A DNA stretch of 64,000 nt, taken from NCBI GenBank assembly GCA_024277915.1, contig JAJRUG010000028.1, forward strand, positions 1 to 64,000. Direction: 5' to 3'. Below the pieces are notes generated by a model. The model worked only from the letters and a program-made list of their open reading frames with translations, did not search any database and was not told the origin of the DNA. Of the stretch, positions 1 through 64,000 are shown piece after piece. The stretch is from Gammaproteobacteria bacterium. GTDB taxonomy: Bacteria; Pseudomonadota; Gammaproteobacteria; Steroidobacterales; GCA-2729495. Made by a program: the position numbers and the translations under genes. Numbering within the stretch: the first letter of the stretch is position 1; the number at the start of each line of letters is the position of its first letter.

Positions 1-145
1 AGTAATTCGCCAATACTTTTCAGCAGCAATACAGCCGGTAGAAAAACAATTATACTAACGCCTTCTGACTTTTGGAAATGGAAACTTAGACCTCGATCAA
101 ATTCAAATTTCCAGCTAAGCCAGTAGCTAATTGAGATATAAGAAC

Positions 146-221
146 TGGTGGAGCCGAGGAGGATCGAACTCCCGACCTCTGCATTGCGAACGCAGCGCTC
201 TCCCGGCTGAGCTACGGCCCC
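146..221 (-). tRNA. tRNA-Ala (anticodon CGC)
   Basis: Read on the minus strand this is a full 76-nt cloverleaf. A 7-bp acceptor stem opens with GGGGCCG, the D arm is GCTCAGCCGGGAGAGC, and the anticodon arm CTGCG-TTCGCAA-TGCAG carries CGC at positions 34-36, which reads GCG (Ala). The T arm contains GTTCGATC and a 3' CCA is encoded. It stands alone, not in an rRNA operon. tRNA genes are common integration sites, but no phage or island integrase is seen beside it in this window. Confidence 0.95.
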
Positions 222-258
222 ATATGTGGAGTAATCATATTATAGCTGGATTATATAT

Positions 259-279
259 GGGGTCGAACCGCAGTTTCTC
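259..279 (+). repeat. Dispersed 21-bp repeat, copy 1
   Basis: The sequence GGGGTCGAACCGCAGTTTCTC recurs nearly unchanged twice near 10.5 kb (10513-10540 and 10571-10598). It lies in the non-coding stretch between the tRNA and the regulator at 430. That stretch also holds an imperfect inverted repeat (CAGCTGAC with GTCAGCT, and CGACATC with GATGTCG, about 309-353). A REP-like extragenic element is a reasonable reading; its function is unknown. Confidence 0.5.
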
Positions 280-354
280 ACGTGGCAAGCGGCAATTCGA
301 ACCAATAAACTCAGCTGACATCGACATCCTCACAGGTCAGCTACTGATGTCGGT

Positions 355-383
355 TTGACCCTGCTTTTAATTGACAATACTAT
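355..383 (+). promoter_or_regulatory. Likely sigma70 promoter of the HTH-GHKL-DUF4325 gene
   Basis: A -35 TTGACC (355-360) and a -10 TACTAT (378-383) are separated by exactly 17 bp. The -10 lies inside the first operator palindrome (374-388), an arrangement expected for repression of initiation. The predicted transcript would start near 390, giving a leader of about 40 nt. Confidence 0.5.
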
Positions 384-421
384 ATTGTTTAATTGACAAT
401 TAATTGACAATACTGCATTGT
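374..421 (+). promoter_or_regulatory. Two palindromic operators spaced 33 bp apart
   Basis: ACAATA-CTA-TATTGT (374-388) is a perfect 6+3+6 palindrome. ACAATA-CTG-CATTGT (407-421) repeats it with one mismatch. Their centres are 33 bp apart, about three helical turns, so dimers would bind on one face of the DNA. The octamer TTGACAAT also occurs three times (371, 393, 404). The second site ends nine bases before the ATG at 430. The obvious candidate ligand is the winged-helix protein encoded just downstream; this is inference from position. Confidence 0.6.
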
Positions 422-429
422 GAGCACTT

Positions 430-1440
430 ATGTCGAGACCAGAGCAAATTCTCGCATATCTTGAGGCTCACAGCCCTGCCGGCAGCAGGGAGCTTTGTAA
501 GCACCTGACCATTAGCCGGCAGGCACTGAACGTCCATCTAAAACCCCTTATCGCTGCCGGGCTCGTTGTAAAGTCGGGCTCAACTCGAGACGCACGCTAC
601 TACTCGCCGGCCCATGCACCGTTGCCCTCGATCTTCTCGCGCAGGCTACCACTTGCCAGGCTGGATGAGAGCCATGTCTATGAGCAGGTTGCAGCAACGC
701 TGAACCTGCGTACGGCGCTCCATCGCAATGTGGAATCGATCGTGCACTATGCCTTTACCGAAATGCTTAACAACGCAATCGATCACTCGGAGTCTGAACG
801 AGGATCTGTCGAAATTCGCCTGGAAGCAGGCACTGTCTCTTTCGAAGTTCGTGATTTCGGAATCGGTGTGTTCCATTCCATCGCTTCTAAATCGGGTCTG
901 GACGATGAATATGCCGCGATGATAGACCTGATCAAGGGCAAAACAACCACCATGCCGGAAGCACACACCGGAGAGGGAATATTTTTCACTTCCAGGATAG
1001 CAGACCGGTTTGTACTCCGGTCTCACCGGATCCGGCTAGAGTGGGACCAGCTGCGGGATGACGTATTTGTTTCGGAACAGCGTTTTGTAACCGGCACGAC
1101 CATCCTGTTCCAGGTAAGGCGCGATGCCAGGCAGCGTCTGGAAGACCTCTTCGCAACATTCGCACCCGAGGACTATGATTATCAGTTTCAAAAAACGAAA
1201 GTGAATATCAAACTGCTCCAGTCAGACTACGTGTCGCGATCAGAGGCCCGGCGTCTGATCACCAACCTGGAGAAGTTTCGGGAGGTCGTGCTCGACTTCA
1301 AAGGTGTGCAATCCGTAGGTCAGGGGTTTGCAGACGAAGTTTTCCGGGTTTTCGCCATGCAATATCCCGACATTCAGATTAAGGTTCTGAATGCAAGTCC
1401 GGGTATTATGGCGATGCTGCGACACGCCGGTCGACATTGA
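430..1440 (+). CDS. Winged-helix / GHKL ATPase / DUF4325 fusion regulator
   Basis: This 336-residue soluble protein joins three parts. Residues 1-60 form a MarR/ArsR-like winged helix (SRQALNVHLKPLIAAGLV). Residues about 95-230 are a GHKL ATPase with N-box TEMLNNAIDHS (near 109), G1 box RDFGIGVF (near 141) and G2 box HTGEGIFF (near 178). The last 80 residues match the DUF4325 STAS-like domain (LDFKGVQSVGQGFADEVF). No dimerisation domain with a phospho-acceptor His and no membrane segment is seen, so it is not a classical sensor kinase. The layout recalls an anti-sigma-factor kinase of the SpoIIAB type fused to an anti-anti-sigma-like domain and a DNA reader. ATG was chosen because it follows the operators directly. 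The ligand and target genes are unknown. Confidence 0.8.
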   Translation: MSRPEQILAYLEAHSPAGSRELCKHLTISRQALNVHLKPLIAAGLVVKSGSTRDARYYSPAHAPLPSIFSRRLPLARLDESHVYEQVAATLNLRTALHRNVESIVHYAFTEMLNNAIDHSESERGSVEIRLEAGTVSFEVRDFGIGVFHSIASKSGLDDEYAAMIDLIKGKTTTMPEAHTGEGIFFTSRIADRFVLRSHRIRLEWDQLRDDVFVSEQRFVTGTTILFQVRRDARQRLEDLFATFAPEDYDYQFQKTKVNIKLLQSDYVSRSEARRLITNLEKFREVVLDFKGVQSVGQGFADEVFRVFAMQYPDIQIKVLNASPGIMAMLRHAGRH

Positions 1441-1534
1441 GCCATCGATTTTCACAACAGCTTTGATTGTAAAAACCGGCAACGAAAGTATTGTAAGGAA
1501 ACTTCGGTTCGGCCCATTTAACAGAGCCCGCTGA

Positions 1535-2689
1535 TCAGAATACATACTGCATCTGCACGAACAACTCATCTTCGTCATTGCCTCTTTGGCCTTTGAGGTT
1601 ATCAGCAAGACGGTAGGTGAACTGAACCTTGATATCGTGCCTGGCCAGAAACCAGTTGGCACCGACTGATGTACGATCCCAGGCTGCCGCGTAACCATCT
1701 GCATCCTGTGACTCCAGTCCGGCGACGATCTCGAATTTTCCAGGTATCAGCATATAGCCGCCTTTTACTGACCAGCTCGATAATGTGGTCTCACCCCCCT
1801 GGTAAACCCCGGCAGTCAGCATCGGGTCTACTGTCTTTGCCTTGATGGTATTGAACTGAAGATCAACCGAAAACCCGGCATTCCGGTATGCGCCGCTCAG
1901 CTCTATGCCGTTGGCGCTATCGACATCGGCCTTGCTGGTACTGGTAGAAATACCGTTGCTGGTATAGGTATTGTTATCTCCATCATTACTCCAGGAAAAT
2001 GCACCAATACCTATAGTCGCCTTTTGCTCTCGCTTGAAGTCGCCCTGTGACATCTTCAATATACCAAAGGGGTGAAAATCGACCCGCCCTGCAGCAATTC
2101 GTCCCTGGTTCCAATCCGAGTTGTTGTTGGCAGGGTTGTCAAAATCGATTTTGTTGACGTCAGGATCCAGATTCTCCATACCGAATGCAGTAGACCAGGT
2201 CAGCTTCTTGCTGCCATTTTTTCCGGTGAGGAAAACGCCAAGCATCCGGTCCGGAGCACCGTAGTTATGGTCACCGACAAAAGTGCGCTCCACCAGCTGC
2301 TGCTTCTTGGATGAGGTCAGAAACTCCCGTGAAAAAGGCGTCTTGCTGCTGCCAACCATTATATTCATCTTCTCAAAACCCGTGTAGGTCATATAGGCAT
2401 CCTTGACCACCAGCTCGTTATCGTTGCTGGACTTGCCTATATCAAACTGTATCTTCCCCTTCCAGTCCGGGTGAATGCTGCCTTCCACATAGGTTCGCAG
2501 CCGGCGAAAAAACAGCGTATCGGTCGTATCGCCGCCGGTGGGGTCGGCCTGATTGTATTGAAGCTGAACACGACCTCCAAGCTTCACATACTTGTCGCCG
2601 TCCTTGAAAGTAACACCCGCATTCGCAGGCATTGCAAGCAACAAACCTGCCAATGCAGCGACAGACAATACTATTTTATTTATATGCAC
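1535..2689 (-). CDS. OprO/OprP-type phosphate-selective porin (Porin_O_P family)
   Basis: This outer-membrane beta-barrel of 384 residues has typical Porin_O_P features: an early KLGGRVQLQY strand, FFRRLRTYVEGS, WKGKIQFDIG and a C-terminal QMQYVF ending in Phe. The family forms anion-selective channels, including those for phosphate and polyphosphate in Pseudomonas. The start is placed at GTG 2689 because a strong GGAGG lies just upstream and it begins a clean signal peptide (INKIVLSVAALAGLLLAMPANA). An ATG at 2764 would add 25 residues without a ribosome site. It lies directly behind the pst genes and has a Pho box about 100 bp upstream, so induction under phosphate starvation is likely. Confidence 0.85.
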   Translation of the reverse strand: MHINKIVLSVAALAGLLLAMPANAGVTFKDGDKYVKLGGRVQLQYNQADPTGGDTTDTLFFRRLRTYVEGSIHPDWKGKIQFDIGKSSNDNELVVKDAYMTYTGFEKMNIMVGSSKTPFSREFLTSSKKQQLVERTFVGDHNYGAPDRMLGVFLTGKNGSKKLTWSTAFGMENLDPDVNKIDFDNPANNNSDWNQGRIAAGRVDFHPFGILKMSQGDFKREQKATIGIGAFSWSNDGDNNTYTSNGISTSTSKADVDSANGIELSGAYRNAGFSVDLQFNTIKAKTVDPMLTAGVYQGGETTLSSWSVKGGYMLIPGKFEIVAGLESQDADGYAAAWDRTSVGANWFLARHDIKVQFTYRLADNLKGQRGNDEDELFVQMQYVF

Positions 2690-2787
2690 CTGATTTCCTC
2701 CAATGAAAACCAATAACTTCTGAATATGCTTCTTCAAACTCCAGACAAGATGAAGAACTACCATGAACAGAAGTGTGCCGTGGAGTC

Positions 2788-2805
2788 GTTACAATATGAT
2801 GACAG
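2788..2805 (-). promoter_or_regulatory. Pho box upstream of the porin gene
   Basis: On the minus strand the sequence reads CTGTCAT-CATA-TTGTAAC, two 7-mers with the 4-bp spacing of the PhoB box (CTGTCAT N4 CTGTCAC). Twelve of the 14 half-site positions match. The -10 expected 10 bp downstream is weak (CACACT). Site and gene context agree, but promoter strength cannot be judged. Confidence 0.6.
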
Positions 2806-2840
2806 TGACCAGTCAATTTTGATACAGAGCCGTTTTTCTT

Positions 2841-3770
2841 CTAGCCAAACCGGCCCGTCACATAATCTTCCGTCAAGCGATGACCCGGATTTGTAAAAAT
2901 TTTATCGGTCGCATCGACTTCTATCAGCCTGCCAAGATGAAAATATGCCGTCCGCCTGGATACCCGGGCCGCCTGATGCATCGAATGGGTGATGATCGCG
3001 ATCGCATAGTTCCTGGAGAGCTCGTCAATCAGGTCTTCAATCTTTGCCGTCGCAATGGGATCGAGTGACGAGCAGGGCTCATCCATGAGAATCACCTCCG
3101 GATTGACCGCGATAGTCCGGGCAATACATAAACGCTGTTGCTGCCCGCCGGACAGGCTCGTGCCTCGATCATCCATGCGGCTCTTGAGCTCATCCAGCAG
3201 ACCGGCGCGTTCCAGACTACCGTAAACGATATCGTCCATTTCCGCCCGGCTGGTTGCCAGCCCGTGAATTCTTGGCCCATAGGCTACATTTTCATAAATC
3301 GATTTTGGAAACGGATTCGGCTTCTGGAACACCATGCCAACCCGGGCACGCAACAACACCACGTCGGTTTCCGCAGCGTATATATCTTCCCCATACAAAT
3401 TGAATGTCCCGGTTATCCGGGCGGAATCTATAGTGTCATTCATGCGATTGAGGCACCGCAAGAAGGTGGACTTGCCGCACCCGGAGGGCCCGATCAATGC
3501 GATGACTTCACCACGCCCGATGTCAAGATTGATATTCTTCAGCGCGCAAGTATCGTCATAATGCACGTTACAATTACGAACCGAGATGACAGGGTCAGCG
3601 GCTGTGATATCACCCACAGTGTGCCCTTTTCCTTCCTGCTCCTCATCCATCATCATTGGTTCATCTCTTTTCGCTGCCGGTTCTTGCACCGCAGTTGCAT
3701 CCTCGATTCGACGGGGCTCCGATTGTAGTTCAGGAGCTTCCATGATTGCTGCTTCATTACTCATTACCAT
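2841..3770 (-). CDS. pstB: Phosphate ABC transporter ATP-binding protein PstB
   Basis: This ATPase powers high-affinity phosphate import by PstSCAB. Walker [10 protein letters not shown], the signature LSGGQQQRL, Walker B VILMDEP and the D-loop SSLDP are all present. The protein carries an acidic, low-complexity extension of about 55 residues before the ABC fold starts at [14 protein letters not shown]. The reading frame opens at TTG 3797 inside pstA, but ATG 3770 (or 3764) is more likely; neither has a strong ribosome site. The gene follows pstA immediately, and translational coupling is likely. Confidence 0.93.
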
Positions 3771-3780
3771 AGTGCTCGCA

Positions 3781-5118
3781 CTACCAGCGACGCTCAAACT
3801 TGCTTCGCAACCACACCGCCGTCACATTCATCAGGAGCAAAAACAGCAGCAACACCATGATTGCGGCTGAGGTACGCTCTACAAAAGCCCGTTCGGGACT
3901 ATCGGCCCAGAGATAAACCTGAATCGGCAAAGCGGTCGACGGATCCAGTGGCGAACCCGGGGCCTCTACAATAAACGCGACCATACCAATCATTAACAAC
4001 GGTGCCGACTCACCCAGTGCCCTGGCCATCCCGATGATTGCTCCGGTCAGCATGCCCGGCATGGCCAGCGGCAGCACATGGTGTGTCACAACCTGCATCT
4101 GTGAAGCGCCTACACCGAGTGCGGCCTCGCGCACTGATGGTGGAACAGACTTTAGTGATGCACGACCCGCAATGATGATAACCGGCAGGGTCATCAATGT
4201 GAGCACCAGCCCGCCCACCAGCGGCACAGAGCGCGGCAGACCGAAAAAATTGATGAAAATCGCCAGTCCGAGCAACCCGTAGATAATGGATGGCACTGCC
4301 GCCAGGTTGTTGATATTGATCTCGATGAGATCCACCCAGCGACTCTTGGGAGCCAGCTCCTCAAGATAAACCGCTGCGGCAACACCCAGCGGAAACGAGA
4401 GCAATAGCGTGACCAGAAGCATGAAAAACGAGCCTTTGACCGCTCCCCAAATACCAGCCAGCTCCGGCTCTCTTGAATCACCAGAGCTGAAAAACAGGGT
4501 GTTGAAGCGCTTTTCCACACGCCCGTCGGCCTGTAGTTGATCGATCCACTCGATTTGTGTGTCTTTCAGGCGCCTTGACCCCTGCTCCAGAGAGCGATCA
4601 ACCTGCCCTTTGATCAACATATCGACTTCATCATCTGCCAGCAGCCACAGGGACCGGGTTGAACCGACCAAATCAGGATCAGCCATCACCAGATCCCTGA
4701 TTTCGAAAACCGCTCCATTGCTCACCAGGGCATTCAATGCACGACGGTCTCTACGCCCGGTCACCTCCGGAAAAATTTCAAGAAGGGAACCACGAATGAG
4801 CCGGCTGTAATTTGCCGATGACAGGGCTTCAGGCGCCCGGTTTCCATCAGGATCAATGACGGATTCTTCGAACGTAATATCAAGCTGAATCCAGGTTTGC
4901 CAAAAAGCACTGTACCCGTTGCCTATGATCGTCGTGAACAAAAACACCAGAAAAGAAATACCCAACAGAACCGAGCCGATACCCATCAGGCGAAACTGCC
5001 GCTCTTTGCGATGACGTTTGCGCAGGCCGGCCTTTACACGACGCCGACTCTCATCAAATGACATCAGGTTGTAAGTGCCCGATGATTTTCCACCCGCTGT
5101 TATTTTTTCTTCAGGCAT
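3781..5118 (-). CDS. pstA: Phosphate ABC transporter permease PstA
   Basis: This is the inner-membrane permease partner of PstC. Its 445 residues exceed the roughly 300 of E. coli PstA because of a long N-terminal part: a cytoplasmic basic stretch, one membrane segment ([18 protein letters not shown]) and a periplasmic domain of about 170 residues. The BPD_transp_1 permease core follows, with the EAA-loop motif [12 protein letters not shown]. Such long forms are known in other Gammaproteobacteria such as Pseudomonas. The ATG at 5118 lies 9 bp after the pstC stop. Confidence 0.93.
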
Positions 5119-5127
5119 ATGACAAGC

Positions 5128-6516
5128 TTACTCGTATTGCTCTCGATATCGCCTCACAACCCGGAGAGCAATAACATTTAAAATCAAAGTCACCACGAAC
5201 AGCACCAGGCCGAGCGCAAATGCAGCGAGTGTCTTGGTACTATCAAATTCCTGATCACCTACCAGCAGAGTGACGATCTGAACGGTCACCGTGGTCACTG
5301 CCTCCAGCGGATTGATAGTGAGATTAGCCGCCAGGCCGGCTGCCATGACAACAATCATGGTCTCACCGATGGCACGGGATACTGCCAATAACACCGCACT
5401 TACAATGCCCGGTAATGCAGCGGGCAATACAACACGCTTTACTGTTTCGGAGCGCGTAGCACCCAGCCCGTAGGATCCATCTCTTAATGATTGAGGTACT
5501 GCATGAATGACATCATCCGATAGTGACGAGACGAAAGGAATAATCATGACCCCCATGACCAGGCCCGCACCCAAAGCACTTTCCGAAGCCACACTCCATC
5601 CCAGTGATTCTCCGAAATTCCGTAACAGGGGCGCGACGGTCAAAGCTGCGAAGTAGCCGTACACTACGGTAGGAATGCCGGCCAATACCTCTACCAGTGG
5701 TTTTACCCATGATCTGACTTTCCGGCTCGCATACTCGGAAAGATAGATGGCAATCATCAATCCCAAAGGCACCGCCACCAGCATGGCAATCCCCGAAATC
5801 AGCAGGGTGCCAAACAGCAAGGGTATGGCACCGAAGGATCCGGAGGACCCTACCTGATCCGGACGGATGGCTGTCTGCGGGCTCCAGTTTAATCCAAACA
5901 GGAAATCAGCTACGGGGACTTTCTGGAAAAACCGGAATGCTTCTATAACAACAGAAAAAAGAATGCCCACCGAGGTAAAAACAGCCAGGGTAGAGGCCAG
6001 AATGAGCCCTGTTTTCATCACTCGTTCAACCCGGTTACGGGCGCGAAACCCGGGGCTCAACCGGGACCAGGCCCAGCCGAAACCAAGGCAGACAACAGCC
6101 AGCATGGACCAGGCCAGGATCCAGCGGGAAGCATCTTGCAAGTTGGTGTACTGCTCTGCTGCATCGGACAGTTCGCCGATCCGGGCCGGGTTGATGAACT
6201 GTCCGGCAGCCATGTTCTTGATGTCATTGACCACCAGGCTCAATTCAGGCCCTGGTAACTGGCGCAAATGCTCGGGCAGCTGGCTGGTGATCTGTTGAAG
6301 AATCAGCACATCGCCGGCCATGAACCACAAGCCGATTAAAATCAGGCCGGGGATGCCACACCATATCGCGGTGTAATAACCATAGTAACCGGGCAACGAA
6401 TGCAATTTACGGACTGAACCGATGCCACCAGCACACCGGATTGCCTTGTCGCGGCCCAGCCAGAATACGGCAATCAATACCGCCGCTAACAGAAGGATTA
6501 GTGTTGAAATCTGCAT
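5128..6516 (-). CDS. pstC: Phosphate ABC transporter permease PstC
   Basis: This 462-residue permease pairs with PstA. An N-terminal membrane pair and periplasmic segment precede the six-helix permease core. The conserved EAA loop is visible as DGSYGLGATRSETVKRV, followed by LPAALPGIVSA. It is about 140 residues longer than E. coli PstC, matching the extended PstA next to it. It sits between pstS and pstA. A 10-bp stem-loop lies in the 90-bp gap to pstS, which would let pstS be expressed above the permeases. Confidence 0.93.
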   Translation of the reverse strand: MQISTLILLLAAVLIAVFWLGRDKAIRCAGGIGSVRKLHSLPGYYGYYTAIWCGIPGLILIGLWFMAGDVLILQQITSQLPEHLRQLPGPELSLVVNDIKNMAAGQFINPARIGELSDAAEQYTNLQDASRWILAWSMLAVVCLGFGWAWSRLSPGFRARNRVERVMKTGLILASTLAVFTSVGILFSVVIEAFRFFQKVPVADFLFGLNWSPQTAIRPDQVGSSGSFGAIPLLFGTLLISGIAMLVAVPLGLMIAIYLSEYASRKVRSWVKPLVEVLAGIPTVVYGYFAALTVAPLLRNFGESLGWSVASESALGAGLVMGVMIIPFVSSLSDDVIHAVPQSLRDGSYGLGATRSETVKRVVLPAALPGIVSAVLLAVSRAIGETMIVVMAAGLAANLTINPLEAVTTVTVQIVTLLVGDQEFDSTKTLAAFALGLVLFVVTLILNVIALRVVRRYREQYE

Positions 6517-6532
6517 TTCATAAAATACGAGA

Positions 6533-6556
6533 CGGCGGCCTGTCGCCAGGCCGCCG
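6533..6556 (-). other. Intercistronic stem-loop between pstS and pstC
   Basis: CGGCGGCCTG, loop TCGC and CAGGCCGCCG form a perfect 10-bp GC-rich stem. On the transcribed minus strand no T-run follows, so this is not a classical terminator. A processing or mRNA-stabilising role for the pstS message is the usual reading of such hairpins behind binding-protein genes; that role is inferred. Confidence 0.55.
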
Positions 6557-6606
6557 CAATGCTGAATCCGATTGTGTGATCAGTGTGCTGCTCATCTGGT
6601 TCCAGG

Positions 6607-7662
6607 CTAATTCCGGGCTAATTTAAGTGGTTTGAGTCTCTCCACGTCACTCAGTACAGCAGCTCGCTCCTCGCCCACCAAAGGAATCAAACCTTTGTCT
6701 GTCAGGTAGCCTTCTTCACCCACTGCCCGCTCACTGATGAACTCCGCCAGATACTCACGAATACCAGGAATCGCGCCAATGTGGGCTTTTTTCACGTAAA
6801 AATACAATGGCCGTGAAATCGGGTAGTCACCGGCAGCAATCGCCTCAAAGGTCGGCTCCCGACCATCTATCAATGACCCGTGTACGACATCAGTATTCTG
6901 ATCAAGAAAGCTAAAGCCGAATATCCCGATCGCTTGCGGGTTTGCCCTGAGTTTCTGCACAATCAGATTGTCATTCTCCCCGGCTTCTATAAACCGGCCA
7001 TCTTCGCGAATCATGTGGCAGATACTTTTGAATCGCCCTTTGTCCTGTTTCTTGATCGCGGCAATCCATGGAAAGGTTTTGCACCCGCCCTCCATCGCCA
7101 GCTCGACAAAGGCATCTCTGGTACCCGAGGTGGGCGGGGGGCCCAGCACTTCGATAACGGTTGCCGGTAAAGTGGCGTTAATCTCGTTCCAGCGCTGATA
7201 CGGGTTGGGCACCAGCTTTTCCGTACCGTCTGGATCGGGGACTTCCTTTGCCAGCGCGAGGAAAATATCCCGACGCGACAGCTCGTAAGTGTCGGCCTTA
7301 ATTGAATTGGCCAAAACAATGCCGTCATAACCGATTTTCACCTCGATGATATCCTGGACACCGTTGCCGGCGCATTTGTCTACTTCGGAAGATTTGATCC
7401 GGCGGGAACTATTGATGATATCCGGATGCCTGACACCAACCCCGGCACAAAACAATTTGAATCCGCCACCCGATCCCGTGGATTCGATCTTCGGCGTTTT
7501 ATAGTTGCTGGTTCTGCCAAACTGCTCGGCCACCACTGTGGCAAAGGGGTAAACCGTCGAGGAACCGACCACACTGATGTAATCGCGCGCCGCTTGAGCG
7601 TGTGCTGCACCCGAAAGGAGAGCGAGCACCACCAGATTCACTATTCCTGTCTTCCTTTTCAT
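6607..7662 (-). CDS. pstS: Periplasmic phosphate-binding protein PstS
   Basis: PstS captures phosphate in the periplasm and delivers it to PstCA. The mature protein begins after a signal peptide (NLVVLALLSGAAHA). It shows the family's ligand loops VGSSTVYPFA, STGSGGGFKLF and PTSGTRDAF. The start is ATG 7662, preceded by a near-perfect GGAGGATTCT ribosome site; the open frame runs upstream to a TTG at 7686 with no support. It is first in pstSCAB and has its own Pho promoter, separate from the upstream phoU gene. Confidence 0.95.
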   Translation of the reverse strand: MKRKTGIVNLVVLALLSGAAHAQAARDYISVVGSSTVYPFATVVAEQFGRTSNYKTPKIESTGSGGGFKLFCAGVGVRHPDIINSSRRIKSSEVDKCAGNGVQDIIEVKIGYDGIVLANSIKADTYELSRRDIFLALAKEVPDPDGTEKLVPNPYQRWNEINATLPATVIEVLGPPPTSGTRDAFVELAMEGGCKTFPWIAAIKKQDKGRFKSICHMIREDGRFIEAGENDNLIVQKLRANPQAIGIFGFSFLDQNTDVVHGSLIDGREPTFEAIAAGDYPISRPLYFYVKKAHIGAIPGIREYLAEFISERAVGEEGYLTDKGLIPLVGEERAAVLSDVERLKPLKLARN

Positions 7663-7704
7663 AGAATCCTCCGTTGAAAAGGCCAATATTTCATTGCGGT
7701 ATGA

Positions 7705-7738
7705 ATATTAGGGGGCTTTTGTTACAGGAATGTTTCAG
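7705..7738 (-). promoter_or_regulatory. PhoB-dependent promoter of pstSCAB
   Basis: On the minus strand CTGAAAC-ATTC-CTGTAAC (7738-7721) is a two-half-site Pho box with the correct 4-bp spacer. Exactly 10 bp later comes TAATAT (7710-7705), a good -10. This is the canonical geometry in which PhoB replaces -35 recognition. It lies wholly between the phoU stop and the pstS start. Confidence 0.8.
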
Positions 7739-7751
7739 GGCTCGATAAAGA

Positions 7752-8468
7752 TTATTCGACGCCCATTTCCTGCCGGACCTGGTCCAGCTCGAGGTGCCGG
7801 ATGTCCTTTCCGTGAACCATGTAGATCACATATTCCGAGATATTCTTGGCATGGTCGCCAATGCGCTCCAGGGCCCGGGCCGCCCAGCTTACATCCATAA
7901 ACCGGCGTATGGTTCGGGAGTCTTCCATCATCATGCTGATGCATTGACGGAGGATCATGTCGTACTCGTCATCCACCAGCTTGTCTTCTTCCACCACCAG
8001 CAGGGCGTCTTTGGCATCCAGACGCAAAAATGCATCCAGTGCATCGTGCAGCATTTTTTTGACATGCTCTCCCAGTTCGCTGAGTTCGCGGTAATGCCCG
8101 GATGGCTCCTGATTCGACGCCAGATGAGATGCCAGGTAACCTATTTTCTGGGCCTCGTCCCCAACCCGTTCCAGATCAGTGATGGCCTTGATCACCGCGA
8201 CAATCAGGCGCAGATCTGTTGCCGTCGGCCCGCGTGTCGCCAGAATCCGGTTGCATTCCTCGTCGATGGCGACTTCCATCTGGTTAATCTTGTGGTCCTG
8301 ACCGGCAACAGTCAGCCCCAGCTCGCTATCGCCGGCAACAATCGCCTCGATAGCCATGTCCAGGTGATTCTCCACCATGCCGCCCATCCTCAGAACTTCG
8401 TTGCGGAGGTTTTCCAACTCCGCATTGAAACTACGGGAAATGTGCTGACCAAATTGCTCTGCTTCCAT
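7752..8468 (-). CDS. phoU: Phosphate signalling protein PhoU
   Basis: PhoU links the transporter to PhoR and shuts the Pho response when phosphate is ample. The 238-residue helical protein aligns from its first residues with E. coli PhoU (QHISRSFNAELENLR, then VLRMGGMVE). It carries the PhoU metal-site motifs DLRLIVAVIK near the middle and ARALERIGDHAKNISE near the end. ATG 8468 gives the family's usual length; a GTG at 8474 overlapping the phoR stop would add two residues. Here phoU follows phoR and precedes pstS, unlike E. coli, where it ends the pst operon. Confidence 0.93.
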   Translation of the reverse strand: MEAEQFGQHISRSFNAELENLRNEVLRMGGMVENHLDMAIEAIVAGDSELGLTVAGQDHKINQMEVAIDEECNRILATRGPTATDLRLIVAVIKAITDLERVGDEAQKIGYLASHLASNQEPSGHYRELSELGEHVKKMLHDALDAFLRLDAKDALLVVEEDKLVDDEYDMILRQCISMMMEDSRTIRRFMDVSWAARALERIGDHAKNISEYVIYMVHGKDIRHLELDQVRQEMGVE

Positions 8469-8470
8469 AA

Positions 8471-9763
8471 TCACTCATCCACTATCAGACGTGAGCGAGG
8501 AAAATGACAAACAAATTTGCTCCCCTCACCCAGGCTACTTGCTATTTCCAGCTCACCATCGTGGCGCTTCAACGCATGCTTGACGATAGCTAGACCCAGG
8601 CCGGTGCCGCCCCGGCGCCGGTCCCGCCCGCTGTCGGCACGAAAAAACCGTTCGGTTACCCGTGGAATGTCTTCCGGCGCAATACCCATACCGGTATCTT
8701 CAACGGTCAGGTGGCCGCCCCGGTCATCCACGTGCCAGCGAATACTCACTCGCCCATCAGGAGCAGTATAGCGAACGGCGTTGAATACCAGGTTTGCCGC
8801 GATCGACTGAATTTCCGCCTCTTCTCCAAGCAATTTTGCCTGGCTATCAAGCCTCAGCTCAATCGTTTCCGGATGTTCATCGATGACCAGTATTTCTTTT
8901 TGCAAGAATCTTAGTAGTTCCACCACGTCCACAGACGTTTCCATGGAGCCTGGCTCGGAAGATTCGAGCCGGGAAAGTTCCAGCAGATCGTCGACCAGTA
9001 AATTCATGCGCTCTGCCTGCTGGCACATATCTTTTATGGGGCCGGCCCAGGCATCGGGTAGTTGATCATCATCGGCCAGTGCATCGAGGTAGCCGGAAAT
9101 TACTGTGAGCGGTGTTCTTAATTCGTGGGAAGCGTTGGCGACAAAATCACTCCGTACTCGCTCAAGTTTGATCCTCTGGGTGATGTCCCTGATCAGCAAC
9201 AAGCGCTGGCCAGGCCCGTAGGGAATCATTCGGCAGGACAGCCAGCTATCCTCACCGGCCAGACCTGGAATATCGACACCGTCGCGAGTCTCATCTGACT
9301 CCAGGTAAGACACAAACACCGGATTCCGAATAAGGTTGTCGATGCGCTGGCCCCGGTCGCGTTTCTTCTTCAGCCCCAACATACGACGGGCGGCTTTGTT
9401 GTAGTTTATGATCTCGTGATTCGAATTCAGAATGATGCCCCCGTCAGGGAAGGCTTTGGCCGAGGTGCGAAGCTCCTTGATCAGGCTTCGCCAGTTATTG
9501 CGGTTTCGACTCGCTCGTTCAGTAATGTACTGAATGCGGGCAAACGCCCGGGGCCATATGCCATTTCCATCCGGCAGCTTGATGATCTCCCCGGTACGCA
9601 ACCAGCGCTCCAAACGAAACAACTGCATGCTGTGCCAGCCCAGCAAGCCCAGAGAGGCAATCAGCAGGCCCACCAGTATTTGTCCATACAGCGCGCCGAT
9701 AGCGCCACCAATGAGCAGAATCACCAGCTGCGGCAATACTGTTTTTATCCGGGTTTGTGGCAT
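8471..9763 (-). CDS. phoR: Phosphate regulon sensor kinase PhoR
   Basis: This 430-residue inner-membrane kinase phosphorylates PhoB. Two short hydrophobic segments at the N-terminus (residues about 8-43) have almost no periplasmic loop, as in other PhoR proteins that sense through PstSCAB-PhoU. A PAS-like region follows, then the phospho-acceptor motif SHELRTPL (His near 213). The ATPase boxes are NLVFNAVRYT, DTGMGIAPED and GGTGLGLAIVKH. The ATG at 9763 lies one base after the phoB stop, so the two are translationally coupled. Confidence 0.94.
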   Translation of the reverse strand: MPQTRIKTVLPQLVILLIGGAIGALYGQILVGLLIASLGLLGWHSMQLFRLERWLRTGEIIKLPDGNGIWPRAFARIQYITERASRNRNNWRSLIKELRTSAKAFPDGGIILNSNHEIINYNKAARRMLGLKKKRDRGQRIDNLIRNPVFVSYLESDETRDGVDIPGLAGEDSWLSCRMIPYGPGQRLLLIRDITQRIKLERVRSDFVANASHELRTPLTVISGYLDALADDDQLPDAWAGPIKDMCQQAERMNLLVDDLLELSRLESSEPGSMETSVDVVELLRFLQKEILVIDEHPETIELRLDSQAKLLGEEAEIQSIAANLVFNAVRYTAPDGRVSIRWHVDDRGGHLTVEDTGMGIAPEDIPRVTERFFRADSGRDRRRGGTGLGLAIVKHALKRHDGELEIASSLGEGSKFVCHFPRSRLIVDE

Positions 9764-9764
9764 A

Positions 9765-10451
9765 TCAATAAACAGAAAAGCGGTATCCCGTGCCTCTCAC
9801 GGTCTGGACATATTGATCGGCGGAAACAGGTTCGAGCGCCTGGCGTAATCTCCTGATATGGACGTCGACTGTTCGCTCTTCTACATACACATTCTGCCCC
9901 CAGACGAAATCCAGTAGCTGTGCCCGGCTGTATACACGATCCGGGCTCTGCATCAGAAATTTCAGCAGCCGAAACTCGGTTGGCCCCAGGTTGATTTCCA
10001 CATCCTTGACAACAACACGGTGACTGACCGGATCCAGCTTCAGGGATTCGGCAACCAACGGGGTATCTTCGTCGGGTGCGGCTCTGCGCAGGACAGCCTT
10101 CACCCTGGCCAACAATTCCTTGGAAGAAAAGGGCTTGGTGATGTAATCATCAGCACCGGCTTCGAGCCCCATCACCTTGTCGCTTTCCTCTGCTCTGGCG
10201 GTGAGCATTATAATCGGCAGATCCTTGCAGGCCTTGTCCCTGCGAAGCAAACGGGTCAACTCCAGCCCACTGGAATCGGGCAGCATCCAGTCGATCAGCA
10301 CAAGATCCGGCTGGGCATCGGCGATTTGGGTTCTTGCGCTGAGAAAATCCGCCACCTCATCCACTTCATAGCCGGCGCGGGAAAGGTTGAATACGATCAT
10401 CTGCCGGATCGGGGCTTCATCCTCCACTACCAGAATACGCTGCGTCGTCAT
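9765..10451 (-). CDS. phoB: Phosphate regulon response regulator PhoB
   Basis: PhoB binds Pho boxes and activates phosphate-starvation genes. The 228-residue protein has a receiver with the phosphorylation site in LVLIDWMLPDSSG and the switch Lys in YITKPFSSKEL. The C-terminal winged helix ends RTVDVHIRRLRQAL and VRGTGYRFSVY. The gene heads the phoBR-phoU run. A Pho box with a correctly spaced -10 lies directly upstream, so positive autoregulation is likely. No clear ribosome site is seen before the ATG. Confidence 0.95.
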   Translation of the reverse strand: MTTQRILVVEDEAPIRQMIVFNLSRAGYEVDEVADFLSARTQIADAQPDLVLIDWMLPDSSGLELTRLLRRDKACKDLPIIMLTARAEESDKVMGLEAGADDYITKPFSSKELLARVKAVLRRAAPDEDTPLVAESLKLDPVSHRVVVKDVEINLGPTEFRLLKFLMQSPDRVYSRAQLLDFVWGQNVYVEERTVDVHIRRLRQALEPVSADQYVQTVRGTGYRFSVY

Positions 10452-10479
10452 AAGGGATATGATTCAGTTAAATGCGGGT

Positions 10480-10513
10480 ATTAAAACAGCCTTTTGTTAC
10501 AGATTTGTTACCG
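10480..10513 (-). promoter_or_regulatory. PhoB-dependent promoter of phoBR
   Basis: On the minus strand CGGTAAC-AAAT-CTGTAAC (10513-10496) forms a Pho box, and TTTAAT (10485-10480) follows after exactly 10 bp. The leader to the phoB ATG would be about 20 nt. The box touches the first copy of the GGGGCGAACCGCA repeat. Confidence 0.75.
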
Positions 10514-10598
10514 GAAAAACAGGGGCGAACCGCAATTTTCAATATGCCGGACATGATATCCAGCGTAGCAGAAAAACAGGGGCGAACCGCAGTTTCTC
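10513..10598 (+). repeat. Tandem pair of the GGGGCGAACCGCA repeat, copies 2 and 3
   Basis: Two direct copies of a 28-bp unit lie 58 bp apart. The first (10513-10540) reads GGAAAAACAGGGGCGAACCG at its start and the second (10571-10598) differs at only a few bases. Both share CGAACCGCARTTT with the copy at 259-279. Downstream of this pair, as downstream of copy 1, come CCCTG and AATTGACAAT. They lie in the phoB/M20-peptidase divergent region. No function is known. Confidence 0.55.
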
Positions 10599-10646
10599 GC
10601 TGAGGTAATAACTGAACCCTGACAATTTTACTGACAGGAATTGACA

Positions 10647-12053
10647 ATGATTCTCAAGTTACTCGCTTCTCTTCTTATTATTCTGCCGGTCTGTGGATTT
10701 ACCCAGGATCGTATTAGTGTTGACTGGGAGTCAGTCAGCGATGAGACCATCGGGCACCTGACGAAATTGGTGAGGATTGATACCTCAAACCCGCCGGGCA
10801 ATGAGACACAAGCCGCTCATTATCTGCAAGCCGTACTTGCAAGTGAGGGAATTCATTCAACGCTGTACGCGCTTGAGCCAGAGCGTGCAAACCTGGTGGC
10901 CCGTATCCGCGGCAACGGCTCGAAACGCCCGATTCTGATGATGGGGCATACCGATGTGGTCGGCGCACAGGCTGATCGCTGGACAGAAGACCCGTTCGGT
11001 GCAATCCGCAAAGATGGCTATATTTACGGTCGGGGCACACTGGATGACAAGGACAATGTCACTGCGGGTCTGATGGTGATGCTCATGCTGAAACGGTACG
11101 GTATTGAGCTGGATCGCGACATTATTTTCCTCGCTCAGTCAGGAGAAGAAGGCACGCCCCGTGTTGGTATCAATTATATGGTTGAGAACCACTGGGATGT
11201 TATCGACGCTGAATTCGGTCTCTCGGAAGGCGGTGAGAATGTTCTCGAGGGCGATAGTGTCACCGTAGTCGGCATTCAGACCACAGAAAAACTGCCACGC
11301 CGCGCCACCCTGATTGCACGTGGAACGCCGGGGCACGGTTCGATGCCGCGTGTCGACAATGCGGTGACAATTCTGGCCAATGCCGTTGCAAAAGCGGGCA
11401 GTTGGCACACGGAGATGCGGCTTAACGAGACAACCCGGGCCTATTTTGCTCGCCTGGCAACAATTTCCGGGCCTGAGGATGCCCGGCGATACCGCAATAT
11501 CGGCAATCCGGCAAAAACTGAAGCCATTCAGCAATATTTTGCTGAACATTACCCGTATCACTATTCCGTTCTCCGGACATCTGTCGTGCCTACGGTGATG
11601 AATGCCGGTGTTCGCAAGAATGTGATTCCATCCGAGGCCTCGGCCATACTGGATATTCGTATGCTGCCGGATGAGGATGTTGATGCATTTTATACACAGC
11701 TCGCGGAGGTGATTAATGATCCACGCATCAGCATTGTGCCTGAACCTGTTTATCGACCCTCTGCACCTCCTTCTGCGATCGATAGCGAAATGTTTCGTAC
11801 CCTGGAGATGATTGCACAACGCATGTACCCGAATGCCGTTGTGTTGCCAAGAATGTCCACAGGAGCCACCGATATGGCGCAGATCCGTGCGAAGGGAATC
11901 CAGGCCTACGGGATTGGCCCGGTGCGAACCATTGAAGAGATTAACAGTGGGCGCGGGGCTCACGGTGATGACGAGCGCATCTCGGAAGAGTCAATGAAAC
12001 AGCTGCTGCAATTCCTCTGGTATGCAGTTATCGATATTGCTGCTGCGCGCTAG
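10647..12053 (+). CDS. Exported M20-family zinc metallopeptidase
   Basis: This is a di-zinc carboxypeptidase or deacylase of the M20/ArgE/DapE group, 468 residues, exported by a signal peptide (KLLASLLIILPVCGFTQ). Metal and catalytic motifs are MGHTDVVGA, GRGTLDDKDN, LAQSGEEGTP and, at the C-terminus, GRGAHGDDERI. The dimerisation domain lies between them (ARGTPGHGSMPRVDNAV). The true substrate is not predictable, but periplasmic peptide or N-acyl amino acid cleavage fits. ATG 10647 was chosen over TTG 10641 because a GGA lies at a normal distance and it starts the signal peptide. It is divergent from phoB. Confidence 0.88.
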   Translation: MILKLLASLLIILPVCGFTQDRISVDWESVSDETIGHLTKLVRIDTSNPPGNETQAAHYLQAVLASEGIHSTLYALEPERANLVARIRGNGSKRPILMMGHTDVVGAQADRWTEDPFGAIRKDGYIYGRGTLDDKDNVTAGLMVMLMLKRYGIELDRDIIFLAQSGEEGTPRVGINYMVENHWDVIDAEFGLSEGGENVLEGDSVTVVGIQTTEKLPRRATLIARGTPGHGSMPRVDNAVTILANAVAKAGSWHTEMRLNETTRAYFARLATISGPEDARRYRNIGNPAKTEAIQQYFAEHYPYHYSVLRTSVVPTVMNAGVRKNVIPSEASAILDIRMLPDEDVDAFYTQLAEVINDPRISIVPEPVYRPSAPPSAIDSEMFRTLEMIAQRMYPNAVVLPRMSTGATDMAQIRAKGIQAYGIGPVRTIEEINSGRGAHGDDERISEESMKQLLQFLWYAVIDIAAAR

Positions 12054-12236
12054 GAATGCTGCCCTGTTATTTCAGAACTTCAGTGTGAAGAATGCTTTTG
12101 GCCCGTGATACTCGAAAACCAGTCGACCCGGGCAATCATACGGCCTGGAGGATGGTTTTTGCCCCTCAAAAAGGGGTGCCAAGGCAAAAAATAGAGCTTT
12201 ATTTCGCTATTTTCTTTTGTTTTTCAATAGTTTATT
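12054..12236. other. Intergenic stretch with a stem-loop, no gene seen
   Basis: This gap lies between two convergent genes. Around 12155-12191 CCCCT-caaaa-AGGGG forms a hairpin flanked by TTTTTGCC and GGCAAAAA. No T-run directly follows the inner stem on either strand, so its role as a terminator is uncertain. Nothing else is recognised. Confidence 0.35.
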
Positions 12237-12249
12237 GAGGTCCGACCCC
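12237..12249 (-). repeat. GGGGTCGGACCTC tail repeat, copy 1
   Basis: On the minus strand GGGGTCGGACCTCAATAAAC starts one base after the stop codon of the hydratase gene and in its orientation. In its own frame the repeat reads Gly-Val-Gly-Pro-Gln-stop. It belongs to a family of six in this window, two of which bound a transposase remnant. Confidence 0.75.
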
Positions 12250-12250
12250 G

Positions 12251-13105
12251 TCAGGCTGCCAGCAGGCAGTAGCCGTGGTCTATGACGACTTCGTTGCGTT
12301 CCAGGCATTTTGACTGGAAGGATACGATATTGGCGTCCTGCCACATGTCGGTGACGATGGTGTCGCCGGGGAATACTGGTGCGGTGAAGCGTGCATCGAA
12401 TTGCTGGATGAGGGTGTGGTCGTATTCGCAGATGGTCTCCAGGATGGCGCGGCAGGCAATTCCGAAGGTGCACTGGCTCTGAAGTATGGGGCGAGAAAAC
12501 CCCGCCCTGGCCGCTATCGCAGGGTCGGCATGTATGGGATGTGAACTGCCGCCCAGACGGAACAGCAAGGCCTGATCCTGGCGGGTCTTGAGTACACAGC
12601 TGAGGTCTGCAGACCGGCTCGGGATCAGGTGTGGAGTGGGGCCGGATCCCTCGGGGCCACCAAAGCCACCGTCCCCTAAAGCCAACAGGGTTCTCGAGAG
12701 GGTAAATACCGGATGTCCATCTGACTCGGACCGGGCACGGCATTGCACATAGACCAATGCTCCTTTGTCGCTCCCCCTGTCATACACGGCAGTGACTTCA
12801 GTGTCGGCCAGCAGGCTGCCGAAGTGGGCCAGCGGTCGATGCAGTGTCAGCCGTTCCTCACCATGCAAGACACGACCCGCATCCCAGCCGCATTCATCCA
12901 GCCATTGAAAGGACGCCAGCGTACTGGCTTGTGTCGGCAGGGTTTTCAGACCGTTGCCTTCGTATACGTACCGCAACTCGCGGGTGTGTGATGGATCAGA
13001 CCCCATGCCGACTGACAGGGCGTGGTACATGGTGTCCCGGCTTGTGTAGGCCAGTTTTTCCCCGGTCAATCCAAGTGACATCAGATGTGTGAAATCCAGC
13101 GGCAT
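12251..13105 (-). CDS. MaoC / hydratase-2-like protein with altered active site
   Basis: This 284-residue double hot-dog protein follows the fold of peroxisomal enoyl-CoA hydratase 2 over its full length. The N-terminal half has RYVYEGNGLKTLPT and HGEERLTLHRPL; the C-terminal half has GFSRPILQSQCTFGIACRAI. The hydratase-2 signature SGDxNPLH appears here as GGSSHPIH. The catalytic His is kept but the catalytic Asp is replaced by Ser, and the usual ILHG is ILQS. It may therefore be a thioester-binding or differently acting relative. A 2Fe-2S ferredoxin gene lies 25 bp upstream in the same direction. The stop is followed directly by a GGGGTCGGACCTC repeat. Confidence 0.75.
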   Translation of the reverse strand: MPLDFTHLMSLGLTGEKLAYTSRDTMYHALSVGMGSDPSHTRELRYVYEGNGLKTLPTQASTLASFQWLDECGWDAGRVLHGEERLTLHRPLAHFGSLLADTEVTAVYDRGSDKGALVYVQCRARSESDGHPVFTLSRTLLALGDGGFGGPEGSGPTPHLIPSRSADLSCVLKTRQDQALLFRLGGSSHPIHADPAIAARAGFSRPILQSQCTFGIACRAILETICEYDHTLIQQFDARFTAPVFPGDTIVTDMWQDANIVSFQSKCLERNEVVIDHGYCLLAA

Positions 13106-13130
13106 CGGCTGACTACCCTCCGGCCGGGGC

Positions 13131-13472
13131 CTACTCCTCCGGTGCGATTGTCAGCTGCATACCATTCAGTTCATCAGTCATGGTGACCTGACAGCACAGT
13201 CTTGACTGGCCTTCATCGAAACATTCAGTGCCTTCCAGCAACTCAAGCTCATCATCACCCGGCGAAGGTACCTTGTTCGCCCATTCAGTCGAAATAAAAA
13301 CATGGCAGGTTGCACAGGAACACATTCCTCCACACAGGGCCTCGATTGCACCGCCATTGAGCTCACGCAGTGGCTCCATCAAGGAGGCGCCAACCTCGAT
13401 CTCGAGAACATGATCTGCCCCTTCCCTGTCTTTTACATAAATTGTTGCCACTTTCCTGCTAGCCTCCAGCAT
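13131..13472 (-). CDS. Plant/adrenodoxin-type 2Fe-2S ferredoxin
   Basis: A small electron carrier with the four-Cys pattern of adrenodoxin-type ferredoxins: C-GGMCSCATC, then a distant Cys in SRLCCQV. The acidic surface segment PSPGDDELELLEG is typical of oxygenase-partner ferredoxins. ATG 13472 gives 113 residues; the open frame extends to TTG 13529 but the ferredoxin fold starts at VATIYVKDREG. It probably forms an operon with the hydratase-like gene that follows. The redox partner is not in the window. Confidence 0.85.
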   Translation of the reverse strand: MLEASRKVATIYVKDREGADHVLEIEVGASLMEPLRELNGGAIEALCGGMCSCATCHVFISTEWANKVPSPGDDELELLEGTECFDEGQSRLCCQVTMTDELNGMQLTIAPEE

Positions 13473-13742
13473 CAATATTTCAACAGATTTTCCAGGCAGA
13501 TCTCCATCGGCGAGAGCCCTGACCGGCAAGCCGGGAGTATTGCCCGGTTCCTTTTTCAGCGGCGCGGACTATACCACAAGCGGAAAAAACCCGGCGCCGT
13601 GAAACACGTTCGGCACAGTACCTGAAACCGCCGGCCGAATGATTTTAGCAGGCCGATTTGTGAACCATACACATCTCCCCGGCGAGTATTGAGGTTATTC
13701 TGATGGTCTGCTCTGGAACCAACACTCTGCGGACTACACCTG

Positions 13743-14087
13743 ATGACTTCTCTGTCGACTGAAACGGAACAACACTATATCGCACTGAATACCCTGATCC
13801 GCAGAATCCGTTCCTGCATCCCCACCGGGCACACCACATCACAACGCCGAAGCGACCGGGAGTACCAGCTGCAACTCTGTGCCTTCGAAGAGCGCTGCGA
13901 ACAGGTTCAGAACTTTGCCGAGCGCTTGACTGCTTCTCGCTGTACCAGCCCCCTGCTGGTCGAGGGCGAGACACACCGGTTGCACCAGGCACTCGCACTG
14001 TCGCTGGAATTTTTCAGGAATCATCCGGTATCAGGCCATGCGTGCGAATCCGGGCAGGTGTTCCGGGATGCCGTGCCAGCTGCCTGA
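13743..14087 (+). CDS. Small hypothetical protein
   Basis: A possible 114-residue soluble, mostly helical protein starting at ATG 13743. No domain is recognised. It holds several Cys residues, two of them near the C-terminus (GHACESGQ). There is no clear ribosome site, and minus-strand open frames overlap it, so it may be spurious. It fills the gap between the ferredoxin gene and the sensor kinase gene at 14131. Confidence 0.35.
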   Translation: MTSLSTETEQHYIALNTLIRRIRSCIPTGHTTSQRRSDREYQLQLCAFEERCEQVQNFAERLTASRCTSPLLVEGETHRLHQALALSLEFFRNHPVSGHACESGQVFRDAVPAA

Positions 14088-14130
14088 ATCACGGTAACCG
14101 CTCGTAGCTAATTATCCCTGCAGCAAGTCC

Positions 14131-15540
14131 CTAAATAAGGCCAGCCTGTTCCTCACCGGCTGCTTCAGGCTCCGATACCAGAAGTGTCACAATTACCTCG
14201 GTACCATCACCCGGCGTGCTGCTGATTTCCAGACCGCCGCCGTGTGCTTCTGCAATGAGCCGGCACAGGTAAAGCCCAAGCCCGAACCCGCCGGTTGAAC
14301 GGGAGCGCGCGGGATCAGCACGATAAAATGGTTCGGTCGCCCTTGAAAGATCTTCAGGGCTCATGCCTTGACCGTGATCCCTGAAAATGATTTTCGCACT
14401 GTCCGAATCCGACTGCAAAGTGATTTCCAGAGGCGCTGCACCAACTGATGTATGGCGAAGCGCATTGTCGACCAGGTTCTTGATCATCAACTTCACTCGC
14501 ACGATATCGATATCGCGAATAACAGGCGTTACCGGCAGATTGATGCTGATTCGCTCACTGCTCCCGGCAAACTCCGTATCGACCAGCGTTTGAATCAAGA
14601 CACCCACATCTACCAGTGAAAGCTGCAGTTTCGAGTGCCGGGTATTCAGCCGCTCGCTTTCAAGCAGGTCTGTTACCAGTTGCTCCATCTCGTGGATGTC
14701 TTCGAGGAGATTCTTTTTCAGCTCCAGATCCTCGGTGAACTCCAGCGCAACCTTGGCCCGGGTCAGCGGTGACCGAAGCTCGTGGCTGATCGCCAGTAGC
14801 AACTGCCGCTTGGCCTCCAGCATCTGCTGTACGTCGTCAGCCATATGGTTGATCTGCGATGCAAGCTCTCCCAGATCATCCTTGCGGGTCGTCGCGATCC
14901 GATAGTCCAGCTCTCCATGGCCTATCCGGGCCGCTCCTTCCTTGATCCATTGCATCGGGCGAATCACCCAGGTCACAGCGAAATAACATAGCGCTAACAC
15001 CAGAATGGAAACCAGGCTGATGATAGGAACGATCAGATCAGGCGGGCGAGTCTCCGAAATACGCGGAGATGAAAAAATAACTGCGTATCGTCCGTAGGGC
15101 AATTTCCAATAAGTGTGACTGTCTTTTCTCGCCAGTTCTATGCCTTCCAGAGTTCTTGAAAACCGGCGCAATGCCTGCTGGTCCTCTTCCGCGAGCCCCA
15201 GCGAATGGCCGGTCATGAATTCGAGTTCATCGATGGCGGGGAAATTCGGGTCGGAAGCCCACTCAAGCTCGGGGCCATGGAGTCTGATATCAACAGGAAT
15301 CCGCTCTACAATCGCCCGGGCTTTTTCAATGTCTGGCGGAATACCGATATCATTGAGTACGTATTCAGCATACTGACTCATATGCCCGGAGGCGATCCTG
15401 CGCAGGTAATCCTGATCAAATACCAGATCGACAGCGTACCGGGATGCAATGCCGTAGACGATCGAAGTCAACAGGAATATCGCCAGCAGTCGTGCCGAAA
15501 GTGACCTGGTAATTCGCCTGGCCAACATCCGGATTGTCAC
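14131..15540 (-). CDS. RstB/CpxA-like sensor histidine kinase
   Basis: This inner-membrane kinase of 469 residues has two membrane segments (near residues 14-33 and 160-180) around a periplasmic domain of about 130 residues. HAMP follows (VIRPMQWIKEGAARIGHGEL), then SHELRSPLTRAK (His near 250) and the ATPase motifs NLVDNALRHT, DHGQGMSPED and GGFGLGLYLCR. GTG 15540 was chosen because GGAGGT lies six bases upstream; it overlaps the regulator's stop as GTGA. The membrane-stress kinases CpxA and RstB share this layout. The signal is unknown. Confidence 0.85.
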   Translation of the reverse strand: MTIRMLARRITRSLSARLLAIFLLTSIVYGIASRYAVDLVFDQDYLRRIASGHMSQYAEYVLNDIGIPPDIEKARAIVERIPVDIRLHGPELEWASDPNFPAIDELEFMTGHSLGLAEEDQQALRRFSRTLEGIELARKDSHTYWKLPYGRYAVIFSSPRISETRPPDLIVPIISLVSILVLALCYFAVTWVIRPMQWIKEGAARIGHGELDYRIATTRKDDLGELASQINHMADDVQQMLEAKRQLLLAISHELRSPLTRAKVALEFTEDLELKKNLLEDIHEMEQLVTDLLESERLNTRHSKLQLSLVDVGVLIQTLVDTEFAGSSERISINLPVTPVIRDIDIVRVKLMIKNLVDNALRHTSVGAAPLEITLQSDSDSAKIIFRDHGQGMSPEDLSRATEPFYRADPARSRSTGGFGLGLYLCRLIAEAHGGGLEISSTPGDGTEVIVTLLVSEPEAAGEEQAGLI

Positions 15541-16229
15541 TTGTCGACCTCCACGCCGACGAACGTATAGCCCGTACCCCACACGGTTCGAATGAATCTG
15601 GGTTGTTTGCTGGTATCTTGCAGTTTATGTCGCAACCTGCTGATCATGATGTCCACGGAACGGGAGAACAGCTGGGCATCGATCCCGCGCAGCTCGTTGA
15701 GAATCTCGTCACGAGTGTAGGTACGGTCCGGATGACTGGCCAGCAGCACCAGTAGCTGATACTCCATTGTGGTCAGATCCATTGTTTTGCCTTCAAGCTC
15801 AATAGTGTGATGATCCAGATTGATCACCAGATCCTTGAAGCATATCTGGCCGTCTTCCATCCGGGGCGTATCGGCTCGGCGCAGGATATTCTGGACACGT
15901 GCGACCAGTTCTCTTGGTTCGAAAGGCTTTGGCAGGTAATCATCAGCACCGATTTCAAGACCGACGATCCGGTCAGTCACCTCGCCGCGTGCAGTCAGCA
16001 TGATGATGGGTATCGAGTTACTTTTTCGTATGGTTCGACACACTTCAAAACCGTCCTGCTCAGGCAGCATCACATCGAGAATGACAAGATCGGGTTTTTC
16101 CCGGGATAACATTTCGAACCCCTGACTGGGCCGGGTTGCAGAAACCAGATCAAGATCGAATCGCTTGAAATAGTTTCCTAACAGGCCACCCAGTTTTTCG
16201 TCATCATCTATGAGTAGAATTTTTGTCAT
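15537..16229 (-). CDS. OmpR-family response regulator, RstA/CpxR-like
   Basis: The partner of the kinase encoded right behind it. The 230-residue protein has a receiver with LVILDVMLPEQDG and YLPKPFEPREL and an OmpR winged helix. The segment ELRGIDAQLFSRSVDIMISR resembles the RstA sequence LRGVSYDGLDRSVDVAISRL more than it does CpxR. Divergent upstream DNA contains direct repeats suited to this family (16341-16366), next to a tiny membrane-protein gene. Autoregulation and control of that peptide are likely but inferred. Confidence 0.88.
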   Translation of the reverse strand: MTKILLIDDDEKLGGLLGNYFKRFDLDLVSATRPSQGFEMLSREKPDLVILDVMLPEQDGFEVCRTIRKSNSIPIIMLTARGEVTDRIVGLEIGADDYLPKPFEPRELVARVQNILRRADTPRMEDGQICFKDLVINLDHHTIELEGKTMDLTTMEYQLLVLLASHPDRTYTRDEILNELRGIDAQLFSRSVDIMISRLRHKLQDTSKQPRFIRTVWGTGYTFVGVEVDK

Positions 16230-16340
16230 GGTTCACAGTTTGCCCGAAGTCGCCACTATATGATGTGCCGCGTCCGGATTGAGAATATCCCCTGTTCCTG
16301 TCTCCTATTCTAGTTTATTGAATCGGGAAGGGCTTAAGGC

Positions 16341-16366
16341 GTTACAAATTGTTACAAGCTGTTACC
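16341..16366 (+). promoter_or_regulatory. Triple GTTAC direct repeat, likely response-regulator site
   Basis: GTTACAAATT-GTTACAAGCT-GTTACC gives three GTTAC units at exact 10-bp spacing, like the CpxR box GTAAA-N5-GTAAA. The stretch TACAAATTGTTACA also fits the E. coli RstA box TACATNTNGTTACA at all but one fixed position. It lies between the response regulator gene and the 36-residue peptide gene. A -10-like TAGAAT follows at 16398-16403 with no good -35, as expected for an activated promoter. Confidence 0.6.
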
Positions 16367-16441
16367 GAACAGAAAGGATAGTGACCGGACATTCCCCTAG
16401 AATTTCAACATCGGACAACACATACCTGAAGGAACTATCCA

Positions 16442-16552
16442 ATGAAAAAGCGAAACCTGCAATCCAGACTGGACCGACGTGATGAGCTCGTACTCACTAT
16501 TATAGCGCTGATGATCCCGCTGGTAACACTGCCGACAATGATAGGGCTCTGA
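16442..16552 (+). CDS. Unannotated 36-residue membrane peptide
   Basis: The frame starts with ATG after AAGGAAC at a normal ribosome-site distance. It encodes a basic N-terminus (MKKRNLQSRLDRRDE) and one hydrophobic helix (LVLTIIALMIPLVTLPTMIG) to a TGA stop. Charge bias predicts an inner-membrane peptide with a cytoplasmic N-terminus. It is divergent from the RstA/CpxR-like pair and lies just downstream of that family's direct repeats. Small membrane peptides in this position often feed back on a sensor kinase, but that role is inference. It is too short for most gene callers. Confidence 0.6.
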   Translation: MKKRNLQSRLDRRDELVLTIIALMIPLVTLPTMIGL

Positions 16553-16575
16553 TCCTTTTTTGATTTAACGGACGA

Positions 16576-16670
16576 ATTAAAGAGACAGTGACCTTAACTC
16601 TGCTGATCTCCGCTCTCAGAGACTTTATCAAAGTCGGCGAGTCAGGGGTGGTCACTGTCCCTCAATTGCT
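16576..16670. repeat. Nested inverted-repeat element
   Basis: AATTAAAGAGACAGTGACC (from 16576) faces GGTCACTGTCCCTCAATT (ends 16667), a gapped inverted repeat of about 18 bp. Inside lie CTCTG/CAGAG and GACTTT-ATC-AAAGTC stems. The outline of GACAGTGACC arms around a folded core suits a REP/BIME-like or small MITE-like element. No second copy is seen in the window. Confidence 0.45.
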
Positions 16671-16778
16671 TCCCCTCAATATCGCTTAATATCGTTGCAG
16701 CTTTCCTGAATAACTGCGATCGTAACGGGATTACCTGACTTGAATGTTACCAGGCATGCTTGCCAGAACACGATTGTG

Positions 16779-17165
16779 ATGAATACCACTAACCCTGATA
16801 AAGGTTTCGCCAGACAGATAGAGCAGCTGGGCATTGGCCAGGTGCGCCGCCATATCTTGCTGTGCTGTGATCAGAGCAAACCGAAATGTTCGAGCAGGGA
16901 AGACAGCCTTGAATCGTGGCAATACCTGAAAACACGCCTGAAAGAGCTGAAGCTGACCGGTGCCGGGGGAGTTTACCGAACCAAGGCGAACTGCCTTCAG
17001 GTCTGTATGGATGGCCCGATCGCTGTCGTTTACCCCGAAGGGGTCTGGTATCGGTCTTGCACACCGGAGATCCTTGAACGTGTGATTCAGGAACACCTGA
17101 TCGGCGGGATACCCGTCAGCGAATTTATCATCACAGTACACCCGTTACCAAAAGAAAACGGATAA
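16779..17165 (+). CDS. Thioredoxin-like 2Fe-2S ferredoxin (COG3411 type)
   Basis: A 128-residue protein with the thioredoxin-like ferredoxin pattern also seen in the NuoE C-terminus. The first cluster ligands are in [11 protein letters not shown] and the second pair in [22 protein letters not shown]. The C-terminal [10 protein letters not shown] is typical of short stand-alone members. ATG 16779 was preferred to TTG 16740 because the fold starts shortly after it. It is a single gene with no partner enzyme nearby, so its redox role cannot be assigned. Confidence 0.85.
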
Positions 17166-17286
17166 CCCGCGCGACTGAATAGTATCGCGAAGTGTACAGG
17201 TCATTTTCTGTAAAAAATTATCGCAAACTCAACTGGTCTGATTCGAATACCTGGTAGATGCTGGTTGCTTTTACCGGAGCAAAGCG

Positions 17287-17505
17287 ATGCAACGAAGAAC
17301 ACTTTTCTGGCTCAGCTTCCTGTGGGTGCCGACAGCCATTGCCTCCCGCGACAAGCGCTCAGACAAAAAGAAAAAATGCGATGCAATCAACCGACGCCTT
17401 AAAAAAATAGAATCCAGAATGCGGGCTGGTTACTCTGCGAAACAGGGGCGGAGATTAAAAGAAAACCGGCGAGAGCTGGTGCTACGACGTTTCAGGGAGT
17501 GTTGA
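17287..17505 (+). CDS. Small basic secreted protein
   Basis: A 72-residue protein with a short signal peptide (RRTLFWLSFLWVPTAIAS) and a mature part very rich in Lys and Arg (DKRSDKKKKCDAINRRLKKI). It has two Cys residues and a pattern CxxIxxRLxxIxxRMRxGYSxxQG. Similar small proteins with the GYSxxQG motif occur in other Gammaproteobacteria; none has an assigned function that I know of. GGAGC seven bases before the ATG supports the start. A role in binding acidic envelope polymers or nucleic acid is only a guess. Confidence 0.7.
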   Translation: MQRRTLFWLSFLWVPTAIASRDKRSDKKKKCDAINRRLKKIESRMRAGYSAKQGRRLKENRRELVLRRFREC

Positions 17506-18087
17506 GAGGGCTGGTGAGGTATTTGGTAAGGGGTCTGGCGCCCCGTACAACCCGATCCGAATGTTAAAACCCTGACACGGGACATCGGCTGGACTGCTTG
17601 ATCGAGACGCCAGACACAAACTGGTTTGGTGGCCACCCTCCCGACAACTTTATACAGGACCAGGCAATCGGTTCTGATCAGCTGTCGAAAATAGCCTGCT
17701 GATGGTGAACTTGTCACCTATGCGACCGCCATTGAATTCTGGTCTTTCTATTGGCGAATCGGATCTTCTTCGGCGGAGCGCATTATATCTTTATCCGCAG
17801 GCAGCGCACTGCCGATTGAACATTAGGCCTGCTGTTTTTATATTATGTCAAATATTATATGCGAATCTCATTGAAAATATTGGAGTTTTTCCACAAACTT
17901 TTGTTCTGCACTCAGCCGATGGAACCCGATTGCGCGATTTTATGCGCTGGCGGTCACCACCAATTTTTGTAGCGCAAAGACAGAGTATCCAAATCTATTC
18001 AATAAAAACAATAGTTTACCCGTGGGAACGGCTTCTGGCCGTGAATTCCGGAGACTATCACCGCCGGAAACTACCCTGCGAGCCAAA
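17506..18087. other. 582-bp gap without a supportable gene
   Basis: Open frames here (for example plus 17702-18091 and minus 17430-17717) have no ribosome sites or recognisable domains. The part from about 17820 to 18030 is clearly more AT-rich than its surroundings. It lies downstream of arsM on the minus strand and of the small secreted protein on the plus strand. It may be a decayed region. Confidence 0.5.
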
Positions 18088-19131
18088 CTAGCAGCAAGAT
18101 CCCCGGGACTCCCCACTACCTGATCCAAAAGTCAGCTTCTCCCGGCTCACATCGAACGGCCCGAGGTGTTCGCATTTTGCATCATCGAACCGAAAATGTT
18201 CGCCCAGCCGGCTATCACGAATCATTCTGAAAGTGTTACCACACACTGCCACCGGCACTCCCGCCGGGAAAGTCTGAAACCTGTCCAGAACCAGCTGCTC
18301 CACATGGTGAGGAATACTCCCGAGGTATTGCACTGTCTGGCCATAATCCTCACGAGTGGCTTCCATCCCGTCCAGTTTGAACAAACGCAACGTAGCGGAA
18401 CAAAACTGAATGTCACCGAGTCGTTCCCGGAGCTGCAGATCATCTACGGACAATGGCCGGTCTGTGACAATCAGCGGATTGTTAAACCCCGCGTTGTTCG
18501 CCAGACGCAGGAAATCATTCCAGTAAAGAGCGCCCGACAGACATTCACCGTACAGAACAGGATCTTTTTTGAGTGGCGCGGGCACCCTCCGGTCAGCATA
18601 GATATCAGCAAAATACAGCTCGCCACCAGGCTTCAGCAATCTCCAGGCCTGATCGAGTACTGCCTGTTTGTCCTCGGCCAGATTAATCACACAGTTGGAA
18701 ACGATGATATCGAAGCTATCCGGCTCAAGGCCGGTCGCTTCAAGTCGCTCAATGTCTCCCTCCAGGAACTCGACATTAGATTGTCCGTACCCGAATTGAT
18801 CGGCGTGATATTTCGTATGGCTGCGAGCAACCGCAAGTTGCTCAGGGGTCATATCCACACCCACAACACGTCCGGTTTCTCCGACCAGCCGCGATAACGC
18901 ATAGCAATCGCGGCCGGCGCCACAACCAAGATCCAGAACATGCATCCCGTCCAGCGCTTCCGGCAGCACCAGCCCACACCCGTAATACCTTGCAAGTACC
19001 TCATCGTGCAGTTCCGACAATACTGCTTTAAGGTAAGCGGGTGCTGACATATCAGTACAGCAGGCACTGGTCTTGAGGTCATCCGAGGACTGCAGCACCT
19101 CGCCGTAGTATTGTTGTACATCTGCACGCAT
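18088..19131 (-). CDS. arsM: Arsenite S-adenosylmethionine methyltransferase
   Basis: ArsM methylates trivalent arsenic in the cytoplasm. The SAM-binding motif LDLGCGAGRDCYALS is followed by GVDMTPEQLAVAR. Cys residues match the family's arsenic ligands: a Cys pair in LKTSACCTD near residue 24, one in IVSNCVINL and one in YGECLSGALYW. The protein also ends GSCC, a feature of several bacterial ArsM proteins. At 347 residues it has the usual length. It is divergent from three arsenosugar-type genes with only 48 bp between starts. No ArsR gene or clear ArsR site is seen. Confidence 0.88.
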   Translation of the reverse strand: MRADVQQYYGEVLQSSDDLKTSACCTDMSAPAYLKAVLSELHDEVLARYYGCGLVLPEALDGMHVLDLGCGAGRDCYALSRLVGETGRVVGVDMTPEQLAVARSHTKYHADQFGYGQSNVEFLEGDIERLEATGLEPDSFDIIVSNCVINLAEDKQAVLDQAWRLLKPGGELYFADIYADRRVPAPLKKDPVLYGECLSGALYWNDFLRLANNAGFNNPLIVTDRPLSVDDLQLRERLGDIQFCSATLRLFKLDGMEATREDYGQTVQYLGSIPHHVEQLVLDRFQTFPAGVPVAVCGNTFRMIRDSRLGEHFRFDDAKCEHLGPFDVSREKLTFGSGSGESRGSCC

Positions 19132-19179
19132 TCATTAATCCCCACGCTGTCGGAAGCTGAAAGTACTCTTATCGTTATT

Positions 19180-19848
19180 ATGAGCCAAACCACTGCTGAC
19201 AGTTCAACATTAGTCGTATTCTGCCGGCGACCGGCACCGGGAATCAGCAAACAGAGAATTGCTGCAGAACTTGGGTCTGCCACGGCGGAGACACTGGCAA
19301 ACTATTTACTGGCAACCGTTCTGGAGGATGCGGAAGCATGGCCGGGGCCGGTAATTCTGGCACCGGCCCGCGACGAAGATCTGGCCTGGGCCTCTGGATT
19401 GCTCGACCGGCACTACCGGGTTGTTGCGCAGCCGGAAGGTAATCTTGGCGAACGTCTCAATAGTGTCGACAGAGAGATCCGTCGCGAAACCGATACGGCA
19501 TTGCTTTACGTTGGCAGCGATGCGCCGGTGCTGAATCAACCCTATTTTTCACAGGCACGAAAACTTTTACAGGATGCAGACGTGGTACTTGGCCCCGCTG
19601 AAGACGGCGGCGTCACACTGATGGGTAGCAATATTGCATGGCCTGAATTGAGTCAGCTACCGTGGAGCACAGCCAATCTGGCCGTCGAATTGGAACGATT
19701 GTGCCTTGAACAAGGTCTTAGTGTCATTCAATTGCCGCGAATGTATGACGTCGACCTTGCTTGTGATTTACCCCGGCTTCATGCTGATCTTGAAGCCGAC
19801 CTGCGGCCGGCACGGCAAAAACTTCACGAGTGGTTAGGCAGCAGATGA
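19180..19848 (+). CDS. DUF2064 / TIGR04282-type nucleotide-sugar transferase-like protein
   Basis: A 222-residue GT-A-like protein of the DUF2064 family (TIGR04282), commonly found next to ArsM and ArsS in arsenosugar clusters. Family motifs include VFCRRPAPGISKQRIA at the N-terminus, GNLGERLN, VGSDAPVL and VVLGPAEDGGVTLMG. The predicted role is transfer or activation of a sugar phosphate in organoarsenical synthesis. ATG 19180 starts the fold; the open frame extends to 19111 over the arsM promoter. It is the first gene of a three-gene operon. Confidence 0.85.
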   Translation: MSQTTADSSTLVVFCRRPAPGISKQRIAAELGSATAETLANYLLATVLEDAEAWPGPVILAPARDEDLAWASGLLDRHYRVVAQPEGNLGERLNSVDREIRRETDTALLYVGSDAPVLNQPYFSQARKLLQDADVVLGPAEDGGVTLMGSNIAWPELSQLPWSTANLAVELERLCLEQGLSVIQLPRMYDVDLACDLPRLHADLEADLRPARQKLHEWLGSR

Positions 19849-19858
19849 CTGGTATTGT

Positions 19859-20578
19859 ATGACTGATACGCACAATCTCACAGTGACAGCGATTATCCCG
19901 GTGCTTGGAGATGCAGAGCCACTGGCACGCTTGCTGAAGATATTCGAGGGTGCGATCGACGCGCCTGAGGAAATAATCGTAGTAGACGGATCGCAAAACG
20001 GTGAATGCCAGTCTGTATGCGAGCGATACGGGTGTCACTATCTGTCAACCCGGCTGGGCCGGGGCTTTCAGCAAAATGCCGGCGCTGCAAAAGCTACCGG
20101 GAAAGTGTTGTGGTTTGTGCATGCAGATGCGACGCCCGCAGGAAATGCCGCCGTGCTGATTCGTCAGGCCATTGCTTCGGGCAGTATAGGCGGGTATTTT
20201 CGTTTTCACTTTGCCGGGCCGACAAATTTCATGAAAGAGCTACTGGAAAAACTGATCAACTTCAGAACACAATACGGCACACCCTATGGAGATCAGGGAA
20301 TATTCGCAACACAGCTTGCGTACACGAATATTGGCGGGTTTCCCGACCTGCCAATATTTGAAGAGGTGCCACTGGTCAGGCGACTGCGATGCATCGGCAG
20401 GTTTACCGAACTTCCTGCACCCATCGGTGTTTCACAACGCCGTTGGCAACGGGATGGCTGGGTACGACGTACCCTGAAAAACCGCTGGCTGGCCTGCTGC
20501 TACTTGCTGGGAGTGTCTCCGGATACACTGGCTCAGCGTTATCAACCAATGAGCCCTGTTCAGAGACCACCTGAATGA
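19859..20578 (+). CDS. TIGR04283-type family 2 glycosyltransferase
   Basis: This 239-residue GT2 glycosyltransferase is of the arsenosugar-associated TIGR04283 type. The nucleotide-binding start TAIIPVLGDAEPL leads to EEIIVVDGSQ. A DxD-like site occurs in WFVHADATP, and the C-terminal region has YGDQGIFATQ and FPDLPIFEEVPLVRRLR. It lies 10 bp after the DUF2064 gene and overlaps the next gene by four bases (ATGA), so the three are co-translated. Confidence 0.87.
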   Translation: MTDTHNLTVTAIIPVLGDAEPLARLLKIFEGAIDAPEEIIVVDGSQNGECQSVCERYGCHYLSTRLGRGFQQNAGAAKATGKVLWFVHADATPAGNAAVLIRQAIASGSIGGYFRFHFAGPTNFMKELLEKLINFRTQYGTPYGDQGIFATQLAYTNIGGFPDLPIFEEVPLVRRLRCIGRFTELPAPIGVSQRRWQRDGWVRRTLKNRWLACCYLLGVSPDTLAQRYQPMSPVQRPPE

Positions 20579-21480
20579 AAGACAATCACCGCCGGCTGAT
20601 AACTGCCAACGGCCTGCCACGCGGTTATATTCAACCGTACGCGCTGGAAGAACTGTCGTTCCACACGGGAACAGCCTGTAATTTATCCTGCCCCTTTTGT
20701 CTGGAAGGGTCGCGCCCCGGAGATGATCGCCTGGACCGTGTCAAACTGGATGACTTGCGACCTTTTCTCGATGAGGCCGTAGAACTGGGGGTCAAACAAT
20801 TTTCTTTTACCGGCGGCGAACCGTTTATTGTTCGGGATTTTGTCAATATCCTGAAGTACGCATCAAATCGTTTGCCCTGCCTGGTACTGACCAACGGTAC
20901 CGACGTGGTATTGAAGCGCTTGCATCATATTGCCCGACTGAAAAACCCTCGTAACCCGATTTCATTTCGCATCAGCATCGATTTTCCTGACCAGAAAAAA
21001 CACGATGCAGGGCGGGGAAAAGGAAATTATCAAAAAGCGTTGCTGGGCATGAAAAGCCTGCATGACATGGGGTTTCATGTTTCGCTGGCTCGCCAAATGG
21101 AACCCGATGAAGACAGCAATGCTACGGACAACTCTTTTCGTGAAATCATGGTTGCTGCAGGTATTCCCCGCGATACGCGGATCGTCGCCTTCCCGGATTT
21201 CGGAACACCTGGCACAAACACCAAAGTCCCTGACATCAGCGAAGACTGCATGACCCGCTATCATGACAATGCCTCTCGCCAGCAGTTCATGTGCGCATTC
21301 AGCAAAATGGTGATCAAACAAAACGGCCAGATGCGTGTCTACGCCTGCACCCTGGTAGACGACAACCCCGACTACGATCTCGGCAACTCACTAACAGCCG
21401 CCCTGTCCTCACGCATCATGCTCCATCACCACCGCTGCTACAGCTGTTTCTCACTAGGCTCATCCTGCAGCGAACGTTAA
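20575..21480 (+). CDS. Radical SAM protein in the arsenosugar position (not ArsS-like)
   Basis: The 301-residue protein has the radical SAM cluster motif CNLSCPFC and a SAM-binding TGGEPFI. The C-terminus holds extra Cys residues (YACTLVDD, then CYSCFSLGSSC), like an auxiliary Fe-S or SPASM-like region. Its place, four bases overlapped with the TIGR04283 gene and near arsM, is where ArsS normally sits. However, the ArsS motif CNxxCxHCHVDAGP and the DUF3641 tail are absent. It may be a different enzyme delivering a 5'-deoxyadenosyl or other group to methylated arsenic, or an unrelated tailoring enzyme. The TAA stop is followed without any gap by a GGGGTCGGACCTC repeat. Confidence 0.75.
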   Translation: MKDNHRRLITANGLPRGYIQPYALEELSFHTGTACNLSCPFCLEGSRPGDDRLDRVKLDDLRPFLDEAVELGVKQFSFTGGEPFIVRDFVNILKYASNRLPCLVLTNGTDVVLKRLHHIARLKNPRNPISFRISIDFPDQKKHDAGRGKGNYQKALLGMKSLHDMGFHVSLARQMEPDEDSNATDNSFREIMVAAGIPRDTRIVAFPDFGTPGTNTKVPDISEDCMTRYHDNASRQQFMCAFSKMVIKQNGQMRVYACTLVDDNPDYDLGNSLTAALSSRIMLHHHRCYSCFSLGSSCSER

Positions 21481-21840
21481 GGGGTCGGACCTCGATAACT
21501 CGTTGAAAACAACAGAAAATCTCGCAAAGGAGCATTTTGGGATGATCGATACTATGCTACCGCGGTTGAGACTGGGCGCCGGGGCTACCGAGCGTGAAAG
21601 CCGATGGTCTGAAAGTGTTGCAGTTGGCGGCAGGAAATTTGTCGAGGGCTTCAAGACTGATTTAGCCTCAGAAGCTAACCGGCGACAGATAGTAGAAATC
21701 GCCGGAACCCATTTTCTCCGGGAGGAGCCAAAAGCTTACAAGGCTCATTTCGATACCAAAAACCTATGTTTAAGCTCGAAAAAGACGAAATAAATATGAA
21801 TATTTTCTTTTATATCATGGAGTTAATGAGGTCCGACCCC
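21481..21840 (+). mobile_element. 360-bp RAYT/REP element remnant
   Basis: The segment starts with GGGGTCGGACCTCGATAACT and ends with the inverse of GGGGTCGGACCTCATTAACT, giving 13-bp perfect terminal inverted repeats that extend imperfectly. Inside lies an open frame for the C-terminal part of a REP-associated tyrosine transposase. The catalytic N-terminal domain is missing, so the element cannot move itself. It sits between the stops of the radical SAM gene and the AgmX-like gene. Confidence 0.7.
21503..21793 (+). pseudogene. C-terminal fragment of a REP-associated tyrosine transposase
   Basis: The 96-codon frame encodes SVAVGGRKFVEGFKTDL, then NRRQIVEIAGTHFLREEPKA, which matches the end of Y1/RAYT transposases (pattern AVGSxxFVExIK and an LRE motif near the C-terminus). 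The Y1 catalytic domain with its HUH motif and Tyr is absent. The frame is bounded by inverted GGGGTCGGACCTC repeats, as expected for a transposase flanked by its own REP ends. Confidence 0.65.
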
Positions 21841-21849
21841 ACCATCCCA

Positions 21850-22791
21850 TCAAGCTGGGAAGAAGTCGATGGGCTTGGTAGTGGTGACGGGGAGTACGTC
21901 TTTTTCGAGGAAGCGGAAGAGTTTGACGCGCTGAACGAGTTTGCGTTCGAGTTCGGGGTCGGCGAGTTCGCTGGAGATGATTTCGCATGCGGAGACGGCG
22001 CCGGAAGGCTCGATAGTGAGGCGTAGCACGACCTTGCCCTGCAGTCCTGGATCTTTTCGCAGAGCGCGGTTATATAAGGCGTAGATGGCGCCCTTGTTTT
22101 TGTCAAAGACCATCTCGACTTCTTCACGGCTGCGAGCCGGACGATCACTTTCACCGGAGCGCTGGGGTGCATTACCTGCGAGACTGGCTACATTGCTGCT
22201 GACCTGGGTTGTATCCCGGCCAACCAGGCCACTGCCACCTGTATTCCGGCTCATGCCGGCGGTGTTAATACCGCCGCTGGCTTTGCCTGCGCTGGAAGTG
22301 ATCAGGGATCGCTCGGTTCGGGCGCCTTCGCCCGTTGCCCCGGCCAGATCACGGCTGTTGCTGACACTGGCGAGCACCTGATTATCACGCAAATCTGCCA
22401 GATCATCCGCAAAGGGAAGCAAACCTGCCATGGCCGCTTTCTCACGTGCCTTTTCAGTACGATCAATCTTCGGCACCACCGGCTCAACAACCGGATCAGG
22501 CTTGACTACCTTTTGCTCTTCAATTTTTGGTTCGGGTTTAAGCTCTTCCTGACGCGGTTGCACCACCGGCTCCGGCGGAGGCGGTGGCTTGTGTTCCAGC
22601 AATAATCTGGCAAACCGCTGCGGAACCTCTACAACGGCATTCGGATCAGGCTCGGGAACAGGTAAAAAAGTTATCAATAAAGAAAGCACCACCGTGGCGA
22701 TGAGCACCTTTTTCAGGGTACGTTGAAATGCCTGCCGCTGCGGTAACTCAAGCTCCCACGGGAGCGCATACACTCTATAATAAGTATCCAT
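21850..22791 (-). CDS. AgmX/GltJ-type TonB-like energy transducer
   Basis: A 313-residue inner-membrane anchored protein. One membrane segment (VLIATVVLSLLITFLPV) is followed by a Pro-Glu-Lys-rich periplasmic stretch (HKPPPPPEPVVQPRQEELKP). A Gly/Ser-rich linker comes next, and the AgmX/PglI C-terminal domain (VFDKNKGAIYALYNRALRKD, then GKVVLRLTIEPSGAVSACEI) ends the protein. Such proteins carry proton-motive-force work from ExbBD/TolQR-type stators to the outer membrane; AgmX is GltJ of Myxococcus gliding. ATG 22791 was chosen over TTG 22797. It is the last gene of the operon, 7 bp behind exbD. Confidence 0.85.
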   Translation of the reverse strand: MDTYYRVYALPWELELPQRQAFQRTLKKVLIATVVLSLLITFLPVPEPDPNAVVEVPQRFARLLLEHKPPPPPEPVVQPRQEELKPEPKIEEQKVVKPDPVVEPVVPKIDRTEKAREKAAMAGLLPFADDLADLRDNQVLASVSNSRDLAGATGEGARTERSLITSSAGKASGGINTAGMSRNTGGSGLVGRDTTQVSSNVASLAGNAPQRSGESDRPARSREEVEMVFDKNKGAIYALYNRALRKDPGLQGKVVLRLTIEPSGAVSACEIISSELADPELERKLVQRVKLFRFLEKDVLPVTTTKPIDFFPA

Positions 22792-22798
22792 ACTCAAA

Positions 22799-23350
22799 TC
22801 ACCCCTGCTCCGCCGCCATTACCGACGGCGCCGTCGCTGCCTGGCCGGGCTCAGCTTCTGGAATTTGCATGACTGCCAGAGAAATTTGTCCGTAGTCTGC
22901 CGCCGTGCAACTTGCCATGACGCGTTTTAGCAATTTGTAAGGCAACTCCCGATCACCCATGATGGTGACTTCCCGGTTGGCAACCCCGACAGTTGCTTGT
23001 TTGATCATCACCCGGTCAGACTGCCGCTGGAGTGCTTCTTTAAGGGCAGGAATAACAATCTCACGCTGGTTCATCACTTGATCCACAGTTGCGACCAACT
23101 TGCCTTGCACAAGAATTTGCTCACCGGTGACCATGATGATTACATTTTCCCGGGCTCTTTCTTCAGCAATGGATTCCGGCAGCTGAATTTCCTTGGCGTT
23201 CGGTAATACCTCCACATCACTGGAGTTCACCAACAGAAAAAACACCAGAATCGTGAATATATCCATCAATGAAACAAGGTTGAGCGACACTGTACGCTTG
23301 CCTTTTTCATTGCGCCTCTGCATCCGGAGCGCCCGTTGGGACATTTTCAT
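22799..23350 (-). CDS. ExbD/TolR-type stator subunit (second copy)
   Basis: This 183-residue biopolymer transport protein has a single membrane helix with the proton-channel Asp in VSLMDIFTILVFFLLV and a periplasmic ExbD domain. It is longer than usual for ExbD. A conserved pore Asp is present (LMDIF). Paired with the preceding ExbD copy and one ExbB, it mirrors AglQ/AglS of the Myxococcus motor. It starts 3 bp after the first ExbD gene ends. Confidence 0.88.
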   Translation of the reverse strand: MKMSQRALRMQRRNEKGKRTVSLNLVSLMDIFTILVFFLLVNSSDVEVLPNAKEIQLPESIAEERARENVIIMVTGEQILVQGKLVATVDQVMNQREIVIPALKEALQRQSDRVMIKQATVGVANREVTIMGDRELPYKLLKRVMASCTAADYGQISLAVMQIPEAEPGQAATAPSVMAAEQG

Positions 23351-23353
23351 TAT

Positions 23354-23857
23354 TTAGCTTCCTTTCGAACGCACTGGAGCGTCACCAATGGAAATCTCGG
23401 GGAACAGTTCAGCCTGAAACACCTGTCCATTATTCTGTGCCTTGAAAACACGCACCGTATCCATCACTTGCACCAGTACGTCATAGGAAATATCTGATTC
23501 AAGCAACAGCGTTGCGTCAATTTTGTCAGGATATTTAGCCTTGACCCGCTTGAGGTACTCGCTCAGCCCCGCCAGGTCATGGCCGGATTCGGTTCGTTGC
23601 AGCGCAGTCAGCAATCCGGTGTTCCGTTCACCCACTTCAATGCTGTCTTCACGCACGATAACTTCCAGCTGTATCACATCAGGCATATCATCGATCTGCT
23701 CCCCGGAGGAAGGAAGCGTCAGTTCGAGTATTGCCACTTGTGAAAAAACTGCCGTCATCAACAGAAATGGAACCAGAATAACCATCAGGTTCATAAAGGC
23801 CGTGATGTTGAGTTCAACCGCCTCGGTATGGCGCTTTTTGTGCCAGCGCTGCCTCAT
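23354..23857 (-). CDS. ExbD/TolR-like subunit lacking the channel Asp
   Basis: A 167-residue ExbD-like protein with one membrane helix (TAFMNLMVILVPFLLMTAVF) and a periplasmic domain. Where canonical ExbD has an Asp in the pore helix, this copy reads TAFMNLMVIL, with Asn. It may be a structural rather than proton-conducting subunit, combined with the second ExbD that keeps the Asp. Its ATG overlaps the exbB stop by four bases. Confidence 0.85.
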   Translation of the reverse strand: MRQRWHKKRHTEAVELNITAFMNLMVILVPFLLMTAVFSQVAILELTLPSSGEQIDDMPDVIQLEVIVREDSIEVGERNTGLLTALQRTESGHDLAGLSEYLKRVKAKYPDKIDATLLLESDISYDVLVQVMDTVRVFKAQNNGQVFQAELFPEISIGDAPVRSKGS

Positions 23858-24510
23858 GCGGCTTGCGCCTTCTGGGCACTGCGCCGGTCATCGACCGCAT
23901 TCAGAAACTTGACTGCAACCATTTCAAGACTATCAACGATTTCAGTCGTTTTGCTCTGCAGAACGGTATGAATCAACAATAGCGGAATCGCTGCCATCAA
24001 CCCGAAAGCGGTAGTATTCATCGCCACCGAAATACTGGCAGACAACATATCCGCTTTTTCTGCCGGGTTGGCAGCCGACACCGCTGTAAATGCACGAATC
24101 AAACCGATAATTGTGCCCAGCAAACCAAGTAAAGTAGCGATGTTGGCAAAAGTAGCGAGATAGTGAGTACGTTTTTCAAGACGCGGCATCACCTCCATCA
24201 AGCTCTCTTCCATCGCCTTCTCGATGTCATCACGACGGCTGGCTGCCTTGATGCGATACAAGCCATAGGTAAGAATTGTCCCGATCGCTGCCTTCGACTT
24301 TGATGTCACTGACACGGCTTCGTTAAACTTTCCTGCTGTGATATAAGGCGTGACCTTTTTCCACAACATCCTGTTGCTTATGCTGGTTTTGCTCAGAAAG
24401 ATATAGCGCTCTATCGCTATCGCTGCACCGATGGCAAACACCACCATGATCGGGTACATGAATACGCCCCCGTCCTGAAAAAATCCGACTATTGCTGAGT
24501 AAGTTTCCAT
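23854..24510 (-). CDS. ExbB/TolQ/MotA-type proton channel subunit
   Basis: A 218-residue inner-membrane protein with the three-helix ExbB fold. The first helix is MYPIMVVFAIGAAIAIERYI. The long cytoplasmic loop carries EKAMEESLMEVMPRLEKR, and the last two helices are IATLLGLLGTIIGLIRAF and MNTTAFGLMAAIPLLLIHT. It forms the proton-motive-force stator with the two ExbD-like proteins. GGAGAGG precedes its ATG. In Myxococcus the equivalent is AglR. Confidence 0.9.
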   Translation of the reverse strand: METYSAIVGFFQDGGVFMYPIMVVFAIGAAIAIERYIFLSKTSISNRMLWKKVTPYITAGKFNEAVSVTSKSKAAIGTILTYGLYRIKAASRRDDIEKAMEESLMEVMPRLEKRTHYLATFANIATLLGLLGTIIGLIRAFTAVSAANPAEKADMLSASISVAMNTTAFGLMAAIPLLLIHTVLQSKTTEIVDSLEMVAVKFLNAVDDRRSAQKAQAA

Positions 24511-24530
24511 TTGATCCTCTCCTCCGTTGA

Positions 24531-24914
24531 CTAAGATCCGGCACCATCCGAGGGGATGATTTCCGGATTTTCATTCCTGTTTCCCTTTCCAGGGCCATAC
24601 AATTGATTGAAATACCTGATTTGTCGTCGAAACACATCACGGTCCAGAGGTGCGAGCACCTCATCTATCAGACTATTGACCGGCCGGCCCTGTAATTCAC
24701 CTGATCCGGACTCCTTCCAGGGAACGATATACATCACCTTGGGCAGTTCCTGGTTTCCGCGTATCGATGTACTGTCCAGATCAAGTTGATCGGCAACAGC
24801 GAGTTGTTCAACAGCCTTTGAGCTATCTGCCTGAACTTCGTCTGCATAAGATATCGGCGACCAGAACAGCATCGCCATGACAAATAATCCGGCCATTAGC
24901 AGTACTGTTTTCAT
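24531..24914 (-). CDS. Small exported protein of the TPR-ExbBD operon
   Basis: This 127-residue protein has a signal peptide (VLLMAGLFVMAMLFWSPISYA) and a periplasmic part with no recognised domain (KVMYIVPWKESGSGELQGRP is the most distinctive stretch). ATG 24914 overlaps the preceding TPR gene's stop by one base (TAATG), indicating coupled translation. By position it is probably a periplasmic component of the ExbBD machine. Confidence 0.75.
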   Translation of the reverse strand: MKTVLLMAGLFVMAMLFWSPISYADEVQADSSKAVEQLAVADQLDLDSTSIRGNQELPKVMYIVPWKESGSGELQGRPVNSLIDEVLAPLDRDVFRRQIRYFNQLYGPGKGNRNENPEIIPSDGAGS

Positions 24915-25528
24915 TACTGATGACCTGCCTGCGCGGTTCGCTGTGCGGCGCCAAGCCTGCGCTGCAGATCCGCAATCCACCGAATAACCTGACCATGCGT
25001 CGACTCGTCCATTTCGAGCTGCAAGTACTGCTGATAGTGCTCAACTGCAAGTTGTGGCCGGCGCAAATACAGATCGTAGAGCACGCCCAGGTTGTAGTAA
25101 GCCAGCGGGTAGTTTTCATCAGCGTCAATAGCACGCAGGTATGCTGCTTCCGCCTCATCGAAACGGCCCTCGCGCCGGAGCGAGATTCCCAACTGGTTAT
25201 ATGCGGCAGCGCAGTTCGAACATACTTCAATGGCCGACTCCAGAACTTTGATTGCTTCCTGATCCCGGCCATTACGGGTATGAATAATGCCCAGATTCAC
25301 CGCCGGGCCTGCGTAGTCCGGGTACTCGGCAGTCAATGACTCCAGCAGATCAGCCGCAGCGGGGTCATCACCACCTTCCATCTGCCCAAGTGCCTTTTCG
25401 TAACGAGCTAAAGCCTTGTCGGGAATTCCAGCATTGACATCGGTAACTTTTGTGCCTGGCATACTGCAGGCCGCAAGGCCTGATACGAGCAGCAACAGGC
25501 CGATTTTCCTAGTCCATTCTTGCAACAA
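24914..25528 (-). CDS. TPR lipoprotein, GltE-like
   Basis: The 204-residue lipoprotein has a clear lipobox (GLLLLVSGLAACS) and three or four tetratricopeptide repeats (for example NCAAAYNQLGISLRREGRFD). The second residue after the Cys is Met, so outer-membrane sorting is expected. The start is TTG 25528, supported by a strong GGGGAG six bases upstream and inside the end of the previous gene. The family and setting recall AglT/GltE, the TPR lipoprotein of the Myxococcus machine. Confidence 0.82.
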   Translation of the reverse strand: MLQEWTRKIGLLLLVSGLAACSMPGTKVTDVNAGIPDKALARYEKALGQMEGGDDPAAADLLESLTAEYPDYAGPAVNLGIIHTRNGRDQEAIKVLESAIEVCSNCAAAYNQLGISLRREGRFDEAEAAYLRAIDADENYPLAYYNLGVLYDLYLRRPQLAVEHYQQYLQLEMDESTHGQVIRWIADLQRRLGAAQRTAQAGHQ

Positions 25529-28325
25529 GATGCTCTCCCCTCTCTGATTTTGCGTAACGTCCCGGCATCAATTCCGCCAGCCGCGCATAACTCGATCGCA
25601 CCCATTCGTCGTATACGCCATCCGCCGTGCGTGCTGCGTTCATCTCATAAAGCTCAATGGCCTGCTCCTCGAACGGAAATGCCTGCTCTTCGAGCAAAAT
25701 ATCGTACTGCTCGATTTCCTCCGCATTCAGTTCCGAGGGGCGCTGTGAACCCATCAGATGCTGGCTGAGGACGTAATAAAGATCGGCAATTTCGAACGTA
25801 GAGGCCGTCGTGACTTCCGCTACTCCGTAATCAACAGCGTTGCCATAAGCAGCCAATGCCAGTTCCATCCGGTTGCGTTTAACTTGCAGGCTTTTCTTCA
25901 GGGGAATGGTCAGACGCGCCTCAATAAATGAGTCACGTAACGGTTCTGCAAGCTCCAGGGTCGCCCGGGCAGCCAGATACTTGCTGCGGTCAGTTCTGGC
26001 GGTTCCTGCTGCTGCATCTGCGGCCACGATATTTTTTAACCAGCGACTGCGCTCGGCAATATCACCCGCATCTTCAGCCAGATCAGCCAGCTGCAACCGT
26101 GCTTCTATTGATTCAGACAATGGATAGGGGTAACGCTGTACAATTTCTTCATAGACGCGGCGCAGCTCTTTCATATTGCCCGTTTTTTCGTACAGGTCGG
26201 CTGCTTGCCAGATTGCCTCACGGTGTATTTCCTCACCAGCCCCTTCCAGCCGGGCAATCTGCTCAAACTCTGCCGCCGCCCGGGAAAACTGCCCGGCATT
26301 CAAATGTGCAACAGCCAGTTTCCGGGTCACGTCGCTGGCGAATGCATGTTCTGGCCAGCTGGCACGAAACTGCTCCAGCACAACGACTGCCTCGGACCAT
26401 CTCTGGCTGGAAATCAGTAACGCTGCAGCATCATAGGTTGCGTTGGGTATGATTCCCGCACTCGGTGCGGCTGCTGATACGCGCATGAAATGTGCCACCG
26501 CTTCATCCACGTTGCCCCCAGCCCGTTGTTGTTCTGCCTGACGGTAGATAGATGCTGCGATCCGCTGCTCCAGCTCATCCGGATCATCGCCTTCCACTGG
26601 CGGATAGGTGCTGAGACGAACATATGCCTGCTCTGCCTTTGCAAACAGCTCCAGATCGAACTGCGCATGGGCCATGACCTTCCATGCGATGCGTTCGAGA
26701 TCGGTACTGGCAGGTGGCTGCAAAGTCACCACCAGTCCGGCAACCTCTACTGCGTGCTCCAGATCACCAGCAGAAAACAATTCTTCCGAAACCGCGGTCA
26801 GCAAGCTTGCGGCTTGCTCATGTTGCGGGAACTGTGCTGCAAACTTCAGAGAATGCTCGATGTATTCTGCGTGCCAGGCCTGGCGAGCCGGCTCATCTGC
26901 GATCAGCTTCTCGTGTTCTCTGCCCGCAAGTATCGCTGCATAGCCTGCCTCTGCCGCCAGCTCATGATCACCATAGTAGTAAGCTGCCCGGAGATATTCC
27001 TTGCTGGCTTCTGCAAACTGATTCGATTCAAAAAGAATTTCAGCCAGCAGAAAACTGCGCCTGGCTGAATCCGGATCATCCGGAAAATACTGCAGGTAAC
27101 TCCGGTACCATTCTGCAGCACGCTCATAGGCTTCCGGCTCACCGCTTTCCTGGGCAAGTGCATGATCGTAACTCGCCAGATCATTCAAGTTGTCCTTGAG
27201 ATGCTGAGCAACCAGTGGAAAATCAATAATGTCGCGATCAACCCAATAGGTGCCACTTAATCCATATAACTCGACGAACCGGCGCTTCGATTCCAGCACC
27301 AAAGATGGAAACCTGCCCAGTGTATGCGCCTCAATTGCCTGCACCTGTAAAAATGGTGACCGGGAATGTGCCGGCTGCCGGGTGACAAAACCGGAGTAAG
27401 CATCGGCAGCATCGGTAAAGCGTTCCTTGTCAAGGTACAAATCCCCCAGGCCTGAATAAAGCAAATTACTGAAGTGAATATCACCATTCTGATCCAGATA
27501 CCGGTCGATAGAAGCGACACCATCCAGATACGAGAAGGTAATGCTCAACACACGAAAGCTGTCCTCAATCAATTCACGCTCTGGCCTGCTCATACCATCA
27601 AACATGCCCACCGTATCCTGTGACTGGCGGAGTTCAAGCCGTCGTTCCAGCAGCATCAGGAATGAAGCCAGGCTTTCCTCGTTATTACCCTGTTTGAATA
27701 GCGCCCAGCCCCGCTTGTACAACGATTGCTCGTAGTAATCCGAGTTGTCACCCAGTGCAACTACAGCGGCATAAGCCTGCTCGGCTTCAAAGTAGCGCTT
27801 GCCAACGAACTGGATCTCGGCACGCCTGAATTGCACTTCATCGATCCGCGAGCTGCTGGGGAAATGAATAACCAGCTGATCCAGTACTGCCAGTGCCTCC
27901 TCAACCTCCCCGATACTCTCAAATGCCCTGGCCAGCTGATAGAGAACCTGATCAGTCTGCGAATAATCAGGAAAAGCATCCAGCAATTCCTGATAGAGAA
28001 CGATGGCCTCTTCATAGAACTTTTCTGTCAGCGCGGCTGCTGCATTATTCGCCTGTGCTTCTTCAGCCGCCTCCAGATTGAGATCAGCAAGCCGGCGAAC
28101 TGCTTCCACGCGCATGCCGGGATGCCCGGAGGATAGCGAGAGAAATTTCTGGTACTGCGCCCGTGCACGCGCGGCTCCGTCCGGAACCACGGAGTTGGCA
28201 TCAAGCTCAACAACCTGACTCTCCAGGCTCTTGATTGTCATTTCATCATCATGAGCATCATCTGTGTCGCCAAACGGCCACAGCCAACCCATGAGCAATA
28301 TATTGACAATCATCACCGAAGCCAT
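25509..28325 (-). CDS. Giant periplasmic TPR protein, GltD/GltI-like
   Basis: A 938-residue protein with an N-terminal signal or anchor (SVMIVNILLMGWLWPFG) and tetratricopeptide repeats along most of its length, such as YEEAIVLYQELLDAFPDYSQ and AEQAYAAVVALGDNSDYYEQ. No catalytic domain is seen. It is likely a periplasmic scaffold joining the inner-membrane motor to outer-membrane parts, as proposed for AgmU/GltD and AgmK/GltI. It overlaps the downstream TPR lipoprotein gene by 20 bp. Confidence 0.82.
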   Translation of the reverse strand: MASVMIVNILLMGWLWPFGDTDDAHDDEMTIKSLESQVVELDANSVVPDGAARARAQYQKFLSLSSGHPGMRVEAVRRLADLNLEAAEEAQANNAAAALTEKFYEEAIVLYQELLDAFPDYSQTDQVLYQLARAFESIGEVEEALAVLDQLVIHFPSSSRIDEVQFRRAEIQFVGKRYFEAEQAYAAVVALGDNSDYYEQSLYKRGWALFKQGNNEESLASFLMLLERRLELRQSQDTVGMFDGMSRPERELIEDSFRVLSITFSYLDGVASIDRYLDQNGDIHFSNLLYSGLGDLYLDKERFTDAADAYSGFVTRQPAHSRSPFLQVQAIEAHTLGRFPSLVLESKRRFVELYGLSGTYWVDRDIIDFPLVAQHLKDNLNDLASYDHALAQESGEPEAYERAAEWYRSYLQYFPDDPDSARRSFLLAEILFESNQFAEASKEYLRAAYYYGDHELAAEAGYAAILAGREHEKLIADEPARQAWHAEYIEHSLKFAAQFPQHEQAASLLTAVSEELFSAGDLEHAVEVAGLVVTLQPPASTDLERIAWKVMAHAQFDLELFAKAEQAYVRLSTYPPVEGDDPDELEQRIAASIYRQAEQQRAGGNVDEAVAHFMRVSAAAPSAGIIPNATYDAAALLISSQRWSEAVVVLEQFRASWPEHAFASDVTRKLAVAHLNAGQFSRAAAEFEQIARLEGAGEEIHREAIWQAADLYEKTGNMKELRRVYEEIVQRYPYPLSESIEARLQLADLAEDAGDIAERSRWLKNIVAADAAAGTARTDRSKYLAARATLELAEPLRDSFIEARLTIPLKKSLQVKRNRMELALAAYGNAVDYGVAEVTTASTFEIADLYYVLSQHLMGSQRPSELNAEEIEQYDILLEEQAFPFEEQAIELYEMNAARTADGVYDEWVRSSYARLAELMPGRYAKSERGEHLVARMD

Positions 28326-28340
28326 ACCTCTGATGCGCCC

Positions 28341-30206
28341 TTAGTTGCTCGCTGCCGTTGCACGATCGTACATCGTCGCCAGCGCAAACTGTGCCTGGAT
28401 CCGGTAAGTCGCGAGCCGTTCTTTCTGAGTCTCCAGTTCCCTGACAGCCATTACCTGAATCTCGTTCTGTTGCACGGCAAGCGCCTTAATAACCTTGGCC
28501 CGGACCTGGGCAATACGCGGTGCAAGTGAAGCGATGTGTTGCGAAAACTTTTCAAGATCGAGTGGCACTGAATCACGACTTGCATCAACGTTGTCACGAC
28601 GCTGCGCTGCTTCTGCAAGTGCTGCATCCAATTCACTCAACGAGCGTTTTTTCTGCCACAACCGATACTTGAATTTGCGATCAGATTCCCAGCTGAGAAA
28701 CCCCTTCAGCACCCGGTATTTTTCGCGCGCTTCTTCCATCCCCTCAGCCTGCCAGGCGGGATGGCTCTCAAGTGACTGAAGTGATTGCCATAGAAAAAGT
28801 TCGTTGCCCGTCGCAAGCCCGGCAACATCACGCGTTTGTTCGACCCCCTCAAGCCTGGCGGCCAGCCGATCACGATTTGCGAAGTGCCGGTCTAACTCAA
28901 CGGCGTCGAGCTGACTGTTGGTTGGTGCCAGTCGCTGTTCATAGGCTATCCACCGGGTCGCGACCATGTCATCAAATGCCTCAAGCTTCCTTGCCCAACC
29001 GTCAAGGTGCTGCTGCAGGGCCATCAGATCCCGGTAGTTGCGCAGACCATCCTGAAGCTCATGATTGGCAATGAGATGGTAGAGGTATCGGGCCTGGGTT
29101 GTGTCCGGAATATTCTCCAGTTGCCAGTACCAGCGGGCAATTTGCGGGTCATCCGTCTCAAGCAAGGCGGTAATCATGGTTCCATCGCGAGCGCTTTGTA
29201 TAGCAATATCAAGGCGGCCGATTTCCGTATCGAAATCCTCAAGTGCTGCCAGATAATTTTCTGCAGCACTGCCGTGAGCCTCAAGACGCCCCATCGCATA
29301 GGGCACGGCAAGCAGTGATTCCTGGACTGCACTATCCAGCAGGTCACGGTTTTTTAATTCCAGCCACGGAACCAGTGCCTGGCGGTAGTTATCCTGCGAT
29401 GCATCAGCCCAGCCGACACCCAGCAAAGCCTTGTTCGAGAAAGGGCCGTGCAGATTCACTCGTTGCAATACCGGTTTGGCCTGCCCTTCAAAGTCCTGCT
29501 GCAGATAAGCGTAGCCAAGTGCCAGATTGGCCTTGTCGCGCAGCGCACTGATTTCAGCAGAAGTGTCGGATAAAAGACCCACCTTGTTCAGAAGGCTGGC
29601 ACCCTGTTCCAACCTGTTCATGCGAACCATTGCAACACCGAGGTTGTATCGGCCATAGGCCAGCCAATCGCCTGGTCCCTGCCATGACTCCAGGATTTCT
29701 GCTGCGGGTTCAAACATGCCCCGGGCCATCAAACCCTGTGACATCAGCAAATGCCGTTCTGCATCCAGGTTCTGCGGCAACTCGTTGCCGACCCTGCCAA
29801 ACGCGACGTCGGCTGCATCATACTTTCCGCGCCGGTATTGCACCTTGCCGAGGTAGAACCAGGCGCGGTCGCGGATCGACCCATCCACTGACTCGTTCAG
29901 CAAGCGATCGAATATTTCACCGGCACGCTGATGCTGACCATAAGACAGATAGAGACCGCCAAGGAGCAATTCCGCTTCAGTCTCATGGTGAGTCAGTCGG
30001 TCTGCATCACGTGCAACCAGCAGTTTATTCAGCGCTGAAAAATAGTCATCCTGATAGAAGTCGAACAATACTTCACCGTAGTGAAGATCACGGATAATGC
30101 CTGTAGACAGTTTTTCCGCCCCGTAAACGGCAGAAGCAAGCAGGCATCCGGCTACCAATATGGCTAACGGGCGCAAAACACAGCAATGCCTCAAATCTAT
30201 TCCCAT
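28341..30206 (-). CDS. Large periplasmic TPR protein
   Basis: A 621-residue exported protein with a signal peptide (LAILVAGCLLASAVYGAEKL) and repeated TPR-like helices (GGLYLSYGQHQRAGEIFDRL, AWFYLGKVQYRRGKYDAADV). A long coiled-coil-prone C-terminal third follows. No enzyme motif is visible. It overlaps the gene before it by 10 bp and precedes the 938-residue TPR gene by 15 bp, so the three are one transcription unit. Confidence 0.82.
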   Translation of the reverse strand: MGIDLRHCCVLRPLAILVAGCLLASAVYGAEKLSTGIIRDLHYGEVLFDFYQDDYFSALNKLLVARDADRLTHHETEAELLLGGLYLSYGQHQRAGEIFDRLLNESVDGSIRDRAWFYLGKVQYRRGKYDAADVAFGRVGNELPQNLDAERHLLMSQGLMARGMFEPAAEILESWQGPGDWLAYGRYNLGVAMVRMNRLEQGASLLNKVGLLSDTSAEISALRDKANLALGYAYLQQDFEGQAKPVLQRVNLHGPFSNKALLGVGWADASQDNYRQALVPWLELKNRDLLDSAVQESLLAVPYAMGRLEAHGSAAENYLAALEDFDTEIGRLDIAIQSARDGTMITALLETDDPQIARWYWQLENIPDTTQARYLYHLIANHELQDGLRNYRDLMALQQHLDGWARKLEAFDDMVATRWIAYEQRLAPTNSQLDAVELDRHFANRDRLAARLEGVEQTRDVAGLATGNELFLWQSLQSLESHPAWQAEGMEEAREKYRVLKGFLSWESDRKFKYRLWQKKRSLSELDAALAEAAQRRDNVDASRDSVPLDLEKFSQHIASLAPRIAQVRAKVIKALAVQQNEIQVMAVRELETQKERLATYRIQAQFALATMYDRATAASN

Positions 30207-30730
30207 TCGCGAACCAGGAATTCGGGTTGCTGTTTGATCTGCCGGTCAGATATCTGCAGCTCAACAAATTTCGTACCGATGTTCTTTTCAAAATCAAGAG
30301 TTGCACCACGCCGATAGTCACGACCGTGCGGACCGGTGCCGGTAAAAATCGCCACGAGTTGATGGCTTCCGGTTTTCAGGTTACCCAGAAACAGGCGATG
30401 CACACCGCCGCGGTACATCGCTGCTACTTCTCTTTCGGTATAGAGATAATTACTGACCTCCTTGCCATCGAGTTTGATTTGCACGGAATCCAGGGAAAAA
30501 TATTCGCCGATATCCATTGATACGAATACTGATACCTGCGTATTGGCGGGGAACAGCAGCTCTTCCTCAAGCAGGAACAGCTCGCGGTTGAGCTCCAGAA
30601 CTTCATTCTTGAGGTTCTGAACCTGATCATCAAGACCCTCTGCCTGCCCGGCGCCAGTTGATGCCGCTGACAGAACAAAAGAAATGCCCAGACCTGCCAG
30701 CAAGGTCAGATTTCGTATGACTGCTTTCAT
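30197..30730 (-). CDS. Exported coiled-coil / beta-domain protein of the Glt-like operon
   Basis: A 177-residue periplasmic protein: signal peptide, then a heptad-rich helix (DDQVQNLKNEVLELNRELFL), then a beta-rich domain with VQIKLDGKEVSNYLYTERE and HRLFLGNLKTGSHQLVA. I cannot name the family with certainty, although comparable proteins accompany TPR and AgmX genes in Deltaproteobacteria. It is the first structural gene after the TlpA-like gene. Confidence 0.75.
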   Translation of the reverse strand: MKAVIRNLTLLAGLGISFVLSAASTGAGQAEGLDDQVQNLKNEVLELNRELFLLEEELLFPANTQVSVFVSMDIGEYFSLDSVQIKLDGKEVSNYLYTEREVAAMYRGGVHRLFLGNLKTGSHQLVAIFTGTGPHGRDYRRGATLDFEKNIGTKFVELQISDRQIKQQPEFLVREWE

Positions 30731-30781
30731 GAATTCACCATCCTTCCGGTGCAGCGCACCCTGCTCGCTAACATTTTTGAA

Positions 30782-31321
30782 CTACTCTGCAAGCAGAGCT
30801 GTGACTTGATCCTGGTACTGCTCCGCATCGCCCTTGTCATGGCCCTGATGAATCCAGCGAACCTTTCCATGCGGATCAATCAGGACAAGCAGCGGCATTT
30901 TCCGAAGATCGTAGAGCTCGGCGACTGCATTCTCATCATCCATCAAGATCGGAAAATCAATGCCAAGATCATCCACCATGTCATTTACACGGTTTCGCTT
31001 CTTGTCCAGGTTGATACTTAACACCTGAAGGCTTGTTTGCTGATCAGTCGTGTTTTCGTATCGGTTGTTCAACTCACCGAGGACCGGAAGTTGATGCTGA
31101 CAACGCCCGCACCAGCTTGCCCAGAAGCTGAGCAGCACAACATCGCCGCGATACTCGCTCAGGCGAAGGTTTTTTCCGCCCAGTGTCTTCAGGGCAAAAT
31201 CCGGCGCCGGTTGCATGACCAGGTCACTGCGCGCACCCACTGCACCCGTGGCAACCATCAATAGCAGGGTAATTAACAATCCGCAGGCGGGGACAGTACG
31301 AACAGAGTCGCTCAGTTTCAT
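30782..31321 (-). CDS. TlpA-like thioredoxin, first gene behind the riboswitch
   Basis: A 179-residue exported thiol-disulfide protein. The signal peptide is CGLLITLLLMVATGAVGA and the redox site WASWCGRCQHQ (CGRC). The usual TlpA form is C-x-P-C; the Arg for Pro should raise the redox potential, though no value can be given. The cis-Pro motif is present (RKMPLLVLID). ATG 31321 has AGG at proper spacing; a GTG at 31333 is less likely. It is the first gene downstream of the c-di-GMP riboswitch and opens the TPR-ExbBD operon. Confidence 0.87.
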   Translation of the reverse strand: MKLSDSVRTVPACGLLITLLLMVATGAVGARSDLVMQPAPDFALKTLGGKNLRLSEYRGDVVLLSFWASWCGRCQHQLPVLGELNNRYENTTDQQTSLQVLSINLDKKRNRVNDMVDDLGIDFPILMDDENAVAELYDLRKMPLLVLIDPHGKVRWIHQGHDKGDAEQYQDQVTALLAE

Positions 31322-31467
31322 TCTTTGCCTCACGCAACCGATAGTTTTTTGCTATTGCTGCCGGTGAAAATATATCCAGCAGCAACTTTCAAAGCCTCGG
31401 GTTCGTCACAACAGACAAACCTGATGCACATTGACCAGGCTCATGACGCGGAGGGAATAACCATAGA

Positions 31468-31490
31468 CCGGGATACCGTACGGATCCCGG
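31468..31490 (-). promoter_or_regulatory. Hairpin just 3' of the riboswitch aptamer
   Basis: On the minus strand CCGGGATCCG-TA-CGGTATCCCGG folds into a stem of about ten pairs with one mismatch. It begins one or two bases after the aptamer ends. No U-run follows, so it is not a standard terminator; it could be part of the expression platform. Confidence 0.45.
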
Positions 31491-31491
31491 A

Positions 31492-31586
31492 ACAGGTAAC
31501 CCCGCTGCCCTGAACCATGCCCCGCTCGTGGGGTGGTGCTCATGGGCCGGTGGCTTTGCGTCCCCGCCTTGCAGCAAGTTTGCCCT
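31492..31586 (-). promoter_or_regulatory. Cyclic di-GMP-I (GEMM) riboswitch aptamer
   Basis: On the minus strand the aptamer runs GGGCAAACTTGCTGCAAGG, GGGGACGCAAAGCCACCGG, CCCATGAG, a variable stem CCCCACGAGCGGGG, then CATGGTTCAGGGCAGCGGGG and TTACC. The class-defining blocks GGGCAAAC, a GCAA tetraloop, GACGCAAAGCC-N-CCGGCC and GCAGCGGGGTTACC match the Vibrio Vc2 RNA in order and spacing. About 170 nt separate it from the TlpA-like ATG at 31321. A possible promoter upstream on the minus strand has TTGTCA and AATACA 17 bp apart. It lies between apbE and the TPR-ExbBD operon and points into the operon. Confidence 0.93.
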
Positions 31587-31758
31587 TGTCTGTGTATTGA
31601 AATCGGTTCACAACCTGACAATCCGGTCGCGGCTTGATTTCAGTCGCTATGGTGGCAAGAATTGCCGGGGATTCCTGTGATGCGGGTCACGCTTCAGGGA
31701 TGGGCAGATGAAAGTATTCTATTTATTTTCAATAAGTTATAAGCATTCCGCTAAAAAC

Positions 31759-32688
31759 TCATTGGGAATCAAGACCGCTGGAAAAGTGGACCCCGTGATT
31801 CGTGTCGATGATGACAGCCTCATAGTCCGGAATCGATTCGATCAATGCCAGCCCGGTTTCGAGGCCAGCCACGAAAACGCTTGTTGAAAGACCGTCGGTC
31901 ATTGTCGCATTTGGGCCAACAACAGTGACACTGCGCAACTCGCCGGCGGACTGCCCGGTACCCGGATTCAGAATATGGTGATAGCGAACGCCTTCCTCGA
32001 CAAAAAAACGCTCATAATCTCCCGACGTGGAAATCGCTTCATCCTCAAGCCCCAGTCGCATCACCAGACCCTGCTCGTCATCCGGGTCGCGAATACCGAC
32101 CACCCATGGCCTGCCCATCCGGTCACCGAGCAACCGTGTATCGCCGCCGGCATTAGCAAGGGCATGCTGGATACCCGCATCCCGCAAAAGAGAAATAACC
32201 CGCTCCACTGCATGACCTTTGGCGATGCCGCCCAGGTTGATTCGCACACCGGGTACTGCAAATCGAACAGCAGAATTTTTTTCGTCGAGCAGCACGTGAC
32301 GATAGTTGATCTGACCAAGCCGTTGATCAATCTCATCCTGGGACGGGCGGACACTGGATCGATAGTCGTAAAGTGTTCCAATACTGTCGTAAGTAATATC
32401 AAAACCTCCGGAAGTTGTCCCGGATAGTTTCAATGCTTGCCGGATCAATTCGAACAACTCTCTGGAAACACGAACAGGCTCGACAGCGGCAAGGTCATTA
32501 ATCCGTGATATCTCAGTATCTGCAATGTAGGTGCTCATCGTTGACTCGATGCGATCAAACTCTGCCATTGCGGCGGCAATCAGTTTCCGGGCCACAGCTT
32601 CATCTTCGTGCCACAATTCAACGCTGGTGCTGGTTCCCATTTTGTTCTGCTGGTCGGAAAACCACTCGGCAGACCCCGAAACAGGCAC
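31759..32688 (-). CDS. apbE: FAD:protein FMN transferase ApbE
   Basis: ApbE attaches FMN to Thr/Ser of partner flavoproteins in the envelope. Family motifs are present: MGTSTSVELW, DRIESTMSTY, RINLGGIAKGHAVE, ANAGGDTRLLG and ATMTDGLSTSVFVAG. The only standard start in frame is GTG 32688. Yet the frame upstream to a stop at about 32776 encodes a signal-like hydrophobic stretch (TVSFVLLFCLSGVPVSG) with no ATG, GTG or TTG. Either a CTG (32736) or ATA start is used, or a start has been lost. It lies between an S9-type hydrolase gene and the riboswitch. Confidence 0.85.
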   Translation of the reverse strand: MPVSGSAEWFSDQQNKMGTSTSVELWHEDEAVARKLIAAAMAEFDRIESTMSTYIADTEISRINDLAAVEPVRVSRELFELIRQALKLSGTTSGGFDITYDSIGTLYDYRSSVRPSQDEIDQRLGQINYRHVLLDEKNSAVRFAVPGVRINLGGIAKGHAVERVISLLRDAGIQHALANAGGDTRLLGDRMGRPWVVGIRDPDDEQGLVMRLGLEDEAISTSGDYERFFVEEGVRYHHILNPGTGQSAGELRSVTVVGPNATMTDGLSTSVFVAGLETGLALIESIPDYEAVIIDTNHGVHFSSGLDSQ

Positions 32689-32756
32689 CCCCGACAGGCA
32701 GAACAGGAGAACAAAAGAGACAGTTTTGTTGGTCAGTGAAAAAACAGGCCTGCCCT

Positions 32757-33755
32757 CTATTCCTGAAGGTAGCGATCAATAAATGCTTTGGCTCGCTGGT
32801 AACCCGGCTTCCAAAGCTCTCTTGGCCAGCCGTGATTGGCTCCTTCGATAATTTCGTACTCGAACCGGGTGTTCCCGGCTTTTTCCAGCGCCTCTATGAG
32901 CCATAAGCTCTCCTGAACATTCACTATCTGATCCTTGTCACCATGCAAAATCAGTAGCGGCACTTTGATCTGGTCAGCGAGATATCGGGGTGACCGCTGC
33001 TCATACAGATGCGGCACTTCATCGATTGAGCCACCGACCATTTTCGCGAAATATGCCACATCCCCGGCATCAGTGTTGGAATTTTGCTTTGGTGTCGATT
33101 TCAGACGATAGACCAGATCAGTAGGCCCGAATAAATCCACAGCAACCTTGAATCGATCCGGGTAACGAATCACCGCCATTAGAGAATTGTACCCGCCATG
33201 ACTGCCACCGATGATACCAATATTGCCGCGAATCACCGTTGGGAGCTTCTCAAGATAGTCAACCGCCGCAACCATGTCATCAATTTCTTTTCCGCCATAA
33301 TCCGCTTTGTTGTAGAACTCCTCTGAATACCCACTGCTGCTGCGATAATCAGGAGCGAGAATGACATAACCGGATTGAACCCAGTCGATTATTCGTGCCA
33401 AAGACCGGGAACGAAAAGTGCCGTGTTGACCTCCGTGCACATAGATAATTGCAGGATAAGATCCGGCTTGCTGCGGCAAAAAAAGGTAAGCGGGAATGGA
33501 CAGACCATCCGTGCTTCGATACGACACCTTGGAATACTGCACTTTGCCATCAGTTCGGTGCTCAATCCGCAGATCATCAATTTCCTTGAGCAGCCGGGCT
33601 TCCTGAAATTCGGCTGAGCGTTTCAGCAGCTCGATTTCCTGCTCGAGTGCGGTGATTCTATCCAGGCCCTTCTGAGGTGTACTGCCGCCCGCTGTTATCC
33701 AGCACCCAAGGCCAATCAGCGCTACTGCCAGCAGGGCAGGTTTTTTCGGCCGCAT
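32757..33755 (-). CDS. Exported S9-type prolyl oligopeptidase / dienelactone hydrolase-like protein
   Basis: A 332-residue alpha/beta hydrolase. A signal or membrane anchor (LLAVALIGLGCWITAGG) is followed by a coiled-coil segment and the hydrolase fold. The nucleophile elbow is GIIGGSHGGYNSL, the acid lies in LHGDKDQIV and the His in EGANHGWP, completing the triad. GGGAG precedes the ATG at 33755. Substrate is probably a peptide or ester. It is upstream of apbE on the same strand, with coding regions 68 bp apart. Confidence 0.85.
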   Translation of the reverse strand: MRPKKPALLAVALIGLGCWITAGGSTPQKGLDRITALEQEIELLKRSAEFQEARLLKEIDDLRIEHRTDGKVQYSKVSYRSTDGLSIPAYLFLPQQAGSYPAIIYVHGGQHGTFRSRSLARIIDWVQSGYVILAPDYRSSSGYSEEFYNKADYGGKEIDDMVAAVDYLEKLPTVIRGNIGIIGGSHGGYNSLMAVIRYPDRFKVAVDLFGPTDLVYRLKSTPKQNSNTDAGDVAYFAKMVGGSIDEVPHLYEQRSPRYLADQIKVPLLILHGDKDQIVNVQESLWLIEALEKAGNTRFEYEIIEGANHGWPRELWKPGYQRAKAFIDRYLQE

Positions 33756-33949
33756 TTTTTCTCCCTGCTAATTGGTGAAAATACTCGAAGAAGTGCAGTG
33801 TATCGCTGAAGTGGTTGAACAGCACATTGTAGCTTCAATAGCAGTGCCCAGTGCCGGCTCTACTGTGTTTTGCGGATCACCAATAGTCAACATCTGGGAC
33901 GTAGATCAAGGATTTCCAGGATCCTGAGCCCTAGAATTGTCTTTCGGCT
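33756..33949. other. Non-coding stretch upstream of the hydrolase
   Basis: This 194-bp stretch carries the start region of the minus-strand hydrolase gene and, on the plus strand, the region before the putative small RNA. A weak -10-like TAGAAT lies at 33932-33937. No gene is recognised. Confidence 0.4.
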
Positions 33950-34045
33950 GAAGACGCGTCTGCGACAATCAAAGTCTCCTCGCGAGCTAGGCGCAGACGT
34001 GTCCTCGCCGAGCTCCAAAAGCCCCTCGTAGCAGGGGCTTTTTTG
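33950..34045 (+). ncRNA. Candidate structured small RNA with its own terminator
   Basis: On the plus strand GACGCGTCTGCG (33953-33964) pairs with CGCAGACGTGTC (33992-34003) in a 12-bp stem with one G-U pair, around a 27-nt loop. A few bases later comes a strong intrinsic terminator with six Ts. No plus-strand protein gene exists upstream for over 20 kb, so this terminator has no obvious client except a short RNA. No match to a named RNA family was recognised. Confidence 0.45.
34017..34042 (+). terminator. Intrinsic terminator (bidirectional form)
   Basis: AAAAGCCCCT-CGTAGC-AGGGGCTTTT gives a 10-bp stem and a six-T run on the plus strand (AGGGGCTTTTTTG). The A-run makes it usable on the minus strand too, where it could end the DUF3570 operon, though with only four Ts. 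Confidence 0.8.
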
Positions 34046-34137
34046 TTAAAGGCGTAATTTCGATACCGAAAAGGGCACTCTAAGCCCGGATATTGCCAAA
34101 AATGAGGTATTATTCTCAATATAATCAGATGGTTAAC

Positions 34138-34150
34138 GAGGTCCGACCCC
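34138..34150 (-). repeat. GGGGTCGGACCTC tail repeat, copy 4
   Basis: On the minus strand GGGGTCGGACCTCGTTAACC begins nine bases after the TGA of the DUF3570 gene, in the gene's orientation. In its own frame it reads Gly-Val-Gly-Pro-Arg-stop. No inverted partner is seen nearby. Confidence 0.75.
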
Positions 34151-34159
34151 GTCAGACCG

Positions 34160-35305
34160 TCAGAACCAGAAAGAGAAGAATAGTTGTATGACATCGGCCT
34201 CGAAGTCGTAGAGGGGTTCTTCGCCTACGGGGGTGGTTGCCCGGAGATCACGGAAGTCGTCGTAGCTGAATAGTATTCGCTGATAGCTGAGATTGATTGA
34301 GCCTTTGTCGATGAAATTCCAGCCGTGTTTGATGAATTCGTAACTCGCGGCCAATGTGACCGAGTGGTCTGTGTAGGTGCTCAGTTCCTTGTCACGCGCC
34401 AGAAAATTCTGCGCTTGCTGGAACGGAAAAAGATCACTGTAGAATCCGGCTTTGGTCTGGGTATAAAAACGATAACTGATATCAACGATCCACGGATCTC
34501 CGAAGGTATGCGTATAGCCTATGTCGGCGGTATGTGCAGTGATGTCCCAGGTATCCGTGGAATACCGGTAACTGCCGTGAATAGCGGCCCGGTAAGGGAG
34601 ATGGTACCTCGCCCGGATGGATGCAGCATTGCTGGTTCTGGTACCGGGGTAGATTTCCGGCTCGTAGGCGTATCCCAGCAAATTGCCCGGATCGGAGTCA
34701 ACATACCGTACCGTTCGATACGGATTGTTGAGAAACCCTTCGTCAGTGATTGCCTCGTAATTGAACCCTACGAGAAAATTGCGGGTGATGACCTGTGAGA
34801 TTCCCAGTCGATAGGATCGACGATCAATGTCAGCACGAAAAACATCATCACCCCTGCGGCGTACCTCGTCTGAGCCACGGCCATAGCCCATGGTGATGGT
34901 CGTCAGCCCGGAAAATACTTCCTGGCTGATACCGAAATTCATCGTATTGGCGGTATAGTCATTTTCGTCACTGGTCGTGAAACTGACACTCATGATGGTG
35001 TCATTGTTCAGGTAGTCGACGCCCAGGCTCATCTGGGTGCGCTCTTCCTCGTACTCACTGGCAGTCGTCACGACATCAATCGAAGCACTGCTGATACTGT
35101 CGATATAGTAGTTCGCAGAGACTGATATATTCCCGGTTACCTTCTTGCGCACCAGCAGTGAGGGTCCGTCAATCTGAATACCGCCACCATTATAGTAGTG
35201 GTACAGGGCATCAGCCCGGTCCTCAGGCAGCACGGCAGCTATCGATGCCAGCGAAACCAGGCTAAGACATGTGCTTGACAGTAATTTGTTCAAATGGGTT
35301 TTCAT
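34160..35305 (-). CDS. DUF3570 outer-membrane beta-barrel
   Basis: A 381-residue outer-membrane protein of the DUF3570 family. A signal peptide precedes DRADALYHYYNGGGIQIDGPSL, a family hallmark. Alternating strands follow (VTGNISVSANYYIDSISSAS) and the protein ends in FFSFWF. DUF3570 genes are typically paired with DUF4266 and a TlpA-like thioredoxin, exactly as found here. The substrate or partner is unknown. It is the last gene of a six-gene operon. Confidence 0.88.
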   Translation of the reverse strand: MKTHLNKLLSSTCLSLVSLASIAAVLPEDRADALYHYYNGGGIQIDGPSLLVRKKVTGNISVSANYYIDSISSASIDVVTTASEYEEERTQMSLGVDYLNNDTIMSVSFTTSDENDYTANTMNFGISQEVFSGLTTITMGYGRGSDEVRRRGDDVFRADIDRRSYRLGISQVITRNFLVGFNYEAITDEGFLNNPYRTVRYVDSDPGNLLGYAYEPEIYPGTRTSNAASIRARYHLPYRAAIHGSYRYSTDTWDITAHTADIGYTHTFGDPWIVDISYRFYTQTKAGFYSDLFPFQQAQNFLARDKELSTYTDHSVTLAASYEFIKHGWNFIDKGSINLSYQRILFSYDDFRDLRATTPVGEEPLYDFEADVIQLFFSFWF

Positions 35306-35332
35306 ATTGTCTTGTCTGCCGGGGTACCCTTG

Positions 35333-35560
35333 CTAGTTACAGCCACAACCGCCACCGCCACTACCGGTCGCACCACGGGCACCCTCGCGAGCCTCGTACA
35401 CATGGTCGATATATGCACTTGATACCGGGTTGCGATCAAAGAACATGATCGGGTCAGCCAGACGGTCGCGCTCATAGGGTTTGACCCAGGGCTCTACACT
35501 GCATGCAGTCATCGCCACACAGGTGACCGCGAGCAGAAACCTGAAGAAAATATGACTCAT
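35333..35560 (-). CDS. DUF4266 small lipoprotein
   Basis: A 75-residue lipoprotein with lipobox VAMTACS. The conserved DUF4266 core is WVKPYERDRLADPIM, and the tail is glycine-rich with two Cys (GSGGGGCGCN). The Cys-rich tail may bind metal or be a substrate of the adjacent thioredoxin. Its ATG overlaps the TlpA stop by four bases. Confidence 0.88.
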   Translation of the reverse strand: MSHIFFRFLLAVTCVAMTACSVEPWVKPYERDRLADPIMFFDRNPVSSAYIDHVYEAREGARGATGSGGGGCGCN

Positions 35561-36081
35561 AGCCGCTCTCTGACCAGGGTTCTGATCTGATCCTGGTAGT
35601 CATTCTCGTACCCGGCCTGATAGCCGTAGTGAACAAACCGGACATTCCCCTGCCGGTCGACCAATATCGTGGTCGGCATCGCCTCAACGCCGTACAGGCT
35701 GCTGACTGTTTTATCCATGTCAAAAAGTACCGGGAAGCTCACCGGGGTTTCCTTCAGGAAAGCTTTCGCCTCCTCCGGGCCATCTTCGACATTGACACCT
35801 AGCAACGTCACGCCCAATCGTTCGTAGCGCTGGTATATCTGCTCCAGGAACGGCATTTCTTTCCGGCACGGGGCGCACCATGTGGCCCAGAAATTGATCA
35901 GCACAACCTGACCGCGAAAATCGTTGAGCGAGACCATCTCACCGCTGCGATTCATCAGCGTGAAGTCCGGTGCTGCTTCCATGCGACTGTTACTTGAAGC
36001 AGGGGCAACCAGAATACCTGTGAGCAGTACTCCCAGGAAAACCCTGACAACAATTCGTCCAAAGTAAAGCGTATATTTCAT
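35557..36081 (-). CDS. TlpA/ResA-like thiol-disulfide protein
   Basis: This 174-residue exported thioredoxin has the classic site INFWATWCAPCRKEMP and the cis-Pro motif EAMPTTILVD. Cytochrome maturation (CcmG/ResA-like) or reduction of a partner lipoprotein are both possible. It is co-translated with DUF4266. Unlike the copy at 30782 it keeps the CAPC motif. Confidence 0.9.
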   Translation of the reverse strand: MKYTLYFGRIVVRVFLGVLLTGILVAPASSNSRMEAAPDFTLMNRSGEMVSLNDFRGQVVLINFWATWCAPCRKEMPFLEQIYQRYERLGVTLLGVNVEDGPEEAKAFLKETPVSFPVLFDMDKTVSSLYGVEAMPTTILVDRQGNVRFVHYGYQAGYENDYQDQIRTLVRERL

Positions 36082-36104
36082 AGTCCGCCTCTTATGAAAA
36101 AACT

Positions 36105-36770
36105 CTAGAAAAAGAATGACAAGCCAAAATTGAATTCAATGTTATTCACATTTTTCTTCTCACCAAGCAAATCCGTGCTGAATACCCTGTCGCGTACATC
36201 AAGGTGCACCGCTATCCAGTCGTTTACCAGCACCCGGTAACCGGCACCAAAGTTAATGGTGAAAAACTCATCTCCGGCGAAGCTGGTATTCCCGACCCCA
36301 AGAATAAAATACAGATCACTGCTGGACGCCCAGTTGCTGCCGACAAACACTTCGCCGGGCAACAGGTTGTAACCCAGTGAAATATCGTAGTATTGGAACA
36401 AGCGATCATCATCAGACAAAAGCGGAGCACCGCCGCTAAGCCGCTCAAAGCTGGTTTCCTCTGTATCGGTCCGGCCGTAGCTCGCCTCTACAAAGATCCC
36501 CTCGGTGACGTGGTAGGCAAGGCGCGCGCCGTACACTGCGTTTGAACCGAAATCCTCGACGCTCATGAAACCGCCGAAAATACCAAGCTCAAAGTCCTCG
36601 GTATCAATATCCGCCGCCTTGATTTCCCGGCGGTCAACCCGGGCATCGATCACCGGCTCTTTCTGGTCGGCATCAATATCCACGAGTTTGCTACTGCAAC
36701 CGATTGACGTCGCAGCCAGCGATGCAAGCAGAGTTGCCCTTAGAAGAAAAATGAGAATCCTAGTTTCCAT
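36105..36770 (-). CDS. Outer-membrane beta-barrel lipoprotein (TIGR04565-like)
   Basis: A 221-residue barrel of the OMP_myx type that is common in Myxococcales (TIGR04565-like). A lipobox-like signal (LLASLAATSIGCSS) precedes GIFGGFMSVEDFGSNAVYGA, further strands such as LYFILGVGNTSFAGDEFFTI, and a terminal LSFFF. Barrels of this kind occur as GltA/GltB in the gliding machine. The start lies 31 bp inside the preceding gene. Confidence 0.8.
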   Translation of the reverse strand: METRILIFLLRATLLASLAATSIGCSSKLVDIDADQKEPVIDARVDRREIKAADIDTEDFELGIFGGFMSVEDFGSNAVYGARLAYHVTEGIFVEASYGRTDTEETSFERLSGGAPLLSDDDRLFQYYDISLGYNLLPGEVFVGSNWASSSDLYFILGVGNTSFAGDEFFTINFGAGYRVLVNDWIAVHLDVRDRVFSTDLLGEKKNVNNIEFNFGLSFFF

Positions 36771-37474
36771 TCGTCGACTTCCTCGTTGTCATCCCGACTG
36801 GTAAAAACGACGTAGCTTTTATACTCCGCCCTGAAAACGAAACGCTGGCTCAGATAGGTACGAATACCTGCTCCAACATGGCCAATCTGGTCAGTTCTGT
36901 CTTCTACCTGAACCAGCGTGGCCTTGGGTTCAATACGAATAACACCGGTGCCCAGGGTAAGAAAGGGCATAACCCTCCATTCCGGGAACGGGACGTGAAT
37001 AATATTGGCATTCACCATCCAGCCATTGGAAATATCCCCGGTGATCTGCGAAAACGATAGTTCGGCTGATATATTTGCAGTAAAAGAATAGGCGCCATAG
37101 GTAGAAATGACATTGGCACCTTCGAAGTCGCCTGCCAGTACGCCCATTTCCCAGCGCCTGGTCGTGAAATCATCCTTGCCAGGATCATTGACGTCAGTCG
37201 GCTCACCTGAAGTATCCAGGGTTCTGGTGAGCTGAGAGATACTGACCCACCCTTTCACGCCCCGGGCAGTGCGCACCCGGAACCAGCTGGTGCGGCGCTT
37301 GATAATATCGATTTTCTCACCTTCGTCGACGACATGAAAAATCGGGTATCCCTGACCAGGACCGGTATGCAATTCAATATACGGATCCGCAACGACGGCC
37401 TGATAAAATTCGGTGTTTGCATAAGCCGGGTTGCCAAAACATGCAAAAAGTAAAATAGCGGAAAGAATTCGCAT
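36740..37474 (-). CDS. SH3 domain plus outer-membrane beta-barrel protein
   Basis: A 244-residue exported protein. The signal peptide is followed by a bacterial SH3 domain (ELHTGPGQGYPIFHVVDEGE, then RTARGVKGWVSISQL). A beta-barrel half then ends in FSFFF. SH3b domains bind peptidoglycan or peptides, so it may tie the barrel to the cell wall. It overlaps the next barrel gene by 31 bp, and the two are probably partners. Confidence 0.82.
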   Translation of the reverse strand: MRILSAILLFACFGNPAYANTEFYQAVVADPYIELHTGPGQGYPIFHVVDEGEKIDIIKRRTSWFRVRTARGVKGWVSISQLTRTLDTSGEPTDVNDPGKDDFTTRRWEMGVLAGDFEGANVISTYGAYSFTANISAELSFSQITGDISNGWMVNANIIHVPFPEWRVMPFLTLGTGVIRIEPKATLVQVEDRTDQIGHVGAGIRTYLSQRFVFRAEYKSYVVFTSRDDNEEVDEWKLGFSFFF

Positions 37475-37481
37475 GATTTTC

Positions 37482-40127
37482 CTAGTTCAGCGGCGCGTCA
37501 AAAGGATTGTTGTAGTACTGGCCACCGATATCCAGCCACTCGGAAACCAGTCGTAGCTCTGCCGGAGTGAGATATCCTGTGTGTGAACCACCTGCATCGA
37601 AGCGCGAGAAAAAAGCAGCAGAGGCATTCGCACCGCCCACTGACATTGACGGAGCCACGGGCACCGGAGCTAAAATCGGGTCACCGGTTATCGGATCAAC
37701 ACCCACCTGCACGGCACGATCCACCAATGCACCCATATCGATCTCCTGCTCGTTGTCACCGAACAGGAGTTCACGATAGGATCGGAAATGATCCGCCTGG
37801 TCGGCTGACAGACCATCGGTCAGATCAAGTTGCCCGTCGGGAACCTGTAGCTGGGCCATCAGATCGACGGTGTTGTGGCAGTTCGTGCAAGTATTGTCTG
37901 CCAGCACGGTAATGCCGTCGATATCAAGGGTGACCCGCGGCAATCCCCACAACGGGTGGATGAAAGTTTCGTAGTTGATGACGGTGCGACAGCGGTTTGT
38001 CCACGTGGTGAGACAGGAAACTGCGACCGGTGCCGGCGTATCAAGATCGGAATAGAGATAACTGAAACTTGCATCTTTCTGACGGCCGGCTGCAACCTCA
38101 TCAGTCCAGACATCTTCAAACACCACATCGACACTCGGCTCAATCGCATTGCAGTCAGTAGCGCAGCTAACGCGCATGCGGGTCTCTGCCATGGATTCGC
38201 CAATGTCGGTAAACAATGCCGGCTCCGTGTTGGGAAAAGGTATACCTGTCGTTACAGCACCCTGGTAAACGCTGTCGAAAGCATCCCTGCGGCCATGGGA
38301 AAGCCCGGTAGTACGGTCATGACAACCATCGCACTGCACAACTTCTCCAGGCCTCACCTGCAGCCAGCTCTGGTGACGCGGCGTTATTCTGCGACCGTTC
38401 GCATCCAGAACGCTGATCGCAAGAGCAACATCTGCCGGCACTTTAACGATGACAGAACCATCAGGCTCAATCGGCGCATACCCGATAATCTCTTTCATGC
38501 CCTGGGCATTGCTGCGCCCAAAAGCTGTACCGGCGAAGTCCAGCACATCGCGATCCGGCAGAGATACGGCCTTGATGACACGCAGGAACCGGGCAGGTCT
38601 TTCCGAGGCCAGCGTCTGTGCCGGATCTGCCAGTGTTTCGATGTCAGGGATTGCTGTATCAACACCGTTAATGTCATAGACGCTGCGGATATTCAGCAAG
38701 CCGACCCCTTCCAGTATCAGTTCCGGATCAAGCTCCCCGGTAAATTCCTTGTCAACGATCACCGGGGGAGCCGTACGTGGCTGAGCGGCCACAACATCAG
38801 TAAATAATATCCCCTCTTCAGCCGGGACTACCGGTAACTGCGTATCATCAGACCGGTCATAGATCCAGATTCCGTAAAGCGGATCGGCTTCCAGAGCAGC
38901 CGGGTCTGCCAGACGATCAGGAGTACAGGGCACAATCACTTCATTCTCTACCAGCCGACACTGGCTCCAGGTCACAAACATCCGTCCGGTACCGTCCCAC
39001 AACGGGAATACCGAGCCAAACTTTCCTCCCGGAGAAATCTCGCCATTGGTGCGCACATCATTGATCACAGCAGCAGTCTGGGCCGGGCCAGTCAGCACAC
39101 CGGCATTTGCAACCACTGGTTGAGTATTCTCAACGTAGTTTGGTGTATCAATGAAATTAAGATCGCCACCAAGATCACTGGTAACAAATGGTCGCAGCTC
39201 GACAATGATCTGCCCGTCCGGCATTTCACGAGCCTGAAGAAACTGTATGGTCGCGTTGTCAGTACCTGTGTCGTGACTGTTCTTGCCGTATAGAAGCTCA
39301 AGCTCTGTCCCGTCCGGGTTCATGCGATACAGGTTGATAGCATTGTTGCCCGCCATGTTATCCCAGCGACTGAATACCACCCGGCCGTCGCTCAATACCG
39401 AAGGATCCTGATCGTGACTTTGGTTAAAAGTGACCTGTTTGATCTCACTGCCATCATCATTCATTACATGCAGCTGGAAGCCGAATTCATTGCGATCTTC
39501 GTCTTCGGCGGAAAACTGCGGCTTTCCTTCATCCAGCAAAATTGCCTTGGACTGGCGCTGCCGGGTTGATGAGAAAATAATGCGGCCATCAGGCAGGAAG
39601 TGCGGCGCCAGATCATGCCCCGCCTCGGCAGTAATATCCGGGCTGATGACGCGGCTTAGCTGGTCTGTTTCGATTTCATAGATCCAGATATTCCATGTGG
39701 GCTGATCTTCTTCCTGAGCACCTTCGATAAATTGCGCACGCATCGCGAAAACTATTCGTGCTCCGTCGTAAGAAAACTCGGCATCCTGAACGGCACCGAG
39801 ACCACCGGTCACTGTGCCGGTGATATTTCGTTCCACAGCACTGGGTGAAGCCCTGTCCCGCATAAACAGGTCTGCACCAATATTGAAAGTGATCAGTTCC
39901 CGCGCATCTGACGGTTCAATCACATCCTGGTTGTCTACCGGCAGCGGCTGTTTAACGTATGCGACAGGCATATCAACGACCACTGGATCCGGTTCCTGCC
40001 CACCACCAAGATCAACACCACCATCGCCGCTGCAGCCGGCTGCCAGCAGCACCGCCGCAACTAATAGCAATAGTCGCGTATTGAAAAAGCTTTGTTTCAC
40101 TCGACTGACCCACGTCCATGCAGCCAT
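37482..40127 (-). CDS. HZS-alpha-like di-haem lipoprotein with WD40/PD40-like propeller
   Basis: An 881-residue lipoprotein (lipobox LLLAAGCSG). The first half contains TolB/PD40-like propeller repeats (AEFSYDGARIVFAMR, LPDGRIIFSSTRQ, LSDGRVVFSRWD). The second half resembles the hydrazine-synthase alpha-subunit middle domain. Two CxxCH haem sites appear: CDGCH (near residue 598) and CTNCH (near 746). ATG 40127 has GAGGGG at good spacing and starts the signal; the frame extends to 40217 without support. Hydrazine synthesis is not implied; related proteins are widespread in bacteria without anammox. It heads the operon leading to DUF3570. Confidence 0.75.
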   Translation of the reverse strand: MAAWTWVSRVKQSFFNTRLLLLVAAVLLAAGCSGDGGVDLGGGQEPDPVVVDMPVAYVKQPLPVDNQDVIEPSDARELITFNIGADLFMRDRASPSAVERNITGTVTGGLGAVQDAEFSYDGARIVFAMRAQFIEGAQEEDQPTWNIWIYEIETDQLSRVISPDITAEAGHDLAPHFLPDGRIIFSSTRQRQSKAILLDEGKPQFSAEDEDRNEFGFQLHVMNDDGSEIKQVTFNQSHDQDPSVLSDGRVVFSRWDNMAGNNAINLYRMNPDGTELELLYGKNSHDTGTDNATIQFLQAREMPDGQIIVELRPFVTSDLGGDLNFIDTPNYVENTQPVVANAGVLTGPAQTAAVINDVRTNGEISPGGKFGSVFPLWDGTGRMFVTWSQCRLVENEVIVPCTPDRLADPAALEADPLYGIWIYDRSDDTQLPVVPAEEGILFTDVVAAQPRTAPPVIVDKEFTGELDPELILEGVGLLNIRSVYDINGVDTAIPDIETLADPAQTLASERPARFLRVIKAVSLPDRDVLDFAGTAFGRSNAQGMKEIIGYAPIEPDGSVIVKVPADVALAISVLDANGRRITPRHQSWLQVRPGEVVQCDGCHDRTTGLSHGRRDAFDSVYQGAVTTGIPFPNTEPALFTDIGESMAETRMRVSCATDCNAIEPSVDVVFEDVWTDEVAAGRQKDASFSYLYSDLDTPAPVAVSCLTTWTNRCRTVINYETFIHPLWGLPRVTLDIDGITVLADNTCTNCHNTVDLMAQLQVPDGQLDLTDGLSADQADHFRSYRELLFGDNEQEIDMGALVDRAVQVGVDPITGDPILAPVPVAPSMSVGGANASAAFFSRFDAGGSHTGYLTPAELRLVSEWLDIGGQYYNNPFDAPLN

Positions 40128-40286
40128 AAGAACACCCCTCAGGATTAGATCCGGTAATGCGAGTTTCACCGCTTTTGAACCCGAAAAGCACAGCAACGTA
40201 ACGTAATACAACGACATTTCATTGATCTGTTAACTCCATCACAGAAGGGTTCAGCCGTAGACGCGATAAACGCATCGTGGCAGGAA

Positions 40287-41615
40287 ATGCTTTGGGCAAA
40301 CGGATGGGGATCTATGGCTGGACAGACGCAATCGCGGAGTAAAAATGCCGCTGCATATAGCTTTCTGGGTGATGCAATCATTATTGCCGCACAATTTTTC
40401 AGAAAATCAGCAGCCAGACTGCAGTTTCAACGACATGAGCCAGGACTGCGAAAAACCGCTGACAATCAGCTTGCCGGTGTGCTGTTGCTGGGCATTTGTC
40501 TGTCGCTGACCGGTATTTCCGCAGTCAATGCAGGCGCGCGCGAGCAAGCCAAACGCATTCACGACCGATTGGCGGGTGTTCCCCCGGGCAGCACAGTTTT
40601 GAACGACATGGAAACTGCCATCATCGGAAACGATGCACTGGGTGCTGCGTTTACAGCAATGGACAACAGCGCCTTCTATTCAGTGACCCTGAAAAACTTC
40701 GTGACACCCTGGACAAACGAGGATCAAACAGTGTTTGCGCCTCTGAATGACTACACTGCCACGGTCATCGGCATGGTCCGTGACGATGTGCCATTCAATA
40801 CATTGCTGTCTGCCGACATTCTCTACATCGGTAGTTCCGGGCTGGGACTGCCGGGCTACTCGATGACCAATAACAATCACTATGAAGCAATGGAACAGCA
40901 AGGACTTGATCTGCAAGCCGCGCTGGTGGCAACGACCCAGTCGGCGGTTACTGATCTGGGTGGTGGTGCTTCAGGAATTCTTACCACGCGCGCTGCAGCG
41001 GCTGCATTTTTCATTGCCGGCACCAACAGGGCAATGTTTCGTTTCACCATGCTGAATCATCTTTGTAATGACATGGAACAGGTGAAGGATATCACCCGCA
41101 CACCCGACAGGATCAGACAGGATGTATCGCGCAGCCCGGGGGGTGACAGCAGGATATTCATGAACAACTGTATCGGTTGCCACACCGGCATGGATCCACT
41201 GACCCAGGCGTTCGCTTATTACGATTTTGATGAAGCTGCGGGTCGCATTGTATACACACCAGGACAGGTTCAACCCAAGTACTTCAACAACAGTGAAACT
41301 TTCCCGTACGGATACATCACTCCGGATGACAGCTGGATCAATTATTGGCGTGAAGGCTCCAATGCACTGCTGGGCTGGGATACCACCCGACCCGAGTCGG
41401 GTAGCGGTGCGCAATCAATGGGAGAGGAACTCGCCAACAGCGATGCCTTCGCGCGCTGCCAGGTCAAGAAAGTTTTTCGCGCCGTCTGTTTTCGGGATGC
41501 TGTCGATGGTGCTGATCGTACGCAGATAGACAGCATGACCGCTTCATTCAGGAGCAGCAATTACCGGTTGAAACAGGTGTTTGCCGAGTCTGCCGTCTAT
41601 TGCATGGGGAATTGA
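40287..41615 (+). CDS. Exported c-type haem protein, DUF1588-like
   Basis: The 442-residue frame contains one CxxCH site (NNCIGCHTGMDPLTQAF, near residue 295) in a context like DUF1588/DUF1585 cytochrome-type proteins. An export-like hydrophobic segment (LAGVLLLGICLSLTGISAVNA) lies unusually deep, at residues 63-83. The true start may be the ATG at 40314 or an internal GTG rather than 40287. It is divergent from the HZS-alpha-like gene and starts a three-gene operon. Confidence 0.72.
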   Translation: MLWANGWGSMAGQTQSRSKNAAAYSFLGDAIIIAAQFFRKSAARLQFQRHEPGLRKTADNQLAGVLLLGICLSLTGISAVNAGAREQAKRIHDRLAGVPPGSTVLNDMETAIIGNDALGAAFTAMDNSAFYSVTLKNFVTPWTNEDQTVFAPLNDYTATVIGMVRDDVPFNTLLSADILYIGSSGLGLPGYSMTNNNHYEAMEQQGLDLQAALVATTQSAVTDLGGGASGILTTRAAAAAFFIAGTNRAMFRFTMLNHLCNDMEQVKDITRTPDRIRQDVSRSPGGDSRIFMNNCIGCHTGMDPLTQAFAYYDFDEAAGRIVYTPGQVQPKYFNNSETFPYGYITPDDSWINYWREGSNALLGWDTTRPESGSGAQSMGEELANSDAFARCQVKKVFRAVCFRDAVDGADRTQIDSMTASFRSSNYRLKQVFAESAVYCMGN

Positions 41616-41617
41616 TA

Positions 41618-44080
41618 ATGCTGCAGAAACCACTCTCCAAGCGAATTCTGTCAGCTGGCTCCGTGCTATTGATCGGCCTGACTCTGGCCGGCTGCGGTGG
41701 TGGTGCGGGAACAGAAGCCCTCCCGCCTCCCACAGGTCCTGTGGGGCAATCGAACTACGCCGGGCCGGCACCTGCAACTGCGGATGTACAGTCGTTTATG
41801 GTCAACGTATGGGAAAACATCCGTTCGACCAGCCGATGCGGTAGCTGCCACAATTCCTCGGTGGCACAAACACCCATGTTTGCCCGCTCGGATGATGTCA
41901 ATCTCGCCTATGAGGCAGCGAACACGATTGCAGATCTGAGTTCGCCCTCCGACTCCCGGATGGTGACCAAGGTTGCCAGTGGTCATAACTGCTGGCTATC
42001 CAGCGATCAGGCCTGCGCCGATATCATTACTACCTGGATCGAAGCATGGGCCGGCGGCTCTGGCTCAAGCGCTGGTCGCACGATCCAGCTACAAGCACCT
42101 GCGGACATAGATGTAGGCTCCAGCAAATCTTTCCCGGTCGACCCGACACTTTTTGGTACTACCGTACACCCGCTACTGACCACCTATTGTGCAGGATGCC
42201 ACAGCACGGCAGCCGGAACACCACAAGCACCTTACTTCGCCGACAGCGATGTAAACTCTTCCTACGAAGCGGCCAAGTCAAAAATGAACCTTAATGATCC
42301 GGCCAACTCGCGACTGGTCATCCGGCTACGCACCGAATTTCATAACTGCTGGGATGATTGTCAAAGTAATGCCAATGATATGCAGACACAAATAGAGGCA
42401 TTCGCTAATCAGGTACCGGCTACGGTGGTCGATCCGCAACTTGTCATCAGCAAGGCATTGACTCTGTATGACGGCACGATTGCCAGCGGCGGTAACCGCT
42501 ACGAAGCCAATCAGATCGCCTTGTATGAATTCAAGGCGGGCCAGGGCTCGACAGCGTTCGACACCAGCGGACTGGACCCGGCAATTGACCTGACCCTGTC
42601 GGGTGATGTCCAGTGGGTCGGTGGCTGGGGCATTAATATCATCAGCGGCAAGGCCCAGGGCTCCACTACGACCAGCAGAAAACTGAATGACCTGATCAAG
42701 GGTACCGGTGAGTATTCTATCGAAGCGTGGGTGGCACCTGCGAATGTCGGTCAGGAGGACACGCGTATTGTCAGCTATTCGGCAGGCCCCGATGCACGGA
42801 ATTTCAATCTCGGCCAGACCCTCTATAGCTATGATTTCTACAACCGCAGCAGTGCCACTGACGGCAACGGCACACCCGGGTTGTCGACACTAGACACCGA
42901 TGAGGACCTGCAAGCGACACTGCAGCATGTGGTTGCAACCTATGATCCGGTCAACGGGCGACGCATCTATGTCAACGGCACATTTACCGATGATCTGGAT
43001 ACCAGCACCGGCGGTACGCTGACTGACTGGGATGACACATTTGCACTGGTGCTCGGTAACGAGGTTTCCGGAAATCGCCAGTGGACGGGTGTGATTCGAA
43101 TGGTCGCCATCCATAACCGCGTGCTGACACCAGAGCAGATTAGTCAGAACTTTGATGTGGGCGTGGGCGAGAAATTCTTCCTGCTCTTCAATGTTACAGA
43201 GCATGTCAATATTCCCCAAAGCTATGTGATGTTTGAAGTGAGTCAGTTCGATTCATACAGCTACCTGTTTAACACCCCGGTATTTATCAGTCTGGACGGC
43301 AATGCCCAACCTGATGGTATCCCGGTCGAGAAAATGCGAATTGGCATCAATGGTGCCGAGGCAGTGGTCGGACAGGCATATAAAAACCTCATCACGCAGG
43401 TTTCGACAGGCAACTATAGCGCTCAGACCGGGCAAGTATTGTCCAGTCTGGGAACAGTGATCCCCCTTGAACAGGGGCCCGCTAACGATCAGTTCTTCCT
43501 GACCTTTGAGCTGCTGGGTAGCAGCACCAATGTTGTCACCGAACCAGCACCCCTGGTACCCCCGCCGCCACCGGATAGCTTGCCCGAGTCTGATATCGGC
43601 CTGCGCACCTTCGATGAAATCAACATGACGATGTCAGTCGTCACTACCGTGCCGACAACAGAACCTGATGTTGCGGCTACCTATCTCCTGGTCAAGCAGC
43701 AATTGCCAACCGTGGAGCGCATCGACACATTTGTCTCCGCCCATGAAATTGGCATAGCCCAGTTGGCCATTGAGTATTGCAATGCACTAGTAGCAGACAG
43801 CGGATTAAGAGCTGCCTATTTCGCCGGCTTCAACTTTGGAGTCATACCAAGCTCTGCATTTTCGGTCGCTGGCCGGGACGATGTGATTCAACCGCTGATC
43901 AACAATGTCATGAACATTGGCCTGGGGTCACAACCGGCCTTTGCAGCAGTCGAAACAGAACTCAACGCGCTCATTGATCGTCTTATTGCCGCTGACGACA
44001 GCTCGTCGCAACGGACAGAGGATATTACCAAAGCCGTCTGCGCAGCGGTTCTCGGTAGCGGCGTCATGCTATTGCAGTAA
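41618..44080 (+). CDS. LamG-type lipoprotein with two CxxCH sites
   Basis: An 820-residue lipoprotein (lipobox LTLAGCGGG). Two haem motifs lie early in similar repeats: CGSCH (near residue 73) and CAGCH (near 191). Each is followed by a segment ending in HNCW. A concanavalin/LamG-like domain follows (EYSIEAWVAPANVGQEDTRI, RRIYVNGTFTDDL), then a Pro-rich linker (PLVPPPPPDSLPE). ATG 41618 follows GGGGA and the stop of the previous gene. The mix suggests a surface cytochrome that binds a polymer or another barrel protein. Confidence 0.78.
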   Translation: MLQKPLSKRILSAGSVLLIGLTLAGCGGGAGTEALPPPTGPVGQSNYAGPAPATADVQSFMVNVWENIRSTSRCGSCHNSSVAQTPMFARSDDVNLAYEAANTIADLSSPSDSRMVTKVASGHNCWLSSDQACADIITTWIEAWAGGSGSSAGRTIQLQAPADIDVGSSKSFPVDPTLFGTTVHPLLTTYCAGCHSTAAGTPQAPYFADSDVNSSYEAAKSKMNLNDPANSRLVIRLRTEFHNCWDDCQSNANDMQTQIEAFANQVPATVVDPQLVISKALTLYDGTIASGGNRYEANQIALYEFKAGQGSTAFDTSGLDPAIDLTLSGDVQWVGGWGINIISGKAQGSTTTSRKLNDLIKGTGEYSIEAWVAPANVGQEDTRIVSYSAGPDARNFNLGQTLYSYDFYNRSSATDGNGTPGLSTLDTDEDLQATLQHVVATYDPVNGRRIYVNGTFTDDLDTSTGGTLTDWDDTFALVLGNEVSGNRQWTGVIRMVAIHNRVLTPEQISQNFDVGVGEKFFLLFNVTEHVNIPQSYVMFEVSQFDSYSYLFNTPVFISLDGNAQPDGIPVEKMRIGINGAEAVVGQAYKNLITQVSTGNYSAQTGQVLSSLGTVIPLEQGPANDQFFLTFELLGSSTNVVTEPAPLVPPPPPDSLPESDIGLRTFDEINMTMSVVTTVPTTEPDVAATYLLVKQQLPTVERIDTFVSAHEIGIAQLAIEYCNALVADSGLRAAYFAGFNFGVIPSSAFSVAGRDDVIQPLINNVMNIGLGSQPAFAAVETELNALIDRLIAADDSSSQRTEDITKAVCAAVLGSGVMLLQ

Positions 44081-44120
44081 CCCGCGCAACCACATACACA
44101 AGGTATAGAGGCAAACCAAC

Positions 44121-45758
44121 ATGGCACGAAAACGCAGAATCAGGCACTGGAGCGATCCGTTGCGACATGCCGATCACCCGCGACCGGTGACGCGACGGCA
44201 GTTTATCTCGCAGGGATTCATGGCGGGCTCTGCTGCTGTGCTTGGCGGCGGGGTGATGAGCCTGTTTGCAGATCCACGGGCCGCCTATGCGGCTTTGTCT
44301 CCTGACATGGAAGCACTTAAAACCGCCTGCGGATTCTCCACATTGGGTGCCGGCAAGGTGCCGTTTATCTGCTTCGATCTCGCTGGTGGCGCCAGCATGG
44401 CAGGCTCGAACGTGCTTGTCGGCGGGCAGGGAGGGCAGCTCGATTTCCTTAGTACCTCCGGCTACAGCCGGATGGGATTGCCGGGCGACATGATTCCCTC
44501 TGTGATTGATCCAATCACCAACCTCGACTTCATTGATTCCAGTCTGGGACTATCCTTCCATCGTGATAGTGCATTTCTCAGGGGCATCAACGGCAGTATT
44601 TCACCGGGAACCGCAACCAGCATCAATGGTGCTGTGATACCCGCACGCTCCGACAATGATACCTCCAACAATCCGCACAACCCGATGTACGGTATTCAGC
44701 GGGCCGGGTCAGATGGTTCTCTGCTGACGCTAATCGGCTCGCAAAGTTCAGACTCGGGCGGCAGTTCTGTGGCTCCGCTGGCTATGATCGATCCGGAATT
44801 CCGGCCTACTAAAGTAGATCGCCCCAGCGACGTCACCGGCCTGGTCGATACCGGTCAGCTGGTTGGTCTGCTCGGACAGGATGATGCCGTTGCGGTGATG
44901 GAATCAATACAACGTATCACTGACCAGAAACTTGCCCGGGTAAGTACCGGGCTTAACTACCCTGATCCGAAAGATCCGCTACTCACCCGCGACGAGGTCG
45001 TGGAGGAGCTTATTCGTTGCGGGTATGTAAAGTCTGCTGATATTGCCGATCGATTCGGTGATCCATCAACCCTGGATCCAGCTCTGGATACCGACATTGT
45101 GGGCCCGGGCGGAATATTTACCCAGGCAGAATTTGATGCTGAATCCGAGTTCAGAAAAACCGCAGCAGTGATGAAGCTGGTGATCAACGGCTTCGCGGGT
45201 GCAGGAACCATCACCATGGGCGGGTACGATTACCATGGTGGCGCCCGTGCCGAAGGCGAGATCAAGGACGAATTGGCAGGACGCTGCATGGGCGCTTGCC
45301 TGGAATACGCTGCCCGGGCAAACAATGGCGCGGGAATTCCGCTGATGATGTATGTGTTCAGTGATGGTTCGTTATCGAGTGACGGTGTGGTGGACAACTC
45401 TGTGGCAGGTCGCGGCAAGGGCGAATGGACCAGTGACAACAGCTCGACTGCTGCATCGTTCTTCCTGGTCTACAACCCTGGTAGTCCGCCTCAGATTATC
45501 GGCGGTAGTCCGGATATACAGGCAGCTAACCAGCAAATCGGGTACTTCCGGGCGGATGGATCGGTCGAAACGTCCAGCACTCCGGCGGCCAACAACGTCA
45601 ATCTGCTGGTAGAAACAGTGATCCTGAACTACATGGCGCTACATGGAACACAGGGAGATTTCCCAACACGGTTTCCAGGCCATGGCCTGGGTAACTCGAC
45701 ATTGCGCGACAGCCTGATAGCATTCAATCCGATAGTGAATGGCGTGATTGGCGGTTAG
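44121..45758 (+). CDS. Tat-exported DUF1501-like protein
   Basis: A 545-residue protein with a twin-arginine signal (VTRRQFISQGFMAGSAAVLGG). The DUF1501-like body has PFICFDLAGGASMAGSNVLV and GTITMGGYDYHGG. DUF1501 proteins are usually encoded beside CxxCH or DUF1800/DUF1588 proteins, as here. The Tat route implies folding, perhaps with a cofactor, before export. AGAGG precedes the ATG. It completes the plus-strand three-gene unit. Confidence 0.8.
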   Translation: MARKRRIRHWSDPLRHADHPRPVTRRQFISQGFMAGSAAVLGGGVMSLFADPRAAYAALSPDMEALKTACGFSTLGAGKVPFICFDLAGGASMAGSNVLVGGQGGQLDFLSTSGYSRMGLPGDMIPSVIDPITNLDFIDSSLGLSFHRDSAFLRGINGSISPGTATSINGAVIPARSDNDTSNNPHNPMYGIQRAGSDGSLLTLIGSQSSDSGGSSVAPLAMIDPEFRPTKVDRPSDVTGLVDTGQLVGLLGQDDAVAVMESIQRITDQKLARVSTGLNYPDPKDPLLTRDEVVEELIRCGYVKSADIADRFGDPSTLDPALDTDIVGPGGIFTQAEFDAESEFRKTAAVMKLVINGFAGAGTITMGGYDYHGGARAEGEIKDELAGRCMGACLEYAARANNGAGIPLMMYVFSDGSLSSDGVVDNSVAGRGKGEWTSDNSSTAASFFLVYNPGSPPQIIGGSPDIQAANQQIGYFRADGSVETSSTPAANNVNLLVETVILNYMALHGTQGDFPTRFPGHGLGNSTLRDSLIAFNPIVNGVIGG

Positions 45759-45796
45759 GGCAGCCTCAGGAGCTGTTTGGGTTCAGGGTGTGAGCA

Positions 45797-47173
45797 CTGA
45801 GTAGCGAAAAAGCGATTATTTCGATTCTTGCTTGTCCACGATGTGACAAGACTCTGGAGCAACACAAGGGCGCAGATCTTTCCTGCCCGGCCTGCAAGGT
45901 CAGCTATCCTCAGCTTGATGGTATTCCCTGCCTGTTTTCCGAACCGGAAGCAACGCTGGGTGAATGGCGGGGTCGTCTGCACTTCCTGCTCCAGAAACTC
46001 GAACATGACGCAGAGAAAATCAGCGACGAGCTGAATGAACCGGATCTTCTTGAATTAACCAGACAGCGACTTGAATTGCTCCGTCAAGCTTACCGAAGCC
46101 ATGCCGGAAACCTGCAAGAATTACTCACTCCTCTGGAATTGGGGCGATTACAAGCCACGCATGAGTCTTATCTGGCACTGCGTACGCGGCTGCCCTCTGA
46201 CCAGGCACTGAATACCTACTACGCCAATATTCACCGTGACTGGGAATGGGGCAATGACGAAAATGAGCGATCTGCAAATCTCGTCACAGACACGATCAAC
46301 GCATCTGGCAATCACGGAACAATCCTGGTACTTGGCGCAGGTGCCGGACGACTCGCCTACGACCTGCATACCAGGCTCAACAGTGAACTCACCGTTGCTC
46401 TTGATTTCAACCCCATGCTGTTACTGCTCGCACAACGCCTGATGCGGGGAGCAACCATCAAGTTACACGAATTTCCAATCGCTCCCGTTACTATTGAAGA
46501 CTGCGCTCGACTGGGTACGCTCGCGGCACCAGCGCCGGTCGGGGACAGATTTGAATGCGTGCTGGGAGATGCCTTACGGCCACCATTCTCTGCAGGAAGC
46601 TTCAATATCGTGATCACTCCCTGGCTGGTCGACATCCTGCCGACTGACCTGGGGCGAACTGCGGCCGAAGTGAATCGATTATTAAAACCGGATGGCCAGT
46701 GGATTTGCTTCGGGTCATTAAGTTTCGCCCATGACCGGAAATCGAAATGCTACAGCCTTGAGGAAAGTCTGGCGGTAATAGCACAAAGCGGTTTTAAGTC
46801 GCTTGATTCCCGACAAGATGAAATACCTTATATGCGGTCTCCTTACAGCCGTCATGCCCGGCAGGAAAAGGTTGTTACCATCACCGCCACCAAGAATGAG
46901 AATGCAGCCCGCCGGCAGCGTCACACAGCACTACCCGACTGGCTGGTAACCGGTAACGACCCGGTCCCGCAAAGCCAGTCCTTTCAGGTCCAGGCCCTGT
47001 CCACACGAATTCATGCCTTCATCATGTCGATGATTGACGGCAAGCGATCACTTCGGGACATGGCGCTGTTAATGGAGCAGCAGCGACTGATGCCGCAGGA
47101 AGAAGCACAGCAGGCAATACGCTCGTTCCTGATAAAAATGCATGAAGACAGTCAGAAACCTGCAGGGCATTGA
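45797..47173 (+). CDS. Zinc-ribbon SAM methyltransferase with PqqD-like tail, probable CTG start
   Basis: The usual TTG/ATG call would begin at 46076, but the same frame runs back to a stop at 45791 and encodes a clear Trm112-like zinc ribbon: ILACPRCDKTLEQHKGADLS, then CPACKVSYPQLDGIPC. The methyltransferase core has ILVLGAGAGRLAYDLHTRL and a NRLLKPDGQW helix. The C-terminus (FIMSMIDGKRSLRDMALLME) resembles a PqqD-type winged helix. No ATG, GTG or TTG precedes the ribbon, so CTG 45797 with AGGG upstream is the best start. The full length is 458 residues. It may act on a ribosomally made peptide or protein partner; this is inference. Confidence 0.65.
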   Translation: MSSEKAIISILACPRCDKTLEQHKGADLSCPACKVSYPQLDGIPCLFSEPEATLGEWRGRLHFLLQKLEHDAEKISDELNEPDLLELTRQRLELLRQAYRSHAGNLQELLTPLELGRLQATHESYLALRTRLPSDQALNTYYANIHRDWEWGNDENERSANLVTDTINASGNHGTILVLGAGAGRLAYDLHTRLNSELTVALDFNPMLLLLAQRLMRGATIKLHEFPIAPVTIEDCARLGTLAAPAPVGDRFECVLGDALRPPFSAGSFNIVITPWLVDILPTDLGRTAAEVNRLLKPDGQWICFGSLSFAHDRKSKCYSLEESLAVIAQSGFKSLDSRQDEIPYMRSPYSRHARQEKVVTITATKNENAARRQRHTALPDWLVTGNDPVPQSQSFQVQALSTRIHAFIMSMIDGKRSLRDMALLMEQQRLMPQEEAQQAIRSFLIKMHEDSQKPAGH

Positions 47174-47192
47174 ACCATTCGCCGCCAGCAAC

Positions 47193-48278
47193 TTACTTGC
47201 GAGTGACCCGCCCCACAAACTTTTTGATTGCCCTCCCCCCAATATGCCGAGACGCAGCAATCAACCCCCTTGCAGACCTGGTGTTAAACGCCATCATACC
47301 GGTCATATCCCGCGAATCGTCCATCCAGTCTCTTTTATAACCATCATCACCCGTCAGAAAATCAATCTCGTTCACTTTTTCATTATCAAGAACATGCTGG
47401 AACATCTTGTACAACGCAACGGTACCCGCAGACATTTTGGTGAATTCCGGGTCGTAAGCAACCTTGAAAATATACGCAACACCATCCTTTACAATCCAGA
47501 ATTGCGCTGCGACCGGGCGATCCCCGACTCTGGCAATCCCCAACCTTAACCATCCCTGCTCAGCACACAGCTTCGCAAGCCCCGGCAAAAACTCCGGATA
47601 GGGTTCCGGTTTCTGCCAGCGCATTTCGTATAAAACAGCAAACAATTCCATTCCGGCATCCAGTCCGTCCACAGACGTGATGATCTCAAACCGGTTTTCC
47701 GGATCCCGGTCAAATTTCCTCACCCGGTTTGCAGTAGTTTTGCGAATTTTCGAGCTTCTGGTAGATAAATAGGAATCGAAATCCTGATATTCATTTTCCA
47801 GAAAAAGGTTCCTGAAGCAAAAGTACTTCTGCAAGGCCCAGCGATGCCCGGAAAAAGCATCACCCAGTTCCTGCAGTACGGCACTATCGAACCGGTATGG
47901 AGAAATATCGACCACATCCCAACCGGGCTTTTCGGCAACGATCTCCGCAACCATTGCCCTGACCGACTTTGAAGGAATATCAGACAGATGCTTTACAAGC
48001 GGTTCAAATCTGGACGAATAGAAATTAGCCAGCCCGGAAAGAGTCTTGGGCGCAATCAGGCCGGATTGTTCATGACTGCACAGCGGCAACAAAATATCTG
48101 CATTGCATGATTCATCCGGGGAAGCCGAGAAAATCCTGACCCGGTCGCTATCAGAAACCACTGTCTGAACATAATTCTCAAACCAGGGTTGCGAAAAAAA
48201 AAGACTCTGACTTCCGGAATAACCAAGCAACTCACGGCATTGATCAGGGATTTCAGAGAAGCTTTCGTAAACCGCCAT
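47193..48278 (-). CDS. GNAT / CelD-BcsL-like acetyltransferase
   Basis: A 361-residue protein with the double-GNAT layout of COG5653 proteins. It has LFFSQPWFENYVQTV at the start, SKIRKTTANRVRKFDRDP in the middle and a C-terminal GNAT half (GDRPVAAQFWIVKDGVAYIF, then DEKVNEIDFLTGDDGYKRDW-like ending). Family members act in exopolysaccharide or lipopeptide modification. ATG 48278 was preferred to TTG 48290. It is convergent with the methyltransferase and a large inverted repeat lies before it. Confidence 0.75.
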   Translation of the reverse strand: MAVYESFSEIPDQCRELLGYSGSQSLFFSQPWFENYVQTVVSDSDRVRIFSASPDESCNADILLPLCSHEQSGLIAPKTLSGLANFYSSRFEPLVKHLSDIPSKSVRAMVAEIVAEKPGWDVVDISPYRFDSAVLQELGDAFSGHRWALQKYFCFRNLFLENEYQDFDSYLSTRSSKIRKTTANRVRKFDRDPENRFEIITSVDGLDAGMELFAVLYEMRWQKPEPYPEFLPGLAKLCAEQGWLRLGIARVGDRPVAAQFWIVKDGVAYIFKVAYDPEFTKMSAGTVALYKMFQHVLDNEKVNEIDFLTGDDGYKRDWMDDSRDMTGMMAFNTRSARGLIAASRHIGGRAIKKFVGRVTRK

Positions 48279-48440
48279 TAACCAATACAACCTTCTTCAA
48301 AACACACCGCAATAATCAGCTGACTATGCACGGCCAACCCGCCATTTTCAACGACCTGTGCCATGATATTCAAGACCCAATCTTGCCATCAGCCTCCAAA
48401 CGTATCGCAATTCACCCGATACACAAACCTCGCGGCAAAC

Positions 48441-48533
48441 CCCGGCCTAGCCTGTCCGATCCCTTTTTGAAGGGAATAAAGCGGACCGCAGGGAGCCATC
48501 CCGTCAAAAAGGGATCGGACAGGCTAGGCCGGG
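48441..48533. repeat. Perfect 30-bp inverted repeat with 33-nt spacer
   Basis: The left arm (48441-48470, starting CCCGGCCTAGCCTGTCCGAT) and the right arm (48504-48533) are perfect reverse complements over 30 bp. The spacer (48471-48503) holds its own GCGG-A-CCGC palindrome. The RNA would be a very stable hairpin. It lies between the PhoQ-like gene's stop and the GNAT gene's start. It may be a terminator, an attenuator or a REP/MITE-type element. Confidence 0.85.
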
Positions 48534-48577
48534 CTATTGGCACCCGGATTCAAACCGGTGCGCGACCTACACAAACG

Positions 48578-49945
48578 CTAAGACACCGGTAACCGAACTT
48601 CAATCAACGCTCCCCCTGATTCAGACCGCCTGATCATCACCGTCCCCGAATACAGACTGACAATCTCCTCAACCACCGCCAGCCCAATCCCCTGCCCCTT
48701 GATCTCCCCCCGCTGGTCACTCCTCTCACCGCGGCCAAATACTTTCCCGGCCTGATCATCCGGTATCCCCGGCCCGTCATCCGCAACGCTCAGCACCAAC
48801 CAATTCTTGTCTGACCCGGACTCCCTGCTCACCGCAATCTCTATTTTGCCGGCACACCACTTCCACGCATTGTCCATCAGGTTCCCGAATAGCTCGTACA
48901 GGTCCCCCTTCTCCATTGGATACTTTTCATCACCCTTCACATTGATCTGCACGTCCACTTCTTTTCCGAGATAAATCTTGCGCAGGCTTCCGGCGACCTC
49001 ACGCGCGACAGGAGCCAGCGCCACCGGCTTCGCAGCGATGGTTCGGGGACCAGTGGCTGCCGCCCGGCGCAGCTGATAGTCGATGACCGCATGCATGCGC
49101 CCTACCTGTTTTTCCAACACCTCATGATCCGGGCCGGAACGCTGCAACTCGCTGCCCAAAACAGCCAATGGCGTCTTGATGCTATGCGCCAGGTCATCCA
49201 TGGTGGTTCGATACCGGGTCATTCTTTGCCGCTCCGAGTCGACCAGGGCATTGAGGTTCTTCGCAACACCGATCAATTCACGAGGATAGTTCCTGCTGAG
49301 GTTTTCCCGCTCACCCCGCTCAACCGCAGCAATCTCGCCGGCCAGCCGCCTGAGTGGAGACAGCGACCATCGAAGCAGCACATACACACCGATGACCAGC
49401 GCCAGCATCACCGCTGAAAACCAGCCAAACAATTGTCGGCGAAACTGATCAAGTTGACGCCAATAGGCATCGAGATTTTCGGCGACATAAAATTGATAAC
49501 GGTATGCAACGCCCGGCTCAACCTCCCATATCACACCAACACCCAGCACCAGTGCTTCAATACCATCGGCAATGCCGGTTTTCATCAGCCGATGGTCACC
49601 AGCGTACAAAGACGGACCCTGTGCAACGGTGACCCCCACTGCAGAAGGAGAACGCCACAGCCGGCGGCCATCCCCGGCCACGACCTCTGCATACAAGCCG
49701 GACCCGGGATTGTTAAACCTTGGCTCGGGGAGCTGACCGGGGAACTCAAGGCCACCATCCTCCCCTGGCTCGGCCGCTCCTATCAGTGCGAGCACATGCA
49801 CCTCCAGCAACTCCTGGATCGCATTTTCACTTGTCTGCCGGAATACGGTATCCAGTAAACCGATAAGAATCGCGAAAGCAGCAACCAGCAGTATGGAAGT
49901 CGTTACCAGCAACCGGGTGGATAGCGAATTTGGCCTGCCTTTCAT
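48578..49945 (-). CDS. PhoQ-like sensor histidine kinase
   Basis: This 455-residue kinase has two membrane segments (about residues 10-32 and 172-195) around a periplasmic domain with an acidic patch (AAEPGEDGGLEFP). The phospho-acceptor region DDLAHSIKTPLAVLGSELQ (His near 252) is typical of PhoQ relatives. ATPase boxes are NLMDNAWKWC, DDGPGIPDD and GQGIGLAVVEEI. It overlaps the response regulator by four bases and is the last gene of a PepSY-regulator-kinase operon. Confidence 0.87.
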   Translation of the reverse strand: MKGRPNSLSTRLLVTTSILLVAAFAILIGLLDTVFRQTSENAIQELLEVHVLALIGAAEPGEDGGLEFPGQLPEPRFNNPGSGLYAEVVAGDGRRLWRSPSAVGVTVAQGPSLYAGDHRLMKTGIADGIEALVLGVGVIWEVEPGVAYRYQFYVAENLDAYWRQLDQFRRQLFGWFSAVMLALVIGVYVLLRWSLSPLRRLAGEIAAVERGERENLSRNYPRELIGVAKNLNALVDSERQRMTRYRTTMDDLAHSIKTPLAVLGSELQRSGPDHEVLEKQVGRMHAVIDYQLRRAAATGPRTIAAKPVALAPVAREVAGSLRKIYLGKEVDVQINVKGDEKYPMEKGDLYELFGNLMDNAWKWCAGKIEIAVSRESGSDKNWLVLSVADDGPGIPDDQAGKVFGRGERSDQRGEIKGQGIGLAVVEEIVSLYSGTVMIRRSESGGALIEVRLPVS

Positions 49946-50655
49946 TCTGTTGATGATTTCGCAGCGTCATCCGGGTTTTCGTCCGGACGCTTCGGAATGC
50001 GATAGCCCCTGCCACGAAGTGTTTCAATCAATCCCAGTTCGCGATCCGGATCGAGCTTCTTCCTCAGCCTGGTAATCAGGACTTCGATCACATTACTATC
50101 GCGCTCAAAGTCCTGATGGTAAAGCTGGTCAGTCAACTCTGCCTTGGTCACCACCTGACCATTTCGTATCAACAGGGATTCCAGTACGCGGAATTCGAAC
50201 GCGGTCAATTCAACCAGTTGGTCTGAAAGCCGGACTTCCTGTGACCGGGTGTCGCAGGATACCGGCCCCCATTGGATAACCGGTTGCGCCCAGCCGCCGG
50301 AACGTCTGAGCAACGCATTGATCCGGGCGGTGAGCTCTTCGATATTGAATGGTTTGGCGACGTAGTCGTCAGCACCGGCATTCAATCCCTCTACCTTGTC
50401 TTGCCAGCGATCCCTCGCCGTCAGTATCAAAACAGGAAATGCCTGACCGGACTCTCTCAATCCCGCGATCAGTTCCATACCGGATTTGTCAGGCAACCCC
50501 AGGTCTATGATCGCCAGCGCGACGGCAAATTCCGTTGCAAAATATTCGCCTTCCGCCGCAGTACCCGCTTCATCCACGGTAAACCCTGCATCGCGCAGCT
50601 GCGCTGCCAGCGTCTCACGCAGCGCCCTGTCGTCTTCGACGATCAGCAGGCGCAT
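49942..50655 (-). CDS. PhoP-like response regulator
   Basis: A 237-residue OmpR-family regulator. The receiver site is LAIIDLGLPDKSG and the switch Lys lies in YVAKPFNIEEL. The DNA-binding domain has RDSNVIEVLITRLRKKLDPD and IETLRGRGYRIP. It resembles PhoP/QseB-type regulators. It follows a PepSY gene by three bases and overlaps the kinase gene. Low divalent cation or cationic peptide sensing would fit the family but is not shown. Confidence 0.88.
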   Translation of the reverse strand: MRLLIVEDDRALRETLAAQLRDAGFTVDEAGTAAEGEYFATEFAVALAIIDLGLPDKSGMELIAGLRESGQAFPVLILTARDRWQDKVEGLNAGADDYVAKPFNIEELTARINALLRRSGGWAQPVIQWGPVSCDTRSQEVRLSDQLVELTAFEFRVLESLLIRNGQVVTKAELTDQLYHQDFERDSNVIEVLITRLRKKLDPDRELGLIETLRGRGYRIPKRPDENPDDAAKSSTE

Positions 50656-50658
50656 GCG

Positions 50659-50931
50659 CTACCTGGGCTTCCCGGTTCGCGCATCGATATTGAAAGTGCG
50701 AACCCGACCGTCTTTAGTCATGATTCTGATTCGATGAACCAGGCGGCCGGATTGTTCCCTGGTCTCGGCACGCACTACTTCGCCACCGGTTCTTTCCCTG
50801 ACCATTTTTACCGCATCATCGAGCGAATACTTCATATCGCCCGCCTGCCCGAATGCCGGATTCAAGGCGCACAATGCCAGCGTCAGAAATACGCCGACCA
50901 CTGCTCGCTGGAAAAATCTGGAAACCATCAT
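50659..50931 (-). CDS. Exported PepSY-domain protein
   Basis: A 90-residue periplasmic protein: signal peptide (VVGVFLTLALCALNPAFGQ) and a single PepSY domain (YSLDDAVKMVRERTGGEVV, then FNIDARTGKPR). PepSY proteins often precede PhoP/PhoQ-type pairs and may modulate the sensor or inhibit proteases. It is the first gene of the operon, three bases before the regulator. Confidence 0.87.
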   Translation of the reverse strand: MMVSRFFQRAVVGVFLTLALCALNPAFGQAGDMKYSLDDAVKMVRERTGGEVVRAETREQSGRLVHRIRIMTKDGRVRTFNIDARTGKPR

Positions 50932-51030
50932 CGCATACAGCCTACCGCACCCGCCTGAACACCAGCTTAACCAATGTTCCCGGCATACAACAAACAGTCA
51001 TAGCGCCAATGGCTATTCAATATCAGTCCA

Positions 51031-53832
51031 TCATTGGCTGACGACAGGCTGTGGCCTTGACTGCCATTTCCGATATGCACTCTTATGCACATCATCCATC
51101 GATGATGCGTGACCATCTATCCAGACCTGCTCGATGCTTGTCGACAGTTCGAGAATATCACCGTCCGTCAACACCAGGCTGGCGCTCTTGCCGGGCGTGA
51201 TCGAGCCAAGCGCATCATCCACTCCGAGTATTTTCGCAGGGTTCAGCGTAATGGAACGATAGGCCGCCTCTTTATCCAGACCAAAGCCTGATGCCAGGCC
51301 GGCAAAGCCGGCGACCTGGCGGGCATTGGATGAACCACCGGTTCGGGTGCCGCTGGCCATGGCGAACAGCACTCCTGCTTGCTCAAGCCTGGCGGGTATT
51401 GAATACAGCACATCGTAGGGATCATCCGGACGTGGAGGATCGCTGGTAATACTGGTCAACACCACCGGAATCTTGCCGGCCAAAATATCGGTAACCAGAT
51501 GTGCATCCCGCCCGCCCAGCAGAACCATGCGCAGCCCGCGTTTTTCTACCCACTCGACTGCAGAGATGATCGAATGCTTCTCGGTTGCCGACACCCACAG
51601 CGGCCGCTCTCCATTAATCACAGGTAACAGCGCATCAAGTTGCGGGTCAAACTCGGGCTTCTGGTCAGAATCAGCAAGCGCCTTCCCGTAGGCTCTGGCG
51701 CCATCGAGTAATTTATCAAATTTTTCCAGCTGTTCCCTGGTGGCTTTTTTCCGGTCCGCAAGACTTTCATTTCCCCTGCCCAGCATCCTTGCATAGCGTG
51801 CCGGAACAGGATCAGGCCAGCGCAGCACCAGTGAGTGGCGACGTACGGCAGTCATTTCTTCCCAGGTCCAGCCATCGGTGCGAATCAGCGATGTCGTGCC
51901 GGCCACCATGCCTCCTGATGGCACGACGATCGCATGAGTAATGCCACCCGAACGTGCGACCGGGAAATGCGTGCTGCTCGCATCGATTGCCACCGACACA
52001 TCAATATCGGCATTGATATCACCGGTTTCAGCGACATCCACCGACCCGGCCACGCTATCAATCTCATGGATCCCGAGCACTGTATTTGCGTGAATGATTC
52101 CAGGCCACAGATGTTTGCCTGTCGCGTCAATGCGTTCAGCCGATGCGGGAACCTCGGTACTACTGTCGCCTACTGCAACAATTTTCCCCTGCTCGAATAC
52201 AACGATACCGTTCTCTATCGCCGGAGCATCGATCGGATGAACAGTTGCACCAATAATCGCCACAGGCCGGTTCACCTGCCCCAATGATCCTGCGGGTGCA
52301 TAACTGTATTCAAGCCCCGCGTACTCCGGATTCGAAACAGTGAAACCGGCATCAGCTTCTTCATCCTTCGCATCGCCACCAATCTCGGCGATCAGTGTGG
52401 CACGCGCAGCGGCTACCACAGCCCGATGTGCCTCATCTGTTTCGCGGCTGAACATCAACTGACCATCGACGAAAGTATTGCTCACCCGACTGAATACACT
52501 CAGCGGATCGCCGTTCCAGATTACAATATCAGCATCCTTGCCAACCGCGAGTGAACCAACACGATCCTGTATCCCGAGTTGTATGGCCGGATTGATCGTT
52601 ACCATGGCCATTGCCTGCTCCGGTGCCATGCCGCCGTATCTGATGGTCTTGGCGGCCTCCAGGTTGAGCCTGCGAGCGAGATTCGAGTCATCGGAATTCA
52701 GACTGACCACGACTCCACGCTCCTCCATCAAAGCAGCGTTATAGGGAATTGCCTCAAAGGCCTCCATTTTATAACTCCACCAGTCCGAGAAAGTTGAGCC
52801 GTTCGCACCGTGTGCTGCAATTTCATCGGCAACCTGATAGCCCTCCAGCACATGCTGAAAAGTACCGACTTTGAAATTCAGCTCCTCGGCCAGACGTATC
52901 AACATCAGTATTTCATCCGCCCGATAGGCATGGACGTGAATCGTACGCTTGCCTTCGAGCACTTCGACCAGGGCATCCAGTCGCAAGTTACTTCTTGGCG
53001 GAATTTCCCGTTTCTGCTGTCTCCGTGACAGCGACTCGTAGCGCTGCCATTCATCCCGGTACTGCACAGCCTGCTCAAAGCTGTCTCTAATGATCGCAGC
53101 AACGCCCATTCGTGTCTTGGGATAGCGCGCCTGCCTGCCCGGGCCACCGGAAAAACGGGATTGCTTCGGGTTTTCTCCCAGCGCGAATTTTATGGTCGGC
53201 GGCGCACCAGCAAATTTCAGCTCATCGGGTGTCTCGGCATCCCAACGCAATTTGATTATTGCGTTCTGTCCGCCGATGGCATTGGCGGAGCCATGCAAAA
53301 TATGAATGGTCGTGACACCGCCTGCCAGCTGCATATAAATTGCTTTTGCACCTGGTTCAAGGATGTCTTCGACGCGCACTTCCGAGCTGACACTGGGTAC
53401 ACCTTCGTTAATACCCGTGTTCTCGGTGACACTATGGCTGTGTGCATCAATGATCCCGGGGGTCACATGCATGCCGGTCGCATCGATCACCAGGGCATCC
53501 CGGCTCGCCTTAAGATCCTTGCCATAAGCACTGATCTTGCCATTCTTAAGCAGCAGATCGACTCCCGCAACGATGCCATCTGCCTCCATGGTCCAGATCG
53601 TTGCGTTGCGGATCAGTACCTGTGACGGTGTTCCGGGTGGCGGTGGAAAAGTCTCGATGGTGAGCGCTTTTTCCAGATCGGAAGCTGCGTTCGATGTACT
53701 CCAGACCAATGCTGAGGCCACTACGAAAACCAGGGACAGAAAAGCAGCCATGCTTTTCGTTAAACCGATGTCCTGGCTCATTGCACCTGGCGAATAATTA
53801 TCTGATCCGTTGTTCATGGTGTTAGTGCTCAT
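51031..53832 (-). CDS. Tandem amidohydrolase-like exported protein
   Basis: A 933-residue protein with an N-terminal membrane or signal segment (AAFLSLVFVVASALVWSTSNA) and two amidohydrolase domains. The first keeps the metal motif as PGIIDAHSHS and continues with HVHAYRADEI and VVVSLNSDDSNLARR. The second repeats the beta-sandwich entry (VAIIGATVHPI) but reads LWPGIIHANTV, so its HxH is lost. The protein is likely an imidazolonepropionase/dipeptidase-like enzyme with one active and one structural half. It overlaps the companion gene by four bases. Confidence 0.83.
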   Translation of the reverse strand: MSTNTMNNGSDNYSPGAMSQDIGLTKSMAAFLSLVFVVASALVWSTSNAASDLEKALTIETFPPPPGTPSQVLIRNATIWTMEADGIVAGVDLLLKNGKISAYGKDLKASRDALVIDATGMHVTPGIIDAHSHSVTENTGINEGVPSVSSEVRVEDILEPGAKAIYMQLAGGVTTIHILHGSANAIGGQNAIIKLRWDAETPDELKFAGAPPTIKFALGENPKQSRFSGGPGRQARYPKTRMGVAAIIRDSFEQAVQYRDEWQRYESLSRRQQKREIPPRSNLRLDALVEVLEGKRTIHVHAYRADEILMLIRLAEELNFKVGTFQHVLEGYQVADEIAAHGANGSTFSDWWSYKMEAFEAIPYNAALMEERGVVVSLNSDDSNLARRLNLEAAKTIRYGGMAPEQAMAMVTINPAIQLGIQDRVGSLAVGKDADIVIWNGDPLSVFSRVSNTFVDGQLMFSRETDEAHRAVVAAARATLIAEIGGDAKDEEADAGFTVSNPEYAGLEYSYAPAGSLGQVNRPVAIIGATVHPIDAPAIENGIVVFEQGKIVAVGDSSTEVPASAERIDATGKHLWPGIIHANTVLGIHEIDSVAGSVDVAETGDINADIDVSVAIDASSTHFPVARSGGITHAIVVPSGGMVAGTTSLIRTDGWTWEEMTAVRRHSLVLRWPDPVPARYARMLGRGNESLADRKKATREQLEKFDKLLDGARAYGKALADSDQKPEFDPQLDALLPVINGERPLWVSATEKHSIISAVEWVEKRGLRMVLLGGRDAHLVTDILAGKIPVVLTSITSDPPRPDDPYDVLYSIPARLEQAGVLFAMASGTRTGGSSNARQVAGFAGLASGFGLDKEAAYRSITLNPAKILGVDDALGSITPGKSASLVLTDGDILELSTSIEQVWIDGHASSMDDVHKSAYRKWQSRPQPVVSQ

Positions 53833-55481
53833 TGTTCTTCACCTTCGGGCCCGGAGATTCTGCGGCCTTCAACTTCAATTTTGACTGAGCCACGCGGCGA
53901 CTCCATGGTCGTTTCTCCTGACAGGGTTTCGCCGGTAACGATCACTGTGATCTCTATATCACCGTTCGGGGTACTCCTGACTACAGTCATGGCATTACCG
54001 AGCAATTCGATACTGGTGAAATCACTCTTGCCTGCACGCGTTCCTTCGCTAAACCCCTTCCACTCATCCTTGTGGCCGGAAATAGTCCAGGTCGATTCAC
54101 TCGAACGACCCATCACGTCAGTAGTGATTTCCCAGGTTCCACGGGGGTCGACTACTGCATCAGGATCACCTTTGCTTTCTTCCGCCTTTATTTTCTCGTG
54201 ATAGCCATCCACGAAAATATGCCTGAAGGCCGGCTTCTTGACGAACAGATCGCCCTCAACAATCAGCAAATTGGCTTGCTTGCCGGCTTCAATAGTACCC
54301 AGTACGCTGGATAGCCCCAGCAGTCTGGCAGGAATCGTCGTCAACGCTGCAAGCGCCTGGTCTTCACCAAAACCGGCTGCAACTGCCTGGGCGAGGTTTT
54401 CAGAAAACTTGCGAGTGCTTTTCATTCCTCCGGTCACCAGAGCAAACTCAACACCGGCATCAACCAATGCCGCCGGCAATCCCGGAGCCAGAAGATACTG
54501 TTGCATCGCCTTCATGCCAACGTCCTGCACTTCGTCCGGGTTATCGAGCCCCGGCTTGGCAGGCATTTCCAGGGGTAATAACACCGGCATTCCTGCCGCT
54601 TTCAAATCATCAACGCTGTCGACCAGACCACGTGCAAGGGTCACTGCAGTCAATCCGAACTCTGTTGACAGGCCGCTGAACCGGGCAGGATCAAGTGCTG
54701 CACCGGAGACGAAAATCACCGGCACCTTGCCTGCCAGCACATCCGCCAGAGCTGCATCGGAAGAGCGGAATTCGGGCCGTAGCATACCGGCAGCATTCGA
54801 AGCATAGCGCTGTTGCCACTCAACCTGGCGTCGTGCATCGACGAATGACTGGCGAACCACAGCCATGGCGCCAATTTTCGATGATGGATACTGCCGTGCC
54901 ATAAATGAACTCGCCTCAAGAGCGATGACCTGGGCAGCACGATCCCGCAGAATCAATTGTTGTGCGGCGCCTGCCCGAAGTGCAAGCACCGCAGACTGCC
55001 CGCGGAAAACGCCTTTGGCTGGTAATACCTGAGCCGCTCCAAAACCAAGCTCCCGGTGCTTTTTAACACTGGCGTGCCCGGTATTGATTTTATCCACTAC
55101 TGCCTGTTCCGGGTGCACCGGAGCCAGCTCGTTGGGTGCACCGGGACGACTTTTACTCGCGCCGCCACCGCGACTGCCTGGCCCGGCATTGGCCGGCGCT
55201 TCGAGTCCCACGGTTGAGGCTGCATCAATGAATGCCGGATAAACCGTCCAGCCTTCTTCTGCTTCAATGACTTCAGCATCAGCAGGCACTTTCACTCCGG
55301 CACCAACAGCATCAATCAGCCCGTCGCGCAGGACGACAATACCGTCATCGATCACCTGGCCGGGAGCGGTAACAATCTTCGCGCCGGTAATCGCATATAT
55401 TCGCGGCCGTTCTGCCAAACCAGCCTGACTCATAAAGATCGATGCCAGCATAACCAGCATCAGTGGAATTGAACGATTCAA
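53829..55481 (-). CDS. Amidohydrolase-like companion lacking metal ligands
   Basis: A 550-residue exported amidohydrolase relative. Where the family has PGxIDxHxH this protein reads YPAFIDAASTVG, so the first metal site is gone. It keeps the domain order and the C-terminal sandwich (GTIEAGKQANLLIVEGDLFV), plus an added C-terminal beta domain (DVMGRSSESTWTISGHKDEW). TTG 55481 was chosen because AGGAGG lies seven bases upstream and it starts a normal signal peptide (IPLMLVMLASIFMSQAGLA). The frame extends to 55592 without a ribosome site. It probably forms a complex with the 933-residue protein. Confidence 0.8.
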   Translation of the reverse strand: MNRSIPLMLVMLASIFMSQAGLAERPRIYAITGAKIVTAPGQVIDDGIVVLRDGLIDAVGAGVKVPADAEVIEAEEGWTVYPAFIDAASTVGLEAPANAGPGSRGGGASKSRPGAPNELAPVHPEQAVVDKINTGHASVKKHRELGFGAAQVLPAKGVFRGQSAVLALRAGAAQQLILRDRAAQVIALEASSFMARQYPSSKIGAMAVVRQSFVDARRQVEWQQRYASNAAGMLRPEFRSSDAALADVLAGKVPVIFVSGAALDPARFSGLSTEFGLTAVTLARGLVDSVDDLKAAGMPVLLPLEMPAKPGLDNPDEVQDVGMKAMQQYLLAPGLPAALVDAGVEFALVTGGMKSTRKFSENLAQAVAAGFGEDQALAALTTIPARLLGLSSVLGTIEAGKQANLLIVEGDLFVKKPAFRHIFVDGYHEKIKAEESKGDPDAVVDPRGTWEITTDVMGRSSESTWTISGHKDEWKGFSEGTRAGKSDFTSIELLGNAMTVVRSTPNGDIEITVIVTGETLSGETTMESPRGSVKIEVEGRRISGPEGEEQ

Positions 55482-55630
55482 GAGCAGTCCTCCTCGCCTT
55501 CCTGATACCTGCCGGTTGGGCATTGTATCGGAGCGATAATCAGCATTCGATGTATTTGTCCAGAGTAGAGAATAGCGAACCTGGCGCATCAAGTAACCCG
55601 GAATCTCCGTCCATCACCCGGTTGAAATAT

Positions 55631-56650
55631 TTATCGGGCTGCGAATGCTGCAGGGAGCAGTCGCTCTCCGATCATTCGCAGTGATTCAGCCTGATTGTCA
55701 TGCAATCGTAACGCAATCTCTGTCAGTCCTGCTGCCTCGAAGCGGCGCAAGCTCTCTGCGTGCCGCTCAATATCATCGTCGGACCCGCTGAAAGTGATGC
55801 AATCAATCAGCTGATCGATAATGCGTTGCGGTACGCCCTCGATATCGCCTGATCTGTCCTGGTATGCCTTGAGAAAAGCGTTCTTGTGTTTTTCTACCAG
55901 GGCACAATCCTCGTCACTGAGAAATGGTGACAGATGAAATTTGACCAGCCAGCCACGCAGGATCATTTCCCGCCGTGCCTCGTGGAATGAAACCGCCCGA
56001 TCTTTTTTCACATGCCAGGCCCAGAAGTTACTGACCGGAAATGGTTCCCCTGAACATTTATTTTCTGTCTCTGCCTGCCGCATGACGGCAACACCCTGTG
56101 CAACAGTCTCTGGTACCACATCACTCATCATCAAACCATCAGCTACACCCCTGGCCATACGAATCATCTGTGGCTTGCTGGCACCGATGTAAATCCTCGG
56201 TGGTGCGCCGACGGGCCAGTTCGGGCGGTATCCTCTGACCTTGTATAAAGCGCCATCAAAGTTTACCGGCTCACCGCTAAAAGCGGCTTTCATGATTTCT
56301 GCTGTTTCCCGTGCTGCCCGCACCCGCCGGGCTGGTGATGCTCCCATCACGCCGCACCATTCACCGCCGGCGCTGATCACCATCTGCGCCCGACCATTGG
56401 CAAACTCGTTCAAGGTCATCAATGAATTTGCCATTTTGAGCGGGTGCATTTCCCAGGGACTCACCACCAGAACACCAACTCCTATTCTGCTGGTAGCCTG
56501 CGCCATGGGCACCATACTCATGAAAGCATCCCTTGCGGAGGCATAGTTTGTTGCCCACAGGGTGTTGATTCCGTAGCTTTCTGCTAACCGGCCGAGTTCC
56601 GCAATCTGCGCAGGTGTCTGGTCAGGTTCGAGGATAATGTCGATTTTCAT
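55631..56650 (-). CDS. LLM-class flavin-dependent oxidoreductase
   Basis: A 339-residue TIM-barrel of the luciferase-like monooxygenase family (F420 or FMN). Landmarks are GINTLWATNYASARDAFMSM, SRIGVGVLVVSPWEMHPLK, ISAGGEWCGVMG and PRIYIGASKPQMIRMAR. The substrate cannot be assigned. It is a single gene with 149 bp to the amidohydrolase start downstream. Confidence 0.85.
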   Translation of the reverse strand: MKIDIILEPDQTPAQIAELGRLAESYGINTLWATNYASARDAFMSMVPMAQATSRIGVGVLVVSPWEMHPLKMANSLMTLNEFANGRAQMVISAGGEWCGVMGASPARRVRAARETAEIMKAAFSGEPVNFDGALYKVRGYRPNWPVGAPPRIYIGASKPQMIRMARGVADGLMMSDVVPETVAQGVAVMRQAETENKCSGEPFPVSNFWAWHVKKDRAVSFHEARREMILRGWLVKFHLSPFLSDEDCALVEKHKNAFLKAYQDRSGDIEGVPQRIIDQLIDCITFSGSDDDIERHAESLRRFEAAGLTEIALRLHDNQAESLRMIGERLLPAAFAAR

Positions 56651-56983
56651 GCTAATCGCGGGGTCAATATCTGCGGGCTCGTGACTGGATATTTAACCAG
56701 TGAATCGTAATCCAGGCAATCTCTGCACCACCCGAAACCGCTGAAACCAAGGCAAATACGAGCTTCCGTCAAAGTACCTGATCTTGTCCGAACAAGTTAT
56801 AGGACAAGGGCTTAGGGCAGTTTTCTCAAATCCATCACAAACAGGCTTATATAAGTTGCTGAATTAAGTTAAATTAGACGTACGGGCTCGGGGTGCTTAC
56901 CGCTCTGATGACAGGGATTACATAGTGAACCGGAAAGGTCTCGTCAAGAAAGACCGCGAACAACCGCGATCTCAGGAGGCGAT
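56651..56983. other. Divergent non-coding region with an inverted repeat
   Basis: This 333-bp region separates the LLM gene (minus) and the SYLF gene (plus). CTTGTCC (56783-56789) faces GGACAAG (56802-56808) with a 12-bp spacer, a possible operator. An AT-rich stretch around 56848-56880 (CTTATATAAGTTGCTG) could hold the SYLF promoter. AGGAGG stands before the SYLF ATG. Nothing else is recognised. Confidence 0.45.
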
Positions 56984-57766
56984 ATGACGAAGTATATAAC
57001 TGCACTCATCACACTGGTGGTTGTCGGCCAGATGTCCAGCGCGCTTGCAGCAAACGATCTGGATCGCCGCGTTGATGCGGCAACCGAAGTGCTGCAACAG
57101 ATCAACCGAATTCCGGAACAAGCCATTCCACCCAGCCTGCTCAAGCGAGCCTATGGTGTGGCGGTGATTCCAAATGTGATCAAGGCAGGGTTTATTGTCG
57201 GTGCCTCCTACGGCAAGGGTCTGCTGGTGGTGCGCCAGCCGGACGGACGCTGGGGCAACCCGACTTTCATTACCATTGGCAGTGGCAGTATCGGCTGGCA
57301 GATCGGTGCTCAGGCCACTGACATTATCCTGGTATTCAAGTCACGAAAAGGCCTGGAAAACATCGCCAACGGCAAGCTGACTCTTGGAGCCGATGCTGCC
57401 GTGGCCGCTGGTCCGGTCGGAAGATATGCCTCGGCCGGCGTCGACCTGAATCTGAAATCTGAAATCTATTCCTACTCACGCAGTCGCGGACTTTTTGCCG
57501 GCGTTTCTATAGAGGGCGCAGTGCTCTCGATCGACAAGAAAGCCAATTTCGCGTACTACAACAGTGGTCAGGTAACCATTGAGGGAATCTTGCGTGATAC
57601 AACAATTCCCGCACCCTTTCAGGCACGTCATTTCATTGATGTGCTGACCGCGACTGCACCCGTTTTGCAATGGCAAATGCCGACCAAACGCGCCGCGTCA
57701 GCGAATGGTGTACGCACCTATGCGATAGAAGACGAGGCTCAGCCAAAGGGCGAAACCATTTTCTAG
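56984..57766 (+). CDS. Exported SYLF / YSC84-domain lipid-binding protein
   Basis: A 260-residue protein with a signal peptide (ITALITLVVVGQMSSALA) and a full SYLF domain: KRAYGVAVIPNVIKAGFIVG, YGKGLLVVR, GSGSIGWQIGAQATDIILVF and the later SRGLFAGVSIEGAVL. In bacteria and eukaryotes the domain binds phosphoinositides or phospholipids. It is monocistronic, with a strong AGGAGG site and a textbook terminator after it. Confidence 0.9.
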   Translation: MTKYITALITLVVVGQMSSALAANDLDRRVDAATEVLQQINRIPEQAIPPSLLKRAYGVAVIPNVIKAGFIVGASYGKGLLVVRQPDGRWGNPTFITIGSGSIGWQIGAQATDIILVFKSRKGLENIANGKLTLGADAAVAAGPVGRYASAGVDLNLKSEIYSYSRSRGLFAGVSIEGAVLSIDKKANFAYYNSGQVTIEGILRDTTIPAPFQARHFIDVLTATAPVLQWQMPTKRAASANGVRTYAIEDEAQPKGETIF

Positions 57767-57787
57767 GCTAACGAATTCCTCCGCATT

Positions 57788-57825
57788 GCGGCCCTTCGTC
57801 CTCGTGGCAAGGGCCGCTTTTTTTT
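57788..57825 (+). terminator. Intrinsic terminator of the SYLF gene
   Basis: GCGGCCCTT (57788-57796) pairs with AAGGGCCGC (57809-57817), followed by eight Ts. It lies 22 bp after the stop and is the clearest rho-independent terminator in the window. Confidence 0.93.
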
Positions 57826-57938
57826 GGGTTGTTTTTTCCCTGTGTGCACAGAGCTGCCGCCAGCAAGAATTGCTGGCAGCATTGCGTATACTGTCACGAA
57901 AAGCAGAGACAAATTGCGGAAGCAGGGAGAACTGACAA

Positions 57939-59036
57939 ATGGAAAATATCAGCAGGCTGACGCAGGAGTGGATCACCCTGCTTGGCCCGAATCACCTTGT
58001 TCAGGCCTTTGGCATCATCGTCGTATTCCTGATCCTGGCAAAGCTCACCAGTGCCCTGCTTACCAGCATGTTGAGCCGTATTGTGAAACAAACTACAACT
58101 GATTTCGACGACCGGCTTGTCTCGATGGTGCATCGTCCGGTTTTTGTTACCGTTGCCATCATCGGAATGACACTGGCCACTTACCGGCTTGATATTTCCC
58201 CTGCCCTGCAATCCGTCACCCTTTCAATTCTGAAAACCATTCTCATTCTGACCTGGCTGGTTTTAGGACTCAGAGTATCTCGCTTGTTACTCGAGATTTT
58301 CAGCCGCAGCACAACACGGTTCACATTTGTCCAGCCAAGCACTGCGCCGCTGCTGAATAACCTGATGTTCGTAATCGTGCTGATAGCAGGAGCCTATTCG
58401 ATCCTGGTTGCCTGGGATATCAATGTAACCGGCCTGGTAGCCTCCGCCGGTATTGTTGGACTGGCACTGAGTTTCGCCGCCCAGGACACTTTGGCAAACC
58501 TGTTTGCCGGAGTTGCTATCCTCGCCGACCGGCCGTATAAAATCGGCGACTACATCAATCTGAATAGTGGTGAGCGTGGTGAAGTCACCCACATCGGATT
58601 GCGCAGCACCAGAATACTCACCCGTGATGATGTCGAGGTAGCAATCCCGAACGGTGTCATGGGAAGCGCTATGATCATCAATGAAACCGCCGGACGATCC
58701 GAAAAATACCGAATCCGTGTCGCTGTAGGTGTCGCATACGGGTCGGATATCGATCTGGTTATGAACACGCTGCAAGCCGAGGCCGAAAATCACCAAAAAA
58801 TCTGCGACCTGCCGGCTCCCAGAGTCCGGTTCCGTCGCTTCGGAGACTCCAGCCTGGACTTCGAACTATTGTGCTGGATAGAAAAACCCGAATACCGTGG
58901 CCTGCTCACCCATGAACTAAACTGCAGTATCTACAAAGCGTTTAACGAGAAGGGAATCAGTATCCCGTTCCCACAACGCGATTTACACATAAAAGAAATA
59001 CCTATTGGGGTCAGACCTCAGCAACCCACTGATTAA
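57939..59036 (+). CDS. MscS-family mechanosensitive channel
   Basis: A 365-residue small-conductance channel. Four or more membrane helices lead to the pore helix and beta domain: GLVASAGIVGLALSFAAQDT, LANLFAGVAILADRPYKIGD, then ILTRDDVEVAIPNGVMG. The C-terminal alpha-beta domain ends near FPQRDLHIKE. The last nine residues (GVRPQQPTD) and the stop codon are encoded by a GGGGTCAGACCTC repeat that starts exactly on a codon boundary at 59007, so the native C-terminus has been replaced. Confidence 0.9.
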   Translation: MENISRLTQEWITLLGPNHLVQAFGIIVVFLILAKLTSALLTSMLSRIVKQTTTDFDDRLVSMVHRPVFVTVAIIGMTLATYRLDISPALQSVTLSILKTILILTWLVLGLRVSRLLLEIFSRSTTRFTFVQPSTAPLLNNLMFVIVLIAGAYSILVAWDINVTGLVASAGIVGLALSFAAQDTLANLFAGVAILADRPYKIGDYINLNSGERGEVTHIGLRSTRILTRDDVEVAIPNGVMGSAMIINETAGRSEKYRIRVAVGVAYGSDIDLVMNTLQAEAENHQKICDLPAPRVRFRRFGDSSLDFELLCWIEKPEYRGLLTHELNCSIYKAFNEKGISIPFPQRDLHIKEIPIGVRPQQPTD

Positions 59037-59249
59037 CAAAATGTAAGTGGGATATATGCTGCCAAAATTCTACTTAAAACCATGTTTTCAGGGTCGAAAA
59101 CCCTACTCTAAGCAAGTTAGCTAAACCGGATGGAGTGAGAGTGCTTAGAAGCCCCATTTTACCCGCAAAAAGCCGGGTCTAAGGCAAATTCAGCTAGCTA
59201 ATCAGGGGAATAGTATAGGATAATCAGCTAGTTACCGAGGTCCGACCCC
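59007..59249 (+). repeat. 243-bp element bounded by inverted tail repeats (copies 5 and 6)
   Basis: GGGGTCAGACCTCAGCAACC (from 59007) faces the inverse of GGGGTCGGACCTCGGTAACT (ending 59249). The ends agree at 23 of 29 positions, including a shared CTGATTA. The interior has no coding sequence and shows smaller repeats such as TCAGCTAGCTAATCAGG. The left end lies inside the MscS gene; the right end stops eight bases from the stop of the WD40 gene. Confidence 0.72.
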
Positions 59250-59257
59250 ATCGGATA

Positions 59258-62200
59258 CTAGAAAGAGCGCAATACTTGGGGTTCGCCCCAGGCGTTGAGT
59301 GTTAGTTGTAGTCGCTCCTCCAATATCGGCGTTAACTCGTCTGCTGACTGATCTACAGGCTCTGCCCAGGACTCTGCAAGGTCGATGCGTTGTATCTGCG
59401 GTCTTGCTGAGTACGGATGCGTTACCAGCAGCAATTGATTTTCGGCAACCATGAATTTCACTGCCTGGGGAACATCGGGCAGCAAACGGGTTACCGAGGC
59501 GGAAAGACCCGCTGACCCTGCGGATAGTTTGTACAACCAAGAACCTGACTGTACAACGACGCTCCGGTTGTCCGGTGTAAACCAAAGTGCATCAACTGCT
59601 CCCGGTATCCGCACCTGAGCCTGTCGGCGGTGACCCTCCTCCGCAACATCCCACAATGTGATCAACCGCTCTTCTCCGACTGTCACCATCAGATTGCCAC
59701 CCGGTGTTACAGCCAGTTTTTGAACACCTTGCTCAAACCCGGTGAACATTCTTATTTCGCCATCGCGCCACTGCCAGCTCGTTACGCCATCCCGGTCACC
59801 GGCGACATAAACCATCTCGCCATCAGATCCCAAAGCAAGCTGCGGGTTTTCACCTTGAATACGCAACTGAGCGAGTACTTCACCAGTACCTGCATGAGTC
59901 ACCATTACCGTGCTACGGCTTGCTGAAACAAGATATAAACCGTCTTCTGAAAAAATCATGTCATGCACAGCGCCATCGCCGTGACCGGCAAAAAATCCCC
60001 GTGGAGCGCCGGTAACAGTTTCCCAAACTCGTACGCGGCCATCCAGAGAGCCTGTGCCGAGCAAACGTCCGCTTGAATCGAATACAACACTGGTGACAGG
60101 CGACATATGGCCGATTAACCCCGGCTCGACATCGCCCGCCGCAACAAAAAGTGTCGGCAGATCCAGCGGAGTGATCCGGATATCTCCGTTTGTCGTTCCG
60201 AATGCAAGCTGCTGCCCATCCTGGCTGATCGCAGTCACCGTACCCGAGCTTCGCGCCAGGCTGGCAGCCGCATCATCTGGCGCCGGATTCAACTGCGGTG
60301 CCTCCCAGATTCTGATCGCGGCCTCACCATCATAGGTAACCGCCAGACCCAAAGAAGAAGAAAGCTCTACCCGCTCCTTGTTGCCATGCTCGGCAACCGG
60401 CGTACCATGCCTGAAAGGCATACCAATACGTGTACCTTGAGCAAGATCGATCACCTCAAAACCGTGTGAAACAGACCCCAGCATCATCGCGTGACCGGCC
60501 GGATCGAATGCCACCTGCCAGACACTATTTGCAGAACGAGTCATCATTGGTGTCGGCTGGCCGCCAGAACTCCACAACTGCAGTGTATAGGCTGCATCCT
60601 GTGTTACCAGCCAGGCACCGGTAGAATCAAATTGCAGCGCAATCGGTTGAGATGCCAGCTCAATCTCGGCAACCAGCGTACCCTCCCGCACCGCCCATAA
60701 ACGCACCAGCCGGTCACCATCACTGACTGCAATGTATTGACCACGGGGATCCGTAGCGACCAGATCCATCAATTCCCCGGTTACCAGGTGCCCGACCTCT
60801 TTGAACTCCTGGAGATCCCAGAGAGTCAGCACGTTGTCTGTCTCATTCTGGCGCGTGTCAACAACCAGAAAACGCCCATTCTCCGACAAGGTGAGGTCTG
60901 TACCCGGAGCAACTTCCACTGGCAAGTGACCGACCAGATCTCCACGCAGCGTATCCCACAGATCTATCCCGGATGCGCTGCTTACCAGCACTGCACCATG
61001 CCCAAGTACAAATCTTGCCGAGGAAAAACCGGCTGGTCTGGGAATCCGGGCCAGCACGCTCCTGCGTGTCAGATCCCACACCAGAATATTTCCGGGCACT
61101 TGCTGCTCAGCAGGCCACGTCATCGCCCTGCGCCCGCCGGGAGCCAGTGTACTGCCCGCACGCCGGGTCGCCTGGGGATCGGGCAAGACAATCAACTCGG
61201 CACCTGTTCCCTGTGGATACTCGGCGGCAATATCATCAATGACTACCGACCAATCGACCAGACTCCCGACAACAGATTCACGATGGTCTGTAAAAAAGGC
61301 TGTCCAGGTACCCGTCACATTCTCCTCAAGTAATGCCGCCAGTTCAGGAACAGTTCGGGACTGAAAACGATACTCGCCAATTCGCCCCGCCACCGCGGCT
61401 TCATCAATCAATTGCAGTGCAACCTGCTTGCCGGAAGGGGCTCTGAGAGTGACAACAATATCCGCAGCGCGAGCATGGTCTACGACCACTACAAGTCGCA
61501 GGTCGCGACCCGCCCCCTCTCCACGGTGAAGCAGTCGACGCTGCACCGGAACCAATACCTCGGCAACAAGTTCGAGACGTTGCACCAGGCTCGGCGCACC
61601 ATTTTCGATTCGCCATTGCTCAACATCGTGACGAATATCCAGCGCCGTCAGGAGCCCGGACTCCTGTTCCAGCTGTATTGAGCTCAGTGGCGCGATCGGC
61701 CTGATTGTTCCCACCAGCCTTCGATAGTCGTCACCGAGCAATTCAGACACCAGTTTCTTCCGATCCGCTGTCGGGCGCTTTAAAGCCTGCAGTCGATAAA
61801 GCAAAGCCGCATCCCGATCACCCGCAAATGTCGCCCGGTTGGCCTTGCGATCCCAGAATTCCGCCATCAACTCCGCCGCTGTCTCTTCATTGCCCGGAAT
61901 TTCTGCAAGCCGGTCATCAATCCGCTCGGCTGCAAGCAGATCAGTGACGAGGCGACTCTGGCCGGCAAGGTAGGAGGTCAGAAGCTCATCCGCCATGCTG
62001 CCAAATCCGGGGAAAAAGCTCAGCCCGCGATGTGCTTCAATCGCAGTAGCATAGTCCTGATCGGGTTGGGTCAAGGTATCGACGTAGGGATTGGGCAAAA
62101 TCTGCATGTACCAAAACGGTATTGCTACCAGCAGGGCGACCAGCGCTGCCGAAATTGCCGGACCTTTCCACTCAAAGGGCAGGTTTCGATTCGCCCAGCG

Positions 62201-63277
62201 CGCAGTAAAAACCTGGGCATAAATCAGATTGCGCACCGCAAACATACGGCTGGTATCCTCAACGACAACACCTGAATCAAGCAATGCCCGGTGCGGGGAT
62301 GAGCTCCTGTCTACCTCTACCGCTGCACCCTTGCGCAAGCGGCCATAGGTACTCAACCGCAGAGTACGGCCGGCCGCTTCACCCAGCACCTGCCTGCCGA
62401 TCTGCGACAGGTGGGCTTCCTCGTGGATGGCATTGCGACTGAGGAACAGTGTCTCCACCAGATCATCTACCACCTGATCAGTAAGCTTGCTGCCGGTTTT
62501 TCTTGCCAAACCGCGAAATATTTTCTGACTCAGGTATGGCTGGCCACCAGACCAGTGCCAGACCCGCTCGGATAGCTGTGCTGATGTCTCAGGGTCACAA
62601 CCAAGCCCGCTCGCCAATTGCTTCAATTCGTTCCAGCGAAAATCACGAAGCTTGATCTCTACAGCAATATCAATCGGTGAATCCCGCCCCCCCGGCAATG
62701 CGGCTTTCGCGGTTGCTGTTCCGAGTATTGCAAAACTCAGGCGCTGGAAATCCGGCTCGGTTGCGCGCGCATCAAAACAGGCCCGGATGGCACCGAATAT
62801 TTCTCGTTTGAAGCCCTTACCGGTGGCAGCTTCTATCCGATCAATAAAAATAACAACCGGGCCTTCGGTGCCGGCAAGCACTACTTCCAGAAAAAACTCA
62901 CGCAACCGCTGCAAGTTGGACAAGCCACTGCGTTCCTGCCACCACTCCTGCATCTCCGAGCGAATTCGCAGCTCACGCACAATCCGGTAGGCGATGCTGT
63001 AATACCACCGACCAACGTCGGTCGAATCGTCTCTGCCACCAACCTGCGCCAGGTCAAGAATCGCAACTTGTACGCCATCCTCCCGTAACCTGTTCGCTGT
63101 CCGGGCCATCAGACTGGTCTTGCCACTATGGCGGGATGCCAGTACATGGCAATATTCACCATCGGACAAACGGGAATAAAGCCGTGCATCCGCATCACGA
63201 ATAACATAGCAGGGTCGGTCCGGCTGTACCGGACCACCTACCACATAGTATTTGCTGTTTCGCTTTTCAGTATCCAT
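59258..63277 (-). CDS. Giant AAA-like / P-domain / WD40 membrane protein
   Basis: A 1339-residue protein of unusual build. Residues 1-370 form an AAA-like NTPase (AAA_35 type) with a P-loop-like ASRHSGKTSLMAR (near 47-59), VVIFIDRIEA and WSGGQPYLSQKIF. One membrane helix follows (AISAALVALLVAIPFWYM, near 374-391). A P/Homo-B-type domain spans about 590-715 (VVVVDHARAADIVVTLRAPS, WTAFFTDHRESVVGSL). The rest is a large WD40 propeller region (LIGHMSPVTSVVFDSSGRLL). NTPase and WD40 parts resemble signalling STAND proteins, but a P-domain there is unexpected. It is divergent from a TonB-dependent receptor. Confidence 0.8.
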   Translation of the reverse strand: MDTEKRNSKYYVVGGPVQPDRPCYVIRDADARLYSRLSDGEYCHVLASRHSGKTSLMARTANRLREDGVQVAILDLAQVGGRDDSTDVGRWYYSIAYRIVRELRIRSEMQEWWQERSGLSNLQRLREFFLEVVLAGTEGPVVIFIDRIEAATGKGFKREIFGAIRACFDARATEPDFQRLSFAILGTATAKAALPGGRDSPIDIAVEIKLRDFRWNELKQLASGLGCDPETSAQLSERVWHWSGGQPYLSQKIFRGLARKTGSKLTDQVVDDLVETLFLSRNAIHEEAHLSQIGRQVLGEAAGRTLRLSTYGRLRKGAAVEVDRSSSPHRALLDSGVVVEDTSRMFAVRNLIYAQVFTARWANRNLPFEWKGPAISAALVALLVAIPFWYMQILPNPYVDTLTQPDQDYATAIEAHRGLSFFPGFGSMADELLTSYLAGQSRLVTDLLAAERIDDRLAEIPGNEETAAELMAEFWDRKANRATFAGDRDAALLYRLQALKRPTADRKKLVSELLGDDYRRLVGTIRPIAPLSSIQLEQESGLLTALDIRHDVEQWRIENGAPSLVQRLELVAEVLVPVQRRLLHRGEGAGRDLRLVVVVDHARAADIVVTLRAPSGKQVALQLIDEAAVAGRIGEYRFQSRTVPELAALLEENVTGTWTAFFTDHRESVVGSLVDWSVVIDDIAAEYPQGTGAELIVLPDPQATRRAGSTLAPGGRRAMTWPAEQQVPGNILVWDLTRRSVLARIPRPAGFSSARFVLGHGAVLVSSASGIDLWDTLRGDLVGHLPVEVAPGTDLTLSENGRFLVVDTRQNETDNVLTLWDLQEFKEVGHLVTGELMDLVATDPRGQYIAVSDGDRLVRLWAVREGTLVAEIELASQPIALQFDSTGAWLVTQDAAYTLQLWSSGGQPTPMMTRSANSVWQVAFDPAGHAMMLGSVSHGFEVIDLAQGTRIGMPFRHGTPVAEHGNKERVELSSSLGLAVTYDGEAAIRIWEAPQLNPAPDDAAASLARSSGTVTAISQDGQQLAFGTTNGDIRITPLDLPTLFVAAGDVEPGLIGHMSPVTSVVFDSSGRLLGTGSLDGRVRVWETVTGAPRGFFAGHGDGAVHDMIFSEDGLYLVSASRSTVMVTHAGTGEVLAQLRIQGENPQLALGSDGEMVYVAGDRDGVTSWQWRDGEIRMFTGFEQGVQKLAVTPGGNLMVTVGEERLITLWDVAEEGHRRQAQVRIPGAVDALWFTPDNRSVVVQSGSWLYKLSAGSAGLSASVTRLLPDVPQAVKFMVAENQLLLVTHPYSARPQIQRIDLAESWAEPVDQSADELTPILEERLQLTLNAWGEPQVLRSF

Positions 63278-63346
63278 CTGTGATCCAATACTGCCTTTTT
63301 ATCCTGAGAACCTCTAGCGAGGTCCTGAAAATTTACCGGTAATTTG

Positions 63347-64000
63347 ATGACTATCTTCACAAATAAATTCGCAACTGCGACCACTGCAGCGTTCACGCTG
63401 CTGGCGATCACACCCGTCCACAGCCTCGAAGAAGAAATTGTTATCACGGCCAACCGGATACCGACCGACTCTATGGAAATCATCGGTAATACCGCCAGAA
63501 TCGATGCGCAGCGCGTCAAAATCACTGCCGCTACGCATGTTTATGAGATTGGTTCTCAATTGGCAGGCACCTGGATCAGTCGTGGCAGCGGTCAGGAGCA
63601 CCTGACGGCAATCCGTTCACCGGTGCTGACCGGACCCGGCGCCTGCGGCGCAATCCTGATGCTCGAAGACAGCATTCCGATCCGGCCGGCCGGATTCTGC
63701 AATGTGAACCAATTGATGGAAATCCCGACCGAGCTGGCGCAGTCAGTTGAAGTGCTGCGCGGCCCGGCTAATGCATTGTTCGGATCCAATGGTCTGCACG
63801 GTACGATCAATTTCCTGCTACCCGAACCAGCGCCTGCCGGTTTCGACCTGAATCATGCACTGTCAGGCAGCACAGAACTTGGGCCGGATGGCTACCTGCG
63901 CGGCAAACTGGGATGGAACGGACAGGAGATTACTGCCGGTATCGTCGCCAATCGCTACGACGGGTTCAGGGACAGCTCCGGTTACGACCAGGCCAAGGGG
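63347..64000 (+). CDS. TonB-dependent receptor, N-terminal part (runs off the window)
   Basis: The frame from ATG 63347 stays open to the window end (218 codons). It encodes a signal peptide (ATATTAAFTLLAITPVHS), a TonB-box-like start (EEEIVITANR) and a plug domain with LMLEDSIPIRPAGFCNVNQL, SVEVLRGPANALFGSNGLHG and GTINFLLP. The first barrel strands follow. The substrate cannot be told from this part. Its start lies 69 bp from the WD40 gene in the opposite direction, so shared control is likely. Confidence 0.85.
   Translation, partial: MTIFTNKFATATTAAFTLLAITPVHSLEEEIVITANRIPTDSMEIIGNTARIDAQRVKITAATHVYEIGSQLAGTWISRGSGQEHLTAIRSPVLTGPGACGAILMLEDSIPIRPAGFCNVNQLMEIPTELAQSVEVLRGPANALFGSNGLHGTINFLLPEPAPAGFDLNHALSGSTELGPDGYLRGKLGWNGQEITAGIVANRYDGFRDSSGYDQAKG

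Follow-up and report, generated by a model that had tools for sequence, protein, structure and literature searches.

The DNA analysed here, called the window, is the whole stretch of 64,000 nt. Its minus strand carries, from 31321 to 21850, ten co-directional genes, several of which overlap and none of which lies more than about 51 nt from the next, in agreement with the original prediction that a TlpA-like gene opens a ten-gene operon extending to 21850. The genes are the following:

30782-31321, minus strand: gene 1, TlpA/ResA-like thioredoxin-fold protein (PF00578, 84 bits)
30197-30730, minus strand: gene 2, P2, exported coiled-coil and beta-sandwich (Ig-like) protein, the operon marker (predicted model, pLDDT 80)
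28341-30206, minus strand: gene 3, TPR protein of 621 aa, GltC-like candidate (PF13174, 28.7 bits; PF14559, 27.0 bits)
25509-28325, minus strand: gene 4, TPR protein of 938 aa, GltD-like candidate (several TPR families)
24914-25528, minus strand: gene 5, TPR lipoprotein of 204 aa, GltE-like candidate (TPR_12, 72.8 bits)
24531-24914, minus strand: gene 6, small exported protein (signal peptide read from the sequence; no family match)
23854-24510, minus strand: gene 7, ExbB/TolQ/MotA-type channel, AglR-like candidate (PF01618, 103.5 bits)
23354-23857, minus strand: gene 8, ExbD/TolR protein 1 (PF02472, 54.6 bits)
22799-23350, minus strand: gene 9, ExbD/TolR protein 2 (PF02472, 58.5 bits)
21850-22797, minus strand: gene 10, AgmX/PglI-type transducer with a TonB-like C-terminus, GltG-like candidate (NF033768, TIGR01352)

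P2 has no match in Pfam or NCBIfam, and a fold search with its predicted structure gave no significant match. Gene 5 matches the Tgl and GltE models weakly, below their cut-offs; gene 10 reaches 65.6 bits with NF033768 (cut-off 40) and 29.5 bits with TIGR01352 (cut-off 27.1). The products of the operon would form a proton-driven ExbB-ExbD motor which, together with an AgmX/TonB-type transducer and TPR scaffolds, would span the envelope.

The region upstream of the TlpA gene contains a predicted promoter and a long leader, whose elements are:

31677-31690, minus strand: CRP-type palindrome GTGACCCGCATCAC (GTGA-N6-TYRC), centre 31683.5, predicted at -41.5
31649-31657, minus strand: extended -10 element TGCCACCAT at conserved spacing, hexamer at 31654-31649
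31491-31593, minus strand: c-di-GMP-I riboswitch aptamer (RF01051, 61.9 bits, gathering score 35; RF03167, 60.0 bits, gathering score 59; lineage model R1, 81.4 bits)
31468-31490, minus strand: hairpin CCGGGATCCGTACGGTATCCCGG, directly 3' of the aptamer and without a U-tract, read from the sequence
31437-31457, minus strand: candidate switching segment TTCCCTCCGCGTCATGAGCCT, putatively complementary to the aptamer core or to the ribosome-binding site (RBS)
31328-31335, minus strand: predicted RBS of the TlpA gene GCGTGAGG

The aptamer is the sole riboswitch found in the window (cmscan, Rfam). It lies on the coding strand of the 5' leader, 170 nt ahead of the TlpA start codon, and the E-value is 1.2e-11 both for RF01051 (match at C176:31492-31594) and for RF03167, the c-di-GMP-I-GGC model. 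A GEMM-I aptamer on the minus strand had been predicted here with its class-defining sequence blocks, and class, strand and position proved correct, all the blocks being present in the order claimed; the Infernal search with RF01051 proposed as a check scored above the threshold. The extent given for it, 31321-31590, was right as to location, but the start at 31590 clips 3-4 nt of P1, and the end at 31321 is the TlpA start codon and not the end of the aptamer. Helices P1a, P2 and P3 are fully paired, P1 being ACAG/CUGU, P3 contains a bulged A, and the GCAA tetraloop is present.

Transcription would start about 31642, a position taken from the sequence as 7 nt past the hexamer, at a promoter whose CRP site, according to sequence conservation, would be centred at -41.5. 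This is the position of CRP at class II promoters. In the lineage of the window, GTGA-N6-TYRC stands exactly 22 nt ahead of an xAxxxT hexamer in 21 of 22 riboswitch leaders, an arrangement seen in none of 200 shuffles; the hexamer resembles CACCAT and is usually preceded by TGn. The distance from the hexamer to the aptamer varies between 5 and 130 nt across these leaders, so conservation of the aptamer does not account for the spacing of the palindrome; in two of them (L015 and L020) the predicted start coincides with the first bases of the aptamer. The genome of the window encodes a genuine CRP (NF008732, 314.9 bits, cut-off 266). Clp, a CRP relative that binds c-di-GMP, was also considered as the regulator and rejected, because the protein of this genome reaches about 260 bits with CRP/Vfr and 198 bits with Clp and is thus closer to the former.

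The palindrome and the hexamer are also kept, with the same spacing and ahead of the same operon, at riboswitch-free loci, namely 13 of Woeseiaceae type and two others, and no remnant of a riboswitch was found in the Woeseiaceae leaders. Judging from these leaders, the riboswitch would either have been inserted behind a pre-existing CRP-type promoter or have been lost in the Woeseiaceae-type loci. Since the CRP-type promoter is conserved and is found on the riboswitch-free Woeseiaceae operon too, cAMP-CRP, through predicted binding of CRP, and c-di-GMP probably converge on the envelope machine. In the other riboswitch-bearing lineages (Steroidobacter, L033, L042, L044-L046, L051, L083, L041 and L086) the CRP-type promoter was found in 0 of 13 cases, and mostly a TTGACA-like box takes its place; within the genome of the window, none of the eight further riboswitches has a CRP-type site ahead of it.

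As expected from its class, the aptamer would fold in the nascent leader, and bound c-di-GMP would alter the fate of the leader that remains. No intrinsic terminator was found in the leader as an expression platform, and the likeliest read-out would be translational, with the segment at about 31457-31437 pairing with either the aptamer core or the TlpA RBS. Binding of the ligand would then free this segment to block the RBS, and c-di-GMP would lower expression. Folding predictions for the window give an RBS accessibility of 0.23 when the aptamer is enforced, 0.56 when its pairs are forbidden and 0.61 without constraint. In 27 leaders, enforcing the aptamer instead of forbidding it lowers the accessibility by more than 0.1 in 7 and raises it by as much in 0; relative to the unconstrained ensemble, accessibility rises in the leaders L017 and L072. 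Sequestration of the RBS as a universal mechanism was discarded, no change being predicted in most of the 27 leaders.

A 13-nt segment able to pair with both the aptamer core and the RBS scores better than shuffled spacers overall (Fisher p 0.004), and in the window itself this dual complementarity has p 0.016 against shuffled spacers, with duplex energies of -14.8 and -16.1 kcal/mol; these p values are optimistic, because the leaders are related to one another. Controls with other aptamer strands or with a shuffled core gave values of 0.16-0.99, and RBS-only pairing gave 0.02, so that the signal for dual pairing is modest. A simple anti-aptamer duplex was tried as well and set aside: it has p 1e-4 over the related leaders, but for the window the value of 0.17 is not significant. 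These predictions would fit a translational OFF switch, a tentative reading to which we give slightly less than an even chance.

A reading that itself comes close to an even chance is that of an ON switch, or of control by Rho-dependent termination or RNA stability instead of ribosome access. The leader without an intrinsic terminator and the unchanged RBS of most leaders agree with it, and so do the other c-di-GMP-I riboswitches of the genome, which precede exported or surface proteins, two of these with VPLPA-CTERM-like tails and one near an XrtD exosortase. If the switch were of the ON type, cells would produce the machine when sessile and high in c-di-GMP, alongside the surface proteins under the genome's other riboswitches. 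Against an ON switch stand the accessibility changes exceeding 0.1, all of them drops, and the dual complementarity, which, of the aptamer strands tried, is particular to the core.

The link between riboswitch and operon was followed across genomes with P2 as the marker. P2 occurs in 58 genomes of a 274-genome sample of the class and, within the order, in 87 of 147. Nineteen genomes of the window's family carry it and 18 could be tested, the contig of the remaining one ending too early; in 16 of these 18 a riboswitch above the cut-off lies on the same strand upstream of TlpA-P2. The two exceptions are L023, whose copy is degenerate and scores 31 bits in R1, and G119, with no adjacent riboswitch. 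Among 80 GTDB loci, some of which come from the same genomes as the family sample, 23 have the riboswitch within about 1.2 kb upstream of P2, those of Steroidobacter agaridevorans, S. gossypii and Peristeroidobacter agariperforans among them, and at another two it lies about 7 kb upstream. On the P2 tree the presence of the riboswitch is strongly clustered (9 changes versus 27.5 when shuffled); its distribution needs several gains or losses, and the tree is compatible with either. In 50 genomes of other orders that carry the operon, no riboswitch adjoins P2, most of them being without the riboswitch class altogether, and the occurrence of the operon without an adjacent riboswitch outside the order implies that the machine does not need the riboswitch.

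This synteny, conserved across several families, is strong indirect evidence from comparative genomics that the riboswitch controls the envelope operon, which had been proposed as its target and is supported as such. A rival reading is that the riboswitch acts on TlpA alone or yields a separate short RNA, the motor genes having their own promoter, or that it is a decaying remnant. A non-coding RNA with a c-di-GMP riboswitch is known in Bdellovibrio (PMC3627812), a precedent for a short RNA, and the degenerate copy of L023 and the lack of an adjacent one in G119 also speak for this set of explanations; but the gaps within the operon are short, with several overlaps, the window copy, with 81.4 bits in R1, keeps every ligand residue and helix, and riboswitch, TlpA and P2 remain together in diverged families, which makes the whole set improbable.

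The ligand can be predicted from the positions equivalent to G20, A47 and C92, which we take to be the ligand-contact residues of the Vc2 aptamer structure. The window has the canonical G, A and C at these places, and they are invariant in 24 of 24 aligned aptamers from the window's genome and its relatives, where 12 of 22 base pairs have changed on both sides (shuffled mean 5.0 pairs, slid controls 3-6). Since these residues are canonical, the predicted ligand is c-di-GMP, not cGAMP and not the ligand of the GGC variant, and by its sequence the aptamer belongs to the c-di-GMP-I class. That it is a variant for another ligand (the GGC variant or a cGAMP-type GEMM-Ib) is highly improbable: RF03167 does rank above RF01051 at the aptamer and exceeds its gathering score, but both the window and each of the 24 aligned aptamers have A at the A47 equivalent, where the RF03167 consensus has G, and G at position 20, where cGAMP-type GEMM-Ib aptamers carry A20, and the RF01051 score far exceeds its own cut-off. 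The near-tie between the RF03167 and RF01051 scores is thus no evidence for the GGC variant. Direction apart, it is very probable, as far as sequence can tell, that a c-di-GMP riboswitch controls the ten-gene operon.

Just upstream of the operon, the minus-strand block 34160-40217 forms a separate unit. It encodes an HZS-alpha/PD40 protein with CxxCH, a protein with SH3 and an outer-membrane barrel, another barrel, a second TlpA and a DUF3570 protein, and no riboswitch was found ahead of it (best score 6.5 bits with filters off). In one family (f10) a single c-di-GMP-I riboswitch heads an operon that fuses counterparts of these genes to the core complex, in the order HZS-alpha/cytochrome-type, lipoprotein-like, more envelope proteins, TlpA, DUF3570-like, P2 and core complex. 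Four genomes carry, right behind a paralogous core operon, a c-di-GMP-I riboswitch and the gene of a secreted protein longer than 1,000 residues (L126 11936-16000, L127 11812-16001, L128 10762-13998 and L129 10812-14000). DUF11 repeats were detected in both of the two giant proteins scanned among the four, and these secreted proteins are possible cargo of the machine.

The genome of the window contains nine c-di-GMP-I riboswitches and about 15 GGDEF genes. On contigs C64 and C78 (L125 1501-8222 and L122 1501-3124) the riboswitches precede exported proteins with VPLPA-CTERM-like tails, and one of the two precedes an XrtD exosortase and a PrsT-like TPR gene. On contig C96 (L121 1501-3030) the riboswitch lies ahead of the gene of an aldonolactone-oxidase-like enzyme that binds FAD, which is unusual as a target of c-di-GMP-I riboswitches, and on contig C175 (L123 5332-7388) it directly precedes a multi-pass membrane protein without a Pfam family and a small lipoprotein-like gene. 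Moreover, the motif T[TG]ACATA[AT] recurs upstream of aptamers (L007, L015, L017, L020, L029, L041, L050, L083, L086, L102, L108, L116, L126, L127, L129 and L130), is inverted in L004, L033 and L125, and in some leaders is located at -35 to -37 from the aptamer; this recurrence suggests that it is perhaps a promoter or regulator box.

Conservation across relatives, mostly behind the same CRP-type promoter, suggests that the machine is used in surface living. The fused and paralogous operons, the exported proteins under the genome's other riboswitches and a Bdellovibrio case taken up below would suit such a use. A broader proposal, which we regard as speculative and unlikely, is that the gammaproteobacterial core complex, jointly controlled by cAMP-CRP and the c-di-GMP riboswitch, serves a surface lifestyle by moving, secreting or anchoring surface proteins, some of them riboswitch-controlled; it draws on the fused operon of f10 and on the giant proteins encoded, with a riboswitch ahead of them, behind the paralogous core operons of four genomes. 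The literature searched, mostly open-access, yielded no paper tying c-di-GMP-I riboswitches to an ExbB/ExbD/AgmX operon, in line with the original prediction that the link was unreported. The riboswitch class is known, its target operon is apparently unreported, and the conserved CRP-type promoter is apparently a second input. The likeness to the Agl/Glt core complex, the CRP-type promoter and a tentative direction of control are what the present analysis adds to that prediction. An orphan, widespread, force-transducing envelope machine would in this way be tied to two second messengers, of surface living and of nutrient state, and these ties offer concrete conditions under which its phenotype can be sought. 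The same promoter, with the riboswitch in some lineages and without it in others, is a natural experiment on what the riboswitch contributes.

Compared with known systems, the window RNA shares with the c-di-GMP-I (GEMM-I) riboswitches of RF01051 the fold, the conserved blocks, G20/A47/C92, the GNRA tetraloop and the position in a 5' leader, and it differs in a long apical extension of P3, a platform without an intrinsic terminator and its apparently unreported target operon. With the GGC variant of RF03167 it has the overall fold in common and exceeds the gathering score by one bit, but the variant-defining position is A and not G. The predicted promoter resembles class II CRP promoters in the GTGA-N6-TCAC palindrome at -41.5 from the predicted start, the extended -10 element and the encoded CRP; unlike them, it leads into a riboswitch, and its start site is a prediction. 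In Bdellovibrio, the amount of transcript from an aglQ homologue is affected, through a mechanism yet to be explained, by the GGDEF enzyme Bd0367, which makes cGAMP (PMC9140294). In both cases a cyclic dinucleotide is tied to Agl-like genes, there cGAMP from Bd0367 and here a riboswitch of c-di-GMP type acting in cis.

The closest counterpart of the operon is found in the Agl/Glt machinery. Luciano and colleagues (PMC3169522) described a gammaproteobacterial 'Group B core complex' composed of gltC, gltD, gltE, gltG, aglR, aglQ and aglS in one cluster, with the addition of one gene without myxobacterial homologues, whose function was unknown in 2011. By gene content, the window operon resembles this Agl/Glt core complex of the Myxococcus gliding machinery: it likewise has one ExbB-like gene and two different, adjacent ExbD-like genes, both clusters have a transducer with an AgmX/PglI C-terminus and three TPR proteins, which in the window are candidates for GltC, GltD and GltE, and both gammaproteobacterial clusters include genes without myxobacterial homologues. 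To this core complex the window operon adds TlpA and the riboswitch leader.
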